Source: Gluconacetobacter diazotrophicus PA1 5
GTDB taxonomy: Bacteria > Pseudomonadota > Alphaproteobacteria > Acetobacterales > Acetobacteraceae
NCBI RefSeq assembly: GCF_000021325.1
Contig: NC_011365.1
Coordinates: 372,001-436,000 of the forward strand
Reading direction: 5' to 3'
DNA: 64,000 nucleotides
Shown: piece by piece, positions 1 to 64,000 of the stretch
Layout of the letters: each line of letters starts with the position of its first letter
How positions within the stretch are numbered: position 1 is the first letter of the stretch
Made by a program: the position numbers and the translations under genes
Notes under the pieces: generated by a model
Told to the model about the DNA's origin: nothing
The model's input: only the letters and a program-made list of their open reading frames with translations
Databases searched by the model: none

Positions 1-984
1 GCGGTCGCGGCGATAGAGGCATTTGACCGATTTCGCACCCTGGCGGATGGCGGTGCGCACGCAATCCATGGCCGTATCGCCGCCGCCGATCACCACCACC
101 GACTTGCCCTTCGCGTTCAGCATCGCGCTTTCGGACGCCGCCACATCATCCCCCAGCGACAGGCGGTTCGACACCGTCAGATAGTCCAGCGCCTTGACGA
201 TGCCCGCCAGTCCCGCACCGGGACCGCCGATATCGCGCGACTTGTAGACACCGGTGGCGATCAGCACCGCGTCATGACGCGCGCCCAGCGTCGCGAACGA
301 CACCTGCCCCTCGCCGTCCGCGTCCGCGACGTTCTGGCCCAGATGGAACCGCACCCCCGATTCCTCCAGGTAGAGATGGCGCCGCGCGACGATGTCCTTT
401 TCCAGCTTGAAGCCGGGGATGCCGTAGATCATCAGGCCGCCGACGCGGTCGTAGCGGTCATAGACATGCACCTGGTGCCCCTGCTCGCGCAGTTGCATCG
501 CCGCCGCCAGGCCGCCGGGGCCGGCGCCGATGATGCCGATCGAGGTCTGGCGTTCCACGGGCGGGCGGATCGGCTCGACCCAGCCGCTGGCGAAGGCGGT
601 ATCGGTGATGAAGCGTTCGACCGCGCCGATGGTGACGCTCTCGAACCCCTTCTCGATCACGCAGTTGCCTTCGCACAGCCGGTCCTGGGGACAGATCCGG
701 CCGCAGATCTCGGGGAAATTGTTCGTCGCCGACGACAGGGCATAGGCCTCTTCCAGCCGCCCCTCGGCCGTCATCTTCAGCCAGTCGGGAATATTGTTGC
801 CCAGCGGGCAATGGATCGAGCAGAATGGAACACCGCATTGCGAGCACCGGCTGGCCTGCTGTTCGGCCTTGCCGACGGCGAATGCGCGATAGATCTCGTC
901 GAAATCCGCGTTGCGTTCGGCAGCCGGGCGCTTGTCCGGCTGGCTCTGCGCCACGGAGACGAATTTCAGCATGCGCTCGGCCAT
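1..984 (-). CDS. gltD: Glutamate synthase small (beta) subunit, 3' end outside window
   Basis: GltD supplies electrons from NADPH through FAD and Fe-S clusters to the large GltB subunit, which makes glutamate from glutamine and 2-oxoglutarate in the cytoplasm. The 328 codons visible begin at the ATG ending at 984 (MAERMLKFV) and run off the left edge. A Cys cluster (C47, C50, C55, C59) matches the N-terminal Fe-S ligands. A GAGPGGL dinucleotide-binding motif follows near residue 150, and a second one (VIGGGDTAMDC) lies near the break. gltB is not in the window; it could lie beyond the left edge, since gltD-gltB order is known in alphaproteobacteria. The gene is transcribed from the palindrome-rich gap 985-1193. 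Confidence 0.93.
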   Translation of the reverse strand, partial: MAERMLKFVSVAQSQPDKRPAAERNADFDEIYRAFAVGKAEQQASRCSQCGVPFCSIHCPLGNNIPDWLKMTAEGRLEEAYALSSATNNFPEICGRICPQDRLCEGNCVIEKGFESVTIGAVERFITDTAFASGWVEPIRPPVERQTSIGIIGAGPGGLAAAMQLREQGHQVHVYDRYDRVGGLMIYGIPGFKLEKDIVARRHLYLEESGVRFHLGQNVADADGEGQVSFATLGARHDAVLIATGVYKSRDIGGPGAGLAGIVKALDYLTVSNRLSLGDDVAASESAMLNAKGKSVVVIGGGDTAMDCVRTAIRQGAKSVKCLYRRDR

Positions 985-1063
985 CGGCTTCCCCCTGCGA
1001 CATCGCGCGCTCCTGCCGAAGCGGGCGCACGTTTCCGGCGGAAGACCTACGATAGACATCACC

Positions 1064-1096
1064 GTCAAAAAAGACAGGGTGACTGTCCTTTTTGAC
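1064..1096. terminator. Bidirectional intrinsic terminator-like inverted repeat
   Basis: Two 14-base arms (1064-1077 and 1083-1096) match at 13 of 14 positions around the loop GGTGA. Each arm carries a run of A or T, so either strand gives a GACAG/CTGTC stem followed by a U run. On the minus strand it lies about 100 bases past the stop of the NDUFA9-like gene and would stop its transcription before gltD. Confidence 0.6.
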
Positions 1097-1143
1097 AAAA
1101 AACACGGCGATACCCCAAATCGACCCGATGACCAGATCGCAAA

Positions 1144-1164
1144 ATTGGTCCGTATCGGACCAAT
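1144..1164. promoter_or_regulatory. Perfect 9-bp palindrome, possible operator
   Basis: ATTGGTCCG-TAT-CGGACCAAT is perfectly symmetric and has no T run, so it is less like a terminator than an operator. It sits 160 bases upstream of the gltD start, between gltD and the NDUFA9-like gene. A role in gltD control is inference from position only. Confidence 0.35.
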
Positions 1165-1193
1165 CAGCCAGATAATGCGTTGACTTTGATCGT

Positions 1194-2117
1194 TTATGTA
1201 ATTTTGTATCGGCTGAGATAGGACGGCGCGATCATTTCCATCGGCACGGCATCGATCCCCAACAGGCGCAGGCCGGGGGTGCCTTCCGACGCCACATTGT
1301 CCACCGACAGCATCGTCAACTGGTCGCGGGTCAGCATCCGGCCCGGCAGATGCTCCAGCCACATCGCCTGCCACCAGGCCAGCGCGCCAGGCATGGGGAA
1401 GATCAGCCGGCTGCGGCCGAGCGTGGCCACGATCCAGCGCATGACACCCTCCATCGTCCAGATCGCGGGGCCGCCGAATTCATAGATCTCGCCGCTGTGC
1501 CCCTCGCCGGCCAGGATGCGGCGGATGCCCTCGGCCACGTCGGCGGCATAGACCGGCTGGATGCGCGTCGCAGCACCATAGACCGGCATGACCGGGCTGT
1601 ATCGCGCCAGTGCGGCGAACAGGTTGGTGAACCGGTCCTCCGGCCCGAACAGGATCGACGGACGCACGATCGTCGCCTCGGGCATGTTGCGCAGCACCGC
1701 CTCCTCGCCGGCCGCCTTGCTGCGGCCGTAGGCCGAGCGGCTGTCCGGCGACGCGCCGATGGCCGAGACGTGCAGCAGCCGCCCGACCCCCGCCGACGCC
1801 GCCAGCCGGGCCACGCGCGCCGCGCCATCGACATGCACGGCCTGGAACGTCGCCCGGCCGCGTTCGGCCAGGATGCCCACCAGGTTCACGACCACCTGCG
1901 CGCTCTCGACCACCGGCACCAGCGAGTCCTCGTCCAGGATCGACGCCCCGAGCGGCACGATCTGCCCGACATCGCCCAGCGGACGCAGCGCCGCCGCCAG
2001 GTCGGCACGCCGCGCGGCCACCCGGACGACATATCCGTCCTCGGCCAGGCGCCGGACCACGTAGCGGCCGAGAAAACCCGAACCCCCGATGACCGCCGCC
2101 ACTTTACGAGTCGCCAT
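1194..2117 (-). CDS. NDUFA9-like atypical SDR (complex I NDUFA9 subunit family)
   Basis: This 307-residue protein has an N-terminal NAD(P)-binding Rossmann motif (GGSGFLG, residues 12-18) and the sequence pattern of atypical short-chain dehydrogenases. The family includes mitochondrial NDUFA9, which binds NADPH and stabilises complex I. Bacterial members are usually annotated as complex I NDUFA9 subunit family proteins without biochemical proof. There is no N-terminal signal, so it should be cytosolic, perhaps at the inner face of the membrane. It starts at the ATG ending at 2117 and is a single-gene unit with no nuo genes beside it. A nucleoside-diphosphate-sugar epimerase role is the alternative, but the classical YxxxK is not conserved in an epimerase context. 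Confidence 0.8.
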   Translation of the reverse strand: MATRKVAAVIGGSGFLGRYVVRRLAEDGYVVRVAARRADLAAALRPLGDVGQIVPLGASILDEDSLVPVVESAQVVVNLVGILAERGRATFQAVHVDGAARVARLAASAGVGRLLHVSAIGASPDSRSAYGRSKAAGEEAVLRNMPEATIVRPSILFGPEDRFTNLFAALARYSPVMPVYGAATRIQPVYAADVAEGIRRILAGEGHSGEIYEFGGPAIWTMEGVMRWIVATLGRSRLIFPMPGALAWWQAMWLEHLPGRMLTRDQLTMLSVDNVASEGTPGLRLLGIDAVPMEMIAPSYLSRYKIT

Positions 2118-2305
2118 GTCCGTCCCCCTTTTGCGCCCGCCCCACGCCGCATCCGCGTGCCAGGCCGTTGTTTAAAGCGACGATATCATACGGGCCGCCG
2201 CCCGCCACGCCGTCGCCGCATCCCAGCCCTCACCCCCCGGCCCGGCCTGTCGCCAGCCCCGGAGGCGACGACGCAACAAAAACGACGCAAATCGTCGAAG
2301 CCATG

Positions 2306-2334
2306 TTGACCGCCCCCCAGCGGCGGAGTAAACG
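2306..2334 (+). promoter_or_regulatory. Promoter of first tRNA-Leu copy
   Basis: TTGACC (2306-2311) and TAAACG (2329-2334) are separated by 17 bases, a sigma-70 arrangement. The tRNA begins 34 bases later, after a CCCCG-GAAA-CGGGG hairpin in the 5' leader. The same elements, with the same spacing, precede the second tRNA copy. Confidence 0.6.
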
Positions 2335-2368
2335 CCCTCCACCACCCCGGAAACGGGGGCCTCTCTGA

Positions 2369-2455
2369 GCCCAGATGGCGGAATTGGTAGACGCGCAGGT
2401 TTCAGGTACCTGTGGCCGCAAGGTCGTGGAAGTTCGAGTCTTCTTCTGGGCACCA
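2369..2455 (+). tRNA. tRNA-Leu(CAG), copy 1
   Basis: This 87-nt gene has a 7-bp acceptor stem GCCCAGA/TCTGGGC, discriminator A and encoded CCA (2453-2455). The anticodon stem CAGGT/ACCTG encloses the loop TTCAGGT, giving anticodon CAG, which reads CUG. A long variable arm (GTGGCCGCAAGGTCG) marks it as a class II tRNA. It is identical over its full length to the copy at 2635-2721. Confidence 0.96.
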
Positions 2456-2482
2456 TCTTTCTGAAAATGATGATCGGCCGAC

Positions 2483-2513
2483 AGGCGCCCCGCTTCAGCG
2501 GTGCGCCTTTTTT
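2483..2513 (+). terminator. Intrinsic terminator after tRNA-Leu copy 1
   Basis: AGGCGC and GCGCCT arms with an internal CCGCTTCAGCGG stem are followed directly by six Ts. It lies 27 bases after the first tRNA, so the two copies are probably separate transcripts. Confidence 0.8.
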
Positions 2514-2573
2514 CCGTTCGGCCCGTGACTTAGCGGAATTTTATTGCGTATGCGGAATATTGCGCAGCACCCG

Positions 2574-2602
2574 TTGACCGCCCCCGCGTTCCAGCGTAAA
2601 CG
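2574..2602 (+). promoter_or_regulatory. Promoter of second tRNA-Leu copy
   Basis: TTGACC (2574-2579), 17 bases, TAAACG (2597-2602). The -35 and -10 hexamers equal those of the upstream copy while the spacer between them has drifted, which supports function. Confidence 0.6.
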
Positions 2603-2634
2603 CCCTTCACCACCCCGGAAACGGGGGCCTCTGA

Positions 2635-2721
2635 GCCCAGATGGCGGAATTGGTAGACGCGCAGGTTTCAGGTACCTGTGGCCGCAAGGTCGTGGAAGTT
2701 CGAGTCTTCTTCTGGGCACCA
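2635..2721 (+). tRNA. tRNA-Leu(CAG), copy 2
   Basis: Same 87-nt sequence as copy 1: acceptor GCCCAGA/TCTGGGC, anticodon CAG in the loop TTCAGGT, long variable arm, encoded CCA at 2719-2721. The two copies are 266 bases apart with near-identical 5' flanks, so this is a tandem duplication of a whole transcription unit. Confidence 0.96.
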
Positions 2722-2754
2722 TCCAACATACAGCAGCGTGTATCTCGCGGCCCT

Positions 2755-2776
2755 GGCCTGCCCGGCCGGGCAGGCC
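2755..2776. other. Perfect 22-bp GC palindrome after tRNA-Leu copy 2
   Basis: GGCCTGCCCGG followed by its exact complement. It lies 33 bases downstream of the second tRNA and could form a strong hairpin, but no T run follows. It may help 3'-end formation of the tRNA transcript. I see no gene in the rest of 2722-2948. Confidence 0.4.
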
Positions 2777-2948
2777 GCGTGGGCGTCCCCCCTCGCGTAT
2801 TGCCGGCACCGCTATTATATGTCCGACACTGTATTCGCCCCGGGGCCGCGCGTGACGCGGTCGTCATGGGGCCATGTGTTTCTGGATCGAAGGTCATGGG
2901 CTGCTCCACCATCCTGCATCGCAACGCCGGCATCGGGGAAACCCAGGC

Positions 2949-3581
2949 ATGACCGCACCCGCGACTCCCTCCATCCTGCTGCATCGCGGCGACCTGGCGG
3001 ACGACGTGGTCTTCCACGGTTCGATCGCGGTGGACACCGAGGCGATGGGCCTGAACCCGCATCGCGACCGGCTGTGCCTGGTGCAGATCTCGGCCGGGGA
3101 CGGCAGCGCGCACCTGGTGCAGATCCTGCCCGGCACGCCCAGCCCCAACCTGGCGCGGCTGATGGCCGACCCGTCGATCACCAAGCTGATGCATTTCGCG
3201 CGATTCGACGTCGCGATCCTGCAGCATTCGCTGGGGGTGACGGTCGCCCCCGTCATCTGCACCAAGATCGCGTCCAAGCTGGTCCGGACCTTCACCGAGC
3301 GTCACGGGCTGGCGCAGCTCTGCCGGGAACTGCTGGGTGTCGATCTGAGCAAGCAGCAGCAGACCTCGGACTGGGGCGCGCCCGAACTGACGCCCGAACA
3401 GAAGGCCTATGCGGCGTCGGACGTGCTGCACCTGCATGCCCTATGGACGAAGCTGGAGGCACTGCTGCATCGCGAGGGACGACGCGACCTGGCGCAGGCC
3501 TGCTACGATTTCCTGCCCACGCGGGCCCGGCTGGACCTTCTGGGATACGAAGATCCGGATATCTTCGCCCACCGGGCATGA
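2949..3581 (+). CDS. Ribonuclease D-like 3'-5' exonuclease
   Basis: A 210-residue DEDD-family exonuclease that trims RNA 3' ends, plausibly tRNA and other stable RNAs, in the cytoplasm. The three exo motifs are visible: VDTEAMGL (residues 28-35, D and E metal ligands), HFARFD near residue 80, and YAASDVLHL near 155, where the Y identifies the DEDDy type. It has only the catalytic domain, with no HRDC domain, as in short alphaproteobacterial RNase D proteins; E. coli RNase D is about 375 residues. The ATG at 2949 is chosen because the frame open upstream of it encodes no exonuclease sequence and the family alignment begins here. kdsD follows 70 bases later. Confidence 0.88.
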   Translation: MTAPATPSILLHRGDLADDVVFHGSIAVDTEAMGLNPHRDRLCLVQISAGDGSAHLVQILPGTPSPNLARLMADPSITKLMHFARFDVAILQHSLGVTVAPVICTKIASKLVRTFTERHGLAQLCRELLGVDLSKQQQTSDWGAPELTPEQKAYAASDVLHLHALWTKLEALLHREGRRDLAQACYDFLPTRARLDLLGYEDPDIFAHRA

Positions 3582-3651
3582 CGCGGCACGCCGCCCCTCC
3601 GCGCCGGGTCCGGTTTGACCGCGACCCCCATCATGGCGATACACGGGCGGC

Positions 3652-4713
3652 ATGACCCAACCCGCCTTCCATGACGATGCCGGCGCACCCGCGGACGAGG
3701 CCCGGATCCAGTCCGACATCACCGCCGCGTGCCGCGTTCTGGCGCGCGAGAGCGACGGACTGGCCCGGCTGGCGGCCGCCCTGCGCGCCCCGGCGGTATC
3801 CGACGAGCCGGAAGGCATCACGCCGCTGGGCACGGCCTTCGCACGGGCGGTCGATGCGTTTTCGACGCTGGCGGGCCGGGTCATCGTGACGGGTATCGGC
3901 AAGTCCGGCCATGTCGGGCGCAAGATCCAGTCCACCCTGGCATCGACCGGAACGCCCTCGGTCTTCGTGCATCCGTCCGAAGCGTCGCACGGCGACCTGG
4001 GCATGATCCAGCGGGGCGATGCGGTGCTGGCCCTGTCCAATTCCGGCGAAACGGCGGAACTGGCCGACATCGTGGCGCACGCCCGCCGCTACGGCCTGCT
4101 GCTGGCCGCCATTACCGCCGCACCCGATTCGACCCTGGCCCGGGCCGCCGACATCGCCCTGATCGTGCCGAAGGCGCCGGAGGCCTGCCCGATGGGCCTG
4201 GCCCCCACCACGTCGACGACCATGCAGATGGCGCTGGGCGACGCGCTGGCCGTTGTGCTGCTGGAGCGGCGAAATTTCTCCGCCACCGATTTCGGCGTCT
4301 TCCATCCCGGCGGCCGGCTGGGCACGCGGCTGCGCCGCGTCAGCGACCTGATGCATCGGGGCGCCGCCATGCCGCTGGGCACGCCGGACATCGCGATGCG
4401 CCAGGTCATCATGGAAATGACGCGCAAGGCCTTCGGCTGCATCGGTGTCGTCTCCCCGGACGGGCGGCTGCGCGGGCTGATCACCGACGGCGACCTGCGC
4501 CGGGCGCTGGACCGCGACCTGGACAGCACGCTGGCCGCCGACATCATGAACCCCACCCCGCTGACCACCGGCCCCGACGTGCTGGCGGCCGAGGCCCTGC
4601 GCCTGATGAACGCGCGGGCGCGGCCGATCACCAGCCTGTTCGTGGTGGACGCGGCCGGGCTCCCGGTCGGCATCCTGCATATCCACGACCTTCTGCGGGC
4701 GGGCGTCGCATGA
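3652..4713 (+). CDS. kdsD: Arabinose-5-phosphate isomerase (KpsF/GutQ family)
   Basis: Interconverts D-ribulose 5-phosphate and D-arabinose 5-phosphate, the first committed step to Kdo for LPS. The 353-residue protein has an N-terminal SIS sugar-isomerase domain with VTGIGKSGHVGRK near residue 80 and SNSGETAEL near 127, then two CBS repeats over about residues 220-350. Length equals the family norm. Its stop overlaps the lptC start as ATGA (4710-4713), so it heads an LPS operon kdsD-lptC-lptA-lptB with rpoN and hpf behind. Cytoplasmic. Confidence 0.95.
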   Translation: MTQPAFHDDAGAPADEARIQSDITAACRVLARESDGLARLAAALRAPAVSDEPEGITPLGTAFARAVDAFSTLAGRVIVTGIGKSGHVGRKIQSTLASTGTPSVFVHPSEASHGDLGMIQRGDAVLALSNSGETAELADIVAHARRYGLLLAAITAAPDSTLARAADIALIVPKAPEACPMGLAPTTSTTMQMALGDALAVVLLERRNFSATDFGVFHPGGRLGTRLRRVSDLMHRGAAMPLGTPDIAMRQVIMEMTRKAFGCIGVVSPDGRLRGLITDGDLRRALDRDLDSTLAADIMNPTPLTTGPDVLAAEALRLMNARARPITSLFVVDAAGLPVGILHIHDLLRAGVA

Positions 4714-5519
4714 GCGCGTCTCCTCCCCCGCCCTCCAGGGACCCCACGGCACCGCGTCGCGAGGATTTCGCCCGTTCGGCGGACGACGTCGCCCGCCAGC
4801 GCACCGTCCTGCACCATCGGACGACCCGCGCCCGGCACCTTCCCAATCCCGACGACATCGCGCGCCGGCGGATGCTGGTCCGCTGGGCCAAATGGGTGCT
4901 GCCGGCGGCGGCGCTGGCCCTGCTGGGGTCGATCGCCGCCTGGCCGGCCATCGACCGGCTGGTGAACGCCCAGCGCAACGCGCTGCACGAGATGGAAAAC
5001 CTGCGCATCGAAAGCGGCAACATGCTGGGCGCGACCTATCGCGGGCTGGACGACCACAACCGCCCGTACATGATCACCGCCGACCAGGCCCAGCAGGTGA
5101 CGCCGGACCGCATCAACCTGACCGGCCCCGTGGCCGACACCTTTACCCAGGGCAATGACTGGCTGACCATCCGTTCGGACCAGGGCGTGTACATGCAGCA
5201 CGAGCAATTGCTGGACCTGACGCGCAACGTGGTGCTCTACCGCGCCGACGGCGTGATCATGACCGGGGTCACGGCCGACATGGACCTGAAGCAGGGAATC
5301 GTCGCCTCCGACCAGTGGGTGCATGCCGAAGGCCCGTTCGGCGTACTGGATGCCCAGGGCTTCATCCTGTCGCAGCACGAGGGCATCGGCCTGTTCCGCG
5401 GCCCCGGGCGGCTGATCCTGAATGACGACAGCCACGCCCATCCGCCCGCCGCCACGCCATCTTCCGCGGCGCCGCCCGCGTCGTCCACCCCACCCGCCCG
5501 TACGGAGCCCACCCGATGA
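4710..5519 (+). CDS. lptC: LPS export system protein LptC
   Basis: LptC is a bitopic inner-membrane protein that passes LPS from the LptBFG ABC transporter to LptA in the periplasm. The 269-residue protein has a charged cytoplasmic N-terminus of about 55 residues, one membrane segment (WVLPAAALALLGSIAAWPAI, about residues 61-80) and a periplasmic beta-jellyroll region, then a Pro/Ala/Ser-rich tail. It is longer than E. coli LptC (191), as is common in alphaproteobacteria. ATG at 4710 overlaps the kdsD stop and its own stop overlaps the lptA ATG, so translation is coupled. Confidence 0.88.
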   Translation: MSASPPPPSRDPTAPRREDFARSADDVARQRTVLHHRTTRARHLPNPDDIARRRMLVRWAKWVLPAAALALLGSIAAWPAIDRLVNAQRNALHEMENLRIESGNMLGATYRGLDDHNRPYMITADQAQQVTPDRINLTGPVADTFTQGNDWLTIRSDQGVYMQHEQLLDLTRNVVLYRADGVIMTGVTADMDLKQGIVASDQWVHAEGPFGVLDAQGFILSQHEGIGLFRGPGRLILNDDSHAHPPAATPSSAAPPASSTPPARTEPTR

Positions 5520-6604
5520 CCGCCTTCCCCAAGGTCGCTACCGCGTTGCTGCTTGGCGGCGTCGCGGCCTGCGTGGCGCCCATGGGCGCACGCGGCCAGG
5601 CGCTGGACCTGTCCCATGGCGGCCAGATCACGGTGACGGCGGCCGGCGGCTTCGACTGGGACCAGAAATCCCAGACCGTCACGGCCTATGACCAGGCACA
5701 GGCAGTGCGGGGCAACGTGACCGTGACCGGCGACCGGCTGATCGCCTTCTACCGCAAGAAGGCGGCGGCGGGAGCGGCCCAGGGCGGCGCCCCGAACAAC
5801 GGTGCCGCCGCACCGGCGTCCCCGCCACCGGCCGCCCAGGCCCCGGCGCCCCAGGCACCAGCCACCCAGTCGACGGGCAATGGCACCGATTCCGGGTCCA
5901 ACGAGGTCTATCGCCTGAACGCCATCGGGCATGTCCATATCTTCACCGACACGGACCAGGCCTGGGGCGACAAGGCGATCTATGATATCGACCAGTCGGT
6001 CATGATCATGACCGGCAAGGCGATGAAGATGGTCACGCCCCAGGACGTGCTGACCGCCCGGGATTCGATGGAATATTATTCGCAGACCCGGATCTCGATC
6101 GGGCGCGGAAACGCGACCGTCACGACCAATGACGGGCGGCAGATCCGCGCCGACGTGCTGGTCGGATACAGCGCCCCGGCCCAGCCGGCCACCCAGTCCC
6201 CGGCTCAGCCTCCGCCCAGCCCGCCCCCCGGAACGCAGCCTGGGGCCGCGCCCGGAACCGGCAAGGACCCATTGACCAGTTCGGGGAAGCTGGAAAAAGT
6301 AAACGCCTTCGGCCACGTCTTCGTCCGCACGCAGACCGAGACCGTGACCGGGGACCGGGGCGTGTATGTACCTGACACCGGGATTGCGCGGATCGTCGGC
6401 AACGTCCACATCACGCGGGGCCAGAACCAGATCAACGGAGCCGCGGCGATCGTGAACATGCACACCGGAATCGCGACGATGACCGAACGCGCGGGCAGCC
6501 GGGTCAGCGGCCTGATCGTCCCCAACGAGGCCAACAGCAGCCCCGGCGGGGCCAGGCCCACCCAGGCCGGGACGAAACCCGGCCCCGCAGGGAAGACACC
6601 ATGA
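5516..6604 (+). CDS. lptA: LPS transport periplasmic protein LptA, with low-complexity inserts
   Basis: LptA bridges the periplasm and carries LPS to the outer-membrane LptD/E complex. A signal peptide covers about residues 1-28 (ending ...GARGQA). OstA-type beta-jellyroll segments follow: LSHGGQITVTAAGG, the block around HVHIFTDTDQAWG, and the C-terminal GHVFVRTQTETVTGDRG. At 362 residues it is about twice E. coli LptA. The excess comes from two Pro/Ala/Gln-rich stretches (about residues 85-120 and 222-255) and a Gly/Pro-rich tail. It overlaps lptC (ATGA) and lptB (ATGA, 6601-6604). Confidence 0.87.
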   Translation: MTAFPKVATALLLGGVAACVAPMGARGQALDLSHGGQITVTAAGGFDWDQKSQTVTAYDQAQAVRGNVTVTGDRLIAFYRKKAAAGAAQGGAPNNGAAAPASPPPAAQAPAPQAPATQSTGNGTDSGSNEVYRLNAIGHVHIFTDTDQAWGDKAIYDIDQSVMIMTGKAMKMVTPQDVLTARDSMEYYSQTRISIGRGNATVTTNDGRQIRADVLVGYSAPAQPATQSPAQPPPSPPPGTQPGAAPGTGKDPLTSSGKLEKVNAFGHVFVRTQTETVTGDRGVYVPDTGIARIVGNVHITRGQNQINGAAAIVNMHTGIATMTERAGSRVSGLIVPNEANSSPGGARPTQAGTKPGPAGKTP

Positions 6605-7392
6605 ACGAAATCCCCTACGAACTGGCGGGCGACATGCAGGGCACCGCGATCGCGCACGGCCTGCCGGCCGCCGACGGCCTGATCGCCAACGGGATCGGCA
6701 AGACCTACAAGAAGCGGCCGGTGGTGCGGAACGTCTCGATCCAGGTCCATCGGGGCGAGGCCGTGGGCCTGCTGGGCCCCAACGGGGCCGGCAAGACGAC
6801 CAGCTTCTACATGATCGTGGGGCTGGTGCAGCCCGATACCGGGGCGATCACGCTGGACGGAACCGACATCACCCAGTTGCCGATGTATCGCCGCGCCCGG
6901 CTGGGCATCGGCTACCTGCCGCAGGAAGCCAGCATTTTCCGTGGCCTGAATGTCGAGCAGAACATCATGGCGGCGCTGGAAGTCGTGGAAGCCGATCCCG
7001 AGCGGCGCGAGGCGATGCTGGATGGATTGCTGGGCGAATTCGGTATCTCGCACCTGCGGCGCGCGCCGTCGCTGGCCCTGTCGGGCGGCGAGCGCCGCCG
7101 CCTGGAAATTGCCCGCGCCCTGGCCAGCCAGCCGCATTACATCCTGCTGGACGAACCGCTGGCCGGCATCGACCCGATCGCGGTGGGCGAAATCCGCGAT
7201 CTCGTCTCGCACCTCAAGGATCGCGGGATCGGCGTGCTGATCACCGACCACAATGTCCGCGAGACGCTGGAGGTGATCGACCGCGCCTATATCATGCACA
7301 GCGGCCAGGTGCTGATGGAAGGCCGCCCCGAGGAAATCGTCGCCAACGAGGACGTCCGACGGGTGTACCTTGGGGAGAATTTCTCCCTCTGA
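6601..7392 (+). CDS. lptB: LPS export ABC transporter ATP-binding protein LptB
   Basis: Cytoplasmic ATPase of the LptBFG exporter that extracts LPS from the inner membrane. All ABC motifs are present in 263 residues: Walker A LLGPNGAGKTTSF (about 56-68), Q-loop, signature LALSGGERRRLEIARAL (about 158-174), Walker B YILLDEPLAGID and the H-loop TDHNVRET. About 20 extra N-terminal residues precede the usual family start. It is the last gene of the kdsD-lptCAB unit and overlaps the possible upstream rpoN start; lptF and lptG are elsewhere. Confidence 0.96.
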   Translation: MNEIPYELAGDMQGTAIAHGLPAADGLIANGIGKTYKKRPVVRNVSIQVHRGEAVGLLGPNGAGKTTSFYMIVGLVQPDTGAITLDGTDITQLPMYRRARLGIGYLPQEASIFRGLNVEQNIMAALEVVEADPERREAMLDGLLGEFGISHLRRAPSLALSGGERRRLEIARALASQPHYILLDEPLAGIDPIAVGEIRDLVSHLKDRGIGVLITDHNVRETLEVIDRAYIMHSGQVLMEGRPEEIVANEDVRRVYLGENFSL

Positions 7393-7402
7393 CCGTCTGT
7401 CC

Positions 7403-8779
7403 ATGACGATCGGCCCCAGGCTCGCGCTCCGGCAGGCCCAGACCCTCGTCATGACGCCGCAATTGCGGCAGGCGATCCACCTTCTGCAATTGTCCAACCT
7501 CGACGCCTGTTCGTTCATCGAACAGGAACTGGAACGCAATCCGCTGCTGGAGCGCGCGAACCTGGCGGGGCTCGAGGAACTCCGGCCCAAGGTCGTGGCC
7601 CACGGTGCGCGCCATGACCCTCGCCTGGAACGGGTCCCCGACCAGGACTGGGCCGCCACAACGGGGACCCTGCCCGGCCCGGCCCCCTCGCTGCACGAAC
7701 GGCTGGCGCAGCAGGTGCGGCTGTCGTGGCGCGATGCCGGCGACCGGCTGGTAGGGGCGTATCTGATCACCCTGCTGGACGCCGACGGGCGGCTCGTCCC
7801 CCCGACGGCGGTCATCGCCCAGTCCCTGGGCACCACGTTCGACCATGTCGAGCGTGTGCGCCAGACCATGATGCAGTTCGAGCCGACGGGCCTGTTCGCC
7901 CACGATCTGGGCGAATGCCTGGCCGCCCAGTTGCGCGAACGCGACCGGCTGGACCCGGCGATGGCCGTCCTGCTGCGGCACCTGGACCTGCTGGCCCGGC
8001 GCGACCTGCGCCGGCTGCAGGGTCTGTGCGGCGTCGATGCCGAGGACTTGGCGGACATGATTGCCGAGGTCCGCACCCTGTCGCCCCGCCCGGCCCGGGA
8101 TTTCGGCGATCCGGCGGCCTGTTCCGTCATCCCGGACGTCCTGTTGCAGCCCGCGCCGGACGGGGACTGGATGCTGGAACTCAACCCCGAGACCATGCCG
8201 AGCGTGGTGGTGAATTCCGCACTGAGCACCCGGGTGGCGCTGCGGGCCCGGCGCGAGGACAGGCCGTTCCTGAACGAGCGCCTGGCCAGCGCCAACTGGC
8301 TGGTGCGCGCCCTGCAGCAGCGGGCCGACACGATCATCCGCGTCGCAACCGCGATCATGCGCCGGCAACGCGGCTTCCTGGATCACGGGATCGGCCACCT
8401 GCGCCCGCTGGTGCTGCGCGATATCGCCGAAACGGTCGGGCTGCACGAAAGCACCGTCAGCCGGGTGACGGCGAACAAGTACATCGCCACCCCGCGCGGC
8501 CTGTTCGAGCTGAAATATTTCTTCACCACCGCGATCCCGGGCCGCGCGGGCGGCGCCGACCACAGCGCCGAGGCCATCCGCCATCGGATCAAGACCTTGA
8601 TTTCACAGGAATCTGATGGAAAAATCCTGTCCGACGATGCAATCGTGACCCGGTTACGCAAGGAAGGAATAGACATTTCTCGCCGAACCGTGGCCAAATA
8701 CCGGGATGCGTTGAGGATACCCAACTCGGCGCAGAGAAAACGGGACAAGGCCCTCATCGGCCTGAAACCGGAAGCTTGA
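7403..8779 (+). CDS. rpoN: RNA polymerase sigma-54 factor
   Basis: Sigma-54 directs RNA polymerase to -24/-12 promoters activated by enhancer-binding ATPases, typically nitrogen-control genes. The 458-residue protein starts MTIGPRLALRQAQTLVMTPQL, the Gln/Leu-rich activator region. The core-binding domain follows, and near the C-terminus lie the helix-turn-helix (LHESTVSRVTANKYI) and the RpoN box, here SRRTVAKYRDAL for the usual ARRTVAKYRE. I prefer the ATG at 7403 over an in-frame TTG at 7370 inside lptB, because family similarity begins at 7403. The lptB-rpoN-hpf order is conserved in many proteobacteria. Confidence 0.94.
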   Translation: MTIGPRLALRQAQTLVMTPQLRQAIHLLQLSNLDACSFIEQELERNPLLERANLAGLEELRPKVVAHGARHDPRLERVPDQDWAATTGTLPGPAPSLHERLAQQVRLSWRDAGDRLVGAYLITLLDADGRLVPPTAVIAQSLGTTFDHVERVRQTMMQFEPTGLFAHDLGECLAAQLRERDRLDPAMAVLLRHLDLLARRDLRRLQGLCGVDAEDLADMIAEVRTLSPRPARDFGDPAACSVIPDVLLQPAPDGDWMLELNPETMPSVVVNSALSTRVALRARREDRPFLNERLASANWLVRALQQRADTIIRVATAIMRRQRGFLDHGIGHLRPLVLRDIAETVGLHESTVSRVTANKYIATPRGLFELKYFFTTAIPGRAGGADHSAEAIRHRIKTLISQESDGKILSDDAIVTRLRKEGIDISRRTVAKYRDALRIPNSAQRKRDKALIGLKPEA

Positions 8780-8873
8780 GGCCCGAATCCCGACGCCATG
8801 ACCGGCAGTTTGGAGCGCCGGCATGCATCGTCCGGTTTCGGACGCTCCTCCTCCATGCAAGGGGTGATGTCAC

Positions 8874-9461
8874 ATGCAGATCAGTGTCGCTGGCAAGCAG
8901 ATCGACCTCTCCGACGCTTTGAAGCACCGGGTTACGGCCCATCTCGATCGTCTTGCCGACAAATTCTTCGACCGTGCCCTGGATGCGCAGGTCACCTTCA
9001 GCCGCGCCCGATCCTTCTTTACCTGCGATATCAACCTTCATGCCGCGCGGGGCCTGACCCTGCGGGGTGAAGGCGAGGCCGCCGACGCCCATGGCGCCTT
9101 CGACGACGCGGCCGAACATATCGCCCGTCGCCTGCGCCGCTATCGCGAGCGGGTGAACGACCATATCCGCACCCTGCCCCGTCGCAAGACGCCCGAGGTG
9201 GGTCGCAGCTACATCCTTCGCCCGGCGGAAAGCGACGGGCGGGTCCGGGGTGAAGCGATGCACGACACGGGTCCGTACGCGACCATCGTCGCCGAGCGCG
9301 CCGCCGAAATCGCGACACTCAGCGTCAGCGAGGCCGTGATGCGCCTCGATCTGGCGGCCTCGACCCTGCTGATGTTCCGCAACAGCACCAGCGACCAGAT
9401 CAACGTCATCTACCGCCGACAGGACGGCAATATCGGCTGGCTGGACCCCAGCCCGGCCTGA
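8874..9461 (+). CDS. hpf: Ribosome hibernation promoting factor, long form
   Basis: Binds the 30S decoding centre and dimerises idle 70S ribosomes in stationary phase or stress. The 195-residue length marks the long form: the N-terminal HPF/YfiA beta-alpha domain covers about residues 1-100 and a C-terminal dimerisation domain about 135-190 (containing SVSEAVMRLDLAASTLLMFRN, shown only in part here as a landmark). The ATG at 8874 has a GGGGTGAT ribosome binding site. A 94-base gap separates it from rpoN; an imperfect GGAGCG...CGCTCC inverted repeat lies in that gap. Confidence 0.94.
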   Translation: MQISVAGKQIDLSDALKHRVTAHLDRLADKFFDRALDAQVTFSRARSFFTCDINLHAARGLTLRGEGEAADAHGAFDDAAEHIARRLRRYRERVNDHIRTLPRRKTPEVGRSYILRPAESDGRVRGEAMHDTGPYATIVAERAAEIATLSVSEAVMRLDLAASTLLMFRNSTSDQINVIYRRQDGNIGWLDPSPA

Positions 9462-9468
9462 CCGGCCA

Positions 9469-9528
9469 GCCGGGGCGATCCATGATCGCCCCGGCACGTC
9501 TTTCCCCGGGGACTTCTTCCCGGGGGCT
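9469..9528. terminator. Two hairpins between convergent hpf and DUF1150 gene
   Basis: A perfect 12-bp stem (9469-9480 with 9484-9495, loop CAT) is followed by a second GC hairpin, CCCCGGG/CCCGGGG type, around 9505-9528. Both lie between the convergent stops of hpf (9461) and the DUF1150 gene (9532). T runs are short, so termination is inferred from position and stem strength. Confidence 0.55.
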
Positions 9529-9531
9529 TCA

Positions 9532-9795
9532 TCAATGCACCAGGGCCGGCACCATCTCGTGCTGCAGGATCGCCTCGATGGCGGTCGCCTCGTCCTCGGT
9601 CAGGGCCATCGGGGTGCCGTCCGCCGCATGGATGGCGAAGACGTCCTGCCCCTCGATCACCACCGCCTTGATATAGGCCATCCGCGACACACCCAGTGAC
9701 AGAAGCTGGGTGTCGGTCAGATGATGCACGTCGGCGGGCAGCGACGTCTGGTCCGCCTGAAGAACCACCCGTCCGTTCTGGGTCGTAATTCTCAT
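9532..9795 (-). CDS. DUF1150 family protein, Hsp20 partner
   Basis: An 87-residue protein, MRITTQNGRVV to MVPALVH, of a small family found almost only in alphaproteobacteria and usually directly downstream of a small heat-shock protein, as here. No biochemical role is established. There is no signal peptide or membrane segment. The ATG ending at 9795 has a GGAGGA ribosome binding site 7 bases away; longer versions of the frame run into the hsp20 gene and are rejected. It is probably co-transcribed with hsp20, whose stop is 113 bases upstream. Confidence 0.85.
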   Translation of the reverse strand: MRITTQNGRVVLQADQTSLPADVHHLTDTQLLSLGVSRMAYIKAVVIEGQDVFAIHAADGTPMALTEDEATAIEAILQHEMVPALVH

Positions 9796-9908
9796 GATCT
9801 GGTCCTCCGGGCCGGGATGTCCCATGATGCGGCGACATCCGGTCCACTGGGCCCTCCCTGGCGGGACGGCCATGTCGATGGGGGCGCGGGCGGCACGTGG
9901 GCGGCCCG

Positions 9909-10397
9909 CTAGTCTTCCTCGATAACCCGCACCACGCGCTGGGCGCGGACCTTGGGCAGGTCGATTTCGGCCGGGGGGGCCGATGCGCGCCCCTGCGTGA
10001 TCTCGATCCGCCGGACCCGGACCTCGGGTTGCGGGCGCAGCAGGTCGATATGGAGCAAACCGTTGTCCAGCCACGCGTTGCCGACCTCGATCCCCTCCGC
10101 CAGGACGAACGCCTTCTGGAACTGCCGTGCGGCGATACCCCGATGCAGGAACACGCGTCCCTGGGAATCGTCGGTCTGCCGCCCGCGAATGACCAGTTGG
10201 TTGTCTTCCTGCGTGATCTGCAGGTCTTCCATCACGAACCCGGCCACCGCCAGGGTGATACGCAGCGCCGTGGGGCTGATCTGCTCTATATTATAAGGGG
10301 GATAGCCGTCGGCCGTTCCCTTGGATGCGCGTTCCAGCATCTGTTCCAGATGGTCGAACCCCAGAAACATGGGGGATGCGAAAAGTCTTCCCGACAC
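9909..10397 (-). CDS. Small heat-shock protein Hsp20 (IbpA family)
   Basis: ATP-independent holdase chaperone that binds unfolding proteins in large oligomers in the cytoplasm. The 162-residue protein carries the alpha-crystallin domain (about residues 35-130, from PPYNIEQ to LLHIDLLRP) and an acidic C-terminus. I choose the GTG ending at 10397: it has GAGGAGG 5 bases upstream and the family pattern (RLFASPMFLGFDHLEQML) begins there. A TTG nine codons earlier would lie on top of that site. The leader has a heat-shock promoter and a ROSE-like structure, described separately. Confidence 0.9.
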   Translation of the reverse strand: MSGRLFASPMFLGFDHLEQMLERASKGTADGYPPYNIEQISPTALRITLAVAGFVMEDLQITQEDNQLVIRGRQTDDSQGRVFLHRGIAARQFQKAFVLAEGIEVGNAWLDNGLLHIDLLRPQPEVRVRRIEITQGRASAPPAEIDLPKVRAQRVVRVIEED

Positions 10398-10455
10398 ACA
10401 GGCCTCCTCAACCGAGCGAGACAATCATGCGAACCCGACATCGGCGCCCGCATGC
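10398..10455 (-). promoter_or_regulatory. ROSE-like RNA thermometer in hsp20 leader
   Basis: Read on the minus strand, UCGCU (10415-10419) faces the Shine-Dalgarno AGGAG within GAGGAGG (10403-10409) across a GGUU loop. Pairing gives U-A, C-G, a bulged G, C-G, U-A, extended by one C-G pair toward the loop. That UYGCU/AGGA pairing with a bulged G is the signature of ROSE elements, which melt on heating to free the ribosome binding site. A first hairpin lies upstream, CATGCG (10449-10454) with CGCATG (10426-10431), enclosing CCGA/TCGG. The two-hairpin layout and place before an hsp20 gene fit the class. Function is inferred. Confidence 0.6.
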
Positions 10456-10461
10456 GTCATG

Positions 10462-10491
10462 ATATGGGACGCCATGCCGCTTCCGCAAGGG
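10462..10491 (-). promoter_or_regulatory. Sigma-32-type heat-shock promoter of hsp20
   Basis: On the minus strand CTCCCTTGCGG (-35, CTTGCGG at 10483-10489) and TCCCATAT (-10, 10462-10469) are 13 bases apart, close to the RpoH pattern CCCTTGAA-N13-CCCCATNT. The predicted start lies near 10455, exactly where the thermometer structure begins. Confidence 0.6.
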
Positions 10492-10550
10492 AGCGGTCAA
10501 TCTGACTCTTGTCCGGGACAAACTTGCTGTACGCCGGGACGGTCGAATAT

Positions 10551-10675
10551 GGAAATGAAGGGCTGATTGGCCCGAACGAGGAATTTCCCCCGCCTGGTTG
10601 CCCAAGCGAGGGATGATCCTTCACAGAAAAAACCTTACGGTAATTCTGTTACCGTGGTTTCCCTACCGAATTGCC
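10551..10675 (-). ncRNA. Predicted tracrRNA of the type II-C system
   Basis: The minus strand from 10675 to 10652 reads as an anti-repeat: all but one of its 24 bases pair with the 5' part of the CRISPR repeat in its minus orientation. Downstream comes a short stem (ACGGTAA/TTACCGT) and a strong tail hairpin with arms CCCTCGCTTGG/CCAGGCGGGGG on a GCAA tetraloop (about 10586-10611). A weak GGGC/GCCC hairpin with a T-rich tail (10573-10551) gives a plausible end. The T6 at about 10631-10626 could cause partial early termination. It is divergent from cas9. The 3' end is a guess within about 20 bases. Confidence 0.75.
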
Positions 10676-10681
10676 AAGAAC

Positions 10682-10710
10682 AGATGACCTTATTGACTTG
10701 AAGAAGTCAA
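10682..10710 (-). promoter_or_regulatory. Predicted tracrRNA promoter
   Basis: On the minus strand TTGACT (10710-10705), a 17-base spacer and the weak -10 TCATCT (10687-10682). Initiation about 7 bases further falls at 10675, the first base of the anti-repeat. The -10 is poor, so the call rests on the -35, the spacing and the fit to the RNA. Confidence 0.45.
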
Positions 10711-10736
10711 GAGGCTTGAAATCGCTTGGGGAAAAT

Positions 10737-13700
10737 ATGATCGACGAAAGCCTGACATTCGGGATCGACTTGGGCATCGGTTCATGCGGCTGGGCCGTAC
10801 TGCGGCGGCCGTCTGCCTTCGGAAGAAAAGGCGTGATAGAAGGAATGGGGAGTTGGTGCTTCGATGTTCCCGAAACCAGCAAGGAACGGACGCCCACCAA
10901 CCAGATTCGGCGTTCCAACCGACTGCTACGGCGGGTAATCCGCCGCCGCCGCAACCGTATGGCCGCAATCAGGCGATTACTCCACGCCGCCGGGCTGCTT
11001 CCCTCGACCGACAGCGATGCGTTGAAACGCCCTGGCCACGATCCATGGGAGTTGCGCGCGCGCGGCCTCGACAAACCGTTGAAACCCGTCGAGTTCGCGG
11101 TCGTGCTTGGCCATATCGCCAAAAGGCGGGGCTTCAAATCCGCCGCCAAGCGCAAGGCGACAAACATCAGCAGCGACGACAAGAAGATGCTGACCGCACT
11201 GGAAGCCACTCGCGAGCGGCTGGGGCGCTACCGCACGGTCGGCGAAATGTTTGCGCGTGATCCTGATTTTGCCAGCCGCCGCCGCAACCGCGAAGGCAAA
11301 TATGACCGCACTACTGCCCGTGACGACCTGGAGCATGAGGTCCACGCCCTGTTCGCCGCGCAGCGCCGGCTGGGACAGGGTTTCGCCTCGCCAGAACTGG
11401 AAGAAGCGTTCACCGCCAGTGCCTTCCACCAGCGGCCGATGCAGGACAGCGAAAGGCTGGTAGGTTTCTGCCCATTCGAAAGGACGGAGAAGCGCGCAGC
11501 GAAATTGACTCCGTCCTTTGAGCGATTCCGCCTGCTGGCCCGGCTCCTCAACCTGCGCATTACGACGCCCGATGGCGAACGCCCGTTGACCGTCGATGAA
11601 ATCGCTCTCGTTACCCGCGATCTCGGCAAGACTGCAAAGCTGTCGATCAAGCGCGTGCGGACCCTGATCGGTCTGGAGGACAATCAACGTTTTACCACGA
11701 TCAGGCCGGAGGATGAGGATCGCGATATCGTTGCCCGGACCGGTGGGGCGATGACGGGAACCGCGACCCTCCGCAAGGCTCTCGGCGAGGCGCTTTGGAC
11801 CGACATGCAAGAGAGGCCGGAGCAGCTTGACGCGATTGTCCAGGTACTCAGTTTCTTCGAGGCGAACGAAACAATAACGGAGAAATTGCGTGAGATCGGT
11901 CTGACGCTTGCGGTCCTCGACGTTTTACTGACGGCGCTGGATGCTGGCGTATTCGCGAAATTCAAGGGCGCTGCCCATATTTCGACGAAAGCGGCGCGCA
12001 ACCTGCTGCCCCATCTCGAACAAGGCCGACGCTATGACGAAGCTTGCACGATGGCCGGCTATGACCATGCTGCCTCCCGCCTTTCCCATCACGGTCAGAT
12101 CGTCGCAAAGACCCAGTTCAACGCACTGGTCACGGAAATCGGGGAAAGCATTGCCAACCCTATCGCCCGCAAAGCCCTGATCGAAGGGCTCAAGCAGATC
12201 TGGGCGATGCGTAATCACTGGGGCTTGCCCGGTTCGATCCATGTCGAACTTGCCCGCGATGTCGGCAACAGTATCGAAAAGCGACGGGAAATTGAAAAAC
12301 ATATTGAAAAAAATACCGCCCTGCGCGCGCGCGAACGTCGGGAGGTCCATGATCTTCTTGATCTGGAAGATGTGAACGGCGACACATTGCTGCGTTACCG
12401 ACTATGGAAAGAACAGGGAGGCAAATGCCTGTATACCGGCAAGGCTATCCACATTCGTCAGATAGCAGCCACCGACAACAGCGTCCAGGTGGATCATATC
12501 CTGCCTTGGTCCCGCTTCGGCGATGACAGCTTCAACAACAAGACGCTGTGTCTTGCCAGTGCCAACCAGCAAAAAAAGCGATCGACGCCCTATGAATGGC
12601 TCTCCGGACAGACTGGCGATGCGTGGAACGCTTTTGTACAGCGGATCGAGACCAACAAGGAACTGCGCGGCTTCAAGAAGCGCAATTATCTGCTGAAAAA
12701 CGCCAAAGAGGCTGAAGAGAAATTCCGCAGCCGCAATCTCAATGACACGCGCTATGCCGCACGCCTGTTCGCGGAAGCAGTGAAACTGCTTTATGCTTTT
12801 GGCGAGCGGCAGGAAAAGGGCGGTAATCGTCGCGTCTTCACCCGGCCCGGCGCTCTTACGGCGGCTTTGCGTCAGGCATGGGGGGTGGAATCACTCAAGA
12901 AACAGGATGGCAAGCGCATCAATGATGACCGCCATCACGCGCTGGATGCGCTGACAGTGGCGGCAGTTGACGAAGCCGAGATCCAGCGGCTGACCAAATC
13001 TTTTCACGAATGGGAACAGCAGGGACTGGGCCGACCACTGCGACGTGTCGAACCGCCGTGGGAAAGCTTTCGTGCGGATGTTGAGGCAACCTATCCGGAA
13101 GTATTCGTTGCCCGCCCCGAACGCCGCCGCGCGCGTGGCGAGGGCCATGCCGCGACAATCCGGCAGGTGAAAGAGCGCGAATGTACGCCCATCGTCTTTG
13201 AACGGAAGGCCGTTTCCAGCCTCAAGGAAGCCGACCTTGAACGGATTAAGGATGGCGAACGCAATGAGGCCATCGTGGAGGCTATACGCTCCTGGATCGC
13301 AACCGGCCGGCCCGCCGACGCCCCACCCCGTTCGCCACGCGGCGATATTATCACCAAGATCCGTCTGGCGACCACGATCAAGGCCGCCGTTCCCGTCCGC
13401 GGGGGCACTGCCGGTCGAGGAGAAATGGTACGGGCGGACGTGTTTAGCAAGCCCAACCGCAGGGGCAAGGACGAATGGTATCTGGTGCCCGTTTATCCAC
13501 ATCAGATCATGAATCGGAAGGCTTGGCCAAAGCCACCGATGCGGTCGATAGTTGCCAATAAGGATGAGGATGAATGGACCGAAGTCGGTCCCGAGCATCA
13601 ATTTCGCTTTAGTCTTTATCCTCGCTCCAATATAGAGATCATAAGACCGAGTGGAGAAGTGATCGAAGGATATTTCGTGGGCCTTCATCGGAACACGGGG

Positions 13701-13748
13701 GCACTAATACCAACTCCGGTCGGCCCTGACTCATATGTGATTGCCTGA
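10737..13748 (+). CDS. cas9: Cas9 nuclease, type II-C, C-terminus replaced by IS sequence
   Basis: RNA-guided DNA endonuclease of the locus. The ATG at 10737 has TGGGGAA upstream; an in-frame TTG at 10671 lies in the anti-repeat and is rejected. Catalytic residues are intact: RuvC-I FGIDLG with D11, Arg-rich bridge helix (about 50-75), RuvC-II HVELARD with E504, HNH VDHILPWSRF with H587 and NNKTLC plus ASANQQK, RuvC-III DDRHHALDAL with H733 and D737. The present frame is 1003 codons, but native sequence ends at residue 991 (...NTGALI). The last 12 residues, PTPVGPDSYVIA, come from the IS630 element. The missing 56-residue end lies at 14886-15056, so the intact gene would encode about 1047 residues. 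The lost part is in the PAM-interacting C-terminal domain, so target cleavage is probably lost or changed. Confidence 0.93.
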   Translation: MIDESLTFGIDLGIGSCGWAVLRRPSAFGRKGVIEGMGSWCFDVPETSKERTPTNQIRRSNRLLRRVIRRRRNRMAAIRRLLHAAGLLPSTDSDALKRPGHDPWELRARGLDKPLKPVEFAVVLGHIAKRRGFKSAAKRKATNISSDDKKMLTALEATRERLGRYRTVGEMFARDPDFASRRRNREGKYDRTTARDDLEHEVHALFAAQRRLGQGFASPELEEAFTASAFHQRPMQDSERLVGFCPFERTEKRAAKLTPSFERFRLLARLLNLRITTPDGERPLTVDEIALVTRDLGKTAKLSIKRVRTLIGLEDNQRFTTIRPEDEDRDIVARTGGAMTGTATLRKALGEALWTDMQERPEQLDAIVQVLSFFEANETITEKLREIGLTLAVLDVLLTALDAGVFAKFKGAAHISTKAARNLLPHLEQGRRYDEACTMAGYDHAASRLSHHGQIVAKTQFNALVTEIGESIANPIARKALIEGLKQIWAMRNHWGLPGSIHVELARDVGNSIEKRREIEKHIEKNTALRARERREVHDLLDLEDVNGDTLLRYRLWKEQGGKCLYTGKAIHIRQIAATDNSVQVDHILPWSRFGDDSFNNKTLCLASANQQKKRSTPYEWLSGQTGDAWNAFVQRIETNKELRGFKKRNYLLKNAKEAEEKFRSRNLNDTRYAARLFAEAVKLLYAFGERQEKGGNRRVFTRPGALTAALRQAWGVESLKKQDGKRINDDRHHALDALTVAAVDEAEIQRLTKSFHEWEQQGLGRPLRRVEPPWESFRADVEATYPEVFVARPERRRARGEGHAATIRQVKERECTPIVFERKAVSSLKEADLERIKDGERNEAIVEAIRSWIATGRPADAPPRSPRGDIITKIRLATTIKAAVPVRGGTAGRGEMVRADVFSKPNRRGKDEWYLVPVYPHQIMNRKAWPKPPMRSIVANKDEDEWTEVGPEHQFRFSLYPRSNIEIIRPSGEVIEGYFVGLHRNTGALIPTPVGPDSYVIA

Positions 13749-14883
13749 CGGTATCGTTCTGGAACGAGCTGTGATTCACAGGATGCCGAACCGGGCGGGA
13801 GGCATCCGAATGGGCGGGGCGTTAGCGTTGCGTGAGGATTATGATGCGGCGGGACTGCGTGCTCTGGCGCGGACAACGAGGCATGCGGGCCAGGCGCGTC
13901 GGCTTCTGGCGCTGGCGGCGATCTACGATGGTGCGTCACGCGGAGACGCGGCACGACTGGCTGGGACGGATCGGCAGATTGTGCGGGACTGGGTGGTGCG
14001 TTTCAACGCCGAGGGCCCGGATGGCGTGCGGGATCATCATGGGGGCGGTGTCGTTCCCCGCCTGACACCAGCCATGTTGGAAGCGCTGATGCGCCGGATC
14101 GAGGACGGCCCGATCGCTGCCGTGCATGGGGTGGTGCGCTGGCGGCAGGCTGATCTGGGGCAATGGCTTTATGAGGAATTCGGCGTCTCTCTTTCGCGCA
14201 GCCGGCTGAGCGCCGTTATCCGGGGCCTCGACTTCCGCCTTCTGACGGGACGCCCCCGGCACCATGCCCAGGATCCCGAGGCCCAGGACGTTTTTAAAAA
14301 AGCTTCCCCGACGTCATGGCCGGGATCCGGGCCCGGCATCCCGGCAAGGCCATCGAACTCTGGTGGGGCGACGAGGCGAGGGTCGGCCAGAAAACGAAGC
14401 TGACGCGCCGCTGGGCCAGACGCGGCACCCGTCCACGCGCGCCTGCCGATCAGCGCACACGTTCGGCCTGGATCTTCGGAGCGATCTGTCCGGCGCTAGG
14501 CAAGGGAGCGGCCCTCGTCCTGCCCTGGTGCAACCTCCACGCCATGAACCGGCATCTCGACGAGATCTCGCAGGCCGTAGCGCCGGGCGCTCACGCTATC
14601 CTCATCGTCGATCAGGCAGCGTGGCATACCAGCCCGAAACTCGATATCCCCGCCAACATCACCATCCTGCCGCTCCCGCCACGCTCGCCCGAACTCAATC
14701 CGGTGGAAAACGTCTGGCAGTTCATGCGCAATACCTGGCTGTCGAACCGGATCTTCCGCACCTACGACGACATCGTCGATATCTGCTGCCACGCCTGGAA
14801 CCAGCTCGTCGACCAGCCCTGGCGCATCATGTCCCTCGGGCTACGACAATGGGCACATGGGTTTTAACAAACAGGAGTTGGTA
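13708..14883 (+). mobile_element. IS630-family insertion sequence inside cas9
   Basis: The ends are inverted repeats: TACCAACTCC at 13708-13717 and GGAGTTGGTA at 14874-14883, with weaker symmetry continuing inward for about 30 bases. Total length is 1176 bp, in the usual range for IS630. TA dinucleotides at both ends fit the TA target preference of the IS630/Tc1/mariner group. Deleting exactly 1176 bp rejoins cas9 in frame (GALI-TISAHND). If the flanking TA copies are counted as a target duplication, 2 bases remain ambiguous because the right side reads TATA. It is oriented with the cas genes. Confidence 0.88.
13810..14867 (+). CDS. IS630-family transposase, two frames joined by -1 frameshift
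   Basis: Cut-and-paste DDE transposase of the element. Frame one (ATG 13810, GGGAGGC ribosome binding site; stop 14403) encodes the helix-turn-helix region, from MGGALALREDYDAAG. Frame two, one base back, encodes the catalytic part. The frames meet at a T5-A6-G slippery run (14291-14302); slipping back one base after AAA-AAA gives ...DVFKKSFPDVMAG, the normal family sequence. The fused product would be about 352 residues with the DDE triad in WWGDEARVGQ, LIVDQAAWH and SPELNPVENVW. The element therefore looks complete rather than decayed, assuming programmed frameshifting or transcriptional slippage. Confidence 0.85.
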
Positions 14884-14885
14884 TA

Positions 14886-15056
14886 ACAATATCAGCACAT
14901 AATGATCCCAAGTCGATACATTCGGGAATTGGCACAAAAACCTTGCTGGCCATAAGTAAGTATCAAGTGGACCGCTTTGGTAGAAAATCCCCTGTCCGCA
15001 AAGAGGTGCGCACATGGCATGGCGAGGCGTGCATATCTCCCACCCCTCCCGGTTGA
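14886..15056 (+). pseudogene. cas9: Severed C-terminal end of Cas9
   Basis: Immediately after the IS, one frame reads TISAHNDPKS, then GIGTKTLLAISKYQVDRFGRK and on to TPPG followed by TGA at 15054-15056: 56 residues. The GIGxKT-x6-KYQxDxxG pattern is the conserved C-terminal end of type II-C Cas9; N. meningitidis Cas9 ends with GIGVKT...KYQIDELGK. The frame has no start codon of its own at the right place and joins in frame with residue 991 of the upstream part. It overlaps the cas1 start by 43 bases, so the original cas9-cas1 junction was translationally coupled. Not expected to be translated now. Confidence 0.92.
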
Positions 15057-15907
15057 CGCATCGGAATCGGCAGCTCGTTGTTGCTCAGGATGGTGGCGAG
15101 GTATCATTGGCGGTGGAGGACATCGCGTGCCTTATCCTCGATACGCGACAAGTGAGCATCACCGGGTCTCTTCTCTCTGCGCTTGCAGAAAATGGCGTTG
15201 CCATGATCGTGCCCGATGCCAGGCATCATCCTGCCGGTATCCTGCTGCCTTTTCACCAGCATCATGCCCAGGCGCACATAGCACATGCCCAGATCTCGAT
15301 CAGCCAACCATTGAAGAAGCGCCTGTGGCAGACATTGGTCGTCGCCAAGATACGTAATCAGGCTGCACTACTGGACCAACTCGGCCGGCCGCAAGGACAA
15401 ACGATTGCAGCAATGGCTGGACGGGTCGCTTCCGGCGATCCGGGCAATGTGGAAGCACAGGCGGCCCGAGCTTACTGGGCGAGCCTGTTTTCGGATTTTA
15501 CACGCGCAAACGAGAATGATCGTCGTAATGCGTTGCTTAACTATGGTTATGCGATCATGCGAGCCGCGATTGCACGCGCATGCGTGGCGCTGGGATTGCT
15601 CCCAGCTTTCGGGGTACATCACGCATCGAAAACCAATGCGTTCAATCTCGTCGACGATCTGATCGAGCCGTTCCGCCCCTTTGTGGACCGCATGGCGCAT
15701 GACCGGGCTTTGGAACATGTAGGGGACACGCTGTCTATCGAGGATCGCCGTCAAATGTCGACGATCCTCAATGACAATGCGGCCATCGGTCGCGAGCGAA
15801 TGACCGTCCTGGCCGCAACCGAAGCGGTAGCCATGTCCGTGGTGCGCGCCATCGAGCATGGCAGTGCCGCGCTTCTCTCGACTCCAACTCTGAAAGCCCG
15901 GGATTGA
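15014..15907 (+). CDS. cas1: Cas1 integrase, type II
   Basis: Cas1 with Cas2 integrates new spacers at the leader-end repeat. The 297-residue protein has the type II pattern, beginning MAWRGVHISHPSRL. The three metal-binding residues are in place: E147 (VEAQAARAYW), H203 (GVHHASKTN) and E218 (LIEPFRP), at nearly the same positions as in S. pyogenes Cas1. Length is normal for the family. The start lies inside the severed cas9 tail, so since the IS insertion its translation depends on ribosomes entering at its own start or arriving from the IS transcript. No csn2 or cas4 is present, which defines subtype II-C. Confidence 0.96.
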   Translation: MAWRGVHISHPSRLTHRNRQLVVAQDGGEVSLAVEDIACLILDTRQVSITGSLLSALAENGVAMIVPDARHHPAGILLPFHQHHAQAHIAHAQISISQPLKKRLWQTLVVAKIRNQAALLDQLGRPQGQTIAAMAGRVASGDPGNVEAQAARAYWASLFSDFTRANENDRRNALLNYGYAIMRAAIARACVALGLLPAFGVHHASKTNAFNLVDDLIEPFRPFVDRMAHDRALEHVGDTLSIEDRRQMSTILNDNAAIGRERMTVLAATEAVAMSVVRAIEHGSAALLSTPTLKARD

Positions 15908-15916
15908 CGGTGCGCG

Positions 15917-16246
15917 ATGAAAGCCGAGGACATCCGGTTCATGTGGCTTCTCGTATTTTTCGACCTTCCGGTTCGCACCAAAGAGCAGCGACGACGCGCC
16001 AGTCGCTTTCGCCATTTCCTCAAGGATGACGGCTTCTTGATGTTGCAATTTTCGGTTTACGCACGCATCTGCCGAGGACAGGACGCTGTGGAAAAGCATG
16101 TTCGGCGGGTGCGGTCGAATCTTCCAAAGGAAGGTAGCGTTCGGACACTACAAATCACGGACAGGCAATACGGACGGATGGAATTGATGCTGGGCCTTGC
16201 GCCAAAAACCGAGCGAATCGGACCTTCTCAGATGGTGCTGTTGTGA
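15917..16246 (+). CDS. cas2: Cas2 endoribonuclease-fold adaptation protein
   Basis: Structural partner of Cas1 in spacer integration; two Cas2 bridge two Cas1 dimers. The 109-residue protein has the ferredoxin-like fold pattern with FFDLPVRTKEQRR near residue 14, where the Asp after FF is the conserved residue. It starts at ATG 15917, nine bases after the cas1 stop, and ends inside a strong inverted repeat (16241-16276). Intact by length and motif. Confidence 0.95.
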   Translation: MKAEDIRFMWLLVFFDLPVRTKEQRRRASRFRHFLKDDGFLMLQFSVYARICRGQDAVEKHVRRVRSNLPKEGSVRTLQITDRQYGRMELMLGLAPKTERIGPSQMVLL

Positions 16247-16276
16247 TTTCGGCGTCAAAAAACGCGGAAATCACAA
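16241..16276. terminator. 15-bp inverted repeat at the cas2/array boundary
   Basis: TTGTGATTTCGGCGT (16241-16255) and ACGCGGAAATCACAA (16262-16276) match at 14 of 15 positions around CAAAAA. It contains the cas2 stop codon. It lies where the cas operon (plus) and the array (minus, if read as argued) converge, so it could stop both transcripts. No T run follows, so it may need Rho or act as an RNA structure. Confidence 0.5.
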
Positions 16277-16302
16277 CAGTTCCAATTACTTCCCTGCAAG
16301 GT

Positions 16303-16602
16303 AGCCTACCATCGGCAAATCGGTAGGGAAACCACGGCTCAGCCGGCTGGGCATTGCCCTACGAGAGGAGCCTACCATCGGCAAATCGGTAGGGAAACCA
16401 CGGCAGGGGAGCGCGTCACCTTCGACAAGGGCCTAGCCTACCATCGGCAAATCGGTAGGGAAACCACGGCCCTCGTTGCTCGCGCGCGGGTGCAGGGCTG
16501 AGCCTACCATCGGCAAATCGGTAGGGAAACCACGGCTCCGCACGTTCACGCGTACCAGCATCGCGGAGCCTACCATCGGCAAATCGGTAGGGAAACCACG
16601 GC
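16303..16602 (-). CRISPR. CRISPR array, 5 identical 36-bp repeats and 4 spacers of 30 bp
   Basis: Repeats are at 16303-16338, 16369-16404, 16435-16470, 16501-16536 and 16567-16602, all identical; the plus strand begins AGCCTACCATCGGC and ends GGGAAACCACGGC. Each of the four spacers is 30 bp, as usual for type II-C. I assign the minus strand as sense for two reasons. The minus-strand repeat starts GCCGTGG, and its 5' part pairs with the anti-repeat upstream of cas9. It also ends TGGTAGGCT, an extended -10-like motif at the same place as TGCTACAAT in Neisseria repeats. Partial palindrome CCTACC/GGTAGG. No degenerate terminal repeat is seen. Confidence 0.97.
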
Positions 16603-16734
16603 TGCTCTTAGCTGTGCCGGTGGATTTTGTGGGCACGAAGAACTCATGATTTTCATCCAATTCTTCCGGGTTTTCCACGCTGCTGGGCGGGTTCCCTCTG
16701 GCGCGGCGGGGCCGGTGTCGCTACATCGCCCTGC

Positions 16735-17274
16735 ATGATCGACCGTGACGCCATCGCCGCCGCCATTCCCATGCCCATCCTGGTCGCGCCGCAGGCCATC
16801 CTGCGGCAGAAGGCGCGCCCCGTCCGGCCCGAGGATGCGGCGGGCGTGCGCGATGCCCTGCCGCGCATGTTCGCCGCCATGTACCAGGCCCCGGGGATCG
16901 GCCTGGCGGCCCCGCAGGTCGGGATGGGCCTGCGATTTGCCATCGTGGATTTGGGCGAGGAAGGCGAGCGCCAGCCGCTGATCCTGATCAACCCGGACGT
17001 GATCGCGGAATCGGACAGCCTGGCCTCGCGCGAGGAAGGGTGCCTGTCCCTGCCCAACCAATATGCCGAGGTGATCCGCCCCGACCGTGTCCGCGTGCGC
17101 TACCGCACCCTGGACGGCACAGAGGAGGAACTGGAGGCCGACGGCCTGCTGGCCACCTGCATCCAGCATGAGATCGATCATCTGGAAGGCATCCTGTTCG
17201 TCGATCACCTCTCGACGCTGAAGCGCAACATGATCATGCGGCGCCTGGCCAAGGAACAGCGCCAGAAACGCTGA
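16735..17274 (+). CDS. def: Peptide deformylase
   Basis: Removes the formyl group from nascent N-terminal fMet in the cytoplasm. The 179-residue protein has all three metal-site motifs: GIGLAAPQVG (about residues 50-59), EGCLSLP (about 101-107) and QHEIDHLEG (about 143-151, the HExxH pair). The ATG at 16735 is chosen because the open frame upstream runs through sequence next to the CRISPR repeats and matches no deformylase. fmt and truA follow; the def-fmt pairing is classical because Fmt adds the group Def removes. The gap 16603-16734 shows no other gene. Confidence 0.96.
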   Translation: MIDRDAIAAAIPMPILVAPQAILRQKARPVRPEDAAGVRDALPRMFAAMYQAPGIGLAAPQVGMGLRFAIVDLGEEGERQPLILINPDVIAESDSLASREEGCLSLPNQYAEVIRPDRVRVRYRTLDGTEEELEADGLLATCIQHEIDHLEGILFVDHLSTLKRNMIMRRLAKEQRQKR

Positions 17275-17319
17275 GTCTTTTCAGCGCTGATCATTCTCGG
17301 GAAACAGGATCGGATCGTC

Positions 17320-18237
17320 ATGCGCCTGGCCTTCATGGGAACACCCGATTTCGCGGTTCCCGCCCTGCACGCCCTGCACGAAGCGGGGCACGAGATCGCC
17401 GTGGTCTACAGCCAGCCGCCCCGTCCCGCCGGGCGCGGCCAGGCGGTGCGTCCCCAGCCCGTCCACCTGGCGGCCGAGGCGCTGGGCATTCCGGTGCGCG
17501 TGCCCACCCGGCTGCGCGCCAATCACGACGAACATGCGTTCTTCCGCGCGCTGGACCTGGATGCGGCGGTGGTCGCGGCCTACGGGCTGATCCTGCCCGG
17601 CGCGATGCTGGACGCCCCGCGCCGGGGCTGCCTGAACGTCCATGCCAGCCTGCTGCCCCGCTGGCGGGGGGCCGCGCCGATCCAGGCCGCGATCCTGGCC
17701 GGCGACGACGAGAGCGGCGTGACCATCATGCAGATGGACGAAGGGCTGGATACCGGCGCGATGCTGCTGACCGGCCGCGTCGCCCTGACGCCGGCAACCA
17801 CCGCCAGCACGCTGCATGACGACCTGGCGGCCATGGGGGGCCGGCTGATCGTGGCGGCCCTGGCGAATTCGGAGACCGCCGCGATTCCCCAGCCCGCCGA
17901 GGGCGCGACCTATGCCGCCCGCCTGACCCGCGAGGACGGACGCATCGACTGGACCCGCGATGCCGTGGATATCGACCGGCAGGTCCGCGCCCTGACGCCC
18001 TGGCCGGGCACCTTCACCACGCTGGACGGCACGGTCCTGAAGATCGGCGCCGCGACCCCGATCGACGGGCCGCGGGACGCGGTACCCGGCACGGTGCTGG
18101 ACGACCGGCTGACGGTCGCCTGCGGCCAGGGGACCCTGCGCCTGACCCGCATCCAGCGCCCGGGACGCGGCATGATGGAGGCCGACGCCTTCCTGCGCGG
18201 CCAGCCGGTCCCCGTCGGCACGCGGCTGGGATCGTGA
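17320..18237 (+). CDS. fmt: Methionyl-tRNA formyltransferase
   Basis: Transfers formyl from 10-formyl-THF to Met-tRNAfMet, the partner reaction to Def. The 305-residue protein has the N-terminal formyltransferase domain with [15 protein letters not shown] (residues 5-19) and the signature [20 protein letters not shown] near residue 106, where N, H and downstream D form the active site. The C-terminal domain is OB-like. The stop overlaps the truA GTG as GTGA (18234-18237). Confidence 0.96.
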
Positions 18238-19010
18238 CCGCGCCGTCGCTCCAGCGCTGGGCCGTACGCATCGAATATGACGGACGCCCCTTCGTCGGCT
18301 GGCAGCGCCAGATCACCGGCCTGTCGGTCCAGCAGGTACTGGAGGAAGCAGCGAGCCGGCTGGCGTCCGGACGCGTCGTGCCCAGCATTACCGCCGGGCG
18401 CACCGATGCCGGCGTGCATGCCACCGGCCAGGCGGCGCACCTGGATTTTCCCGGCGACGTGCGCCTGAACGATTCGACCGTGCGCGATGCGCTGAATTTC
18501 CACATGAAGCCTTATCCGGTGGCGGTGCTGCGGGCCTGTCCGGTCGATACCGAATGGAGCGCGCGGTTTTCCGCCATCCGCCGGTCCTATCGCTATCGGA
18601 TCCTGAACCGCCGCAGCCGGCCGACCCTGGATGACGGACGGGTCTGGCTGGTCAAGCGCACCCTGGACGAAGCGGCCATGGCGCGGGCCGCCCGCCTTCT
18701 GCTGGGACGGCATGATTTCACTTCGTTCCGCGCCAGCGCATGCCAGGCCAGGAGCCCGCTGCGGACGCTGGACCGGCTGGGCGTCGTCCGCCAGGGCGAG
18801 GAAATCGTGATCGAGGCCGAGGCCCGGTCGTTCCTGCATCACCAGGTGCGCAACATGGTCGGCACATTGAAGCTGGTGGGGGAAGGACTGTGGGCGCCCG
18901 ACCGGGTGGCGGCGGCACTGGCCGCCTGCGACCGGCGGGCGGCGGGCCCGACAGCCCCCCCGGACGGGTTGTACCTGACGGGGGTGGGCTACGACCCCGA
19001 TCCGTTCTAA
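18234..19010 (+). CDS. truA: tRNA pseudouridine(38-40) synthase
   Basis: Isomerises U38, U39 and U40 in the anticodon arm. The 258-residue protein contains the catalytic motif [13 protein letters not shown] (about residues 52-64, D is the nucleophile) and the C-terminal [11 protein letters not shown]. It starts with GTG at 18234 overlapping the fmt stop, so def-fmt-truA form one unit. It converges with the membrane protein gene, whose stop is 6 bases away. Confidence 0.95.
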
Positions 19011-19016
19011 ATCCCC

Positions 19017-19655
19017 TTACTGCGGAGCGTGCGCCGATGGCAGGGCCAGGAAATCCTGCCAGGGCGCATAATGGGGCGGCAGCACCGCCGCCGCCTCGCC
19101 CAGGACCAGGATCGCCGCCGCGACCGCCAGAACGACCAGAATCGCCCGCCACACGCCAAGCGCCAGCCCCACCCGTGCGATGAACCAGGTCAGCCACAGG
19201 TTATAGGCGAAGACGATCCCGTTCAGGATCAGCGCGGAATGCACGGCATTGAGACCGGCCGGCAGGACCATCGCCACCACGGCCACGGCGATCAGCATGA
19301 CGAACAGCACCAGCCAGTCGCACCACAGCGCCGCGGTCATGTAGCGGGGCCACAGGGCCTCGCGCCCCCACAGGCGTGCCAACTGATGGGTCACGATGAT
19401 CGGCGTCAGGACCAGGCAGAGCGAGAACAGGATCTTGGTCCCGCTCAGTCCCGTGGGGGCCTGGACCAGGGTCAGCAACGCACCGACCAGCCACAGCGCC
19501 ACGCGCGGGGCCAGCGCGGTCAACACCGAATCCTGGGTCGCACCGAAACAGTTCAGCCCCTCGCGCCGGCCACGGCCCAGCAGCATCATGCCGCGAAAGA
19601 TACCGCCGGCGCTGTTCGGCAACGGTCCCTGCGGCACGCCGCGTCCCTGCATCAT
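19017..19655 (-). CDS. Unrecognised integral membrane protein
   Basis: I do not recognise this 212-residue protein. It begins [18 protein letters not shown] and then shows about five hydrophobic segments: near residues 50-65, 72-90, 110-133, 140-160 and 165-190. There are no catalytic motifs or signal peptide. Its ATG overlaps the dapE stop (ATGATG around 19652-19655), so it is co-translated behind dapD-dapE, but nothing links it to lysine synthesis. Comparison with Yip1-type proteins would be worth testing, but I see no diagnostic motif. Confidence 0.7.
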
Positions 19656-20809
19656 CCCATCAGCCTTTCAAGAAACGCCGCATAGATGTCGGTCAGCGCG
19701 AGAAGGTCGGCAACGGGCACGTGCTCGTCCACCTTGTGCATGCTGGCCCCGACCAGGCCGAATTCGGCAACCGGGCAATAGCGGCTGATGAACCGTGCAT
19801 CGGACGTGCCGCCCCCGGTATCCAGCCGCGGCGCCCGCCCCGTCACCGCCTGGATGGACGCGGCCAGCATGTCCAGCTCCGGCGTGGGTTCGGTACGGAA
19901 GGCTTCACCGCTGATCTGGACCGTGACCTCCGCCCCCGGGGCGTGGACATGCGCGACGCCGCGGATCCAGTCGGCCAGGCCCTGGCCGGTATGCAGGTCG
20001 TTGAAGCGGATGTTCAGCCGTGCCGTGGCCCGGCCGGGAATGACATTGGTCGCCTCGTTGCCGACATCGACCGTGGTGACCTGCAGGCTGGACGGTTCGA
20101 ACCACTCCGTTCCCTGGTCCAACGGGCGGGCCGTCAGGTCCGACAGGATGGCCAGCAGGCGATGGACCGGATTGTCGGCCCGATGGGGATAGGCCACGTG
20201 ACCCTGGATTCCCGGCACGACGATCCGGGCATTCAGGCTGCCGCGACGCCCGATCTTGATGACATCGCCCAGATGGTCGGGATTGGTCGGTTCGCCCACC
20301 ACGCAGAAATCGGGAACCTGCCCGTGCGCCGCCATCCATTCCAGCACCTTGACGGTGCCGAAGGTGGCCGGTCCTTCCTCGTCGCCGGTAATCAGCAGGC
20401 TGACCGAACCCCGCAGCGTCCGGCCCGATTCCAGTATCCGTGCCACGGCGCCGACGAAGGCGGCGATCCCGCCCTTCATGTCACATGCGCCGCGCCCGTA
20501 CAGGCGGCCGTCCCGCAGCGCGGCCTCGAACGGGCCCGAGGTCCAGCCGCCATCGCCGGGCGGCACCACGTCGGTATGTCCGGCGAAACAGAGATGCGGC
20601 CCCGACCGGCCCAGCCGCGCGAACAGGTTCGGGGTGCGGGCAGGTCCCTCGCCAAACGGCAGGTCGGTGACGTCGAACCCCAGCCCGCGCAGGGCAGCCG
20701 TCAGCACCCCGATCGCGCCGCCATCGTCCGGCGTGACCGACGGCGCGCGGATCAGGTCCCGCGCCAGGGTGAGCGCGGGGGTGGATGCCGGGGTCAGGGC
20801 ACCGGTCAA
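19652..20809 (-). CDS. dapE: Succinyl-diaminopimelate desuccinylase
   Basis: Hydrolyses N-succinyl-LL-2,6-diaminopimelate in lysine and peptidoglycan synthesis; a di-zinc M20 peptidase-family enzyme of the cytoplasm. The 385-residue protein shows the zinc ligands in [13 protein letters not shown] (His near 74), [10 protein letters not shown] (Asp near 107) and the catalytic GDEEGPA (Glu pair near 141). The C-terminal CxxxEFG-like region ([14 protein letters not shown]) supplies the last His. It overlaps the dapD stop (20806-20809) by 4 bases. Confidence 0.95.
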
Positions 20810-21651
20810 TCGCGCAGCAATTCGTTGATCGAGGTCTTGGAGCGGGTGCGTTCGTCGACGCGCTTCACGATCACGGCGCAGGCCAGCGCGGGCAGCGGCG
20901 TGCCGTCGGCGGCATGCGGCGTACGCGGCGGCAGCGTGCCCGGCACCACGACCGAATAGGCCGGCACGCGGCCGACGAAGACCTCGCCCGTCGTGCGGTC
21001 GACGATCTTGGTCGACGCGCTCAGGAACACGCCCATCGACAGCACGCTACCGCGCTCGACGATCACGCCCTCGGCGACTTCCGAGCGCGCGCCGATGAAG
21101 CAGTCATCCTCGATGATGACCGGCGCGGCCTGCAACGGTTCCAGCACGCCACCGATGCCGACACCGCCGCTGATATGGCAGTTGCGGCCGATCTGCGCGC
21201 AGCTTCCGATCGTGACCCAGGTATCGACCATCGTGCCGCTTTCGACGCGGGCGCCGGCATTGACGAAGCTGGGCATCAGCACCACGCCGGGCGCGATATA
21301 GGCCGACCGCCGGACGATGGCGCCCGGAACGGCGCGGAAGGCCGCCTGGCCGAACTGTGCCTCGTCCCAACCCTGGAACTTCAGCGGCACCTTGTCGAAG
21401 AACGGCGCCGGTGCGGCAGGCATCACGTGGCTGTCGTTCAGGCGGAAGGACAGCAGCACCGCCTTCTTCAGCCACTCATTGACGACCCACCCGGCATCGG
21501 TGGGCGTGGCAACGCGCAGCGCGCCCGAATCCAGCCCGGCCAGCGCATGCTCGACGGCCTCGCGGTCCGCGCCTTTCGTGGCAGAGGACAGCGTGTCGCG
21601 CCGCTCCCATGCTGCCTCGATATGGGTCCGGAGGGCGTGCTCGTCGTTCAT
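20806..21651 (-). CDS. dapD: Tetrahydrodipicolinate N-succinyltransferase
   Basis: Adds succinyl from succinyl-CoA to tetrahydrodipicolinate, the step before the aminotransferase and DapE. The 281-residue protein has the left-handed beta-helix hexapeptide region (about residues 105-215, with repeats such as [19 protein letters not shown]). The start [18 protein letters not shown] at 21651 matches the family; an in-frame ATG 19 codons earlier adds unrelated sequence. dapD and dapE are coupled by a 4-base overlap. Confidence 0.95.
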
Positions 21652-21777
21652 GGTCCTGCAATCCTGTCTCGGCGATGGCCATGGCGGCCCATCGCATTCC
21701 GTCTTCATGTCGCGGGACCATGCGAAGGAAGGCCCCGGCCTGTCAACGCATCTCGCCCCCGTGGCGTCGCGCGGTCC

Positions 21778-22746
21778 CTATTCGCCGCGGATCAGCGTTC
21801 CGGGACCGGCCTCGGTGAACAGTTCCAGCAGGCAGGCATGGGGCACCCGGCCGTCCAGGATCACCGCCGCCCTGGCGCCGCTGCGCACGGCCTCCAGGCA
21901 GGTTTCCACCTTGGGGATCATGCCGCCGCTGATCATGCCGCTGGCAATGCCGCGCCGGGCTTCCTCGGCCGTCAGTTCGGGGATCAGCGCGCCGGTCTCG
22001 TCCAGCACGCCGGGCACGTCGGTCAGCATCAGCAGCCGCGTGGCATGCACCGCGCCCGCGATCGCGCCGGCGGCGGTATCGGCATTGATATTGTACGTCT
22101 CACCGGCCTCGCCGATGCCCACGGGGGCCACGACGGGGATCAGGCCCGATCCGGACAGGGCGTAGAGCACGCGCGGATCGATATGCGTGGGTTCGCCGAC
22201 GAAGCCCAGGTCCAGCGCCCGCTCCTGGCCGCTGGCATCGCGGGTGGTGCGCTGCAGGCGCCGCGCGGTGATCAGCCCGCCATCCTTGCCGGAAATCCCG
22301 ACCGCCAGCGCGCCGGCCTGGTTGATCAGGCCGGCGACCTGCTTGTTCACCTTCCCCGCCAGGACCATTTCGATCACGTCGACCATGGCGGCATCGGTGA
22401 CCCGCAGCCCGTCCACGAAGGTCGAGGGGATCTGCAACCGGGTCAGCATGGCGCTGATCTGCGGGCCGCCGCCATGAACGATGACGGGATTGACCCCCAC
22501 CAGCTTCAGCAGCGCGATGTCGTGCCCGAACGCGTTGGACAGCGAATCGTCCACCATGGCGTGGCCGCCATATTTGACCACGATCGTATCCCCGGCATAG
22601 CGACGCAGGAACGGCAGCGCCTGGGCCAGGACGGCGGCCCGTTCCTGCGCTTCCTGCATCGTCCGCACGATATCGCCGGTCGTGCCGCCGCCTGGGAATT
22701 CGCTCTGGGATTCGCTCATCGGGTCGTGCCCTGTCGTCTTGGTCAT
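21778..22746 (-). CDS. argB: Acetylglutamate kinase
   Basis: Phosphorylates N-acetyl-L-glutamate, second step of arginine synthesis. The 322-residue amino-acid kinase has the phosphate-binding motif VVKYGGHAMVDD near residue 57, HGGGPQIS near 90 and the C-terminal GGMIPKVETCL. An N-terminal extension of about 40 residues resembles the helix that allows hexamerisation and arginine feedback in some bacteria. It starts 13 bases after the engB stop, so both are likely one transcript. The 126-base gap to dapD shows no feature. Confidence 0.95.
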   Translation of the reverse strand: MTKTTGHDPMSESQSEFPGGGTTGDIVRTMQEAQERAAVLAQALPFLRRYAGDTIVVKYGGHAMVDDSLSNAFGHDIALLKLVGVNPVIVHGGGPQISAMLTRLQIPSTFVDGLRVTDAAMVDVIEMVLAGKVNKQVAGLINQAGALAVGISGKDGGLITARRLQRTTRDASGQERALDLGFVGEPTHIDPRVLYALSGSGLIPVVAPVGIGEAGETYNINADTAAGAIAGAVHATRLLMLTDVPGVLDETGALIPELTAEEARRGIASGMISGGMIPKVETCLEAVRSGARAAVILDGRVPHACLLELFTEAGPGTLIRGE

Positions 22747-22759
22747 GATGGGAACCGGT

Positions 22760-23431
22760 TCAGCCCGCTTGGGGCAGGGCCAGGGCCGCCAGTTCGGCGC
22801 GCAGTTCGGGGATGCCCAGCCCGGTGTCGCTGCTGGTGGCGAAGGTTCCGGGATAGGCGGCCGGATGCTGCCGGGCCAGGTCGGCCGCCTGGCTGCGCTT
22901 GGCTTCCAGCGCGCCGGGGCGCGGCGCGTCGCACTTCGTCAGCACGATCTGGAACGTCACGGCCGCACGGTCCAGCAGCGTCATGATCTCGCGGTCCGAC
23001 GCCTTGAGTTCGATCCGCGAATCCAGCAGCAGGATCACGCGCTGCAGGGTCGGACGTCCGCGCAGATAGGCGAACATCATGCCCTGCCAGTCTTCCTTCA
23101 CATCCTTCGCGGCGCGGGCGTAGCCGTAGCCCGGCATGTCCACCAGGGTCAGCCGCCCCCCCAGGTCGAAGAAATTCAGCTGCTTGGTCCGCCCCGGTTC
23201 CGACGATGCGCGCGCCAGTGCGCGGCGTCCGGTCAGGGCGTTGATCAGGCTGGATTTCCCGACATTCGACCGTCCGGCGAACGCGATTTCCGGCGCACCG
23301 GGGGGCGGAAGCTGCTCCAGCTTCTGCGCCCCGAAGAAGAAATCACACGGACCGGCAAACAGCAGGCGGCCGGCTTCGAGCAGCCGTTCTTCCTCGTCCG
23401 GGGTGCGGGGGGTGGCGTTGAAGTCGGACAT
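22760..23431 (-). CDS. engB: Ribosome biogenesis GTPase YsxC/EngB
   Basis: Essential GTPase of 50S subunit assembly. The 223-residue protein has G1 GRSNVGKSSL (near residue 53), G2 around GRTKQLNFF, G3 VDMPGYGYA and G4 TKCD. The start MSDFNATPRT at 23431 is preferred; an in-frame ATG 15 codons earlier lies inside yidC. The yidC-engB-argB order is known in alphaproteobacteria. Confidence 0.94.
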   Translation of the reverse strand: MSDFNATPRTPDEEERLLEAGRLLFAGPCDFFFGAQKLEQLPPPGAPEIAFAGRSNVGKSSLINALTGRRALARASSEPGRTKQLNFFDLGGRLTLVDMPGYGYARAAKDVKEDWQGMMFAYLRGRPTLQRVILLLDSRIELKASDREIMTLLDRAAVTFQIVLTKCDAPRPGALEAKRSQAADLARQHPAAYPGTFATSSDTGLGIPELRAELAALALPQAG

Positions 23432-23444
23432 CAGGCCCTGCCGC

Positions 23445-25214
23445 TCACTTGCGCCCGGCGGCGGCCGGGATCGCACCGACCTTGTCGACGGCGGATTTCA
23501 TGCGACGCTGGATCACCATCTGCTGCGCGACCGTCAGCAGGTTGTTCCAGCAATAATAGATCACCAGACCGGCGGGCTGCCGCGCCATGAAGAAGGTGAA
23601 CAGCACCGGCATCATCTGGAACATGCGCTGCTGCGCCGGGTCCGTCGGCGCCGGGTTCAGCTTCTGCTGCAGGAACATCGTGGCCCCGAACAGGATCGGC
23701 CACACGCCCAACTGCAGGTACGGCGACAGCACGTTCGGGTCCCACGGGATCAGCCCGAACAGGTTGAACAGGTTGGTCAGGTCCGGCGCGGACAGGTCGT
23801 GAATCCAGCCGAAGAAGGGCGCGTGGCGCATTTCGATGGTGATATACAAGTCCTTGTACAGGCTCCAGAACACCGGGATCTGCACCACCATCGGCAGGCA
23901 CCCGGCAGCCGGGTTCACGCCCTCGGCCTTGTACAGCGCCATCATGTTCTGGTTCAGCGCCATCTGGTCGCTCTTGTACCGCTCGCGCAGTTCCTGAACC
24001 TTGGGCTGCAATTGCCGCATCTTGGCCATCGAGCGGAACTGGCGCGTCGCCAGCGGGAAGAACAGCGCCTTGACCAGCAGGGTGAACGCCATCAGCGCCA
24101 GACCGAAATTGCCCAGCAGCGTGTTCAGCCAATCCAGCACGTAGAAGATCGGACGGGTCAGGAAGGCGAACCAGCCGAAATCGACGGCCTTCCAGAAATC
24201 GGGAATGTGCAGGCTGGACTGGTACTGTTCCAGCAGGTTCACTTCCTTGGCGCCCGCGAAGACGTGGCTGACGGTCGCGCCCGTGGTCCCCGGAGCAACC
24301 ACGGTGGCGGCCTGGGCGATGAAGCCGACCTGATAGACCCCTGCCCCGCCATTGGCCTGATAGCCATAGCTGCCGGTCACCGCCGTGCCCTGCTGCGGAA
24401 TGACGGCGGTCAGCCAGTATTTGTCGGTGATCCCGGCCCATCCGCCCTGTCCGCCCTTGGTCCAGGACAGGTTGCCCGGCGGCGTGGCGCCGGTGCGCAG
24501 GCTTTTGTACGAACTTTCGTCCAGCCGGCCGTCGATGACGGAAATCGGCCCCTCATGCACCAGGTAGCCGCCGGTTTCCGTCGGCGTATAGGCCCGGTCG
24601 ACGCGGGCATAGGGGTAGAGCGACACCGGCTGCGCGGAGCGGTTCACGATCCGCTGCTCGATTCCGAACATGTAATGGGCGTCGATCGACACCACGATCT
24701 GGAACGTGACGCCCGCGCCGTTGTCCCAGGACAGCGTGACCGGCCGGTCGGAAGTCAGCTTGGGCGCGTCCGCGCTCCATACCGTGGTGGCGTCGGGCAC
24801 GCGTACCTGGCCGCCGGGCAGGTTCATCCAGCCGATTTCGACGTAATTGGGCTGCTGGTCGTGGCCGGGTTCCAGGATGCGGACCTGCGGGCTGCCCTTG
24901 GCGACCGTCTCGTGATAGTCGCGCAGCACCATGTCATCCAGCCGCGCGCCCAGCAGGTCGATCGATCCGGCCACCTTGGGCGCGTCGATCGCAAGCCGCG
25001 TCTCGGCCTGCGGCGCGGGCGTGGATACGGGCTGGGAACTGGCACCCGCGACGGGGGCCGGCGCGCGAGCGGCGTCGGTGGGCGGTGTCTGGCGACTGGT
25101 CTGGGCGGCCTGCTGTGCGACCTCGTGATGGGCCTGCTTCGGCATGAAATATTCGAAGCCAACCAGGACCATGGCGGACAACAGCGTCGCCACGATAAAA
25201 CGCTTGGTATCCAT
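23445..25214 (-). CDS. yidC: Membrane protein insertase YidC
   Basis: Inserts and folds inner-membrane proteins, alone or with SecYEG. The 589-residue protein has an N-terminal membrane anchor (residues 6-21), a Pro/Ala-rich linker, a large periplasmic beta-supersandwich domain (about 70-340) and the conserved five-helix core (about 365-570) with FWKAVDFGWFAFLTRPIFYVLDWL as its entry and the hydrophilic groove segments. The C-terminus is Ala/Gly/Lys-rich. It belongs to the rpmH-rnpA-yidD-yidC block read on the minus strand. Confidence 0.96.
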   Translation of the reverse strand: MDTKRFIVATLLSAMVLVGFEYFMPKQAHHEVAQQAAQTSRQTPPTDAARAPAPVAGASSQPVSTPAPQAETRLAIDAPKVAGSIDLLGARLDDMVLRDYHETVAKGSPQVRILEPGHDQQPNYVEIGWMNLPGGQVRVPDATTVWSADAPKLTSDRPVTLSWDNGAGVTFQIVVSIDAHYMFGIEQRIVNRSAQPVSLYPYARVDRAYTPTETGGYLVHEGPISVIDGRLDESSYKSLRTGATPPGNLSWTKGGQGGWAGITDKYWLTAVIPQQGTAVTGSYGYQANGGAGVYQVGFIAQAATVVAPGTTGATVSHVFAGAKEVNLLEQYQSSLHIPDFWKAVDFGWFAFLTRPIFYVLDWLNTLLGNFGLALMAFTLLVKALFFPLATRQFRSMAKMRQLQPKVQELRERYKSDQMALNQNMMALYKAEGVNPAAGCLPMVVQIPVFWSLYKDLYITIEMRHAPFFGWIHDLSAPDLTNLFNLFGLIPWDPNVLSPYLQLGVWPILFGATMFLQQKLNPAPTDPAQQRMFQMMPVLFTFFMARQPAGLVIYYCWNNLLTVAQQMVIQRRMKSAVDKVGAIPAAAGRK

Positions 25215-25235
25215 CAGCGACCAGCCAGACTCTCG

Positions 25236-25499
25236 TTATCTATGGGAAGAACAGCAGGAACGGCGCGCGCGCTCCCGCGAAGGCACGGGATCGTATCCGC
25301 CGATATTCCACGGATTGCAACGCAAGATCCGCCATGCGGCCAGAATCGCGCCGCGAAACGGACCGTGACGGCGCACCGCTTCCACCGCGTAATTGCTGCA
25401 GGAGGGCACGAATCGGCAATTCGGTCCCAGGACGGGGCTCAAGACCCATTGATAGACGCGAATCGCGCCGATCAAGAGCCAAGCCAGAACTGCACTCAC
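25236..25499 (-). CDS. yidD: Membrane protein insertion efficiency factor YidD
   Basis: Small inner-face membrane protein that aids YidC-dependent insertion. The 87 residues contain the family signature: [26 protein letters not shown] with the paired Cys, then [20 protein letters not shown] and GGYDPVP. It starts with GTG at 25499, sharing GTGA with the rnpA stop. Confidence 0.93.
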
Positions 25500-25846
25500 T
25501 CCGCTCCCCGCACGCCCGCCTTGCGCAGGGTACGGCGCAGGTCGCCCACCAGGGCGGCGAAGGTGCGTCCGCGCGTTCCGTCGCGCCCGATCAGGACCAG
25601 ATCGACCCCGTTCAGCGGCTCCTCGCGTTCCACGACGCGCACCGCTTCACGCAGGCGGCGGCGCGTCCGGTTGCGGACGACGGCGTTTCCGACCTTCTTT
25701 GTCACGGTAAAGCCGATCCTGGCCGGATCGGAGTCGTCCCGCCCCAGGGCCTGCAGCACAAGGCCAGGCGACGGCACTTTCCGCCCCCTGGATGCGACCT
25801 TCAGGAACTCTGCGCGTTTCTTGAGACGATGGGCGCGGTCGGCCAC
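25496..25846 (-). CDS. rnpA: Ribonuclease P protein component
   Basis: Protein cofactor of the tRNA 5'-processing ribozyme. The 116-residue basic protein has the RNR signature in [28 protein letters not shown]. It starts 64 bases after rpmH and overlaps yidD, which is the conserved rpmH-rnpA-yidD arrangement. Confidence 0.94.
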
Positions 25847-25910
25847 TATCAGCAGCCCCCTGGAAACTCGGCGCCCCGGGACTGGCCCGGGGACACGACA
25901 GGCCTGATGA

Positions 25911-26045
25911 TCAGGCGGAAAGGCGCTTGCGGCCCTTGGCGCGGCGGTTCGCGATCACCTTGCGGCCGCCGACGGTTTCCATACGGGCGCGAAAGCCGTG
26001 ACGGCGCTTGCGGACCAGCTTGGACGGTTGATACGTGCGCTTCAC
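25911..26045 (-). CDS. rpmH: 50S ribosomal protein L34
   Basis: A 44-residue basic protein: GTG-initiated [19 protein letters not shown], then [23 protein letters not shown], the exact family pattern and length. The start is GTG at 26045 with GGGGAG eight bases upstream. It heads the rpmH-rnpA-yidD-yidC-engB-argB run; its promoter must lie in the 88-base divergent gap to the next gene. Confidence 0.95.
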
Positions 26046-26133
26046 GACGGCACTCCCCAATTGACAACGCTAATTTCGTCGCGGCTTATACGTCCCGTTG
26101 CCCGGCACGTCAACGTGCAAGAGAAGAAGAGCC

Positions 26134-26340
26134 ATGACAGGCCCCGAATCGGACGAAAAGACCCGCCGGGTCGCCGCGACCCTGCATGACGTGCGCGGCC
26201 TGCTGTCGCCCGCGATGCTGTCGGCCGACGGGCTGACCCTGCATGCCGACCCGCAGGTCCGCGCCGCCGCCGAACAGATCATCCAGTCCATCGAGCAGGC
26301 CGTAAGCCGGCTGAAGGCGCTTGGACAGCCCAAAAAATGA
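26134..26340 (+). CDS. Small conserved-looking hypothetical protein
   Basis: A 68-residue, mostly helical, soluble protein starting MTGPESDEKTRRVAATLHDV, with AAEQIIQSIEQAVSRL as a second amphipathic helix. The ATG at 26134 has an AGAAGAAGAG purine run before it; an in-frame ATG 12 codons earlier lacks one. The LHDVRGLLSPAML segment loosely recalls the His box of histidine kinases, but there is no ATPase domain. It is divergent from rpmH and convergent with gloA. Function unknown. Confidence 0.6.
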   Translation: MTGPESDEKTRRVAATLHDVRGLLSPAMLSADGLTLHADPQVRAAAEQIIQSIEQAVSRLKALGQPKK

Positions 26341-26348
26341 CCGGGCGC

Positions 26349-26738
26349 CTACGGGCGCTGGATCAATTCGATCTTGTACCCGTCCGGGTCTTCCACGAAG
26401 GCGATGATCGTGGTGCCGAATTTCACGGGCCCGGCCTCGCGCGTCACCTTGCCGCCGCCCGCGCGCACGGCCTCGGCCACCGCCGCCACGTCGGGCACGC
26501 CTACGGCGAAATGACCGAATCCGGTCCCGACCTCGTACCCGTCATCCTGGCCCCAGTTATAGGTCAGTTCGATTTCCGCCTGGCCGGCCGCGTTGTCGGC
26601 ATAGCCGATGAAGACAAGGGTGTATTTGCCTTCGGGCACCTCGCGCCGGCGCAATTCGTGCATGCCCAGCAATTTATAGAAGGCAATGCTGGCGTCGAGA
26701 TTGCGGACGCGAACCATCGTGTGCAGATACGATCCCAT
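26349..26738 (-). CDS. gloA: Lactoylglutathione lyase (glyoxalase I)
   Basis: Converts the methylglyoxal-glutathione hemithioacetal to S-lactoylglutathione. The 129-residue VOC protein has the four metal ligands expected for the Ni-type enzyme: His near residue 6 (LHTMVRV), Glu in IELTYNWG, His in GFGHFAVGV and Glu in YKIELIQ. It follows lpxI by 9 bases at the end of the lpx run, the place where lpxB sits in some genomes. Confidence 0.93.
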
Positions 26739-26747
26739 CTTTCTCTC

Positions 26748-27596
26748 CTATTCGATCCCGGCCAGGAACAGGCCGGCTTCATTCGCGGCCGCGACGCAGC
26801 CGTCCGGATCGGTCAACAGGGTGGCACCGGCCTGGAAGGCGATGCCGCGCAGCCCGGCCTGGGCCGCGCGCCGCACGGTATCCGGCCCGATGGTCGGAAG
26901 ATCCGCCCGGCGATCCTGCCCGGGTTTGAGCATCTTGACCAGAACCCCGCCCGGGCGTCCCGGTTGCCGGCATTCCCCCGCACGCAGTAGCATCCGGTCG
27001 GTGCCTTCCATCGCCTCGACCGCCAGGACCAGCCCGTCCTGCACCACGCAGCCCTGGCCGATATCCAGCCGCCCGATGGCATCGACGACCGCACGGCCGC
27101 GCCCGATATCGGCCTGCGCCTGGGCATCGGGCTGGACGCGCCCCAGCACCCCGCGCCGTCCGACCGAACCGGAGAGGAATTCATGGGCACCGTGAATGGT
27201 GAATCCTTCCTCGGCCAACACGCGGACGATCGCCGCCAGCAGGCCGTCATCGCCCGAAAACAGCGCGCGCCCGATGCGCGCCATGATCCGGGCCCCCGTC
27301 GCATCGGGACGCAGGTCGGAAAACGAAGGCCGGCGCACCGGTCCGATCAGGACAAGGTCCCGGCATTGTTCCGCGCGCAGGCAGGACAGGATTTCGCCCG
27401 CCGCCGCCAGACGGATATAGCGGTGCGGCCAGGGCTCGATGATGGCGGGTTCGGCGAAATCCTGGAAACCGACGATGAACACGCGCAGGCCCATGGCCAC
27501 GGCCGCCCGGGCGACCTGTCCCGGCAGCGGCCCGCCGCCGGCCAGGATTCCCACGCACTCGCCCGACAGCGCCGGCCCGTTCTTCCGACCGGACAC
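26748..27596 (-). CDS. lpxI: UDP-2,3-diacylglucosamine pyrophosphatase LpxI
   Basis: Cleaves UDP-2,3-diacylglucosamine to lipid X plus UMP in lipid A synthesis. LpxI is the alphaproteobacterial replacement for LpxH. The 282-residue protein begins with VGILAGGGPLPGQVARAA (about residues 15-32) and has the family's DxxxLPTIGPDTV segment near 235. Its ATG abuts the lpxA stop at 27597, consistent with the common lpxA-lpxI-lpxB order, except that lpxB is absent here. Confidence 0.9.
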   Translation of the reverse strand: MSGRKNGPALSGECVGILAGGGPLPGQVARAAVAMGLRVFIVGFQDFAEPAIIEPWPHRYIRLAAAGEILSCLRAEQCRDLVLIGPVRRPSFSDLRPDATGARIMARIGRALFSGDDGLLAAIVRVLAEEGFTIHGAHEFLSGSVGRRGVLGRVQPDAQAQADIGRGRAVVDAIGRLDIGQGCVVQDGLVLAVEAMEGTDRMLLRAGECRQPGRPGGVLVKMLKPGQDRRADLPTIGPDTVRRAAQAGLRGIAFQAGATLLTDPDGCVAAANEAGLFLAGIE

Positions 27597-28472
27597 TCAG
27601 ACGCCGTCTGATTCGATCGAGGCCGCTCCCCCGCCGGCTACCCGCACCAGGCCGCGATGGCTGGGGGCCTCGATGAAGGCCAGGATCTCGGCCACCTTCG
27701 GGTCGCTGCCGTAATCCGCCCGCACGCTTGCGAGGCGACGGCTGAAGGCCGTCGATTCCTCGTCCATCGCCCGGGGGTAGAGGGCGCGGAACGCACGGCG
27801 CAGAAGATGCAGTTCATCCGGCTGCACGCCGTTGCGCTTCAGCCAGATCCAGTGCAGCCCCACCAACCGCGCGCGGTTGCCCAGCACGCTGCCATAGGGA
27901 ATGACGTCGGCTTCCACTCCGCAGACGCCGCCGACCAGGGCCGCCCGTCCGATACGGACGAACTGGTGCAGCGCCGCCGCACCCATGATCCGCGCATGAT
28001 CGCCGATCGTCACATGGCCGCCCATGACCACATTGTTCACGATGATGACCCCGTTCCCCAGGGTGCAGTCGTGCGCCACATGGGAATTGGCCATGATCAG
28101 GCAGTCGTCACCGACCCGGGTGACCCCGCTGCCCGTCGCGGTGCCACGGTGGATCGTGACGTTTTCGCGGATGACCGTGCGCGCACCGATGGTGCAGCGC
28201 GTGGGTTCGCCACGATATTTCAGGTCCTGCGGCGCCATTCCGATGGTGGTGAACGGAAAGCAGACGACCCCGGGACCGATGTGGGTATGACCGTCGATGA
28301 TCACGTTGGCGATCAGATGGACCCCGTCCTCGATCGTCACGTCGGGACCGATGGAACACCACGGGCCGATCCGAACCCCATGACCGATCCGCGCCCCGCT
28401 CGCCACGATCGAGGAAGGATGAATCTCGGCGGCCCTGGTTTCGGCGTCCAATCCTGCCAAATCGGTCAACAT
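27597..28472 (-). CDS. lpxA: UDP-N-acetylglucosamine acyltransferase
   Basis: First step of lipid A synthesis, adding a 3-hydroxyacyl chain from ACP to UDP-GlcNAc. The protein of about 291 residues is a left-handed beta-helix of hexapeptide repeats (IHPSSIVASGARIGHGVRIGPW and on), with the catalytic His expected near residue 120-125 (NSHVAHDC) and a helical C-terminal domain. The start MLTDLAGLDAE at 28472 has GGGAGAG just upstream; an ATG six codons earlier (28490) is possible. Slightly longer than E. coli LpxA (262). Confidence 0.94.
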   Translation of the reverse strand: MLTDLAGLDAETRAAEIHPSSIVASGARIGHGVRIGPWCSIGPDVTIEDGVHLIANVIIDGHTHIGPGVVCFPFTTIGMAPQDLKYRGEPTRCTIGARTVIRENVTIHRGTATGSGVTRVGDDCLIMANSHVAHDCTLGNGVIIVNNVVMGGHVTIGDHARIMGAAALHQFVRIGRAALVGGVCGVEADVIPYGSVLGNRARLVGLHWIWLKRNGVQPDELHLLRRAFRALYPRAMDEESTAFSRRLASVRADYGSDPKVAEILAFIEAPSHRGLVRVAGGGAASIESDGV

Positions 28473-28513
28473 TCTCTCTCCCAGCAGCATCCGATCCCCA
28501 ACGGGGCAGGATG

Positions 28514-28999
28514 CTAGCCCATGATCATCGCGCTGAACGTGGCTTCGGCCACCGACACGCCGTCAACGCGCGCGATACCCTTGAATTTCCATACGTTGGC
28601 GCGGCTGCGTTCCTTTTCGACATGGATACGCAACTGGTCGCCCGGTCCGACCGGCCGGCGGAACTTCGCCCCGTCGATCGTCATGAAATAGACCAGCTTG
28701 CCCTCGAACGCCGGGCCAAGGGTCAGCACCACCAGGGTTGCGGCCGTCTGCGCCATCGCCTCGATGATCAGGACGCCCGGCATGACGGGGCGGGCCGGAA
28801 AATGCCCCTGGAAATGCGGTTCGCTGGCGGTCACGTTCTTGATGCCGACCGCCGAGGACCCCAGCACGATATCGACCATCCGGTCGATCAGCAGGAACGG
28901 ATAGCGATGGGGTATCGCTTCCATGATCCGCATCACGTCGATCGCTTCGATGCAGGTCGGGCTATCGCCCGCCGGGGGAACCTCTACTTCTTTATCCAC
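28514..28999 (-). CDS. fabZ: 3-hydroxyacyl-ACP dehydratase FabZ
   Basis: Dehydrates 3-hydroxyacyl-ACP in fatty-acid elongation and competes with LpxA/LpxD for the substrate. The 161-residue hot-dog protein has [13 protein letters not shown] (about residues 31-43, catalytic His) and [14 protein letters not shown] (about 86-99, catalytic Glu). It lies between lpxD and lpxA as in most Gram-negatives. Confidence 0.95.
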
Positions 29000-29103
29000 G
29001 TCGTCCGACCATCTTGCTCGGGATAGCGGGACACGTCATCCTTGCGACCGTCGCCCGCCTGTCCCGGTTGAATTCCGGGGGCCTTGTTCGGAGGCCAGCA
29101 GCC

Positions 29104-30174
29104 TCAGGTCTCGCCCCCTCCATTTTGCGTCGCCTTTTTGGCCAGGCGCCGCAACACGGCCACGTTCCGGAAAAATTCCCGAAACGGCATCGCAGGGCTA
29201 CCGATAACATCGGCCCCTGCTTCCACATCCGACATCACGCCGCATTGCGCACCGATACGGGCCTTGGTGCCAACACGAATATGACCGATCAGACCGGCCT
29301 GGGCGGCGATGGTGACAAAATCGCCCAGTTCCGTCGAACCTGAAATACCGGCCTGGGAAACGACGATACAACACCGCCCGAGGCGGGCATTATGGCCAAT
29401 CTGCACCAGGTTGTCGAGGCGTGAGCCCGCGCCGATGACGGTGTCCTGGGACGAACCGCGATCGATGGTCGAATTCGCTCCGACCTCCACCCCGTCTTCC
29501 AGCACCACGCGGCCCAACTGCGGCACGGTCTCGAACCCGTCGGGCCCTACCGCGAAGCCGAACCCTTCCTGGCCGATCCGCGCGCCGGACAGCAGCGTGA
29601 CCCGGTCGCCCAGCAGCGCATGCGACACGCTGGCGTGGCTGCCGATCCGGCAATGCGCGCCGATCCGCACCCCGTCTCCGATCAGCGCATAGGCGTCGAT
29701 CCGGCTGCCCGCCCCCACCTGCGCGCCCGCGCCGATGGTCACGAATGGACCGATCTGCGCCGACGGATCGATGTCGGCGCCGGCGCCGACGATGGCGGTG
29801 GGATGGATACCCGGGATCGCGGCCGGGACCGGGTGGAACAGGCCAGCCACGCGCGCCCACGCCAGATAGGGCGTCGAACACACCAGCCCCACCGTACCCT
29901 TGGGCAGACGGTCGACGAAGGCGGGGGCAAGGATCACCACGCCCGCCCGCGTCTGTTCCAGCAGCGGCGCATAGCGCCGGTTGTCGAGGAAGCTGACCTC
30001 TTGCGGGCCGGCCGACTGCAGCGGCGCGATCCCGACATAGCGGGGGGCGTCGTCTGCCTCATCCCCGCCTTCGACCCTGGCCCCGGCGCATTCCGCCAGT
30101 GCCCGGAGCGAGAACGGGCCGTTCCGCTCGAAGAACCGCCGGTCCCCCGGCAGGGCCGCGTCCTGCCTTTCCAT
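29104..30174 (-). CDS. lpxD: UDP-3-O-(3-hydroxyacyl)glucosamine N-acyltransferase
   Basis: Third step of lipid A synthesis. The 356-residue protein has the N-terminal uridine-binding domain (to about residue 115), a long left-handed beta-helix with the catalytic His expected in VQIGHNARLG, and a C-terminal helix. It belongs to the bamA-ompH-lpxD-fabZ-lpxA-lpxI series on the minus strand and starts 14 bases after the ompH stop. Confidence 0.95.
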   Translation of the reverse strand: MERQDAALPGDRRFFERNGPFSLRALAECAGARVEGGDEADDAPRYVGIAPLQSAGPQEVSFLDNRRYAPLLEQTRAGVVILAPAFVDRLPKGTVGLVCSTPYLAWARVAGLFHPVPAAIPGIHPTAIVGAGADIDPSAQIGPFVTIGAGAQVGAGSRIDAYALIGDGVRIGAHCRIGSHASVSHALLGDRVTLLSGARIGQEGFGFAVGPDGFETVPQLGRVVLEDGVEVGANSTIDRGSSQDTVIGAGSRLDNLVQIGHNARLGRCCIVVSQAGISGSTELGDFVTIAAQAGLIGHIRVGTKARIGAQCGVMSDVEAGADVIGSPAMPFREFFRNVAVLRRLAKKATQNGGGET

Positions 30175-30188
30175 TGCGCTGGCGCCCG

Positions 30189-31073
30189 TCAGTGCCGGGC
30201 CGTCGCCGCGACCGGCGCGGGTGTCGGGGCAGGCGCCGCCTGCCGGCCGGCATCGGCCGTCGTCGGCATCGTGCCGGACTTCGCCAGTTCCTCGGGATCG
30301 ACATTCGCCGCCGGGATGAACACGGTCGGCAGGACCTTGTTCAACTGGTCGGCAACCTGCTGCGTGATGTCCAGTCCGTCCTGGCTGAGCGCGACCTGCT
30401 CGCGATGCAGCACAAGGTTCATGCCGCGGCTTCCGGCGACCTGGCGAAGGATCTGGACCAGTTCGCGCTCGATCTGGTTCAGCGAGACCTGCGCCGCTTC
30501 CTGGATGATCCGGTTGCGGTTGCGGAAATCGCGCTGGGCGGCGATCACGCGTTCCTGCAGGCGACGCTCACGCAACTGGATCTGGTCCGACGCCATGTTC
30601 TTGGCCTGGGCCTGCAGCTTCTGCTGCTCGTCGCGCCAGCCGCCCTGTTCCTTCTGCGCGTCGCGGGCCAGCTCGTCGCGCCGGGCGCCCAGGACGCGCT
30701 CGGCCTGCTGCGCGGCACTGGACAGGCGCATCACGTCGGGCACGCTGATGACGCCGATGACCGGCACCGGCGGGGCCACGCCGCGCGGAATGTCCGGCGA
30801 GGCGGGAACCGGCGGCATCGGCAGGACCGGCGGCGTCTGGGACTGGGCGTCGTCACTGTCGGCGGGGGCGGCGGGCAGCGGCACCGGAGCGGTACGCGCG
30901 GGCCCGCGCGGGGCGGCCGTTCCGGCGGCAGGTTGCGCGGACTTGGGCACGAACCAGCCGGCATTTCCACCGGATGCCGCTGCCCCCTGGGCCAGGGCTG
31001 CGGTGGACGGCAGGCCGGCGCAGGACATCACGACGGCCGCGACCAGGGCGGATACGCCACGAGAACGAAGCAT
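30189..31073 (-). CDS. OmpH/Skp family periplasmic chaperone, with Pro-rich insert
   Basis: Skp-type chaperones carry unfolded outer-membrane proteins to BamA. The protein is 294 residues against about 160 for E. coli Skp. A signal peptide ends near residue 29 (ALAQ). A Pro/Ala-rich stretch of about 70 residues follows, then the OmpH core (VIGVISVPDVMRLSSAAQQAERVLG) and the long coiled-coil region (LARDAQKEQ to RELVQILRQV). I choose MLRSRGVSALVAAVV at 31073 since it gives a proper signal. It lies seven bases after bamA. Confidence 0.85.
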   Translation of the reverse strand: MLRSRGVSALVAAVVMSCAGLPSTAALAQGAAASGGNAGWFVPKSAQPAAGTAAPRGPARTAPVPLPAAPADSDDAQSQTPPVLPMPPVPASPDIPRGVAPPVPVIGVISVPDVMRLSSAAQQAERVLGARRDELARDAQKEQGGWRDEQQKLQAQAKNMASDQIQLRERRLQERVIAAQRDFRNRNRIIQEAAQVSLNQIERELVQILRQVAGSRGMNLVLHREQVALSQDGLDITQQVADQLNKVLPTVFIPAANVDPEELAKSGTMPTTADAGRQAAPAPTPAPVAATARH

Positions 31074-31080
31074 TGTCACC

Positions 31081-33495
31081 TCAGAATTGCTGGCCGAAGC
31101 CAAAGCGGAACAATCGGGTCCGGTCATGTTTTTCCTTCAGGACCGGAATACCAAGGTCGATATTGATCAGGCCGAATGGGCTCTTCCACGAAAAGCCCAC
31201 GCCCGTGCTGACACGCGGCTTGATCGTGTCGCTATAGACCGGCGTATAATAGGGCATATCCTGCGGATAGGCGGTATAGCGCCGCGGGATACGCAGCCCG
31301 TCCAGGCCGCCCATATCGACGAAATAGCGGCCCTTGATGCCCATATCCGCCGCCAGCGGCATCGGGAAATTGACGGTGGCCGAACCGGTATACATGAAGC
31401 GGCCGCCCAGGAAGTCCTCCTGCGAATGCATCGGGTAGGTGACACCCTGCCACGTATAAGCGGGGATGCCCATGGTACGGGGGCCGGCGCCGCCATCCAT
31501 GAAGCCGCGCAGCGTGCTGCCGCCCAGGTAGAAGTTGTCGATGATGTCGCTGCGGCCGCCGCCCCAGTTCACGATGTCACCCGCTCCGGCGGTCAGCGCG
31601 ACCGTCCAGTCGTGGTTGCCCATCAGGTCGTCCAGCGGAATGTAATAGGCGGCATCGAGCTTGCCGCGCAGATAACGCTCGTTTCCACCGATACCGGCGA
31701 AATCACCCGCCAGACGGACCACATAGCCGCTGTGCGGATTCATGCGGTTGTCACGCGTGTCATAGGTCAGCGTAGTGCTGAGCTGCGACAGCAGCGACCA
31801 GCCCGTCTGCTTCAGCACGTACCACGACGCATCGCTGTACGCATTGTCGATGTCACGATCCGTCAGCGAATAGCTGAACGACTGCGACAGGTGGTTGTTG
31901 TACGAGTACCCCATGCGGAACGAGATGCCGTACCGCCCTTCCGAATAGTTCTGATAGGTCTGGTAGTTGTTCTGGATGGCGAAGATATCGACACCCGCCA
32001 CCATGTTACGATTCAGGAAGTAGGGGTCACTGACCGAAATATCGGCCTGCCGCTGGTAATACGCCATGGTGCCGGAAATTCCAGCATCAACGCCCGACCC
32101 CAGCAGGTTATGCTGCTTCAGCCCGATATTGCCCAGGATACCCACGTCGGTCGAATAGCCGCCACCCAGTGAGAACTCCCCGGTCGGCTTTTCGACCAGG
32201 TTGGCGGCCACGTTTATCTTGTCCGGTGCCGAACCGGGGCTCTGGTCGATCGAAACCGAACTGAAATATCCCAGATCCTGTAGCATAGCCTTGGCGTATT
32301 TGCGCTCGCTCGGGGTGTACGGATCGCCCTCGGCCATCGGCAGGTTGCGCCGGATGACCTTGTCCTCGGTAATGGTGTTGCCGTTGATGTCGATGCGTTC
32401 GACATATACCCGCGGGCCCTCGCTGACGTCGAACAGCAGGTCGACGGTGCGCTTTTCCGGATTGCGGGCGATTTCGGGGCGCACCATCGCGAAGGGATGC
32501 CCCTGGCCCTGCAGGATTTCCTCCATGTCCGTCGCGTTGTGCTGGACCGCACTGCCGTCGTACCACTGGTTCGCGAACAGTTCGATATATTTGCGCAGCG
32601 ACGCGGCGGGGACATGCTTGAGGGACGAGCGGATGTTCACCCGACCGAGGCGATAGCGCAGGCCTTCGTCTACCGTGAAGGTCACGTAGAAGGACTTGCG
32701 ATCCGGCGACAGTTCGCCCGTGGCGTTCTTCACCTGGAAATCGACGAACCCGTTACGCAGGTAGAAGCGGCGCAGCAATTCGCCGTCATAGCGCAGGCGC
32801 TCGGGATTATATTCATCCGACGAGGCGAAGAAGCGGTACCAGGCCGTTTCCTTGGACGAGACCACCTGCGCCAGCCGGGCCTCGCTGAACGCGCGGTTGC
32901 CGACGAACGAGATCTTCTTGATCAGTGTCTGCGTCGCCTCGTTGATTTGGAAGACCACATCCACACGGTTATGCGACAGGCGGATGATCTGCGGCGTCAC
33001 CGTCGCGGCATAGCGTGCCTTCTCGGCATAGACGCCCAGGATCTTCTGCCGGTCGGCTGCCGTGGTCTGCGTCGAGAAGACGGCGCGCGGCCGCAGCGCG
33101 ATCACCTTGCGCAGGTCCTCGTCCTTCGCGGCATGGTTGCCTTCGAAGACGATGCGATTCACGATCGGGTTCTCGACCAGGTGCACCTGCAGCACGTTGC
33201 CGGCGCGGTGCAGCGTCACGTCGCGGAACAGGCCGGTGGCGTACAGCGTCTTGAGGGACCGGTCGAGCTGGTCCTGGTTGAACGGGTCGCCGGGCTGCAC
33301 GACCATGTAGGACAGGACCGTGTTGGTCTCGATACGGTCGTTGCCGGAAATGTCGATCGATTCGATGACCCCGCCCGTGGGCGTATGCGCCACCGGGCCC
33401 CGCGTCGCAACGCCCTGCCGTGCCTCGGCGGCCCCGGCGAAAAACAGCGGTATGAGGCAAACCGACGCAAGAAGCGTTGAACGTTTAGTCGGCAA
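31081..33495 (-). CDS. bamA: Outer membrane protein assembly factor BamA
   Basis: Central beta-barrel of the BAM complex that folds outer-membrane proteins. The 804-residue protein has a signal peptide ending at AEA-RQG (about residue 25), five POTRA domains (about 40-430) and the 16-strand barrel with GLRIPRRYTAYP near the lid and a C-terminal ...RFGFGQQF ending in Phe as required. The start is TTG at 33495 with GGGGGAAG seven bases upstream. Not lethal to lose only in partial form; the gene looks fully intact. Confidence 0.95.
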   Translation of the reverse strand: MPTKRSTLLASVCLIPLFFAGAAEARQGVATRGPVAHTPTGGVIESIDISGNDRIETNTVLSYMVVQPGDPFNQDQLDRSLKTLYATGLFRDVTLHRAGNVLQVHLVENPIVNRIVFEGNHAAKDEDLRKVIALRPRAVFSTQTTAADRQKILGVYAEKARYAATVTPQIIRLSHNRVDVVFQINEATQTLIKKISFVGNRAFSEARLAQVVSSKETAWYRFFASSDEYNPERLRYDGELLRRFYLRNGFVDFQVKNATGELSPDRKSFYVTFTVDEGLRYRLGRVNIRSSLKHVPAASLRKYIELFANQWYDGSAVQHNATDMEEILQGQGHPFAMVRPEIARNPEKRTVDLLFDVSEGPRVYVERIDINGNTITEDKVIRRNLPMAEGDPYTPSERKYAKAMLQDLGYFSSVSIDQSPGSAPDKINVAANLVEKPTGEFSLGGGYSTDVGILGNIGLKQHNLLGSGVDAGISGTMAYYQRQADISVSDPYFLNRNMVAGVDIFAIQNNYQTYQNYSEGRYGISFRMGYSYNNHLSQSFSYSLTDRDIDNAYSDASWYVLKQTGWSLLSQLSTTLTYDTRDNRMNPHSGYVVRLAGDFAGIGGNERYLRGKLDAAYYIPLDDLMGNHDWTVALTAGAGDIVNWGGGRSDIIDNFYLGGSTLRGFMDGGAGPRTMGIPAYTWQGVTYPMHSQEDFLGGRFMYTGSATVNFPMPLAADMGIKGRYFVDMGGLDGLRIPRRYTAYPQDMPYYTPVYSDTIKPRVSTGVGFSWKSPFGLINIDLGIPVLKEKHDRTRLFRFGFGQQF

Positions 33496-33650
33496 ATTCG
33501 GCTTCCCCCAAACCAGACGGCCCGCAGACCCGACACCTGTCCGCGCGAAACGGATTCGCCGCGTGCTTCCTGTCGATCATATCCGCTTGGCGGAGGTATC
33601 CGAAAATCCCCCCGTCGCGCAAGCGCCTCCATGACCTCGTGATCATGGCA

Positions 33651-34754
33651 TCATCCGGCCAGGGATGCGACCCATCGAAACAGTCCGAAATGCGACAGGT
33701 CGTTGAACGTCGAAAACAGGAACAGGCCCGCGATGACCGCGAAACCGGCCTGGAAACTGATATCGCGCACCCGCCGGGATACGGGACGCCCCAGCACGGC
33801 TTCCAGCGCGTAGAAAACCAGCCGGCCGCCATCCAGCACCGGGATGGGAAACAGGTTGATCAGGCCCAGGTTGATCGACAGCAGCGCCATGAAGGACACC
33901 AGGCTGGCCACGCCGTACTGCGCAACCTGGCCCGACATCTGGGCGATGCGCAGCGGACCGCCCAGGTCCTTGGCGCTATGCTGCCCGGTCAGCATCTGCC
34001 ACAGCCCGGCCAGCGTCTGCACCACCAGGTGCCATGTCTCCTGCCCCGCGGCGACGATCGCGGCGGGCAGCGCCATCGGCTTGCCCACCGTCGCGGTGAA
34101 CATCACGCCCAGTTGCCCCGCATGGCTTCCCGATGAATCGGTCACGGAGCCGACCGTCACCGGCAGGGTCACGTCCTGCCCGGCACGGCGGACCGTAAGG
34201 ACCGTCTTTTCCCCCGGTTCGGCCGAAATGCGGGCCTGGATGTCCGCCACGTCCGCCACCACGTGGTCGCCGATCCGCACGATGGCGTCGTTCGGCTTCA
34301 CGCCGGCCGAAGCCGCGGCGCTTCCCGGCAGGACCTGCCCCACGACGTTGCGGATTTCCGGCCGCCCCACGGTGGCGAACAGGCCCGCGAACAGCACGAT
34401 GGCCAGCAGGAAGTTGAAGACCGGCCCGGCAACGATCACGATGGCGCGGGACAGGACCGGCTTGTCATGGAAGGTCCGTCCGGGCTGCCAGGCCGCCATC
34501 TGTTCCGGCGTCGCCTCTTCCGGCCCTTCGAAGCCATGCGGCTTGACATAGCCGCCCAGGGGCAGCGGGCAGATCCGCCATTCCGTCCCGACCTTGTCAT
34601 GCCAGCGCAGCAGGGGACGCCCGAACCCGATCGAAAATACCTCGACATGCACGCCCCGCCAGCGCGCGGCCAGGTAGTGGCCGAGTTCGTGGATGAAGAC
34701 CAGCACGCCCAGCACCAGGGCAAAGGCAAGGACGGTCCGAAGCAGATCGGGCAT
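33651..34754 (-). CDS. rseP: Site-2 metalloprotease RseP/MmpA
   Basis: Intramembrane zinc protease that cleaves membrane-tethered regulators. The 367-residue protein has HELGHY (H22, E23, H26) in the first membrane segment, a single PDZ domain (about residues 125-200) and the second active-site motif NLFPIPVLDGGRLVF near 315. The family member in Caulobacter is MmpA, which cuts PodJ; E. coli RseP cuts RseA. It lies in the conserved dxr-rseP-bamA order. Confidence 0.94.
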   Translation of the reverse strand: MPDLLRTVLAFALVLGVLVFIHELGHYLAARWRGVHVEVFSIGFGRPLLRWHDKVGTEWRICPLPLGGYVKPHGFEGPEEATPEQMAAWQPGRTFHDKPVLSRAIVIVAGPVFNFLLAIVLFAGLFATVGRPEIRNVVGQVLPGSAAASAGVKPNDAIVRIGDHVVADVADIQARISAEPGEKTVLTVRRAGQDVTLPVTVGSVTDSSGSHAGQLGVMFTATVGKPMALPAAIVAAGQETWHLVVQTLAGLWQMLTGQHSAKDLGGPLRIAQMSGQVAQYGVASLVSFMALLSINLGLINLFPIPVLDGGRLVFYALEAVLGRPVSRRVRDISFQAGFAVIAGLFLFSTFNDLSHFGLFRWVASLAG

Positions 34755-34817
34755 AATGACGGGCTAACTCCTGATAAAGATCGTCGCCGAACCTGGGCCG
34801 GAACTGGCCGCGTCGGA

Positions 34818-35975
34818 TCAGGCCGCGAGTGATGCCGTGCGCAGGCGGGCCGCCCGGCGGGCTTCCTGGTCCCAGTGCAGCACGGCCTCCAGCGTGTCGG
34901 CCGGCTGATGGCCGATGGCCTGCATGACGGATTCGACCACGCGCGCGATGTCGAGGAAACCGATACCGCAGCCGAGAAACGCCTCGACTGCGATTTCATT
35001 GGCCGCGGAAAGGATAGTGGGGGCGGCGCCGCCCGCGCGCAAGGATTCCCGGGCCAGGCGCAGCGCGGGAAAGCGCACTTCGTCCGGTTCCTCGAATTCC
35101 ATCCGTCCCAGGGCCGCCAGGTCCAGCCGGGGCGAGGTCGTGGCCATGCGGCAGGGCCAGGCCAGCGTGTGCGCGATGGGAATCCGCATATCGGCCGACC
35201 CCATCTGCGCCACGATGCTGCCATCGGTATATTGCACCAGGCCGTGGACCACCGATTGCGGATGCACCACGACGCCGATCCGGTCCTCGGTCAGCGAAAA
35301 CAGGCGCGCGGCCTCGATGACCTCCAGCCCCTTGTTGAACATCGTGGCCGAATCGATGGTGATCTTGGCCCCCATCGTCCAGGTCGGATGACGCAGGGCG
35401 GCTTCCGGCGTCGCCTTTTCCATCTCGGCCAGACTGGCACGGCGGAACGGGCCGCCCGAGGCCGTCAGCACGATCTTTTCCACCTGGTCCGCCTGACGGT
35501 CGGCCATGGACTGGAAGATCGCATTATGTTCGGAATCGACCGGCAGCAGCGTGGCACCGGCCTGCTGGACCGCGCGCAGCATGACGTCGCCCGCGCAGAC
35601 CAGGGCCTCCTTGTTCGCCAGGGCGACCGAGCCGCCGTTGCGTACCGCCGCCAGGGTGGGTTCCAGCCCGATCGCCCCGGTGATGGCCGCCATGGTCCAG
35701 TCGACCGGCTGGGACGCGGCATCGATGACGGCCTGGCGCCCGCCCGAGACCGCGATCCCGTCATCGGCCAGCAGGGCCCGCAGTTCCGGCAGCCGGCTTT
35801 CGTCCGCGATGACCGCGTGGCTGGCGCGCAGGGCCCGCGCCTGCTCGGCCAGGCGCGGCGCGTTGCTGCCCCCGACCAGGGCCGCGACCCGGAACCGTTC
35901 CGGCGCCTGCAGCAGCAGATCGACCGTGGAACATCCGATGCTGCCGGTGCTGCCCAAAACGGTAACTGACTTCAT
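34818..35975 (-). CDS. dxr: 1-deoxy-D-xylulose 5-phosphate reductoisomerase
   Basis: Second step of the MEP isoprenoid pathway. The 385-residue protein has the NADPH motif VLGSTGSIG (residues 5-13), the metal/substrate region PVDSEHNAIFQ (Asp/Glu near 150) and EVIEAARLF. The start MKSVTVLG at 35975 equals the family start; the frame upstream of it overlaps the cdsA end and is rejected. cdsA, uppS and dxr together supply the phospholipid and polyprenyl precursors. Confidence 0.95.
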   Translation of the reverse strand: MKSVTVLGSTGSIGCSTVDLLLQAPERFRVAALVGGSNAPRLAEQARALRASHAVIADESRLPELRALLADDGIAVSGGRQAVIDAASQPVDWTMAAITGAIGLEPTLAAVRNGGSVALANKEALVCAGDVMLRAVQQAGATLLPVDSEHNAIFQSMADRQADQVEKIVLTASGGPFRRASLAEMEKATPEAALRHPTWTMGAKITIDSATMFNKGLEVIEAARLFSLTEDRIGVVVHPQSVVHGLVQYTDGSIVAQMGSADMRIPIAHTLAWPCRMATTSPRLDLAALGRMEFEEPDEVRFPALRLARESLRAGGAAPTILSAANEIAVEAFLGCGIGFLDIARVVESVMQAIGHQPADTLEAVLHWDQEARRAARLRTASLAA

Positions 35976-36057
35976 GCCTCGTTCTTCCCTGCCCGTCCGG
36001 CGTCGCTCCGCCGTCCATTCCTGTTCCATCATCCGGCCGCGCCCCGCGCGGGGGAAT

Positions 36058-36918
36058 TCAGTTCCCGCGTGCCCCCAGCAGGGCGGACATCAGGCCAGCC
36101 TGCGTCACATACCAAAATGCCGCCCCGCCCGCCGCCCCCAGCGACAGCAAGGCAGCCAGCGGCGCCGCGACCAGCAATCCGTCGAACCGGTCCAGCAATC
36201 CGCCATGGCCGGGAATGATCGCGCCCGAATCCTTGACCCCCCGCGCGCGCTTCAGCGCGCTTTCCGCCAGGTCGCCGATCTGCGCCGCCACGGCCATCAG
36301 CGCGCCGAAAGCCATGCCGCGCGCCCAGTTGCCGGGACCGGAGACAAGGCTGCACACCCCCCCACCCGCGACCATGGCGCAGGCCAGCCCGCCCAGCGAG
36401 CCGGACCAGGTCTTGGCGGGCGATATCGCGGGGGCCAGTTTCGGGCCGCCCAGCAGGCGGCCGACCAAATAGGCCCCGCTGTCGCTGACCGCGACACAGG
36501 TCACGACGAACAGGACGACCCCGGCGCCGGGCACGGTCATCATCCGCAGCCACAGCAGGGCCAGGCCGGCGCAGCCGATCACGACCTGTCCGGCCCACAA
36601 GGACGGCCCGAACACGAACGCCCCCCCCATGACCATGAACGCCCCCCGCCATTGTCCCCCCAGCGCCGCCGCCATGGCGGCCACGGGCCAGAGCAGGTAG
36701 AGCACGCCCCGCCACGACGCGGTTCGCAGGCCGAACATCCGTCCCCACTCAATCGCCATCCCCGCCGTCGCCAGCACGATCAGCGCCGCATAGGGCGCGC
36801 CGCCTGCCCAGACGCACAGGGCCGCCACCGGCACCAGCACGGCGGCCGACAGCAGGCGGGCGCGAAGGTCCTTCCAGTTCCGTCCAGGCTTTCCCTGCGT
36901 CGGGCGGCCTCCCGACAC
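36058..36918 (-). CDS. cdsA: Phosphatidate cytidylyltransferase
   Basis: Makes CDP-diacylglycerol from phosphatidate and CTP at the inner membrane. About 286 residues with six or more hydrophobic segments and the signature SPAKTWSGSLGGL, then the DxxKR-type region ending in GHGGLLDRFDGL near the C-terminus. No ATG lies near the expected start; GTG at 36918, four bases after the uppS stop, gives VSGGRPTQGKPGRNW as N-terminus. That start is a best guess. Confidence 0.88.
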   Translation of the reverse strand: MSGGRPTQGKPGRNWKDLRARLLSAAVLVPVAALCVWAGGAPYAALIVLATAGMAIEWGRMFGLRTASWRGVLYLLWPVAAMAAALGGQWRGAFMVMGGAFVFGPSLWAGQVVIGCAGLALLWLRMMTVPGAGVVLFVVTCVAVSDSGAYLVGRLLGGPKLAPAISPAKTWSGSLGGLACAMVAGGGVCSLVSGPGNWARGMAFGALMAVAAQIGDLAESALKRARGVKDSGAIIPGHGGLLDRFDGLLVAAPLAALLSLGAAGGAAFWYVTQAGLMSALLGARGN

Positions 36919-36922
36919 GGGA

Positions 36923-37774
36923 TCAGAGGGCGGGACGGGCACCGAATCGCCTCTCACGCCGGGCGAACATGTCCAGCGCCGCGTCGAAATGGTGCTCGTC
37001 GAAATCGGGCCAGAGCGTCTCGATAAAGACCAGTTCGGCATAGGCCGACTGCCAGAGCAGGAAATTGGACAGCCGGCATTCGCCGCTGGTGCGCACGATC
37101 AGGTCGGGATCGGGGACGTCGGCGGTCAGCAGGAACCGGCTGAACAGCGCCTCGTCCAGTTCGGCGGGATCGATCGTGCCGCTGCGGGCGGCGAAGGCCA
37201 CGCGGGCCGCCGCCTGCACGATATCAGCCCGGCCGCCATAGGACAGGGCCAGGACCAGCGTCAGGCGCGTATTGGCGGCCGTCATGTCCTCGGCGCGCCT
37301 GGCCTCGTCCCGGACGTCGGCGTCGAAACGCGACAGGTCGCCGATGATGCGGATGCGCACGCCCTCGCGGCACAGTTCGGCAACCTTGTGCCGCAGGTAG
37401 TAGCGCAGCAGCGCCGTCAGGTCCGCGACCTCGTCCGGGGTGCGCCGCCAGTTTTCCGATGAGAACGCATACAGGGTCAGGCAGCCGACCCCGCGCGTGA
37501 TCGCGGCGCGTATGCAGCGCCTGACGGCCTCGGCCCCCGCGCGGTGCCCGGCGACGCGCGGCAGGCCGCGCGCGGCGGCCCAGCGCCCGTTTCCATCCAT
37601 GATCACCGCGACATGCGCCGGCAGGGCCGGGGCGCCCCGCCCGCGATCCAGCCCGGACACCGGCGCCGTGGAACCGGACGTCGTCACGGGCGCCGAAATG
37701 GGCGCGGTCGTGGCCGGGGGGACCAGTGATGCTGTCGTCCCGGCCAGCGGGCCGGGCACCGGACTGACGGTCAC
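36923..37774 (-). CDS. uppS: Undecaprenyl diphosphate synthase
   Basis: Condenses isopentenyl diphosphate units into the C55 carrier for peptidoglycan and LPS O-antigen. The 283-residue protein carries HVAVIMDGNGRWA (catalytic Asp near 60), ITLYAFSSENWRRP-like LYAFSSENW, and the C-terminal RTSGECRLSNFLLWQSAYAE. About 45 residues of Thr/Pro/Ala-rich sequence precede the domain; they come from the GTG start at 37774, and a later start (for example within the LDRGRGAPALPAHV region) is possible. Confidence 0.93.
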   Translation of the reverse strand: MTVSPVPGPLAGTTASLVPPATTAPISAPVTTSGSTAPVSGLDRGRGAPALPAHVAVIMDGNGRWAAARGLPRVAGHRAGAEAVRRCIRAAITRGVGCLTLYAFSSENWRRTPDEVADLTALLRYYLRHKVAELCREGVRIRIIGDLSRFDADVRDEARRAEDMTAANTRLTLVLALSYGGRADIVQAAARVAFAARSGTIDPAELDEALFSRFLLTADVPDPDLIVRTSGECRLSNFLLWQSAYAELVFIETLWPDFDEHHFDAALDMFARRERRFGARPAL

Positions 37775-37781
37775 TGCCGCG

Positions 37782-38348
37782 TCAGACCTGTTTGATCTCG
37801 CGTTCCTTTTCCGCGAGCATCTCGTCGATCCGCTTCACATACTGGTCCGTCAGCTTCTGGATCGCGTCCGACCACACCTTGACGTCGTCCTGGCTGATGT
37901 CGCCCTTCTTTTCCTGCGCCTTGGTCTGATCCATGCCGTCGCGGCGCACGCCGCGCACCGCGATCTTGGCGTTTTCGGAATATTTCCCGGCCGTGCGGGC
38001 CAGTTCGCCGCGCCGTTCCTCGGTCAACTGGGGAATGGGCACGCGCACGGTCTGGCCGTCGGCCGCCGGATTCAGGCCCAGGCCGCTGTCGCGAATCGCC
38101 CGTTCGACCGCCCCCACCAGCGAGCGGTCCCAGACCTGGACGGTCAGCATCCGCGCCTCGGGCACCGCGATCGATCCGACCTGCGTCAGCGGCACCTCGC
38201 CGCCATAGGCCTCGACACGCACCGGTTCGATCAGCGCGGGACTTGCGCGACCCGAACGCAGACCCGCGAAATCGCGGCGCAGGCTTTCCAGCGCGCCGTC
38301 CATCCGACGGGTCAGGTCATCCAGCAGTGTCTTCTGATCAGCAGCCAC
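37782..38348 (-). CDS. frr: Ribosome recycling factor
   Basis: Splits post-termination ribosomes with EF-G. The 188-residue length and pattern ([43 protein letters not shown]) match the family. It starts with GTG at 38348. pyrH lies 78 bases upstream, the conserved pyrH-frr order; rpsB and tsf, which often precede, are not here. Confidence 0.95.
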
Positions 38349-38425
38349 AGCGGCCCTCCATAGTCATCCATGGGGGCCACGGTCACGGCTGCCCCCTATC
38401 CTCATTCATTCCAGCAACCGGCCCG

Positions 38426-39166
38426 TCAGGCCGTTTCGACAATCCGGGTATACAGGCCTTCGCCGCGCATTACTTTCGGGAATGCGCCCGGCGCATGAAT
38501 ATTGAACACCACGATCGGCAGGCGGTTTTCACGCGCAAGGCTGATCGCGGCGGCATCCATCACATGCAGGTCCTTGGCCAGCACGTCCAGGTACGTCAGT
38601 TGTTCGAAGCGGGTCGCGTCCTTGACCTTGCGCGGGTCGGCCGAATAGACGCCGTCCACCTGCGTGCCCTTCAGCAGGGCGTTGCAGTCCATTTCCGCCG
38701 CCCGCAGCGCCGCCGCCGTGTCGGTGGTGAAGAACGGATTGCCCGTGCCCCCCGCGAAGATGACGACACGGCCCTTTTCCATGTGCCGCACAGCCCGCCT
38801 GCGGATATAGGGTTCGGCCACCGACGACATCTGGATGGCGGACATGACGCGCGTCGGCACGCCGTGCCGTTCCAGCGCGTTCTGCACCATCAGGGCGTTG
38901 ATGACCGTGGCCAGCATGCCGGCATAATCGCCCTGCGCCCGGTCCATGCCGCGCGCCGCCGCCGCGACGCCGCGAAAGATGTTGCCGCCCCCGATGACCA
39001 GACAGATCTCGACGCCCGTACGTGCGACCTCGGCAATGTCGGTGGCGATGGTGTCGACCATTACGGGATCGATCCCGTACGAGCCCTCACCCATCAGGGC
39101 CTCGCCCGAGACCTTCAGCAGGACACGCTGAAAACCAATGGTTTTTTCCGTTGCCTGATCTGTCAT
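38426..39166 (-). CDS. pyrH: UMP kinase
   Basis: Phosphorylates UMP to UDP as a hexamer regulated by GTP and UTP. The 246-residue amino-acid-kinase-fold protein shows [22 protein letters not shown]-like [11 protein letters not shown], and [17 protein letters not shown] with DGVYSADP. Standard length. The 124-base gap to era holds GC-rich inverted repeats but no gene. Confidence 0.95.
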
Positions 39167-39290
39167 GACGCCCCCGGATCCCTGAGATGAACGAATGCGG
39201 GGGACGCCCCGGCCGGGACCTCACCCATGCAGACCCTCTTATAGCCGGTTGCGAGCGGTCACAAGCACGCTCATCGCCCGGCCATGCCCA

Positions 39291-40184
39291 TCAGGGCGTG
39301 TCGTCCAGCCCGATGGCCCGCAGGCGGGCCCGTTCCTCGTCCCAGCCGGCCCGTTCCTTCACGTTCAGGAACAGGTGGCAGGTGCGGTCCAGCAGGCGGG
39401 ACAGGTCCTTGCGCGCGCGCTCGCCGATCGAGCGAATCCGGCTGCCCTTCTCGCCGATCAGAATCGCCTTGTGCCCGGCCCGCGCGACGTAGATCGTGAC
39501 CTCGATCCGGACCGATCCGTCCGGCAGTTCGCGAAAGCTTTCGGTCTCGGCGGTCGCGGCATAGGGCACTTCCTCGTGCGTCTGCAGGAAGATCTGTTCA
39601 CGCACCAGTTCCGCCGCCAGCAGCCGGTCCGGCAGGTCGGTCAGATCGTCCTCGGGATACAGGTATGGCCCTTCGGGCAGGGAAGCGGCCAGCGCGGACA
39701 GCAGGTCCTCGACCCCGTCGCCGCTGCGGGCGCTGACCATGTAGACATGTTCCACATCCAGCAGCGCCGACAGTTCCGCCGTCAGCGGCAGCAGGGCCTG
39801 CCGGTCCACCAGGTCGGTCTTGTTCAGGACCAGCCAGACCCGGCGGCGGGACTGCGCCAGCCGCTCGACGATCGCGCGCACCGATTCGGACAGGCCACGC
39901 CGGGCATCGACCAGCAGCAGCGTGATGTCGGCATCCTCGGCCCCGGTCCAGGCCGCCGCCACCATCGCGCGGTCCAGCTTGCGCCGGGGCTGGAAGATGC
40001 CGGGCGTGTCCACCAGCAGGATCTGGCTTTCCCCGCGCATCAGGATGCCCAGGACGCGAAAGCGCGTCGTCTGCGCCTTGGGGCTGACGATCGACAGCTT
40101 GGCCCCGGCCATACGGTTCAGCAGCGTCGACTTCCCGGCATTCGGCGCGCCCACGATCGCGACGAAGCCGCAGCGGGTGGTCAT
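39291..40184 (-). CDS. era: GTPase Era
   Basis: Binds 16S rRNA 3' end and acts in 30S maturation. The 297-residue protein has G1 GAPNAGKSTL, G2 QTTRFR, G3 DTPGIF, G4 NKTDLV and the C-terminal KH domain with GEKGSRIRSIG. The start MTTRCGFVAIVG at 40184 fits; eight codons of open frame upstream are ignored. It follows rnc by 39 bases, the classical lepB-rnc-era order. Confidence 0.95.
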   Translation of the reverse strand: MTTRCGFVAIVGAPNAGKSTLLNRMAGAKLSIVSPKAQTTRFRVLGILMRGESQILLVDTPGIFQPRRKLDRAMVAAAWTGAEDADITLLLVDARRGLSESVRAIVERLAQSRRRVWLVLNKTDLVDRQALLPLTAELSALLDVEHVYMVSARSGDGVEDLLSALAASLPEGPYLYPEDDLTDLPDRLLAAELVREQIFLQTHEEVPYAATAETESFRELPDGSVRIEVTIYVARAGHKAILIGEKGSRIRSIGERARKDLSRLLDRTCHLFLNVKERAGWDEERARLRAIGLDDTP

Positions 40185-40223
40185 ATCCTGTATCCCTTCC
40201 GGCGGCATCCGCGATCCCGCCCG

Positions 40224-40973
40224 TTATTGTCTCTCATCAACCAGCCTCAGCAGGTCGGCGGCGGCGGCACTTTCGGCCGCGCGCTTGCTGCCGGCGATTC
40301 CCTCGGCCGACTGGCCCGCCGCCGTCACCGCGATGACGAAGCGTGGCGCATGGGAGGGCCCGTCCATCTGCACCGTCCGATAGGCCGGCAGCGGCAGGCC
40401 GCGCGCCAGGACCCATTCCTGCAAGGCTGTCTTGGGGTCCTTGGGAGGCTGCGCCTGGGCCACGATCGCCTCGTTCCACGCCGCACGCACGAAGCGGCGG
40501 GCCGGCTCCAGCCCGCCATCCAGGTAGATGGCGCCCAGGATCGCCTCGACCGCGTCGGCCAGGACGTTGGCCACCTGCCGCACGCCCGCCCGGGCCTCGT
40601 GTTCCGCCACGTCCAGCGCCTGCTGCAGATTCATGGTCCCGGCGATGGCGGCCAGGACCGGACGTGACACCAGATGGGCGTGGCGCGGACCCAGCGCCCC
40701 CTCCTGTTCGTCAGGGAAGCGTTCCAGCAGCCATTCGGCCATCACCAGCCCCAGCACCCGGTCGCCGATGAATTCCAGCCGTTCGTTCGACCCCGCACCG
40801 CGCCGCGCGGCCGGCTGACGCGACCGGCGCGCGCCCCCGCCATTGCGCTGATGGGCGGCCGAGCGATGGGTCAGCGCCTCGCGCAGCAGGTCGGGGCGGC
40901 GGAACCGGTAGCCGACCCGCGCCTCGACCGACGCCACCACACCGTCCGCGCCACCGCTTTCAGACGCGGTCAT
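40224..40973 (-). CDS. rnc: Ribonuclease III
   Basis: Cuts double-stranded RNA in rRNA and mRNA processing; in type II CRISPR systems it also processes crRNA:tracrRNA duplexes, which makes it relevant to this window's locus. The 249-residue protein has the RNase III signature ERLEFIGDRVLGL with Glu/Asp metal ligands, DAVEAILGAIYLDGG, and the C-terminal dsRNA-binding domain (PKTALQEW to LLRLVDERQ). An Arg/Gly-rich insert lies near residue 45-60. ATG at 40973 overlaps the lepB stop. Confidence 0.95.
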   Translation of the reverse strand: MTASESGGADGVVASVEARVGYRFRRPDLLREALTHRSAAHQRNGGGARRSRQPAARRGAGSNERLEFIGDRVLGLVMAEWLLERFPDEQEGALGPRHAHLVSRPVLAAIAGTMNLQQALDVAEHEARAGVRQVANVLADAVEAILGAIYLDGGLEPARRFVRAAWNEAIVAQAQPPKDPKTALQEWVLARGLPLPAYRTVQMDGPSHAPRFVIAVTAAGQSAEGIAGSKRAAESAAAADLLRLVDERQ

Positions 40974-41782
40974 CGCACCCCCTGGAACAGGCGGTCCCAG
41001 CGGATCTCGACCGGCCACATCCAGAATTCCCACGCCGGATAGCGCGCGTCGATCGACAGGAAGATCCATTTGGCCTGCCCGATCAGGTTTTCCATCGGCA
41101 CAAAGCCCAGATCTTCCGGGTCGTCGCCCATGAAGCGGCTGTCGGCGCTGTCGTCGCGATTGTCGCCCATGGCGAAGAAATAGCCCGACGGCACGACATA
41201 GACCGGCGTATCGTTCTGGAACCCTTCGTTCGTCAGCTTCAGGATGTCATGCGTGACCGGGGGGCGGCCGCCGCTTCCAGGCAGGCTTTCGCTGTAGCGC
41301 TGCCCCTCCATCCGCGTGCGGTGCTCGTCCACCGCGACGTAATTGCCCCTGGCCTCGCGCGGGACCAGCGTATCATTGATGTACAGCTCACCGCCGCGCA
41401 CCTGCACGCGGTCGCCCGGCAGGCCGACGATCCGCTTGATGTAGTCGATCGATGTATCCCGGGTGAAGCGGAACACGGCGACGTCGCCCCGGTGCGGCAG
41501 GCTGCCGAAGATGCGGCCGTCGAACAGGTCCGGCGAGCGCGGCAGCGAGAAATGCGAATAGCCGTAGCTGTATTTCGCCACCCACAGGTAATCGCCCACC
41601 TGCAGGGTCGGAATCATCGAACCGGACGGGATGTTGAACGGTTCGAACAGTACCGTGCGCACGCCCACCGCCAGCAGGCCGGCGATCAGGATGGTGCGGA
41701 TCAGGTCCCAGAGCCCGCGCAAGGCCGGAACGGCACCCGCCGATGGCAAGGACGAGGAATGGGTCTTGTTCGGGTCGTCCAT
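40970..41782 (-). CDS. lepB: Signal peptidase I
   Basis: Removes signal peptides at the periplasmic face of the inner membrane. The 270-residue protein has one N-terminal membrane segment (TILIAGLLAVGVRTVLF, about residues 30-46), the catalytic Ser in PSGSMIPTL and the catalytic Lys in YIKRIVGLPGDRV, then the GDNRDDSADSR box. The start MDDPNKTHSSS at 41782 is chosen over an upstream ATG that would give an Arg-rich extension. Confidence 0.95.
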   Translation of the reverse strand: MDDPNKTHSSSLPSAGAVPALRGLWDLIRTILIAGLLAVGVRTVLFEPFNIPSGSMIPTLQVGDYLWVAKYSYGYSHFSLPRSPDLFDGRIFGSLPHRGDVAVFRFTRDTSIDYIKRIVGLPGDRVQVRGGELYINDTLVPREARGNYVAVDEHRTRMEGQRYSESLPGSGGRPPVTHDILKLTNEGFQNDTPVYVVPSGYFFAMGDNRDDSADSRFMGDDPEDLGFVPMENLIGQAKWIFLSIDARYPAWEFWMWPVEIRWDRLFQGVR

Positions 41783-41938
41783 GGGTCTGGTATCTGAATC
41801 CGGAAATGGGATGGGGCAAGGCTGGACGCGGGCCGGCCGCAAGGCCCGCGGATGAAGCCGAGGGGACCGGCCCCTGTCAAGCAAAGGCTTGGCCAGCAGC
41901 ACCCGTCTGGCCTGCCGGGTTCCGACATTAGCCCGCTT

Positions 41939-42349
41939 TCAGGGCAGCGGGCCAGTTTCGATCATCACCTGCGCGAAGGCATACGGGTACTCGTCGGTCA
42001 TCGACAGCAGGATGCGGGCGGTCGATCCCGGCGGGGTCAGGACGTGCAGCCGCGTCTTCGCCCCGCCGGTCAGCACCATGACCGGCTGTCCGCCCGGCAA
42101 ATTGTCCACCCCCAGATCGTGGTGGAACACGCCGTGCGAAAACCCCGTTCCCAGCGCCTTGGCGCAGGCTTCCTTCGCCGCCCACCGCTTGGCGTACGCC
42201 CCCAGCCGGGCCTGGCCGTGCCGGCGCTCGGCGCGCCTGCGTTCGGCGTCGGTGAAGACGCGGACCAGGAAACGCTCGCCATGACGGGCCAGCACGCGTT
42301 CGATCCGCCTGATATCGCACAGGTCCGATCCGATTCCGATCAGGCTCAT
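41939..42349 (-). CDS. acpS: Holo-[acyl-carrier-protein] synthase
   Basis: Transfers 4'-phosphopantetheine from CoA to apo-ACP. The 136-residue protein has [14 protein letters not shown] (Asp metal ligand) and [14 protein letters not shown] (Glu and Lys). The ATG overlaps the rsh stop (42346-42349). The gap to lepB (41783-41938) shows no gene. Confidence 0.95.
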
Positions 42350-44682
42350 CCCTTCGCGCGCTCGACCTGGACCACGCCGTTGGCCGCCCGCAGCGCCGCG
42401 ATCACCGAGGAGAGGTGACGCAGGTCGCGGACCTCGATATCCGCCAGGATTTCCATGAAATCGAGCTGGCGGTTCACGATGCGCAGGTTGACGACGGTGC
42501 CGTCATGCTTCGACGCGGTGTTGGTCAGCGTCGCCAGCACGGACGGTTCGTTCGCCGCGATCACGCTCAGCCGCCCGATATGCGGTTCGGTCGCGCCACG
42601 GCCGATGATGTCGTAATCCCAGTCCACGTCCATGAACCGTTCGGGGGTCGCCGCGAAGCTCTCCAGCGTCTGGCACCCGGCCATATGGATGGTGATGCCC
42701 TTGCCGGTCGCGACGATGCCGACGATCTTGTCGCCCGGCAGCGGATGGCAGCAGCCGGCGAAATGCACCGCGATGCCCGGGCCGATCCCGGCCAGCGCCA
42801 TGCCGCCGCCCGGCTTCGGCCGGCTGGCCACCCGCGACGGCGCCCGCATGGGAATACCCGGCACCATGCGCGGCGCGCGCGGCGTCTGCCGCAACTCGGG
42901 ATAGGCCGCATGCACCACGTCGCGGGGGCTGATATTGCCGTTGCCGACCGCGACGTACAGATCCTCGACCGATACCAGCTTCAGGTCGGGCAGGATGCTG
43001 TCCAGGACCTTTTCCGACCCGTCCACGCCCTCCTGCCGGAAGGCCTTGGCCAGGGCGGCGCGGCCGCCATCGACATGGGCCTCGCGCTGCTGGGCCGCGA
43101 CATGGCGGCGGATGCGCGCGCGCGCCTTGCCGGTGACGACGAAGCGTTCCCACGAGGGCGACGGCGTACCGCCCCGCGCCGTCATGATTTCGACCTGGTC
43201 GCCGTTCTGCAGTTCGTGGCGCAGCGGCATCAGCCGCCCGTTGATCCGCGCCCCCACGCAGCTGTCGCCGACCTGGCTGTGCACGGCATAGGCGAAATCG
43301 ACCGGCGTGGCCCCGCGCGGCAGCGAAATCAGCTGCCCTTTCGGGGTGAAGCAGAACACCTGGTCCTGGTAGAGTTCCAGCTTGGTGTTTTCGAGGAATT
43401 CGTCGGGTGCCGCCGAATCTTCGAGAATATCCAGCAGGTCCTGGACCCAGCGCAGGCCCGTGACCGTGCGCGCCGCATCCTCGCCGGCCCCCGGCAACTG
43501 CTTGTACAGCCAGTGCGAGGCGACGCCGTTTTCCGCGATGTCGTGCATCTCGGCGGTGCGGATCTGCACTTCGATCTTCTGGTTGCGGGGCTGGCGCAGG
43601 GTCACGCCGGTATGCAGGCTCTGGTAGCCGTTCGCCTTGGGGGTGGAGATATAATCCTTGAACCGCCCGACAATGACCGGATAGGCCGCATGGACGGCGC
43701 CCAGCGCGATGTAGCAGGCCTCACGCGTCGGCACGAGGATGCGGAACGCCATGATGTCGGACAGCTGCTCGAACGCGACGTTGCGGTTCTGCATCTTCTC
43801 CCAGATCGAGAAGGGCGATTTCTCGCGCCCCGTCACCTCGACCTCGCCCAGTCCGGCTTCGCGGCACAGATGCGCGAGTTCGCGCCGCACTTCCTCGATC
43901 ACGTCGGCGCCCTGGCCGCGCAGGTAGTTCAGGCGCGCACGGATGGTGGCGTTGGCTTCGGGCTCCAGTTCGGCAAAGGACAGGTTCTGGAGTTCGGTCT
44001 TGACCTTGTCCATGCCGATGCGCCCGGCCAGAGGCGCATAGATTTCCATGGTCTCGCGCGCGATACGCTGGCGGCGGTCCAGCCGCTGCACGTAATGCAG
44101 CGTGCGCATGTTGTGCAGCCGGTCCGCCAGCTTGACGATCAGCACCCGGATGTCCTTGGACATCGCCAGGACCAGCTTGCGGAAATTCTCGGCCTGCTTG
44201 GTCCGGTCGGATTGCAGTTCCAGCCGGGTCAGCTTGGTGACGCCATCCACCAGGTCGGCGATGGTCGGCCCGAATTCGGCGCGCAGCCGATCGTGCGTGA
44301 CGCCGGTATCCTCGATCGTATCGTGCAGCAGCGCCGTCGCGATCGACGACGGGTCGAGATGGAAGCCCGCCAGGATACTGGCAACCGCCAGCGGATGGGT
44401 GATGTACGGGTCACCGTTGTCGCGGACCTGCCCGGCATGGGCGGCCTGGGCCACGGCGAAGGCGCGGCGAATCAGGTCGAGGTCGGCATCCGGGTCGTAG
44501 CTGCGAATGCGCCGCAGCAATCCCTCGCACGAGATGACCCGTGCCGGCGCGGGCGGGGCATCGGGGTCCGAAGGCACGGTAACGGGCCGGCCCGATCCCG
44601 TGCCCCCAGCCGGAAGGGACGCCCCCAGTTCGAGGGCGGGGACATGCAACGTGCCGACAGGGTCCGCCGCATTCTTCCCCAT
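42346..44682 (-). CDS. rsh: Bifunctional (p)ppGpp synthetase/hydrolase (Rsh, SpoT type)
   Basis: Makes and degrades the stringent-response alarmone in the cytoplasm. The 778-residue protein has an N-terminal extension of about 50 residues, the HD hydrolase domain with [11 protein letters not shown] and [11 protein letters not shown], the synthetase domain with [17 protein letters not shown], a TGS domain ([28 protein letters not shown]) and the C-terminal ACT domain. The intact hydrolase His-Asp and synthetase residues indicate both activities, as expected for the usual single Rsh of alphaproteobacteria. It lies next to rpoZ, the spoT-rpoZ pairing seen widely. Confidence 0.94.
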
Positions 44683-44686
44683 GGGT

Positions 44687-45085
44687 TTATCGACGCGCGC
44701 GGCCGCCCAGTTCGGCCTCGATCGCGGCTTCCAGTTCTTCGGCCGACATGCCGGCAGTACCGTGGGATGCTTCTTCCTCGGCCGAGACATCCTGCAGTCC
44801 GAAGATGTTCTGCTCGGTCGGGATCAGGTCCATGACCTCCTCGTCGGCGGGCTCGGGCTCGGGCGCGCGGGCCAGCGAACGGACGAGATCGCTGCGAATC
44901 TGCTCCAGCACGATCGTCTGGTCGGCGATTTCGCGCAGCGCCACGACCGGGTTCTTGTCGTTGTCGCGGTCGACCGTCAATTCTTCCCCGCGCGACAGGC
45001 CGCGCGCGCGCTGTGCGGCGAGCAGGACCAGTTCGAATCGGTTGGGAACCCGTTCAACGCAATCTTCGACGGTGACGCGAGCCAT
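44687..45085 (-). CDS. rpoZ: RNA polymerase omega subunit
   Basis: Assists beta' folding and is a ppGpp contact in many bacteria. The 132-residue protein begins [28 protein letters not shown], the family start, and extends beyond E. coli omega (91) with an acidic tail as in alphaproteobacteria. It starts four bases before rsh ends its upstream region, so the two are co-transcribed. Confidence 0.94.
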
Positions 45086-45165
45086 GAGGCAGGCCTCCGG
45101 ATGTAAGTGTCAGTTGCAAAGAACCATATGTAGTCGCCGCGCCCCCAAAGTGCAAGGCAGGCCGG

Positions 45166-45663
45166 TCAGTCCGCCTCCAGCCGGCGGATCTGCTGGTCGG
45201 GCAGGTCCGCGACCAGCGCATCGACCGTCCGGCCGGACCTGGGGTCGCGCCATCCGGGGGCCACGTCGCGCAGCGGCAGCAGGACGAAGGCCCGCGCGTC
45301 GGCCCGGGGGTGCGGCAGGATCGGGTCCGGGGCGTCGCGCACCAGGTCACCCATCGCGATGATGTCCAGGTCCAGCGGCCGGGCGGCGTTGGCCACCGTC
45401 CGGCGCCGTCCGGCCCGGGCTTCGATTCCCTGCAGCGCCGCCAGCAGGACGGCCGGGTCCAGCTCGCCCGTCGCGGCGACGACGCCGTTGACATAGGGCG
45501 GCTGGCCCGAGGGGGGAATCGGTGCGCTTTCGTACCAGGCCGACACCGCCACGACCCGGACCCCCGGGATGGAAGCGATGTGCTCCACCGCCCAGCGGCA
45601 GGTCTCCAGCGGGGTACTCCCCTCGGCGCGCGGCAGGTTGGCGCCTATTGCGATCAGGATCAT
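45166..45663 (-). CDS. folK: 6-hydroxymethyl-7,8-dihydropterin pyrophosphokinase
   Basis: Adds pyrophosphate from ATP to 6-hydroxymethyl-7,8-dihydropterin in folate synthesis. The 165-residue protein starts MILIAIGANLP (45663), where an upstream in-frame ATG gives unrelated sequence. The PPYVNGVVAATG and RPLDLDIIAMGD motifs hold the substrate and two Mg-binding Asp. It is the first gene of the long minus-strand run and diverges from the NYN gene. Confidence 0.94.
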   Translation of the reverse strand: MILIAIGANLPRAEGSTPLETCRWAVEHIASIPGVRVVAVSAWYESAPIPPSGQPPYVNGVVAATGELDPAVLLAALQGIEARAGRRRTVANAARPLDLDIIAMGDLVRDAPDPILPHPRADARAFVLLPLRDVAPGWRDPRSGRTVDALVADLPDQQIRRLEAD

Positions 45664-45815
45664 GCCCTTCAGGATGGCGTTCCCGTGCGAAGATGCAACC
45701 GTAACGGTCCTTGTTCCGGTTCCTGTTTCGGTTCGGGCGAAAAAGCGGACCCCGCCCCCATTCGCCCATACCAATTTGGCTGTGACGCCTCTAACGTGCC
45801 AGACGTCAATTAAGA

Positions 45816-45844
45816 TGCAGGCGTATCAATTTCATACGCATGCA
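45816..45844. promoter_or_regulatory. Imperfect palindrome in folK/NYN divergent gap
   Basis: TGCAGGCGTAT (45816-45826) and ATACGCATGCA (45834-45844) match at 10 of 11 positions across CAATTTC. It is 46 bases before the NYN start, in an otherwise AT-richer gap of 226 bases. Operator or 5' UTR hairpin; no regulator can be named. Confidence 0.35.
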
Positions 45845-45889
45845 TTTTCAGTCATTTCAGAACTCCGTATGGCGCAGGGATCAGGGTGC

Positions 45890-46501
45890 ATGTTTTTTCA
45901 ACCCAACGAACGGGTCTGCCTTTTCATAGACGGTGCCAGCCTCTATTCGGCGTCACGCCATCTGGGATTCGATGTCGATTACCGTAATCTCCTGACCTTC
46001 TTCCGTTCCAAATGCCACGTCATCCGGGCCTATTATTACTCGGCAATCCTCGAAAGCGAGGAATACTCCCCGCTCAAGCCGCTGACCGACTGGCTGGTCT
46101 ATAACGGTTATTTCCTGGTGACCAAGACGGCGCGCGAATTCGTCGACCATAACGGGCGGCGGCGCGTGAAGGGTAACATGGATATCGAACTGGCCGTCGA
46201 CATGATGGAGATGGCGCCCCGCATCGACCATGCGGTCCTGTTCAGCGGAGATGCCGATTTCCGGCGCCTGCTGGAAACGGTGCAGCGCCAGGGCGTGCGC
46301 ACGTCGGTCATTTCGTCGATTCGGACGTCGCCTCCCCTGATCGGCGACGAATTGCGCCGCCAGGCCGACCAGTTCATCGAACTGGCCGATATCGCGCCGC
46401 AATTCACCCGCCGCCAGGCCGAGGCGCGCCCGCAGCGCCAGCAGCAGGCCCCCGTTCGCCATCCGGCCGACCAGATCAGCGAACTCGATCACGGCGACTG
46501 A
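45890..46501 (+). CDS. NYN (LabA-like PIN-fold) domain protein
   Basis: A 203-residue protein of the NYN family, PIN-like putative RNases. The acidic residues of the metal site are present: LFIDGASLY (Asp near residue 15), GNMDIELAVDMM (Asp pair near 97-103) and FSGDADFRRLLE (Asp pair near 121-123). A Gln/Arg-rich tail follows. I choose MFFQPNERVCLFIDG at 45890, the usual family start; ATG at 45869 is seven codons earlier and lacks a ribosome binding site. The stop overlaps the start of the uracil-DNA glycosylase gene by one base. Confidence 0.85.
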   Translation: MFFQPNERVCLFIDGASLYSASRHLGFDVDYRNLLTFFRSKCHVIRAYYYSAILESEEYSPLKPLTDWLVYNGYFLVTKTAREFVDHNGRRRVKGNMDIELAVDMMEMAPRIDHAVLFSGDADFRRLLETVQRQGVRTSVISSIRTSPPLIGDELRRQADQFIELADIAPQFTRRQAEARPQRQQQAPVRHPADQISELDHGD

Positions 46502-47199
46502 TGCCGCCACGTTCCCGGGCCCTGGCCCGCCCTGCCGCCCCATCCGTGTCCACCTCGCCGGGCCCGGACATTCCCCCCCGCGAATGCCCCGCCTGCCCCC
46601 GCCTGGTGGAGTACCGGCTGGCCAACCAGGCTGCCCACCCCGACTGGTGGAACGCCCCTGTTCCACCGTGGGGCGAGAGCAGCGCATCACTGCTGATCGT
46701 GGGGCTGGCCCCCGGGGTAAAGGGCGCCAATCGCACCGGCCGCCCGTTTACCGGCGATTACGCCGGAACGCTGCTGTACGAGACGCTGATCGAATACGGC
46801 TTCGCCACCGGGCGATACGGCGCCGACCCGGCGGACGGACTGGTGCTGAACGATTGCCGCATCGTCAATGCCGTGCGCTGCGTGCCCCCCGCCAACCTGC
46901 CCCAGACGTCGGAAGTGCGGACCTGCAACCATTTCCTGCGGTCCGAACTGACATCCATGCCGAACCTGAAGGCCGTCCTGACGCTGGGTGTCGTCGCCCA
47001 TAACGCGACGGTGGCCGCCTGCGGAATTCCGATGTCGCGAATCCGCTTCACGCATGGGCAGGTGCAGACCCTGCCGAACGGGCTGGTCCTGACCGACAGC
47101 TATCACGTGTCACGCTACAACACGAATACCGGCGTGCTGACCACCGACATGTTCCGGGCGGTGGTCGCCCGGCTGCGGGCCCTGATCGACGCGGCGTAG
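46501..47199 (+). CDS. Uracil-DNA glycosylase, family 5 (UdgB type)
   Basis: Excises uracil or deaminated bases from DNA. The 232-residue protein has the Fe-S Cys pattern CPACPRL near residue 30 and C-x(n)-VRCVPP near 125, the active-site motif GLAPGVKGANRTGRPFTGD near 67 and the C-terminal HVSRYNTNTG. The motif A without the usual catalytic Asp/Asn of family 4 and the HxSxxNTxT-like ending are typical of family 5. Co-translated with the NYN gene. Confidence 0.87.
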   Translation: MPPRSRALARPAAPSVSTSPGPDIPPRECPACPRLVEYRLANQAAHPDWWNAPVPPWGESSASLLIVGLAPGVKGANRTGRPFTGDYAGTLLYETLIEYGFATGRYGADPADGLVLNDCRIVNAVRCVPPANLPQTSEVRTCNHFLRSELTSMPNLKAVLTLGVVAHNATVAACGIPMSRIRFTHGQVQTLPNGLVLTDSYHVSRYNTNTGVLTTDMFRAVVARLRALIDAA

Positions 47200-47205
47200 G
47201 ACACC

Positions 47206-47234
47206 GGGCAGGGCATGGCGCCCTGCCCCGTTTT
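47206..47234 (+). terminator. Intrinsic terminator between udg and mqo
   Basis: GGGCAGGGC and GCCCTGCCC arms around ATGGC, followed by CGTTTT. It lies seven bases after the glycosylase stop and before the convergent mqo stop at 47238. Confidence 0.75.
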
Positions 47235-47237
47235 CCT

Positions 47238-48734
47238 TCAGCCTTCCAGTAGCAGCACGCGTGTCGTGTGCTCGTGGACCTGGGCGCACAGGTCCGGCCG
47301 GTCGGCCAGGGAGCCGCCGAAGGAGGGGATCATTTCCTTCAGCTTGGCATCCCAGCGCGGCAGTTCGCCGGGGAAGCATTTCCGGATCACCGTCAGCATG
47401 ATCGGCACGGCGGTCGAGGCGCCGGGCGATGCGCCCAGCAGGGCCGCGACGGTTCCATTCGCGCCGGTGACGACCTCGGTGCCGAATTGCAGGACGCCGC
47501 CCTTCTTCTCGTCCTTCTTGATCACCTGCACGCGCTGGCCGGCCACGATCAGTTCCCAATCCTCGGCCCGCGCCGTGGGGACGAAATCGCGCAGGGCCGC
47601 CAGACGGGCCTCGTTCGATTGCAGCACCTGCTGGATCAGGTATCTGGTCAGCGGCATGTTGTCGCGCGCGACGGCCAGCATGGCGCCCAGATTGTCCATG
47701 TGGATCGATTTCGGCAGGTCCCAAAGCGACCCATGCTTTAGGAACTTGGTCGAGAATCCCGCATACGGCCCGAACAGCAGGCCCGCCTTGCCGTCGATGA
47801 CGCGGGTATCCAGGTGCGGCACCGACATCGGGGGCGCGCCCACCGATGCCTTGCCATACACCTTGGCATGATGGTGGGCCGCGACGTCCGGATTGGTGCA
47901 GCGCAGGAACTGCCCGCTGACCGGGAAACCGCCGACACCCTTCGATTCCGGGATGCCCGTCTTCTGCAGCAGCGGCAGCGCGCCGCCGCCCGCCCCGATG
48001 AAGACGAAGCGCGCCGCCACCTTCAGGGCGTGATTCGTGGCCAGGTCACGCACCGAAACCTGCCAGGTGCCCGCCTCGTCGCGCTTCAGGTCCTGGACCT
48101 CGTGCCCCAGCTTCAGGTCGAAGCCGGATTGCTGCGACAGGAAATCGACCAGCAGATGCGTCAGCGCGCCGAAATTCACGTCGGTGCCCGACGCGATCCA
48201 GGTCGCGGCCAGGGGCGTGCCGGCCTTGCGGCCCTCCATCACCAAGGGCATCCACTGCTTCAACTGGGCCGGATCGGTCGAAAACCGCATGCCGGAGAAC
48301 AGTGGATGATCCTTCAGCGCCTCGTAGCGGCGGCGCAGATAGTCACAATTTTCATCGCCCCAGACGAAGCTCATGTGCGGGATGGGGTTCAGGAAGTCGC
48401 GGGGGGAGGAAATCACCCCGGATTCGACCAGATAGGCCCAGAACTGGCGCGAGACCTGGAACGCCTCGTTCACCCCCACGGCCTTGGAAATATCGATGCT
48501 GCCGTCGGCCCGTTCGGGCGTGTAGTTCAGCTCGCACAGCGCGGAGTGCCCGGTGCCGGCATTGTTCCAGGCATTCGAGCTTTCCTGGGCCACGTCGTCC
48601 AGCCGGCCGAACAGCCCGATCGACCAGTCCGGTTGCAGCAGCTTCAGCAGCGCGCCCAGCGTCGCGCTCATGACCCCGCCACCGATCAGGACGACGTCGT
48701 AGGCAGAATCGGTTCGGGTCGAGTTCGAGGTCAT
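47238..48734 (-). CDS. mqo: Malate:quinone oxidoreductase
   Basis: Peripheral inner-membrane flavoenzyme that oxidises malate and passes electrons to ubiquinone; in acetic acid bacteria it replaces soluble malate dehydrogenase in the TCA cycle. The 498-residue protein has the FAD motif VVLIGGGVMSATLG (about residues 14-27), NNAGTGHSALCELNYTPE, and FIGAGGGALPLLQKTGIPE. Family length and start fit. A 295-base leader region upstream is described separately. Confidence 0.95.
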   Translation of the reverse strand: MTSNSTRTDSAYDVVLIGGGVMSATLGALLKLLQPDWSIGLFGRLDDVAQESSNAWNNAGTGHSALCELNYTPERADGSIDISKAVGVNEAFQVSRQFWAYLVESGVISSPRDFLNPIPHMSFVWGDENCDYLRRRYEALKDHPLFSGMRFSTDPAQLKQWMPLVMEGRKAGTPLAATWIASGTDVNFGALTHLLVDFLSQQSGFDLKLGHEVQDLKRDEAGTWQVSVRDLATNHALKVAARFVFIGAGGGALPLLQKTGIPESKGVGGFPVSGQFLRCTNPDVAAHHHAKVYGKASVGAPPMSVPHLDTRVIDGKAGLLFGPYAGFSTKFLKHGSLWDLPKSIHMDNLGAMLAVARDNMPLTRYLIQQVLQSNEARLAALRDFVPTARAEDWELIVAGQRVQVIKKDEKKGGVLQFGTEVVTGANGTVAALLGASPGASTAVPIMLTVIRKCFPGELPRWDAKLKEMIPSFGGSLADRPDLCAQVHEHTTRVLLLEG

Positions 48735-49029
48735 GACATTCTCCGGAACGACGCGGACATGCTGGCGCCGGTTATGGCTTTCGGTAGGGCTGTCGGCAGG
48801 ATGTGTGATCCGGTCATGCCATCCGGACCAGTATTTCGGCGCATCATCTCTACGCGAGGGAAATGATCGGGCCGCCGGGCAGGAGCGAAGGCCACGCGAT
48901 GCAGGTCTATCGACATTATCCTGAATATATCATCATTTTTTTGAATCTAATCACACCCTGGAGCCATGCGATATTCTGCCGTCGCATGGCTGTTGCATGG
49001 TTTTCGCATCGCCACGGCGCAGGGAACCG
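48735..49029. other. Upstream region of mqo with AT-rich block and inverted repeat
   Basis: No gene is seen. An AT-rich stretch at about 48915-48957, with TATATT and TTGAAT-like hexamers on the minus strand, is the likeliest mqo promoter and implies a leader of about 180 bases. An exact 9-bp inverted repeat GCCATGCGA/TCGCATGGC (48963-48971 and 48982-48990) lies just upstream, and more GCATGG half sites follow. This could be a regulator site for mqo or the end of the next gene's transcript. Confidence 0.35.
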
Positions 49030-49989
49030 TCAGTCCATGCCCCATGCCTGCGCCAGGACCGCGGCCAGGATGCCGGACAGGATGCGCGTGCGGACCGAAT
49101 CGGCGCGGCTGGTCAGCACCACGGGCACGCGCGCGCCCAGCACGACGCCCGCCGCCGATGCCCCGCCCATGAAGGTCAGTTGCTTGGCCAGCATGTTGCC
49201 GGCCTCGAGGTCCGGGACGACCAGGATGTCGGCGCAGCCGGCCACGGGTGATTCGACCCCCTTGCACCGCGCGGCTTCCGCGCTGAGCGCATTGTCCAGC
49301 GCCAGGGGGCCGTCCACGATTCCACCCGTGATCTGTCCGCGCTCGGCCATCTTGGCCAGCAGGGCGGCATCCACGGTCGATGGCAGTTCGGGATTCACCG
49401 TTTCGATCGCGGACAGGATGGCGACCCGGGGGCGGGAGATGCCGATCGTCCGTGCCAGGTCGATGGCGTTCTGCACGATGTCCCGCCGCGCCGGCAGGTC
49501 GGGGGCGATGTTCACCGCCCCGTCGGTGACCAGCAGCGGCCGCGAACAGGTCGGCACGTCCAGGACGAAGACATGGCTCATGCGCCGGTCCGTCCGCAGG
49601 CCGGATTCGTGATGCCCGATTTCACGCAGGAAGATGCTGGAATGCAGCGAGCCCTTCATCAGCATCCGGGCCGTGCCGTCGCGCGCCAGGGCCACGCCGC
49701 GCGCCGCCGCCAGATGCTCGTCCGCCGCCTCGACCAGCCGGCAGGCCGCCAGGTCGAGCGAGGCCGAGCGCGCCAGGGCGCGAATCCGCTCGCCGGGGCC
49801 GATCAGGATCGGCTGGGCGATGCCCTGCTGGCCCAGCCCGACGGCGGCCTGCAACGAAGGCAGGCTGCAGGGATAGATTACGGCGGCATCCACCGGCGGG
49901 CTGCCGGCCAGGCGCGCGGAAAGGGTATCGAGAAAGCCGGGTCCGGCGATCATGGCGTCCATCTTGGCATCCGTCACTTCGTCCGTCAT
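49030..49989 (-). CDS. Phosphate acetyl/butyryl transferase family protein
   Basis: Transfers an acyl group between CoA and phosphate. The 319-residue protein resembles the catalytic domain of Pta/Ptb, with VTDGAVNIAPD near the middle and GGIVDGPLALDNALS, then LVVPDLEAGNMLAKQL. The length equals short Pta or Ptb enzymes without the regulatory domain. The start MTDEVTDAKM (49989) is preferred to MMAPPTPGHG ten codons earlier. The adjacent gene is not an acetate or butyrate kinase, so the pathway is open; phosphotransacetylase is most likely in an acetic acid bacterium. Confidence 0.82.
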   Translation of the reverse strand: MTDEVTDAKMDAMIAGPGFLDTLSARLAGSPPVDAAVIYPCSLPSLQAAVGLGQQGIAQPILIGPGERIRALARSASLDLAACRLVEAADEHLAAARGVALARDGTARMLMKGSLHSSIFLREIGHHESGLRTDRRMSHVFVLDVPTCSRPLLVTDGAVNIAPDLPARRDIVQNAIDLARTIGISRPRVAILSAIETVNPELPSTVDAALLAKMAERGQITGGIVDGPLALDNALSAEAARCKGVESPVAGCADILVVPDLEAGNMLAKQLTFMGGASAAGVVLGARVPVVLTSRADSVRTRILSGILAAVLAQAWGMD

Positions 49990-50034
49990 GCCATGCCCCG
50001 GGGTCGGGGGCGCCATCATCTTTATGCGACAGGT

Positions 50035-50652
50035 TCATGCAACCCTGGGGCGACGCAGCGCCGCCGGCAGCAGTCGATAGGCCAGCAGGCCGACGACGAT
50101 CAGGGCATAGACCAGCGTTTCGGCCCGAATCACCTTGAACGACAGGATGAAATGGATCGCGGCGCACAATGCGGCCAGATAGACCCAGCGATGCACGGAC
50201 CGCCATCGCCGTCCCAGCCGGCGGATCGACCAGGCGTTGGAGGTCGCGGCCAGGACGACCAGGATGGTGAAGGCCACCATGCCCAGGATGATGAAGGGCC
50301 GCCGCGTCACGTCGGCCAGCAGCACGGGCAGGTCGAACCCCTGGTCCAGCCCCACATAGGCCGACAGGTGGAACAGCGCATACCAGAAGGCCAGCAGCCC
50401 CAACACCCGCCGGTAGCGCAGCAGGTTGACCCCGGTGCGTTCGCGCAGCGGCGTCACGCACAGCGACAGGATCAGGAACCGCAGCGCCCACAGGCCCAGC
50501 GTGCGTTCGAAGCTGTTGACCGGATCGGCACCCAGGCGATTGGTCGCCCCCATGACGAAGGTCGCCACCGCCGGGACCAGCCCCACGGCGTACAGGCCGA
50601 ACCGGATCAGGCCCTGACGGGTCAGAAGGGCGGACGGCCCGCGCCGGGACAC
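50035..50652 (-). CDS. msrQ: Heme-binding membrane subunit MsrQ
   Basis: Quinol-linked b-type heme membrane protein that feeds electrons to MsrP for repair of oxidised methionine in the periplasm. About 205 residues with six hydrophobic segments and heme-ligand His in YALFHLSAYVG, HRWVYLAALCAAIHF. No ATG is near the expected start. GTG at 50652 (VSRRGPSALL) or 50658 follows the msrP stop by under 10 bases. Confidence 0.88.
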   Translation of the reverse strand: MSRRGPSALLTRQGLIRFGLYAVGLVPAVATFVMGATNRLGADPVNSFERTLGLWALRFLILSLCVTPLRERTGVNLLRYRRVLGLLAFWYALFHLSAYVGLDQGFDLPVLLADVTRRPFIILGMVAFTILVVLAATSNAWSIRRLGRRWRSVHRWVYLAALCAAIHFILSFKVIRAETLVYALIVVGLLAYRLLPAALRRPRVA

Positions 50653-50659
50653 CGCCACG

Positions 50660-51613
50660 TCAGAAGTCCCGCCGCAGGTCCATGCCGGCATACAGGCCGG
50701 CGACCTGCGCGCCATAGCCGTTGAACGGCAGCGTCGGCTGCCGGGCCGCGCCGAAGAAGCCGCCGCGCACGCCGATCGGCCGTTCCGTCGCCTGGCTCCA
50801 GCGGGGATGATCGACCGCTGGATTGACGTTGGCATAGAACCCGTATTCGTCCGGCGCGCGGACGTTCCAGGCCGTCCGGGGGCGGCTGTCGGTCAGGCGG
50901 ATCCGCACGACCGACTTGATTCCCTTGAAGCCGTATTTCCATGGCACCACCAGCCGGACCGGCGCGCCGTTCTGGTTGGGCAGCGTCTGGCCATACAGCC
51001 CGACCGCCAGGATCGTCAGCGGGTGCAGGGCCTCGTCCAGGCGCAGGGCCTCGACATACGGCCAGTCCAGGACCGGCAGCAGGCCACTCTGTCCCGGCAT
51101 TTCCGACGGCCGCAACACGGATTCGAACGCGACATATCGGGCGCTGCCCAGCGGTTCGACCTCGCGCAGCAGGTCGCCCAGCGAAAAGCCGATCCACGGA
51201 ATGACCATCGACCAGGCCTCGACGCAGCGCATCCGGTAGATCCGTTCCTCCAGCGGGCGGGCCAGCAGCGTGTCGATGTCATAGGTCCGGGGCTTGGCCA
51301 CCATGCCCTCGACCCGCAGCGTCCAGGGACGCGGATGGAAATCGCCGGATCGTTCGGCGGGGTCGGTTTTCTCCAGCCCGAATTCATAGAAATTATTGTA
51401 ATGCGTGACGTCCTGCAGTGGAGTGGGCGTCAGCCCGCCATCGGACAGGGGGCCGGGGCGCGCGGCCAGCGTGTCCGCCTGGGCAATCCGGGGCGGCAGG
51501 ATCGCGCCGGCAGCACCCGCCAGCCCGGTCGCCAGGATATCGCGCCGCGACAGCCACGCCGCATGAGGCGTGATGTCCGATGACGGGGGGCGCGGGTAGC
51601 GAAAGACACTCAT
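50660..51613 (-). CDS. msrP: Periplasmic methionine sulfoxide reductase MsrP
   Basis: Molybdopterin enzyme that reduces methionine sulfoxide in periplasmic proteins, with MsrQ. The 317-residue protein has a Tat signal, [17 protein letters not shown] (about residues 21-37), the molybdenum-ligand Cys in [15 protein letters not shown], and GVPLRDL-like IGFSLGDLL. The ATG at 51613 (MSVFRYPRP) places the twin Arg correctly. It diverges from the dehydrogenase gene at 51704. Confidence 0.94.
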
Positions 51614-51703
51614 GTGGCGGCCTTGCAGGGGCCCGGACGTGACGTCGCCGGGACGGTCCCGCACTGTGCCCGCGCCAGGGCAGAAAAGGAAAGGGTCAGG
51701 ATC

Positions 51704-52612
51704 ATGTCCAATTCATCAGCCAACAGTTCGACAGCCAACGGCTCGACGGGCACCATCGGCTTTATCGGCTTCGGCGCGATGGCCAGCCGCATGGGCCACA
51801 ATCTGCGCGAAGCCGGTTACCAGATCATGGCCTACACGCCATCCGGAAAGGGTGGAGACGGCACCACCCGTTTCCTGCCCACGCCGCGCGCCCTGGCCGA
51901 GGCGGCGGGGACCGTCCTCGTCTGCGTGCCGGACGACGAATCCCTGGCGAAGTCGCTGTACGGGCCGGACGGCGCGCTGGCCGGCATGACGAAGGGCGCG
52001 CTGCTGGTCAACACCAGTTCGGTCTCGCCCGAAGCCTCGGCGGCGCTGGCCGCCGCCGCGGGTAAACAGGATGTCGCGGTGCTGGACGCCCCGGTTTCCG
52101 GCAGCACGCCCGAGGCCGAATCCGGCACGCTGGTGGTGCTGGTGGGCGGCGATGCGGCGGTCGTCGCGCGGGCGCAGCCGATCTTCGACGTGATCGGCAA
52201 GGCCACGATCCATGCCGGCCCGTCCGGCAGCGGCACGAAGCTGAAACTGGTGGTCAACGGCATCATGGGCGCGGGACTGGCCGCCGTGGCCGAGGGCGTG
52301 ACCTACGGCCTGGCGGCCGGCCTGGACCGCGACATGCTGTTCGGCGCGCTGGATTCGGTCGCGGTCATTTCGCCCCATCACAAGCGCAAGCTGAAGGCGG
52401 CGCGCGTGGGCGATTTCACGCCGCAATTCCCGACCCGGCTGATGCAGAAGGACATGCGCCTGCTGATGACCGACGCCGCGCGGGCCGAGGCGCCGCTGGC
52501 GACGATGGCCGCGACCACGCAGCTTCTGTCGCTGACGCGGCGCACCCATCCCGACGACGATTATTCCGCCCTGTTCGCCGTGCTGGAACGCACGGTGGCC
52601 AACAGCCCTTGA
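51704..52612 (+). CDS. NAD(P)-dependent beta-hydroxyacid dehydrogenase
   Basis: A 302-residue member of the 3-hydroxyisobutyrate/tartronate-semialdehyde reductase family. After about 15 Ser/Asn/Thr-rich residues come the Rossmann motif [17 protein letters not shown], the substrate-binding [16 protein letters not shown] near residue 125 and the catalytic Lys in [15 protein letters not shown] near 185. The exact substrate cannot be told from sequence. The ATG at 51704 has AAAGG upstream. It sits alone between msrP and the synthase-like gene. Confidence 0.87.
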
Positions 52613-52633
52613 CCGACACCGCGGCTGGGCGGG

Positions 52634-53575
52634 TCAGATCCGCCCCCGCGCCATCGCGGCCATGACCGCCAGCCGGTCGCCCAGTCCGCGCGCCGCTCCG
52701 ACTTCGCGATCATGGCCACGGCCCAGGTCGCGCCGGGCCAGGGCACCCGGCAGGCCCGCCGCGCGCACCGCACGGGGCAGCCGCACCCGGCCGGCCCCGG
52801 CCGCCACCTGCATCCCCGCCTGGGCCAGGAATTCCCGTCCCTCGTCGCGCAGGCGGGCCCGAAGGGGCGTCAGGTCGGCCCCCTGGATACCGGCGCCGTC
52901 CCGGATCGATTCTCCCGACAGGCCGAATTCCTGCAATGCCGGCTCCGGCAGCGGACAGCGGCCACCAGCCAGTACCGCGCCCATGTGACGCAGCAGCCCG
53001 CCCACGCCATAGGCGGCACCCAGGAATTCGACCGCCCGCAACAGGTCGGGATCGGTCGTCCCGGTCCCGGCAACCTGGGCGATGGCGGCCTGGACGCCGC
53101 CGGCACCGGCGCGCATCGCGGCCCGCCACGCTGCCCAGTCCGGCAGGCCCTCCAGTTCGGCCTCACGCGCGTCCAGGATTCCCAGCAGGGTGTCCCGTCG
53201 GACCCGGCCGGCGCGGATCAGGGCGCGCAGGGGATCCGCGACTTCGTGCGGGTGGGAGGCGCCCTCGACGATTTCCCGCCACCATTGCAGGCGAATCAGC
53301 CCGGCCATGGGGCCGGCAACGGACCGGGAGTGCATACCGGACAGGGCGCGGACGGATTCGTGATTGAACGCGATCAGCGTGAAGGCGTCTTCCCTGACGG
53401 AGGCCGGCAGGAACAGCGTGCAGAAAAACCGGTCCGGATCGGACCGCCGGGCGATTTCGCCCATGGCGGAAAGGCCCGTTTCGGCCGCGCGCTTTTCCGT
53501 AGTATTCGTCATGTCAGGGACATGCCGCGCGCCGGCCGCGCGCACAAGCCCGGCGGCGACGGGGGATGTGGTCAT
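52634..53575 (-). CDS. Squalene/phytoene synthase-like protein (NDUFAF6-like)
   Basis: About 313 residues of the squalene/phytoene synthase fold. The first aspartate-rich region is eroded (DPDRFFCTLFLP, FNHESVRAL) and the second DxxxD region reads AYGVGGLLRHMG without the Asp pair, so condensing activity is doubtful. Human NDUFAF6, a complex I assembly factor, is a similar degenerate member. The start is uncertain: MTTSPVAAGL at 53575 has GGAGAG directly before it, while MTNTTEKRA at 53512 lacks a ribosome binding site. It ends in an Arg/Ala-rich tail. Confidence 0.75.
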   Translation of the reverse strand: MTTSPVAAGLVRAAGARHVPDMTNTTEKRAAETGLSAMGEIARRSDPDRFFCTLFLPASVREDAFTLIAFNHESVRALSGMHSRSVAGPMAGLIRLQWWREIVEGASHPHEVADPLRALIRAGRVRRDTLLGILDAREAELEGLPDWAAWRAAMRAGAGGVQAAIAQVAGTGTTDPDLLRAVEFLGAAYGVGGLLRHMGAVLAGGRCPLPEPALQEFGLSGESIRDGAGIQGADLTPLRARLRDEGREFLAQAGMQVAAGAGRVRLPRAVRAAGLPGALARRDLGRGHDREVGAARGLGDRLAVMAAMARGRI

Positions 53576-53661
53576 CTCTCCGTCACTTGACGCACCCGGC
53601 CGGCGCTCATAGCTCTGATAGATGGCGGTTCCCCGCCCATGCAATTCCAAGGAGAACGTCC

Positions 53662-54270
53662 ATGGCTTTCGAATTGCCCACCCTTCCGTTCCAGACCAAC
53701 GCGCTGGCGGCGCGCGGCATGTGCCAGGAAACGCTGGAGCTGCACCACGGCAAGCACCACCAGGCCTATGTCACCGCGCTGAACGGCTTCGTCGAAGCGA
53801 AGCCCGAACTTCAGGGCAAGTCGCTGGAAGAGATCATTCTGGCCGTCAAGGGCGACGCCGCCTCGGCCCCGGTGTTCAACAATGCCGGCCAGCACTGGAA
53901 CCATATCCTGTTCTGGCAGAACCTGTCCCCGACCGGCGGCGCGATCCCCGACGCCCTGGCCAAGAAGCTGGCCGAGGATTTCGGCAGCGTCGACGATTTC
54001 AAGACCGCGTTCAAGACCGCCGCGACGACGCAGTTCGGGTCGGGCTGGGCGTGGCTGGTCCTGGCGGCCGACGGCAAGCTGAAGGTGACCAAGACCGCCA
54101 ACGGCTCCAACCCGCTGGCCGAAGGCCAGGGCAAGGTGCTTCTGGGCCTGGATGTGTGGGAACATTCCTACTATCTGGATTTCCGCAACCGTCGTCCGGA
54201 CTACACCACCAACTACCTGGACAAGCTGGCGAACTACGAGTTCGCCGAGGCACAGTTCAAGGCCGCCTGA
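53662..54270 (+). CDS. sodB: Superoxide dismutase, Fe/Mn type
   Basis: Dismutes superoxide in the cytoplasm. The 202-residue protein has the metal ligands in ELHHGKHHQAYV (His near 28), NHILFWQNLSP (His near 76) and LDVWEHSYYLDFRN (Asp and His near 160-164). QFGSGWAW near 140 favours the iron enzyme; metal use needs a test. ATG 53662 has AAGGAGA eight bases upstream. A strong terminator follows. Confidence 0.95.
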   Translation: MAFELPTLPFQTNALAARGMCQETLELHHGKHHQAYVTALNGFVEAKPELQGKSLEEIILAVKGDAASAPVFNNAGQHWNHILFWQNLSPTGGAIPDALAKKLAEDFGSVDDFKTAFKTAATTQFGSGWAWLVLAADGKLKVTKTANGSNPLAEGQGKVLLGLDVWEHSYYLDFRNRRPDYTTNYLDKLANYEFAEAQFKAA

Positions 54271-54295
54271 TCGGCCCCGTCCGGCAGGCGGCATG

Positions 54296-54324
54296 AAAAA
54301 CCCGGCCGATCCGGCCGGGTTTTT
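54296..54324. terminator. Bidirectional intrinsic terminator after sodB
   Basis: AAAAA, CCCGGCCG, ATC, CGGCCGGG, TTTTT in succession: a perfect 8-bp GC stem with A and T runs at both sides. It serves sodB (plus) and the transporter gene (minus), whose stop is 30 bases away. Confidence 0.9.
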
Positions 54325-54353
54325 CTATGCCTGATGTTCCCTGCACGGCAGGT

Positions 54354-55772
54354 TCAGGGCCGGCGGCGCCCGATATCGCGCAGCCGCACGCCGCCCATCA
54401 GGTCACGTTCGATCCGCTCCAGGCTCAGGCCCTTCGTCTCGGGCACGAACAGGGCGACCAGCACCACGAACAGGGCGTTCAGGCCCGCGTACAGCCAGAA
54501 TGTCTCGGGCCGGCCCAGCCGGTCGAGCAGCGTCAGGAACGAGACGCCCACGATCATGTTGGAAATCCAGTTGGTGGCGGTGGAACAGGCGATGCCGAAA
54601 TCGCGCCCCTGCAGCGGCTGGATTTCGGAACACAGCACCCAGACCAGCGGCCCCGCCGAAAAGGCGAAGCCCGCGACGAAGCACAGCAGCAGCGCCACCG
54701 CCATGGTCTGGTCCGCCCCCTGCCCCATGCCCTCGCGCAGCATCAGGCCCAGCCCGGCCATGCCGACGCTCATGACCATCAGGCCGCAGATCAGGATGGG
54801 CCGGCGGCCCCAGCGATCGACCAGCCAGATCGCCATGAAGGTGGCCGCCATGTTCACGCCGCCCACCGTCGCCGTACCCCACAGGCGGGCATGCTCGGCA
54901 AAGCCGGCCAGCCCGAAGATACGCGGGGCGTAATACATCACCACGTTCATGCCGGTGAATTGCTGGACGCATTGCAGCATGACCCCCAGGAAGACGGCGC
55001 GGCGGAAATTCCGGTTGGACCGGAACAGGGCCCATCCCCGCCCCTGCGTGCGCAACTGGGCGTCGATCTCACTCAGTTCCCGCGCCACCCCGTGGGCCTG
55101 GCCACGCAGTTCCAGCAGCGCGCGCCGGGCCTCGTCCCGCCGCCCGCGCAACATCAGCCAGCGCGGGCTGGCGGGCAGGAACGCCACCCCGATCAGGAAC
55201 ACGATTCCCGGAAAGGCCACGATGCCCAGCATCCAGCGCCATGCGTCGAAATAGGCGAACAGCGCGTCGGACACGAATGCTGTCAGGATGCCGATGGTCA
55301 CCATCAACTGGTAGATCGACACCATCGCGCCGCGATTGGCCGCGTCGGCGATTTCCGCGATGTAGAGCGGCGCGGTGAAGGTCGAAATCCCGATGGCCAG
55401 CCCCAGCACGATCCGGGCCGCGATCAGCATGCCCACCGACCCGGACAATGCGCAGGCCGTCGATCCGACGATGAACAGGCTGGCGCCGATCACCAGCGTC
55501 CGCTTGCGCCCCAGGTCGAAGGACAGCCACCCGGCAATGGGCACGCCGACCGCCGCACCCAGCATCATCGCGGCGACGATGGCTTCCTGCTGGAACTGGG
55601 TCGCATCGAATTCCTGCGCGATCAGGCTCAGCGCACCGGAAATCACGCCGATATCCAGCCCGAACATCAGCCCGGCCACCGCCGCCAGGCCGGCGACCAG
55701 GCCGGCCCGTCCGGGCACCGCCTTCCTCAGATGCCGGGACCCCGTCGTTGCGGCATATCCGTACGCCTCCAT
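54354..55772 (-). CDS. MFS sugar porter, last gene of the dgo run
   Basis: A 472-residue sugar:proton symporter family protein of the inner membrane with 12 predicted helices. The sugar-porter signatures are present: GRKRTLVIGA, RxxxGxGIG-like RIVLGLAIGIST, PLYIAEIADAANRGAM, QQFTGMNVVMYYAP and PETKGLSLERIE. The start MEAYGYAATTG at 55772 is chosen. It lies 89 bases after the SDR gene of the galactonate operon, so galactose (or another sugar of that pathway) is the likely cargo by context, but homologues also carry arabinose or xylose. Confidence 0.88.
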   Translation of the reverse strand: MEAYGYAATTGSRHLRKAVPGRAGLVAGLAAVAGLMFGLDIGVISGALSLIAQEFDATQFQQEAIVAAMMLGAAVGVPIAGWLSFDLGRKRTLVIGASLFIVGSTACALSGSVGMLIAARIVLGLAIGISTFTAPLYIAEIADAANRGAMVSIYQLMVTIGILTAFVSDALFAYFDAWRWMLGIVAFPGIVFLIGVAFLPASPRWLMLRGRRDEARRALLELRGQAHGVARELSEIDAQLRTQGRGWALFRSNRNFRRAVFLGVMLQCVQQFTGMNVVMYYAPRIFGLAGFAEHARLWGTATVGGVNMAATFMAIWLVDRWGRRPILICGLMVMSVGMAGLGLMLREGMGQGADQTMAVALLLCFVAGFAFSAGPLVWVLCSEIQPLQGRDFGIACSTATNWISNMIVGVSFLTLLDRLGRPETFWLYAGLNALFVVLVALFVPETKGLSLERIERDLMGGVRLRDIGRRRP

Positions 55773-55861
55773 GTTCTGCTCCGTTTTTGAGCGATTATAA
55801 CGGACCGGCGACGATACGGTTCGTCTTTTTGCATGTTTCGGGCGTAAACCGCCGACCGCGC

Positions 55862-56640
55862 CTAGACCCAGCCGCCATCGACGATGAATTGCTGGCCGCT
55901 GCACATCCGGCTGTCATCGGCAGCCAGGAACAGGGCCATGCGCGCGATGTCGCCGGGTTCCACCCGGCCCGGCAGGCACTGGCTGCGGTCGATCTGCCGC
56001 TCGCCCTCGGGTGTCAGCCACAGGCGGCGCTGGCGTTCGGTCATCACCCAGCCGGGAACCAGCGCGTTGACCCGGATATGGTCCTGGCCCAGTTCGCGCG
56101 CCAGGGCGTTCACCAGCCCCAGCACCGCCGCCTTGGCGGTGACATAGATGGGATAGCCGGCGTTCTTCTGCATCCACCCCGTCGACCCCAGGCAGACGAT
56201 CGACCCGCGCCCCGCCGCCCGCATCCCGGGCGCCACGGCCTGGGCCGCGAAGAACTGGGCGCGGATATTGATCGCGGACAGGCGCTCCCACATCGCGACA
56301 TCGACCTCGTCCAGCGTGTGGCGGGCATCGTTGCCGGCATTGTTCAGCAGGATGTCCACCGGCCCGTGCGCACCGAAGGCCGTGGCGACCGCCTCGCGCA
56401 ACGCCGCGACATCGGTCACGTCGCACGGGATGAACAGCACCTGCCGGCCCGCCTGGGCGACCTCGCCCGCCAGAGCGTCCGCCGCTACCCGGTCCAGGTC
56501 CACGAAGGCCACCCGCGCGCCCTGGTCGGCGAAGGCGCGGACCAGCGCCGCGCCGATGCCGCTGGCGCCCCCCGTGACCAGCACCGAACGGCCGGCCAGG
56601 CTGGGATAGCGGGCATAGGAACCCGTGTCGGGACCGGGAC

Positions 56641-56647
<7 letters not shown>
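55862..56647 (-). CDS. SDR dehydrogenase, probably D-galactose 1-dehydrogenase
   Basis: A 261-residue classical short-chain dehydrogenase. It has the cofactor motif [12 protein letters not shown] near residue 24, NNAGND, the catalytic Ser in [10 protein letters not shown] and YVTAK. The start [11 protein letters not shown] at 56647 overlaps the dgoD stop by 7 bases. Oxidation of galactose to galactonolactone would feed directly into the genes upstream, so that role is inferred from context. L-fucose or arabinose dehydrogenases have similar sequences. Confidence 0.78.
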
Positions 56648-57785
<1,138 letters not shown>

Positions 57786-57789
<4 letters not shown>

Positions 57790-58454
57790 GTCCGTTTCCG
57801 TTCCTGTTTTTCCAGTCTGGATTTTTCCAGACCGGCTTTTTCCAGGCCGGCGATAAACAGCCGCGCCGTCGCGCCGACCTCGCCCGCCGACCGCCCGGCA
57901 CGATAGAGCGCCGATCCCAGCCCGAACCCCGCCGCGCCGGCCGTCACCCAGGGGTCCATCGTGTCGGGAGTGATCCCGCCCACGGGGATGAAGCGCGTAC
58001 CGGCGGGAAAGACGCTGCGCCACGCCTTCAACGCCCCCGGGCCAATCTGCTCGGCCGGGAACAGCTTCAGCGCCGCAGCCCCCGCGGCCAGCGCCGCGAA
58101 GCCCTCGGTCGGGGTGGCGACGCCGGGGGTGCAGGCCATGCCGGCGGCACGGGCCGCGCCGATGACCGCGACATCGGCATGCGGCATGACGATCAGCCGC
58201 CCTCCGGCATCGGCCACCTGCCCCACCATTTCGGCGGACAGCACGGTCCCCGCCCCGATCAGCGCGGCATCCCCGAAGCGATCCTGAAGCAGGCGGATGC
58301 TGCGCAGCGGCTCGGGCGAGTTCATCGGCACCTCGATGATCGCGAAGCCCGCTTCGACCAGCGCCTGACCGATGTCCAGCACCTCGTCCGGGCGGATGCC
58401 GCGTAGGATGGCGACCAGGGGGCAGACGTCCAGGGCGCGGTCGAACGTCATCAT
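57786..58454 (-). CDS. dgoA: 2-dehydro-3-deoxy-6-phosphogalactonate aldolase
   Basis: Cleaves KDPGal to pyruvate and glyceraldehyde 3-phosphate. The 222-residue class I aldolase has [13 protein letters not shown] (Glu near 37-40 in [11 protein letters not shown]), [11 protein letters not shown] and the Schiff-base Lys in [12 protein letters not shown]. The last 20 residues are an odd charged LEK-repeat tail. The start [12 protein letters not shown] at 58454 overlaps the dgoK stop. Confidence 0.94.
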
Positions 58455-59437
58455 GTCGTATCTCCGTGTGTCGTATCTTCCTCGGGGGTCGGCCGCAGGT
58501 ATCCGGCTTCCACCGCGATGCGGTACAGCCCGGCCGGCGCGGTGTTGCCGACCAGGCGCGGCACCGGGGCGCCCAGCATTTCGAACGCCTGGGCGTACAG
58601 GCCGCACAGCCGGTCCTCGCCCACCAGGACGGTCGGCAACATCTCCGTCCTGTCGGCCAGGAAGGCGCGGATCTCGTCCCCGACCAGCAGGCCGGACAGG
58701 TAATCCCGCGTGGCGGCCGCGCCCAGGCCGCCGGTCAGGAACAGGCTGCGGGCCGAGAACAGCAGCGGGGCCACCCCCTGGCGGGACGACGAAGCCGCCT
58801 GGACGCCACGACGGAAGGCCGCGCGGGCCTCGTCCTCGGCCACCGGTTCGGCGCCTTCCGCCGGGCGACCCAGGATGCTGTGCTGGGACAGCACGGCGAA
58901 CAGTTCGCCCGTCATGGCGGTGTGGAAGCCCGTGATCCGTCCATGACGCACCGTCACCCACTTGGAATGGGTTCCGGGCAGGATCAGCGTCGCGGCGTGG
59001 GACAGGTCCGGGTGCAGCGCCAGCGCGCCGACGATCTGGGTCTCCTCGCCCCGCATCACGTCCGGCAGGGGCTGGAACTGCCGCAGGCCGGGCACGATTC
59101 CCGGCACCGCGCCGCCCATGTGCGGCCGCCCCAGCGCCCGGGCCAGGGCGGCGGCATCGGCCGGGCAGTCGACATAGGGGACCTCGTGCCAGCCGTTCAC
59201 GCTGCCGATCATCCCGCACGCGATCAGCTTCAGGCCCGCCGCATCCGGCCAGTCGGCCAGCAGCGCCACCAGCGCCGCCGGAAACCCGCCCTCCGGCAGG
59301 TTCAGGATGCCCCACGGCCCGCTGGCCGCGTCCAGCACCGTGCCATCCGCCGCCATGCGCCAGGCCCGCAGCGCGGAGGTTCCCCAGTCGATCGCGATCA
59401 GGGCTCCGTCCCCGGGTTGTTCATGCGGCACGGACAT
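58451..59437 (-). CDS. dgoK: 2-dehydro-3-deoxygalactonokinase
   Basis: Phosphorylates 2-keto-3-deoxygalactonate with ATP before the aldolase. The 328-residue protein has the N-terminal [13 protein letters not shown] (actin/hexokinase fold, near residue 14), [19 protein letters not shown] and the phosphate-binding [10 protein letters not shown]. The start [10 protein letters not shown] at 59437 lies 17 bases inside the upstream regulator gene. dgoK-dgoA-dgoD are translationally coupled. Confidence 0.94.
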
Positions 59438-60206
59438 CGGACCTCCATCCCAGCCGGGCCGACAGGTCGGCCGCCGCGCGGCGCACGACCGGCGCCAGGG
59501 CCTGCATGCGCACGGGCGACAGATAGGGCGTGGCGCTGGCAACGCTCAGCGCCACGACGATCCGTCCGTCACGATCGCGCACCGGGGCCGCGACACAGCG
59601 AATCCCGATCTCGTTATCCTCCAGGTCGAACACGCAGCCCTCGGCCCGATAGGCGCGCATCCGCTCCACCCACGCCGTGCGCTCATCCGGCGTGGCATCG
59701 GGCCGGGCGGCATCGAACAGCAGGCCCCACTCGTCCTCGTCCAGGTCCAGCATCAGGGCACGCCCGATCCCGGTCAGGGCCAGCCTCATGCGCTGCCCGA
59801 CGCGCGAGCGCATTTCCAGGCCCCGCTGTCCGGGGATCTTGTCCAGATAGAGAATGTCGGCGCCGGAGCGCACACCCACATGCACTGTGTCGCGCGTTTC
59901 CGCCCCCAGCCGCTCGGCCACGGGCCGTGCCAGCGTGGCCAGCGAGGTCTCGGCCCGCGCGCGCTGGGACAGCGCCGCCAGGCGCGGACCCAGGTCGTAG
60001 GTTCCGTCGGACTGCTGAAGCAGCCAGTTCAGCCGGACCAGCGACTGCACGATTCGTTGCGTGGTGCTGCGGGTGCAGCCGGTCGCGGTCGCGATGGCAG
60101 GCAAGGTCCGGTGTCCCGAATCCACGGCATCGACGATCGCGATCCCGCGTTCCAGGGCCTGCGTTCCGCTGGCCGCCGTCCCCTTGCCGTCATTATGGCC
60201 CATCAT
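59421..60206 (-). CDS. IclR-family transcriptional regulator of the galactonate operon
   Basis: First gene of the operon. The 261-residue protein has an N-terminal winged HTH (GIAIVDAVDSGHRTLPAIATATGC to RIVQSL, about residues 20-70) and the C-terminal IclR effector domain (about 80-255). In E. coli galactonate genes are controlled by the GntR-type DgoR, so an IclR protein in this place is a family swap. The start MMGHNDGKG at 60206 has GGGAGGG four bases upstream. It probably binds the palindrome at 60269-60283 and galactonate or KDGal as ligand; both are inferences. Confidence 0.88.
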   Translation of the reverse strand: MMGHNDGKGTAASGTQALERGIAIVDAVDSGHRTLPAIATATGCTRSTTQRIVQSLVRLNWLLQQSDGTYDLGPRLAALSQRARAETSLATLARPVAERLGAETRDTVHVGVRSGADILYLDKIPGQRGLEMRSRVGQRMRLALTGIGRALMLDLDEDEWGLLFDAARPDATPDERTAWVERMRAYRAEGCVFDLEDNEIGIRCVAAPVRDRDGRIVVALSVASATPYLSPVRMQALAPVVRRAAADLSARLGWRSDVRAA

Positions 60207-60268
60207 CGTGCCCTCCCGTCCCAAATCGCTAGGCCAGACGAGGAAGAAACTCAATATATGAACTATTG

Positions 60269-60283
60269 ACCCACATTGTGGGT
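60269..60283. promoter_or_regulatory. Candidate operator upstream of the IclR/dgo operon
   Basis: ACCCAC-ATT-GTGGGT, a perfect 6-bp palindrome, 63 bases upstream of the regulator start, next to an AT-rich block (CAATATATGAACTATT) that may hold the promoter. On the plus strand it is followed by TTTTT. IclR sites are often this size; the link is from position. Confidence 0.45.
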
Positions 60284-60290
60284 TTTTGAA

Positions 60291-60313
60291 GAAAAATGGC
60301 GACTTTCCGCCAT
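60291..60313 (-). terminator. Intrinsic terminator of yajC transcript
   Basis: On the minus strand ATGGCG-GAAAGT-CGCCAT is followed by TTTTC. It lies 86 bases past the yajC stop and before the dgo regulatory site. Confidence 0.65.
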
Positions 60314-60398
60314 CCGGAAACGCGAAACGCCTGGTCGCTGTCCGTACTGGACGGCGACCGGGCGTCTTCAACTCTGCGGGATCGTGGGTAGGAAGGCC

Positions 60399-60779
60399 TC
60401 AGCCAGCCTTGGCGCCGGTGTCGTTGGCCGGCTTGGCGCTGCTGCTGACGACCGAGGTGATGGTCTCGCGCAGCACCGTCACCCGCACGTTGGGGGCGAT
60501 TTCGACCTCCATTTCATTCGAATCGTCGCGGACCTTCTGCACGGTGGCGACAATGCCGCCCGCCGTCAGCACGCGGTCGCCGCGGCGCAGCGACGCCAGC
60601 TGCGCGCGAAGCTGCTTCTGCTTCTGCTGCTGCGGCCGGATCAGGATGAAATAGAAGATCACGAACATCGCGACGTACGGCAGGATCGACATCATGCCGC
60701 CGGCGCTGAGGAGACCCCCTTCGCCTCCGGCGGTCTGGGCGTATGCCGGGGTAACCAGGAAATCGGAAAGAAGGGTCAT
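60399..60779 (-). CDS. yajC: Preprotein translocase subunit YajC
   Basis: Small SecDF-associated membrane protein. The 126-residue protein has an N-terminal membrane segment, YVAMFVIFYFILIRPQQQKQKQ (about residues 35-56, the family signature), and the soluble domain with LRRGDRVLTAGGIVATV. secD and secF do not follow on this strand. It diverges from the DUF815 ATPase gene, an association seen in many alphaproteobacteria. Confidence 0.93.
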   Translation of the reverse strand: MTLLSDFLVTPAYAQTAGGEGGLLSAGGMMSILPYVAMFVIFYFILIRPQQQKQKQLRAQLASLRRGDRVLTAGGIVATVQKVRDDSNEMEVEIAPNVRVTVLRETITSVVSSSAKPANDTGAKAG

Positions 60780-60926
60780 GAGGGGTCGTTCCGGCCTTCA
60801 TTATTGGGTTGCGGGGCGCGGGACTGGACCATAGTTTTCGCCTGTTTCCCGTCAAGGCGTCGGTTCGCATTCCCGAAGGCCCGCCGCGCTCCGGGCCCAT
60901 TCTACAGCCTTGGAACAGGACCGACG

Positions 60927-61799
60927 ATGGATTCCGACCTGCTGCCCGTTCTCGACCGCATCGCCAGTGCGCTGGAGCGGCTGTCCCCCCCGCCGCCGAC
61001 GCTGGCCGGCCTGGACGCGGCCGACGCGTTCGTCTGGCATCCCGCGCAGGGCCGGCTGACCCCGGTCGGGCACGTGGCGCATGTCGATATCGACCTGCTG
61101 CGCGGCGTCGCGACCCAGCGCCGGCTGGTGCTGGAGAACACGCTGCATTTCGCGCGCGGGCTGCCGGCCAACAACGCGATGCTGTGGGGCGCGCGCGGCA
61201 TGGGCAAGTCCTCGCTGGTCAAGGCCGCCCACGCCCAGGCCAACCTGCTCGACGGCCGCCCCGCGCCCGCCGGCCGAGGCCGGCTGGTCCTGATCGAGAT
61301 CCAGCGCGAGGATCTGTCCACCCTGCCCGACCTGCTGGCGCTGCTGCGCAACAGTTCGCGCCGGTTCATCGTGTTCTGCGACGACCTGTCGTTCGAGAGT
61401 GAGGACGCCGATTACAAGGCGCTGAAATCGGTGCTGGACGGCGGCATTTCGGGACGGCCGGCCAATGTGCTGTTCTATGCGACGTCGAACCGGCGGCACC
61501 TGATGCCGCGCGACATGATCGACAACGAACGCTCCACCGCCATCAACCCGTCCGAGGCGGTCGAGGAGAAGGTTTCCCTGTCCGATCGATTCGGGCTGTG
61601 GATCGGCTTTCACAACTGCGCGCAGGACGTCTTCCTCGACATGGTCCGGGCCTATGCCGCCGCACGCGCCCTGCCGATTGCCGACGCCGAACTGGCGCAG
61701 CGCGCCAACGCATGGTCGGTCACGCGCGGCGGCCGGTCGGGGCGCGTCGCCTATCAGTTCATCGAGGATCTTACGGCCGAACTGGCACCCGCGCAGTAG
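60927..61799 (+). CDS. DUF815 family P-loop ATPase
   Basis: A 290-residue AAA-like ATPase of unknown role. Walker A is GARGMGKSSLVKA near residue 91, and the Walker B-like IVFCDDLSFE is near 151. The family carries ATPase activity by fold only; no substrate is established. The ATG at 60927 (MDSDLLPVLDR) is used because the open frame upstream crosses yajC on the other strand. Confidence 0.88.
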   Translation: MDSDLLPVLDRIASALERLSPPPPTLAGLDAADAFVWHPAQGRLTPVGHVAHVDIDLLRGVATQRRLVLENTLHFARGLPANNAMLWGARGMGKSSLVKAAHAQANLLDGRPAPAGRGRLVLIEIQREDLSTLPDLLALLRNSSRRFIVFCDDLSFESEDADYKALKSVLDGGISGRPANVLFYATSNRRHLMPRDMIDNERSTAINPSEAVEEKVSLSDRFGLWIGFHNCAQDVFLDMVRAYAAARALPIADAELAQRANAWSVTRGGRSGRVAYQFIEDLTAELAPAQ

Positions 61800-61808
61800 G
61801 AGGCGGTT

Positions 61809-61822
61809 TTGACATGCGTCAA
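61809..61822. promoter_or_regulatory. FNR/FixK-like box TTGAC-N4-GTCAA
   Basis: TTGACATGCGTCAA is a perfect inverted repeat matching the FNR-type layout TTGAT-N4-ATCAA with one variant base per half. It lies 10 bases after the DUF815 stop and 207 before the Rieske gene. A longer repeat also spans here: GGCGGTTTTGAC (61803-61814) with GTCAAACCGCC (61867-61877). Oxygen or redox control of the Rieske gene is a possibility. The rest of 61800-62028 shows no gene. Confidence 0.4.
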
Positions 61823-62028
61823 GGCCGGAGACGGCCGGGCGCGTTCATCATTGCGTGCCCCGCGTCGTCAAACCGCCACAGAAGGGTGTCTGGATGCCGG
61901 TATCGCCATGGCACCGAAAAAATTTCCCAATACGGAATGATAGCCCCTTAATGCATCGTGCGGCAGGGCTGCGATCGCGTGTATGATCCGCCGGCTCCGA
62001 GCCTCAGCGCCTGAACCCAAGAGAGACG

Positions 62029-63111
62029 ATGAACCAGATTTTTTCGACGGATAGCATCCCCCCGGCCGGCCTGACCCCCGAAGGAGATCTGCGGCGGGTC
62101 CGGTCCAATCCCGATTTCTGGTATCCCGTGGCCTGGTCGCGCGAGCTGAAGGTCGGCAAGACCATCGGCACGCGCTATGCCGGCCAGCCGATCGCCCTGG
62201 TCCGCCCCGCCGAGGGCGAAGTCTTCGCGCTGGAAGACCGCTGCGCCCACCGCCAGGTGCCGCTGAGCAAGGGCGTGGTGAAGGGCCAGGCGGTCCAGTG
62301 CTGTTATCACGGCTGGGCGTACGGCCGGTCCGGCCGCTGCATCGACGTGCCGTATCTGGGCAAGGGCAAGCTGCCGAACGGTGTGCGCACCTATCCCTGC
62401 CGCGAACAGGATGGCCTGATCTTCGTCTTCCCCGGCGACCCGGAGCGCGCCGCCGCGACACCGTTGCCCCGCCTGGCGCAGACGACCAACCCGGATTACA
62501 AGACCCGGCGTTTCGGGCGGCACGTCAAATGCCATTACAGCTTCATGCACGAGAACCTGATGGATATGAACCATCAGTTCATGCACATGAAGCAGATGGG
62601 GCAGATGAAGCCTCGTTTCCTGGGACAGGATCGCGGTCCCGGCATGATCGAGGCCCGCTACACCTTCGCGCGGACCGGCGGCAAGCAGCCGCTGGGCGAG
62701 GCGCTGGTCTTCGGCCAGAAGCGCGACAACAGCGCCAAGTACGCGCACCGCGACGTCATGACGATCCGCACGGAATATCCGTACCAGACCCTGAAGATCC
62801 AGGCCGAGGGCACCCCCCCGGTCATGGATCTGTGGATCGTCTATGTCCCGCAGGACGCCGAGGAAATGACCAACCGGGTGTTCGGCCTGCTGTCGATCAA
62901 GCGGCCCAGGGTGCCCGGCCTGCTGGATATGGCGTGGCCGTTCCTGGTCGCATTCACCGAGCGGATCTTCAGCGAGGACCGCGAGATCGTGGAACTGGAG
63001 CAGGCCGCGTGGGACGAACTGGGGGGCGACCATAACCAGGAAGTCTTCCCCGTCATTCGCAGCCTGCGCGAATTGCTGGCCGAATGCGGTATCCCCGCCG
63101 CCCGATCCTGA
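62029..63111 (+). CDS. Rieske non-heme iron oxygenase, substrate unknown
   Basis: A 360-residue oxygenase of the ring-hydroxylating family. The N-terminal Rieske [2Fe-2S] domain has [11 protein letters not shown] (Cys/His near 69-71) and CCYHGWAYG (Cys/His near 89-92). The mononuclear iron site is in [13 protein letters not shown] (His near 176 and 184-189). No reductase or ferredoxin gene lies beside it. Related enzymes act on aromatics, sterol methyl groups and lipid headgroups, and sequence alone does not choose. The start at 62029 has AGAGAG upstream. Confidence 0.87.
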
Positions 63112-63115
63112 AAGC

Positions 63116-64000
63116 ATGATGCATGACGGCATGACGATCGACCTGGGAACGGATCGGACGGACGCGGCCCTGCAGGCCGGGCCCTACCGCCTGCGCACGC
63201 TTCTGCCGTCCGATGCCGGCACGATGCACCGGCTGGTCAATGACTGGAGCGTCATCCGGATGCTCAGCCGGGTGCCGTTCCCCTATCCGCGCGGCCTGAC
63301 GGATGACTGGATCGCCTCGACCCAGGACCTGTCCCGGCGGGGCGCGGCCTATCATTTCGCCATCACCCACCCCGAATCGGACGACCCCGATTCGCTGATG
63401 GGCTGTATCGGGGTGCAGGTGAATGCCGCCGCCCGGTCGGCCACCGTCGGGTACTGGGTCGGCCGTCCCTACTGGAATCGCAAGGTGGCCTCGACCACCG
63501 TGGAACGAATCGCGCGCTGGGCGCTGGCCACCCTGCCGATCGAACGCGTGGCCGCCGCCGTCGCGCATGACAACCCGGCCTCGATCGCCGTGCTGCGCCG
63601 CATCGGCTTTCGCGAGACCGGATCGGGGCGTCAGGCCTTCGTATCGCGCGGCACGGGGGACCATCCCGTGCTGCTGTTCGAAGCGACGCGCGCCGACCTG
63701 GCGATGGATGACCCCGGGGTCGGGTCCGCCCCGCTTCCGGCGGGCCGGACGCCGGAACAGAAGCGCGTCATCCTGGTGGCCGCCGTGGCGCTGGTCGATA
63801 CGGACGGGCGAATCCTGCTGGCCCGCCGGCCCGAGGGCAAGCCGATGGCCGGCCTGTGGGAATTCCCCGGCGGCAAGGTCGAAACCGGGGAAACGCCCGA
63901 AGCGGCGCTGATCCGCGAGCTGGACGAGGAACTGGGGCTGGACGTCGCCCGGTCGTGCCTGGCCCCCTATACATTCGTGTCGCACGATTACGGGCATTTC
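63116..64000 (+). CDS. GNAT acetyltransferase fused to MutT/Nudix hydrolase, 3' end outside window
   Basis: The 295 codons visible encode two domains. The first (about residues 20-190) is a RimJ/RimL-type GNAT acetyltransferase, with [10 protein letters not shown], the acetyl-CoA region around [12 protein letters not shown] and [15 protein letters not shown]. The second begins near 220 and holds a complete Nudix box [18 protein letters not shown] followed by DEELGL, where the family's REUXEE motif is intact. MutT enzymes clear 8-oxo-dGTP from the nucleotide pool. Starts at 63116 (MMHDGMTID) or the third Met (63131) are both possible. The stop is outside the window. Confidence 0.88.

Follow-up and report, generated by a model that had tools for sequence, protein, structure and literature searches.

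A recent IS630-type insertion severs the end of a type II-C Cas9 in Gluconacetobacter diazotrophicus and probably abolishes its function

What becomes of a CRISPR system when the frame of its Cas9 runs into a transposable element shortly before its end, and is such a protein broken, altered or an error of assembly? The question is raised by a cas9 gene in the window, the 64,000-nucleotide stretch of the G. diazotrophicus PAl 5 genome analysed here (genome G000, taken as the JGI PAl 5 sequence); the species is a nitrogen-fixing bacterium of sugarcane. The original prediction was that an IS630 element has cost a type II-C Cas9 its C-terminal 56 residues; this is confirmed by an intact allele of 1046 aa in another genome of this species (G004, taken as the RioGene PAl 5 sequence). 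From the sequence we consider it very probable that the window holds a natural, recent loss-of-function allele of type II-C cas9.

Table 1. Coordinates of the interrupted cas9 gene, the inserted element and the surrounding CRISPR locus in the window.
Feature	Position	Strand	Remarks
Anti-repeat of putative tracrRNA	10651..10683	-	divergent from cas9; 7 mismatches to CRISPR repeat over 33 nt
Truncated cas9	10737..13748	+	990 native + 13 IS-encoded residues = 1003 aa
Target duplication TAA, left copy	13705..13707		G004 empty site has a single TAA
IS630-type insertion element	13708..14883	+	1176 bp; the window's genome (G000) has 15 full copies, this one included
Transposase first frame (helix-turn-helix part)	13741..14403	+	mechanical ORF listing; NF033545 81 bits; Pfam HTH_33, HTH_32, HTH_29
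Transposase second frame (DDE part)	14316..14867	+	NF033545 155 bits, PF13358 91 bits
Target duplication TAA, right copy	14884..14886		flank of the element's right end
Severed last 56 codons of cas9 + stop	14886..15059	+	TISAHNDPK...ISPTPPG; aligns with Nme1Cas9 C-terminus; in frame in G004
cas1 (type II)	15014..15907	+	TIGR03639 295 bits
cas2	15917..16246	+	TIGR01573 80.5 bits
CRISPR array	16304..16602	-	5 repeats, all identical, and 4 spacers; crRNA presumably from the - strand

The locus has the composition of type II-C, with a Csn1-family Cas9 and an operon of cas9, cas1 and cas2 only, the Cas1 being of type II. Neither csn2 nor cas4 lies beside the operon, where the five neighbouring ORFs scanned correspond to S30EA, DUF1150, HSP20, peptide deformylase and formyl transferase. 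The truncated Cas9, scanned from 10671, matches TIGR01865 at 608 bits, and the intact protein matches it at 618 bits. The array follows cas2 after a gap of 57 bp. The strand of the putative tracrRNA (10690-10560) folds with a z-score of -3.9 against shuffles, 1 of 200 shuffles being equally good, and the region gave no Rfam match at E<=0.1. Our literature search found no paper on a type II-C Cas9 of G. diazotrophicus, and the available part of the main text of PMC10783055 mentions neither CRISPR nor Cas9.

From its ATG at 10737 the cas9 frame is native up to residue 990 and then reads I-PTPVGPDSYVIA before a stop that ends at 13748. The insertion point is codon 991, and residue 991 is already foreign, an I in place of the native T; the prediction that the frame enters the element after residue 991 was thus right in its coordinates and one residue too generous to the native protein. 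On the far side a frame spanning 14886-15056, with its stop at 15057-15059, overlaps cas1 (15014-15907), as had been described. Its product aligns with the end of Nme1Cas9 (E 3e-16), which bears out its assignment as the Cas9 C-terminus and removes the objection that this tail might be unlike those of other Cas9 proteins. A complete C-terminal PAM-interacting domain is therefore not encoded in the window, the 56 end residues being severed here and present in G004, and the locus is a broken member of type II-C.

The inserted element has the termini TACCAACTCC...GGAGTTGGTA. Its transposase is split over two frames, the second lying one frame back relative to the first, and a T5A6 run is found at 14291-14301; against an NF033545 cut-off of 100 bits the second frame scores above and the first below. 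Elements of the IS630 family are known to duplicate a 2-bp TA target. The present element resembles this family in its DDE_3 transposase, recognized by NF033545 in the second frame, and differs from it in its 3-bp duplication and its two-frame transposase; because the duplication is 3 bp rather than TA, we call it IS630-type. Equal 3-bp flanks, nearly always TNA, surround 19 of the 21 full copies in the two genomes (14/15 in G000, 5/6 in G004), and our literature search found no paper on IS630 elements with a TNA duplication. Of the full-length copies in G000, 14 are 99.9-100% identical and one is 96.7% identical. The element is also present in G004, where 6 full copies and 11 fragments occur, so the many copies in G000 need not reflect a burst in that lineage alone.

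The 41-nt joined flanks of the insertion occur exactly in G004. Together with the 15 full copies in G000, this shows that the insertion is not a product of chance. The site in G004 is precisely empty, with a single TAA, and the continuous Cas9 ends in the 56 severed residues; excision of the element from G004 is unlikely, since the site is exact and carries one TAA. The cas9 sequence before the cut shows 0 differences over 2971 bp between the genomes, so that residues 1-990 are identical, and the tail, cas1, cas2 and leader show 0 differences over 1419 bp. The prediction that the truncation is recent and the remainder of the locus unspoiled is borne out by this IS-free allele, of the kind whose search had been proposed as a check.

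A naturally short Cas9 can be rejected. We compared the tail in 23 of the 30 fetched related loci, setting aside seven more distant ones (L057-L063): 18 of the 23 keep the canonical tail, and none of the 20 readable at this point carries the PTPVGPDSYVIA tail, so relatives that naturally end in this way near residue 1003, which would have spoken against a truncation, were not seen. Among the exceptions, L045 is without the canonical tail and L056 stops early inside it, two loci that, should their proteins work, would count against a loss of function in the window's allele.

The course of events can be set out as follows. An IS630-type element with many near-identical copies has inserted within codon 991, duplicating TAA, so that the cas9 frame ends after 13 foreign codons and the last 56 are cut off. 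The resulting 1003-aa protein would be made without the last part of the PAM-interacting domain, just past the PAM contacts, and would fold poorly or fail to hold target DNA, so that interference would be lost. In type II systems the uptake of spacers with a correct PAM needs Cas9, and such uptake has probably stopped too. The strain retains a second system, of type I-C and with 59 spacers, which would make the loss of II-C tolerable. The insertion probably arose incidentally, through IS activity, and not by selection.

An N4GCAA flank is common to three protospacers and is a candidate for the II-C PAM; according to the available part of PMC9433092, His1024-type Cas9 proteins favour G at that PAM position. 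Because the three protospacers share this flank and its G fits the preference, they indicate that the II-C system took up spacers from phages in G. diazotrophicus, and N4GCAA offers a testable PAM for an Acetobacteraceae Cas9. Beyond arrays and the anti-repeat, BLAST of the window's four spacers against G000 and G004 gave a best E of 0.03 (24 bases, 89%); it missed a site with five mismatches in a prophage of the same genome, which emerged once that region was scanned for mismatched sites. In 397 Acetobacteraceae genomes (E <= 5e-4), 26 had matches, all of those listed overlapping repeats; the G004 II-C array gave two non-repeat matches, in G000 and G008. Phage records gave no match to either II-C array, and the only match in plasmids was a Tistrella array. 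In IMG/VR, four 20-mers, one per window spacer, had no exact match; the scan of G004 spacers there covered numbers 3 and 7 of its ten II-C spacers, and spacer 7 had no match; spacer 3 matched five loci, L160 with 1/30 mismatches and the other four with 6-9/31. The present four spacers lend no support to the idea that self-targeting drove the loss of Cas9, unless others have since disappeared from the array.

The prophage, of 53 kb (about G000:C1:2698992-2752229) and 100% identical to IMG/VR locus L160 over 11,357 bp, bears on whether the insertion was instead a selected off-switch, favoured because it allowed foreign DNA, here carriage of this prophage, to be kept. Four spacers of the Cas9-intact G004 match it at 0-1 mismatch, one of 10 from II-C, with a GCAA flank at the target, and three of 29 from I-C, two of them with a 5' TTC. 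When 8,001 bp of the prophage were sought in G004, only five short matches were found, two being the spacers themselves, and the tRNA-Glu junction of the prophage differs there. Two small stretches of G004 (L167, L168) carry prophage matches of 27-33 nt. Spacer 3 of the window's II-C array finds a GCAA-flanked site in the prophage at 5/30 mismatches, a level reached by 0/400 shuffles and 0/1000 random 30-mers, and the available text of PMC10359306 describes a precedent in an IS10 switch and a plasmid in Erwinia. However, two of the spacer 3 mismatches lie at positions 6-7 from the PAM and the other three spacers have 7, 10 and 11, too many in all four to expect cutting, so the prophage might have persisted even under a working Cas9. 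I-C spacer 21 of G000 is a perfect match, but its target is flanked by AGT; the comparison comprises a single strain pair, and the search in G004 covered 8 of the 53 kb. We consider selection of this kind unlikely. Because the II-C spacers of the broken strain match so poorly, entry of the prophage through Cas9 loss is a suggestion only. It is doubtful that the genomes form a before-and-after pair, in which an N4GCAA Cas9 guards one lineage against a temperate phage and in the other, with Cas9 switched off by the IS, the phage that also passed I-C by the wrong PAM at the spacer 21 target became a prophage. The genomes offer an example, open to testing, of CRISPR loss in a strain whose prophage is matched by a sister lineage's spacers.

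A truncated Cas9 kept as a functional protein, which might bind guide RNA to repress genes or store guides, or might read a changed PAM, seems to us still less likely. The RuvC and HNH motifs that we searched for are in place, cas1, cas2 and the repeats show no damage, and in a C-terminal alignment all four Nme1Cas9 PAM-contact positions, Q981, H1024, T1027 and N1029 in the available part of PMC9433092, map before the cut, so some residual binding remains conceivable. The lost part is the stretch just past these positions and the final GIGTKT...KYQVD...RTWHG segment, whose conservation among relatives speaks against dispensability, and since the insertion looks recent, the absence of decay says little. 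AlphaFold2 models built from two-row alignments, one for the truncated Cas9 and one for an intact protein from Bombella (L028), had mean pLDDT values of 35.5 and 34.4 and are uninterpretable. Loss of function remains our preferred reading, and the two alleles, sharing 990 residues and differing in the last 56, form a clean pair for probing the end of the II-C PAM-interacting domain.

That a misjoin between IS copies placed the element in cas9 in the JGI assembly is very improbable: many near-identical copies exist in G000 and disagreement between the two PAl 5 assemblies is on record, but a misjoin would not yield matching 3-bp duplications or both halves of cas9 at one copy, the flanks are collinear with G004 on both sides, and the JGI assembly fitted the optical map far better than the other (available part of PMC3035290). 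The genomes share no II-C spacer (4 versus 10) and one I-C spacer (59 versus 29); with spacers almost wholly unshared, they look like separate lineages. Both have the I-C system, with 15 differences within a 9999-bp stretch holding the I-C cas genes. Random sequencing error is unlikely to account for all differences between G000 and G004, as substitutions cluster by kilobase. Separate lineages under one type strain bear on the question raised in 2010, assembly error or divergence, and the JGI-sequenced stock may lack a working Cas9, which is relevant to work done on it.

The best relative of known structure, taken over the full length, is Nme1Cas9 of N. meningitidis, also II-C. Nme1Cas9 is also the protein of 6JDQ and 8JA0. 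The structure 6JDV is of this protein (PMC9433092, in part). Both proteins have an alignable C-terminus and a His at the H1024 position, and PAM position 5, here in the candidate motif, is G for both; in contrast to Nme1Cas9, the intact G. diazotrophicus protein has A at the Q981 and N1029 positions, the candidate PAM is N4GCAA rather than N4GATT, and the window allele is without its last 56 residues. Loss of CRISPR function by IS insertion in cas genes is already known, with 163 cases spread over 57 genera and involving 20 IS families (Sheng et al. 2023, Nat Commun, PMC10359306, available part), and the present insertion is a further case. A term search of the main text of that paper found neither Gluconacetobacter nor IS630, and its supplementary case lists may include this insertion. 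Like the cases described in its available text, ours has an IS inside a cas frame, a target duplication and a frame brought to an end; unlike them, the cut falls in the last ~5% of cas9, there is a twin genome with no IS at this site, and the broken strain carries a prophage matched by the spacers of that twin.

The window cas9, which starts at ATG 10737, retains 990 residues identical to those of its intact homologue, after which the frame continues with I-PTPVGPDSYVIA to a stop at 13748; a TTG at 10671 is an unlikely start, as it sits within the putative tracrRNA anti-repeat. The original prediction, that an insertion element had cut a type II-C cas9, was confirmed by the insertion, duplication and frame end seen in the sequence and by an intact twin in a sister genome (G004, by its length the RioGene PAl 5 sequence; the window belongs to G000, by its length the JGI PAl 5 sequence). 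The empty site in G004 is GGGGCACTAACAATATC, with a single TAA as predicted, and its Cas9 is uninterrupted at 1046 residues from the same ATG. The two genomes show no differences in the 2971 bp between the start codon and the left TAA, and none in the 1419 bp comprising the right TAA, severed tail, cas1, cas2 and leader. This exact IS-free allele in a sister strain supports the interpretation. When 14 genomes from the genus were searched, counting the window's own, two matched this cas9: G000 and G004.

Features of the interrupted cas9 locus (window positions) and of the G000 prophage (genome positions)
Feature	Position	Length	Description
Insertion element	13708-14883	1176 bp	ends TACCAACTCC...GGAGTTGGTA; TAA flanking each side
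Severed cas9 tail beyond element	14886-15056		encodes TISAHNDPKSIHSGIGTKTLLAISKYQVDRFGRKSPVRKEVRTWHGEACISPTPPG; overlaps cas1
Prophage	about G000:C1:2698992-2752229	53,238 bp	bounded by a repeated tRNA-Glu end on one side and the tRNA-Glu gene on the other

The transposase of the element is encoded in two frames, which overlap near a T5A6 run. Against an IS630 transposase model the second scores 155 bits, passing the cut-off of 100, and the first 81 bits, under it. G000 holds 15 full-length copies, of which 14 are 99.9-100% identical and the remaining one 96.7%; another copy is split in two. Equal 3-bp flanks (TNA) border 14 of the 15. Of the six full copies in G004, five have equal 3-bp flanks, TNA in four cases and TTC in one; 11 further stretches of the element there are incomplete and 96-100% identical.

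The C-terminal 133 residues of the uninterrupted Cas9 align to residues 959-1070 of the Neisseria meningitidis type II-C protein, Nme1Cas9 (E 3e-16), which bears out the proposal that the severed segment is a Cas9 C-terminus. The cut falls past the equivalent of Nme1Cas9 residue 1030, and all four PAM-contact positions lie upstream of it. These are Q981, H1024, T1027 and N1029, according to PMC9433092; counting along the alignment, the G. diazotrophicus protein shares H and T at H1024 and T1027, but has alanine at both Q981 and N1029. The tail was compared across 23 related loci of the 30 fetched, leaving aside the more distant L057-L063 (n=7). The severed segment is carried by 18 of the 23, including L056, which ends before RTWHG; several of the 18 are not independent, being near-identical Bombella-type copies. 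As for the other five, the contig of L042 ends inside the segment, L045 has a different tail, and L048, L052 and L055 lack coverage there. The foreign tail of the window Cas9 is absent from all 20 related loci readable at that place, so a naturally short Cas9 is rejected. In some Bombella-like relatives (L029 and L050, the latter G281:C3:390257-393228) cas9 is represented only by an 805-aa open frame or by two pieces; these and the odd-tailed L045 are possibly further broken Cas9 genes in the family, or sequencing errors.

Ten ORFs of the G000 prophage were assigned with PHROGs as an integrase, a repressor-like regulator, a helicase, a primase, two terminase subunits and a portal, with three lacking a named function. 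A search of G004 with 8,001 bp of the 53,238-bp prophage gave five matches, the longest of 272 bp, two of which are spacers; a different sequence adjoins the same tRNA-Glu in G004. Inside the prophage, at L160:1634-2451 (an IMG/VR locus), there is a dense tandem repeat array, some 400 bp away from the protospacer of G004 II-C spacer 3. Several G004 spacers match the prophage, and G000's own spacers match it with a non-TTC flank or with mismatches.

Both genomes carry a second cas1, which in G000 lies within a type I-C set (Cas3, Cas5d, Csd1, Cas7, Cas4 and Cas1 by Pfam); the two genomes differ at 15 positions in the 9999-bp stretch that carries this set. The I-C array of G000 holds 59 spacers and that of G004 29, and only the last is common to both. 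TTC is the type I-C PAM. Three of the 29 G004 spacers match the prophage perfectly, with 5' flanks ending TTC, TTC and TGC; further spacers match with three, six and (one duplicated) eight mismatches, all with TTC. One of the 59 G000 spacers matches perfectly, flanked by AGT, and three have seven mismatches (TTG, CTC and TGC). Eight mismatches were reached by one of 600 random 34-mers, and fewer by none. Given these flanks and mismatches, the G000 type I-C system may be functional and just fail to recognise the resident prophage. A further insertion, of about 1.3 kb with 26-nt inverted ends, lies between repeats 49 and 50 of the G000 I-C array (L165:17529-18846).

The II-C arrays, of four spacers in the window (16304-16602) and ten in G004 (L033 7484-8178), have the repeat and both flanks in common, and no spacers. 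Sister (G004) spacer 3 has its protospacer in the G000 prophage, with 1/30 positions mismatched; that of sister spacer 7 lies in G008, which belongs to the same genus (L149:7943-7972, G008:C3), with 0/30. Window spacer 3 matches the same prophage with 5/30 mismatched (positions 6, 7, 17, 28 and 29 from the PAM side); five mismatches or fewer were seen in 0/400 shuffles of this spacer and 0/1000 random 30-mers, and six were reached by 2/1000 of the latter. If the crRNA is read from the minus strand, which the anti-repeat points to, the respective 3' flanks are CCGGGCAACC, TGCCGCAAGT and TACGGCAATA, all N4GCAA. Three random flanks had four identical neighbouring positions within ten in 0.02% of 200,000 draws. 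N4GCAA is thus a candidate PAM for this Cas9, and its G agrees with PMC9433092, in which Cas9 proteins that have His1024 prefer A or G as the fifth PAM base. Window spacer 2 has a site with seven mismatches at G000:C1:2746990, without GCAA; this is merely a hint, as 12/1000 random 30-mers match as well or better. The best prophage sites for window spacers 1 and 4 have 10 and 11 mismatches.

G000 comprises a contig of 3,887,492 bp, which holds the window, and a second of 27,455 bp; the G004 contig is 3,944,163 bp. PMC3035290 derives both sequences from ATCC 49037, and PMC2765452 the RioGene DNA from an Embrapa culture; CRISPR is mentioned neither in the main text of the latter (term search) nor in the parts of the former that were covered. 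Substitutions between the genomes cluster by kilobase in the window: some kilobases outside the array have as many as 12, and many others have none. This clustering, the nearly complete difference of the arrays in two systems and the prophage part not found in G004 can hardly stem from assembly errors, and the two are most likely distinct lineages rather than two assemblies of one.

We infer that the 1003-aa Cas9 would be unstable or unable to hold target DNA, in which case II-C interference would be off in the window strain. In type II-A, spacer choice depends on Cas9, and PMC10359306 lists references on this; here Cas9-dependent selection of new spacers has probably been lost as well, which would leave the II-C array frozen. 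As the driver of the insertion we favour chance, through IS activity, over the rival explanation of selection via tolerance of foreign DNA. The interruption is ordinary in kind, since 163 IS insertions into cas genes are documented in PMC10359306. With its twin genome, its candidate PAM N4GCAA and the prophage, the locus is a useful test case. Members of the IS630 family duplicate a 2-bp TA target; the present element instead has a 3-bp duplication, TNA (one TTC), in 19 of its 21 full copies in G000 and G004.
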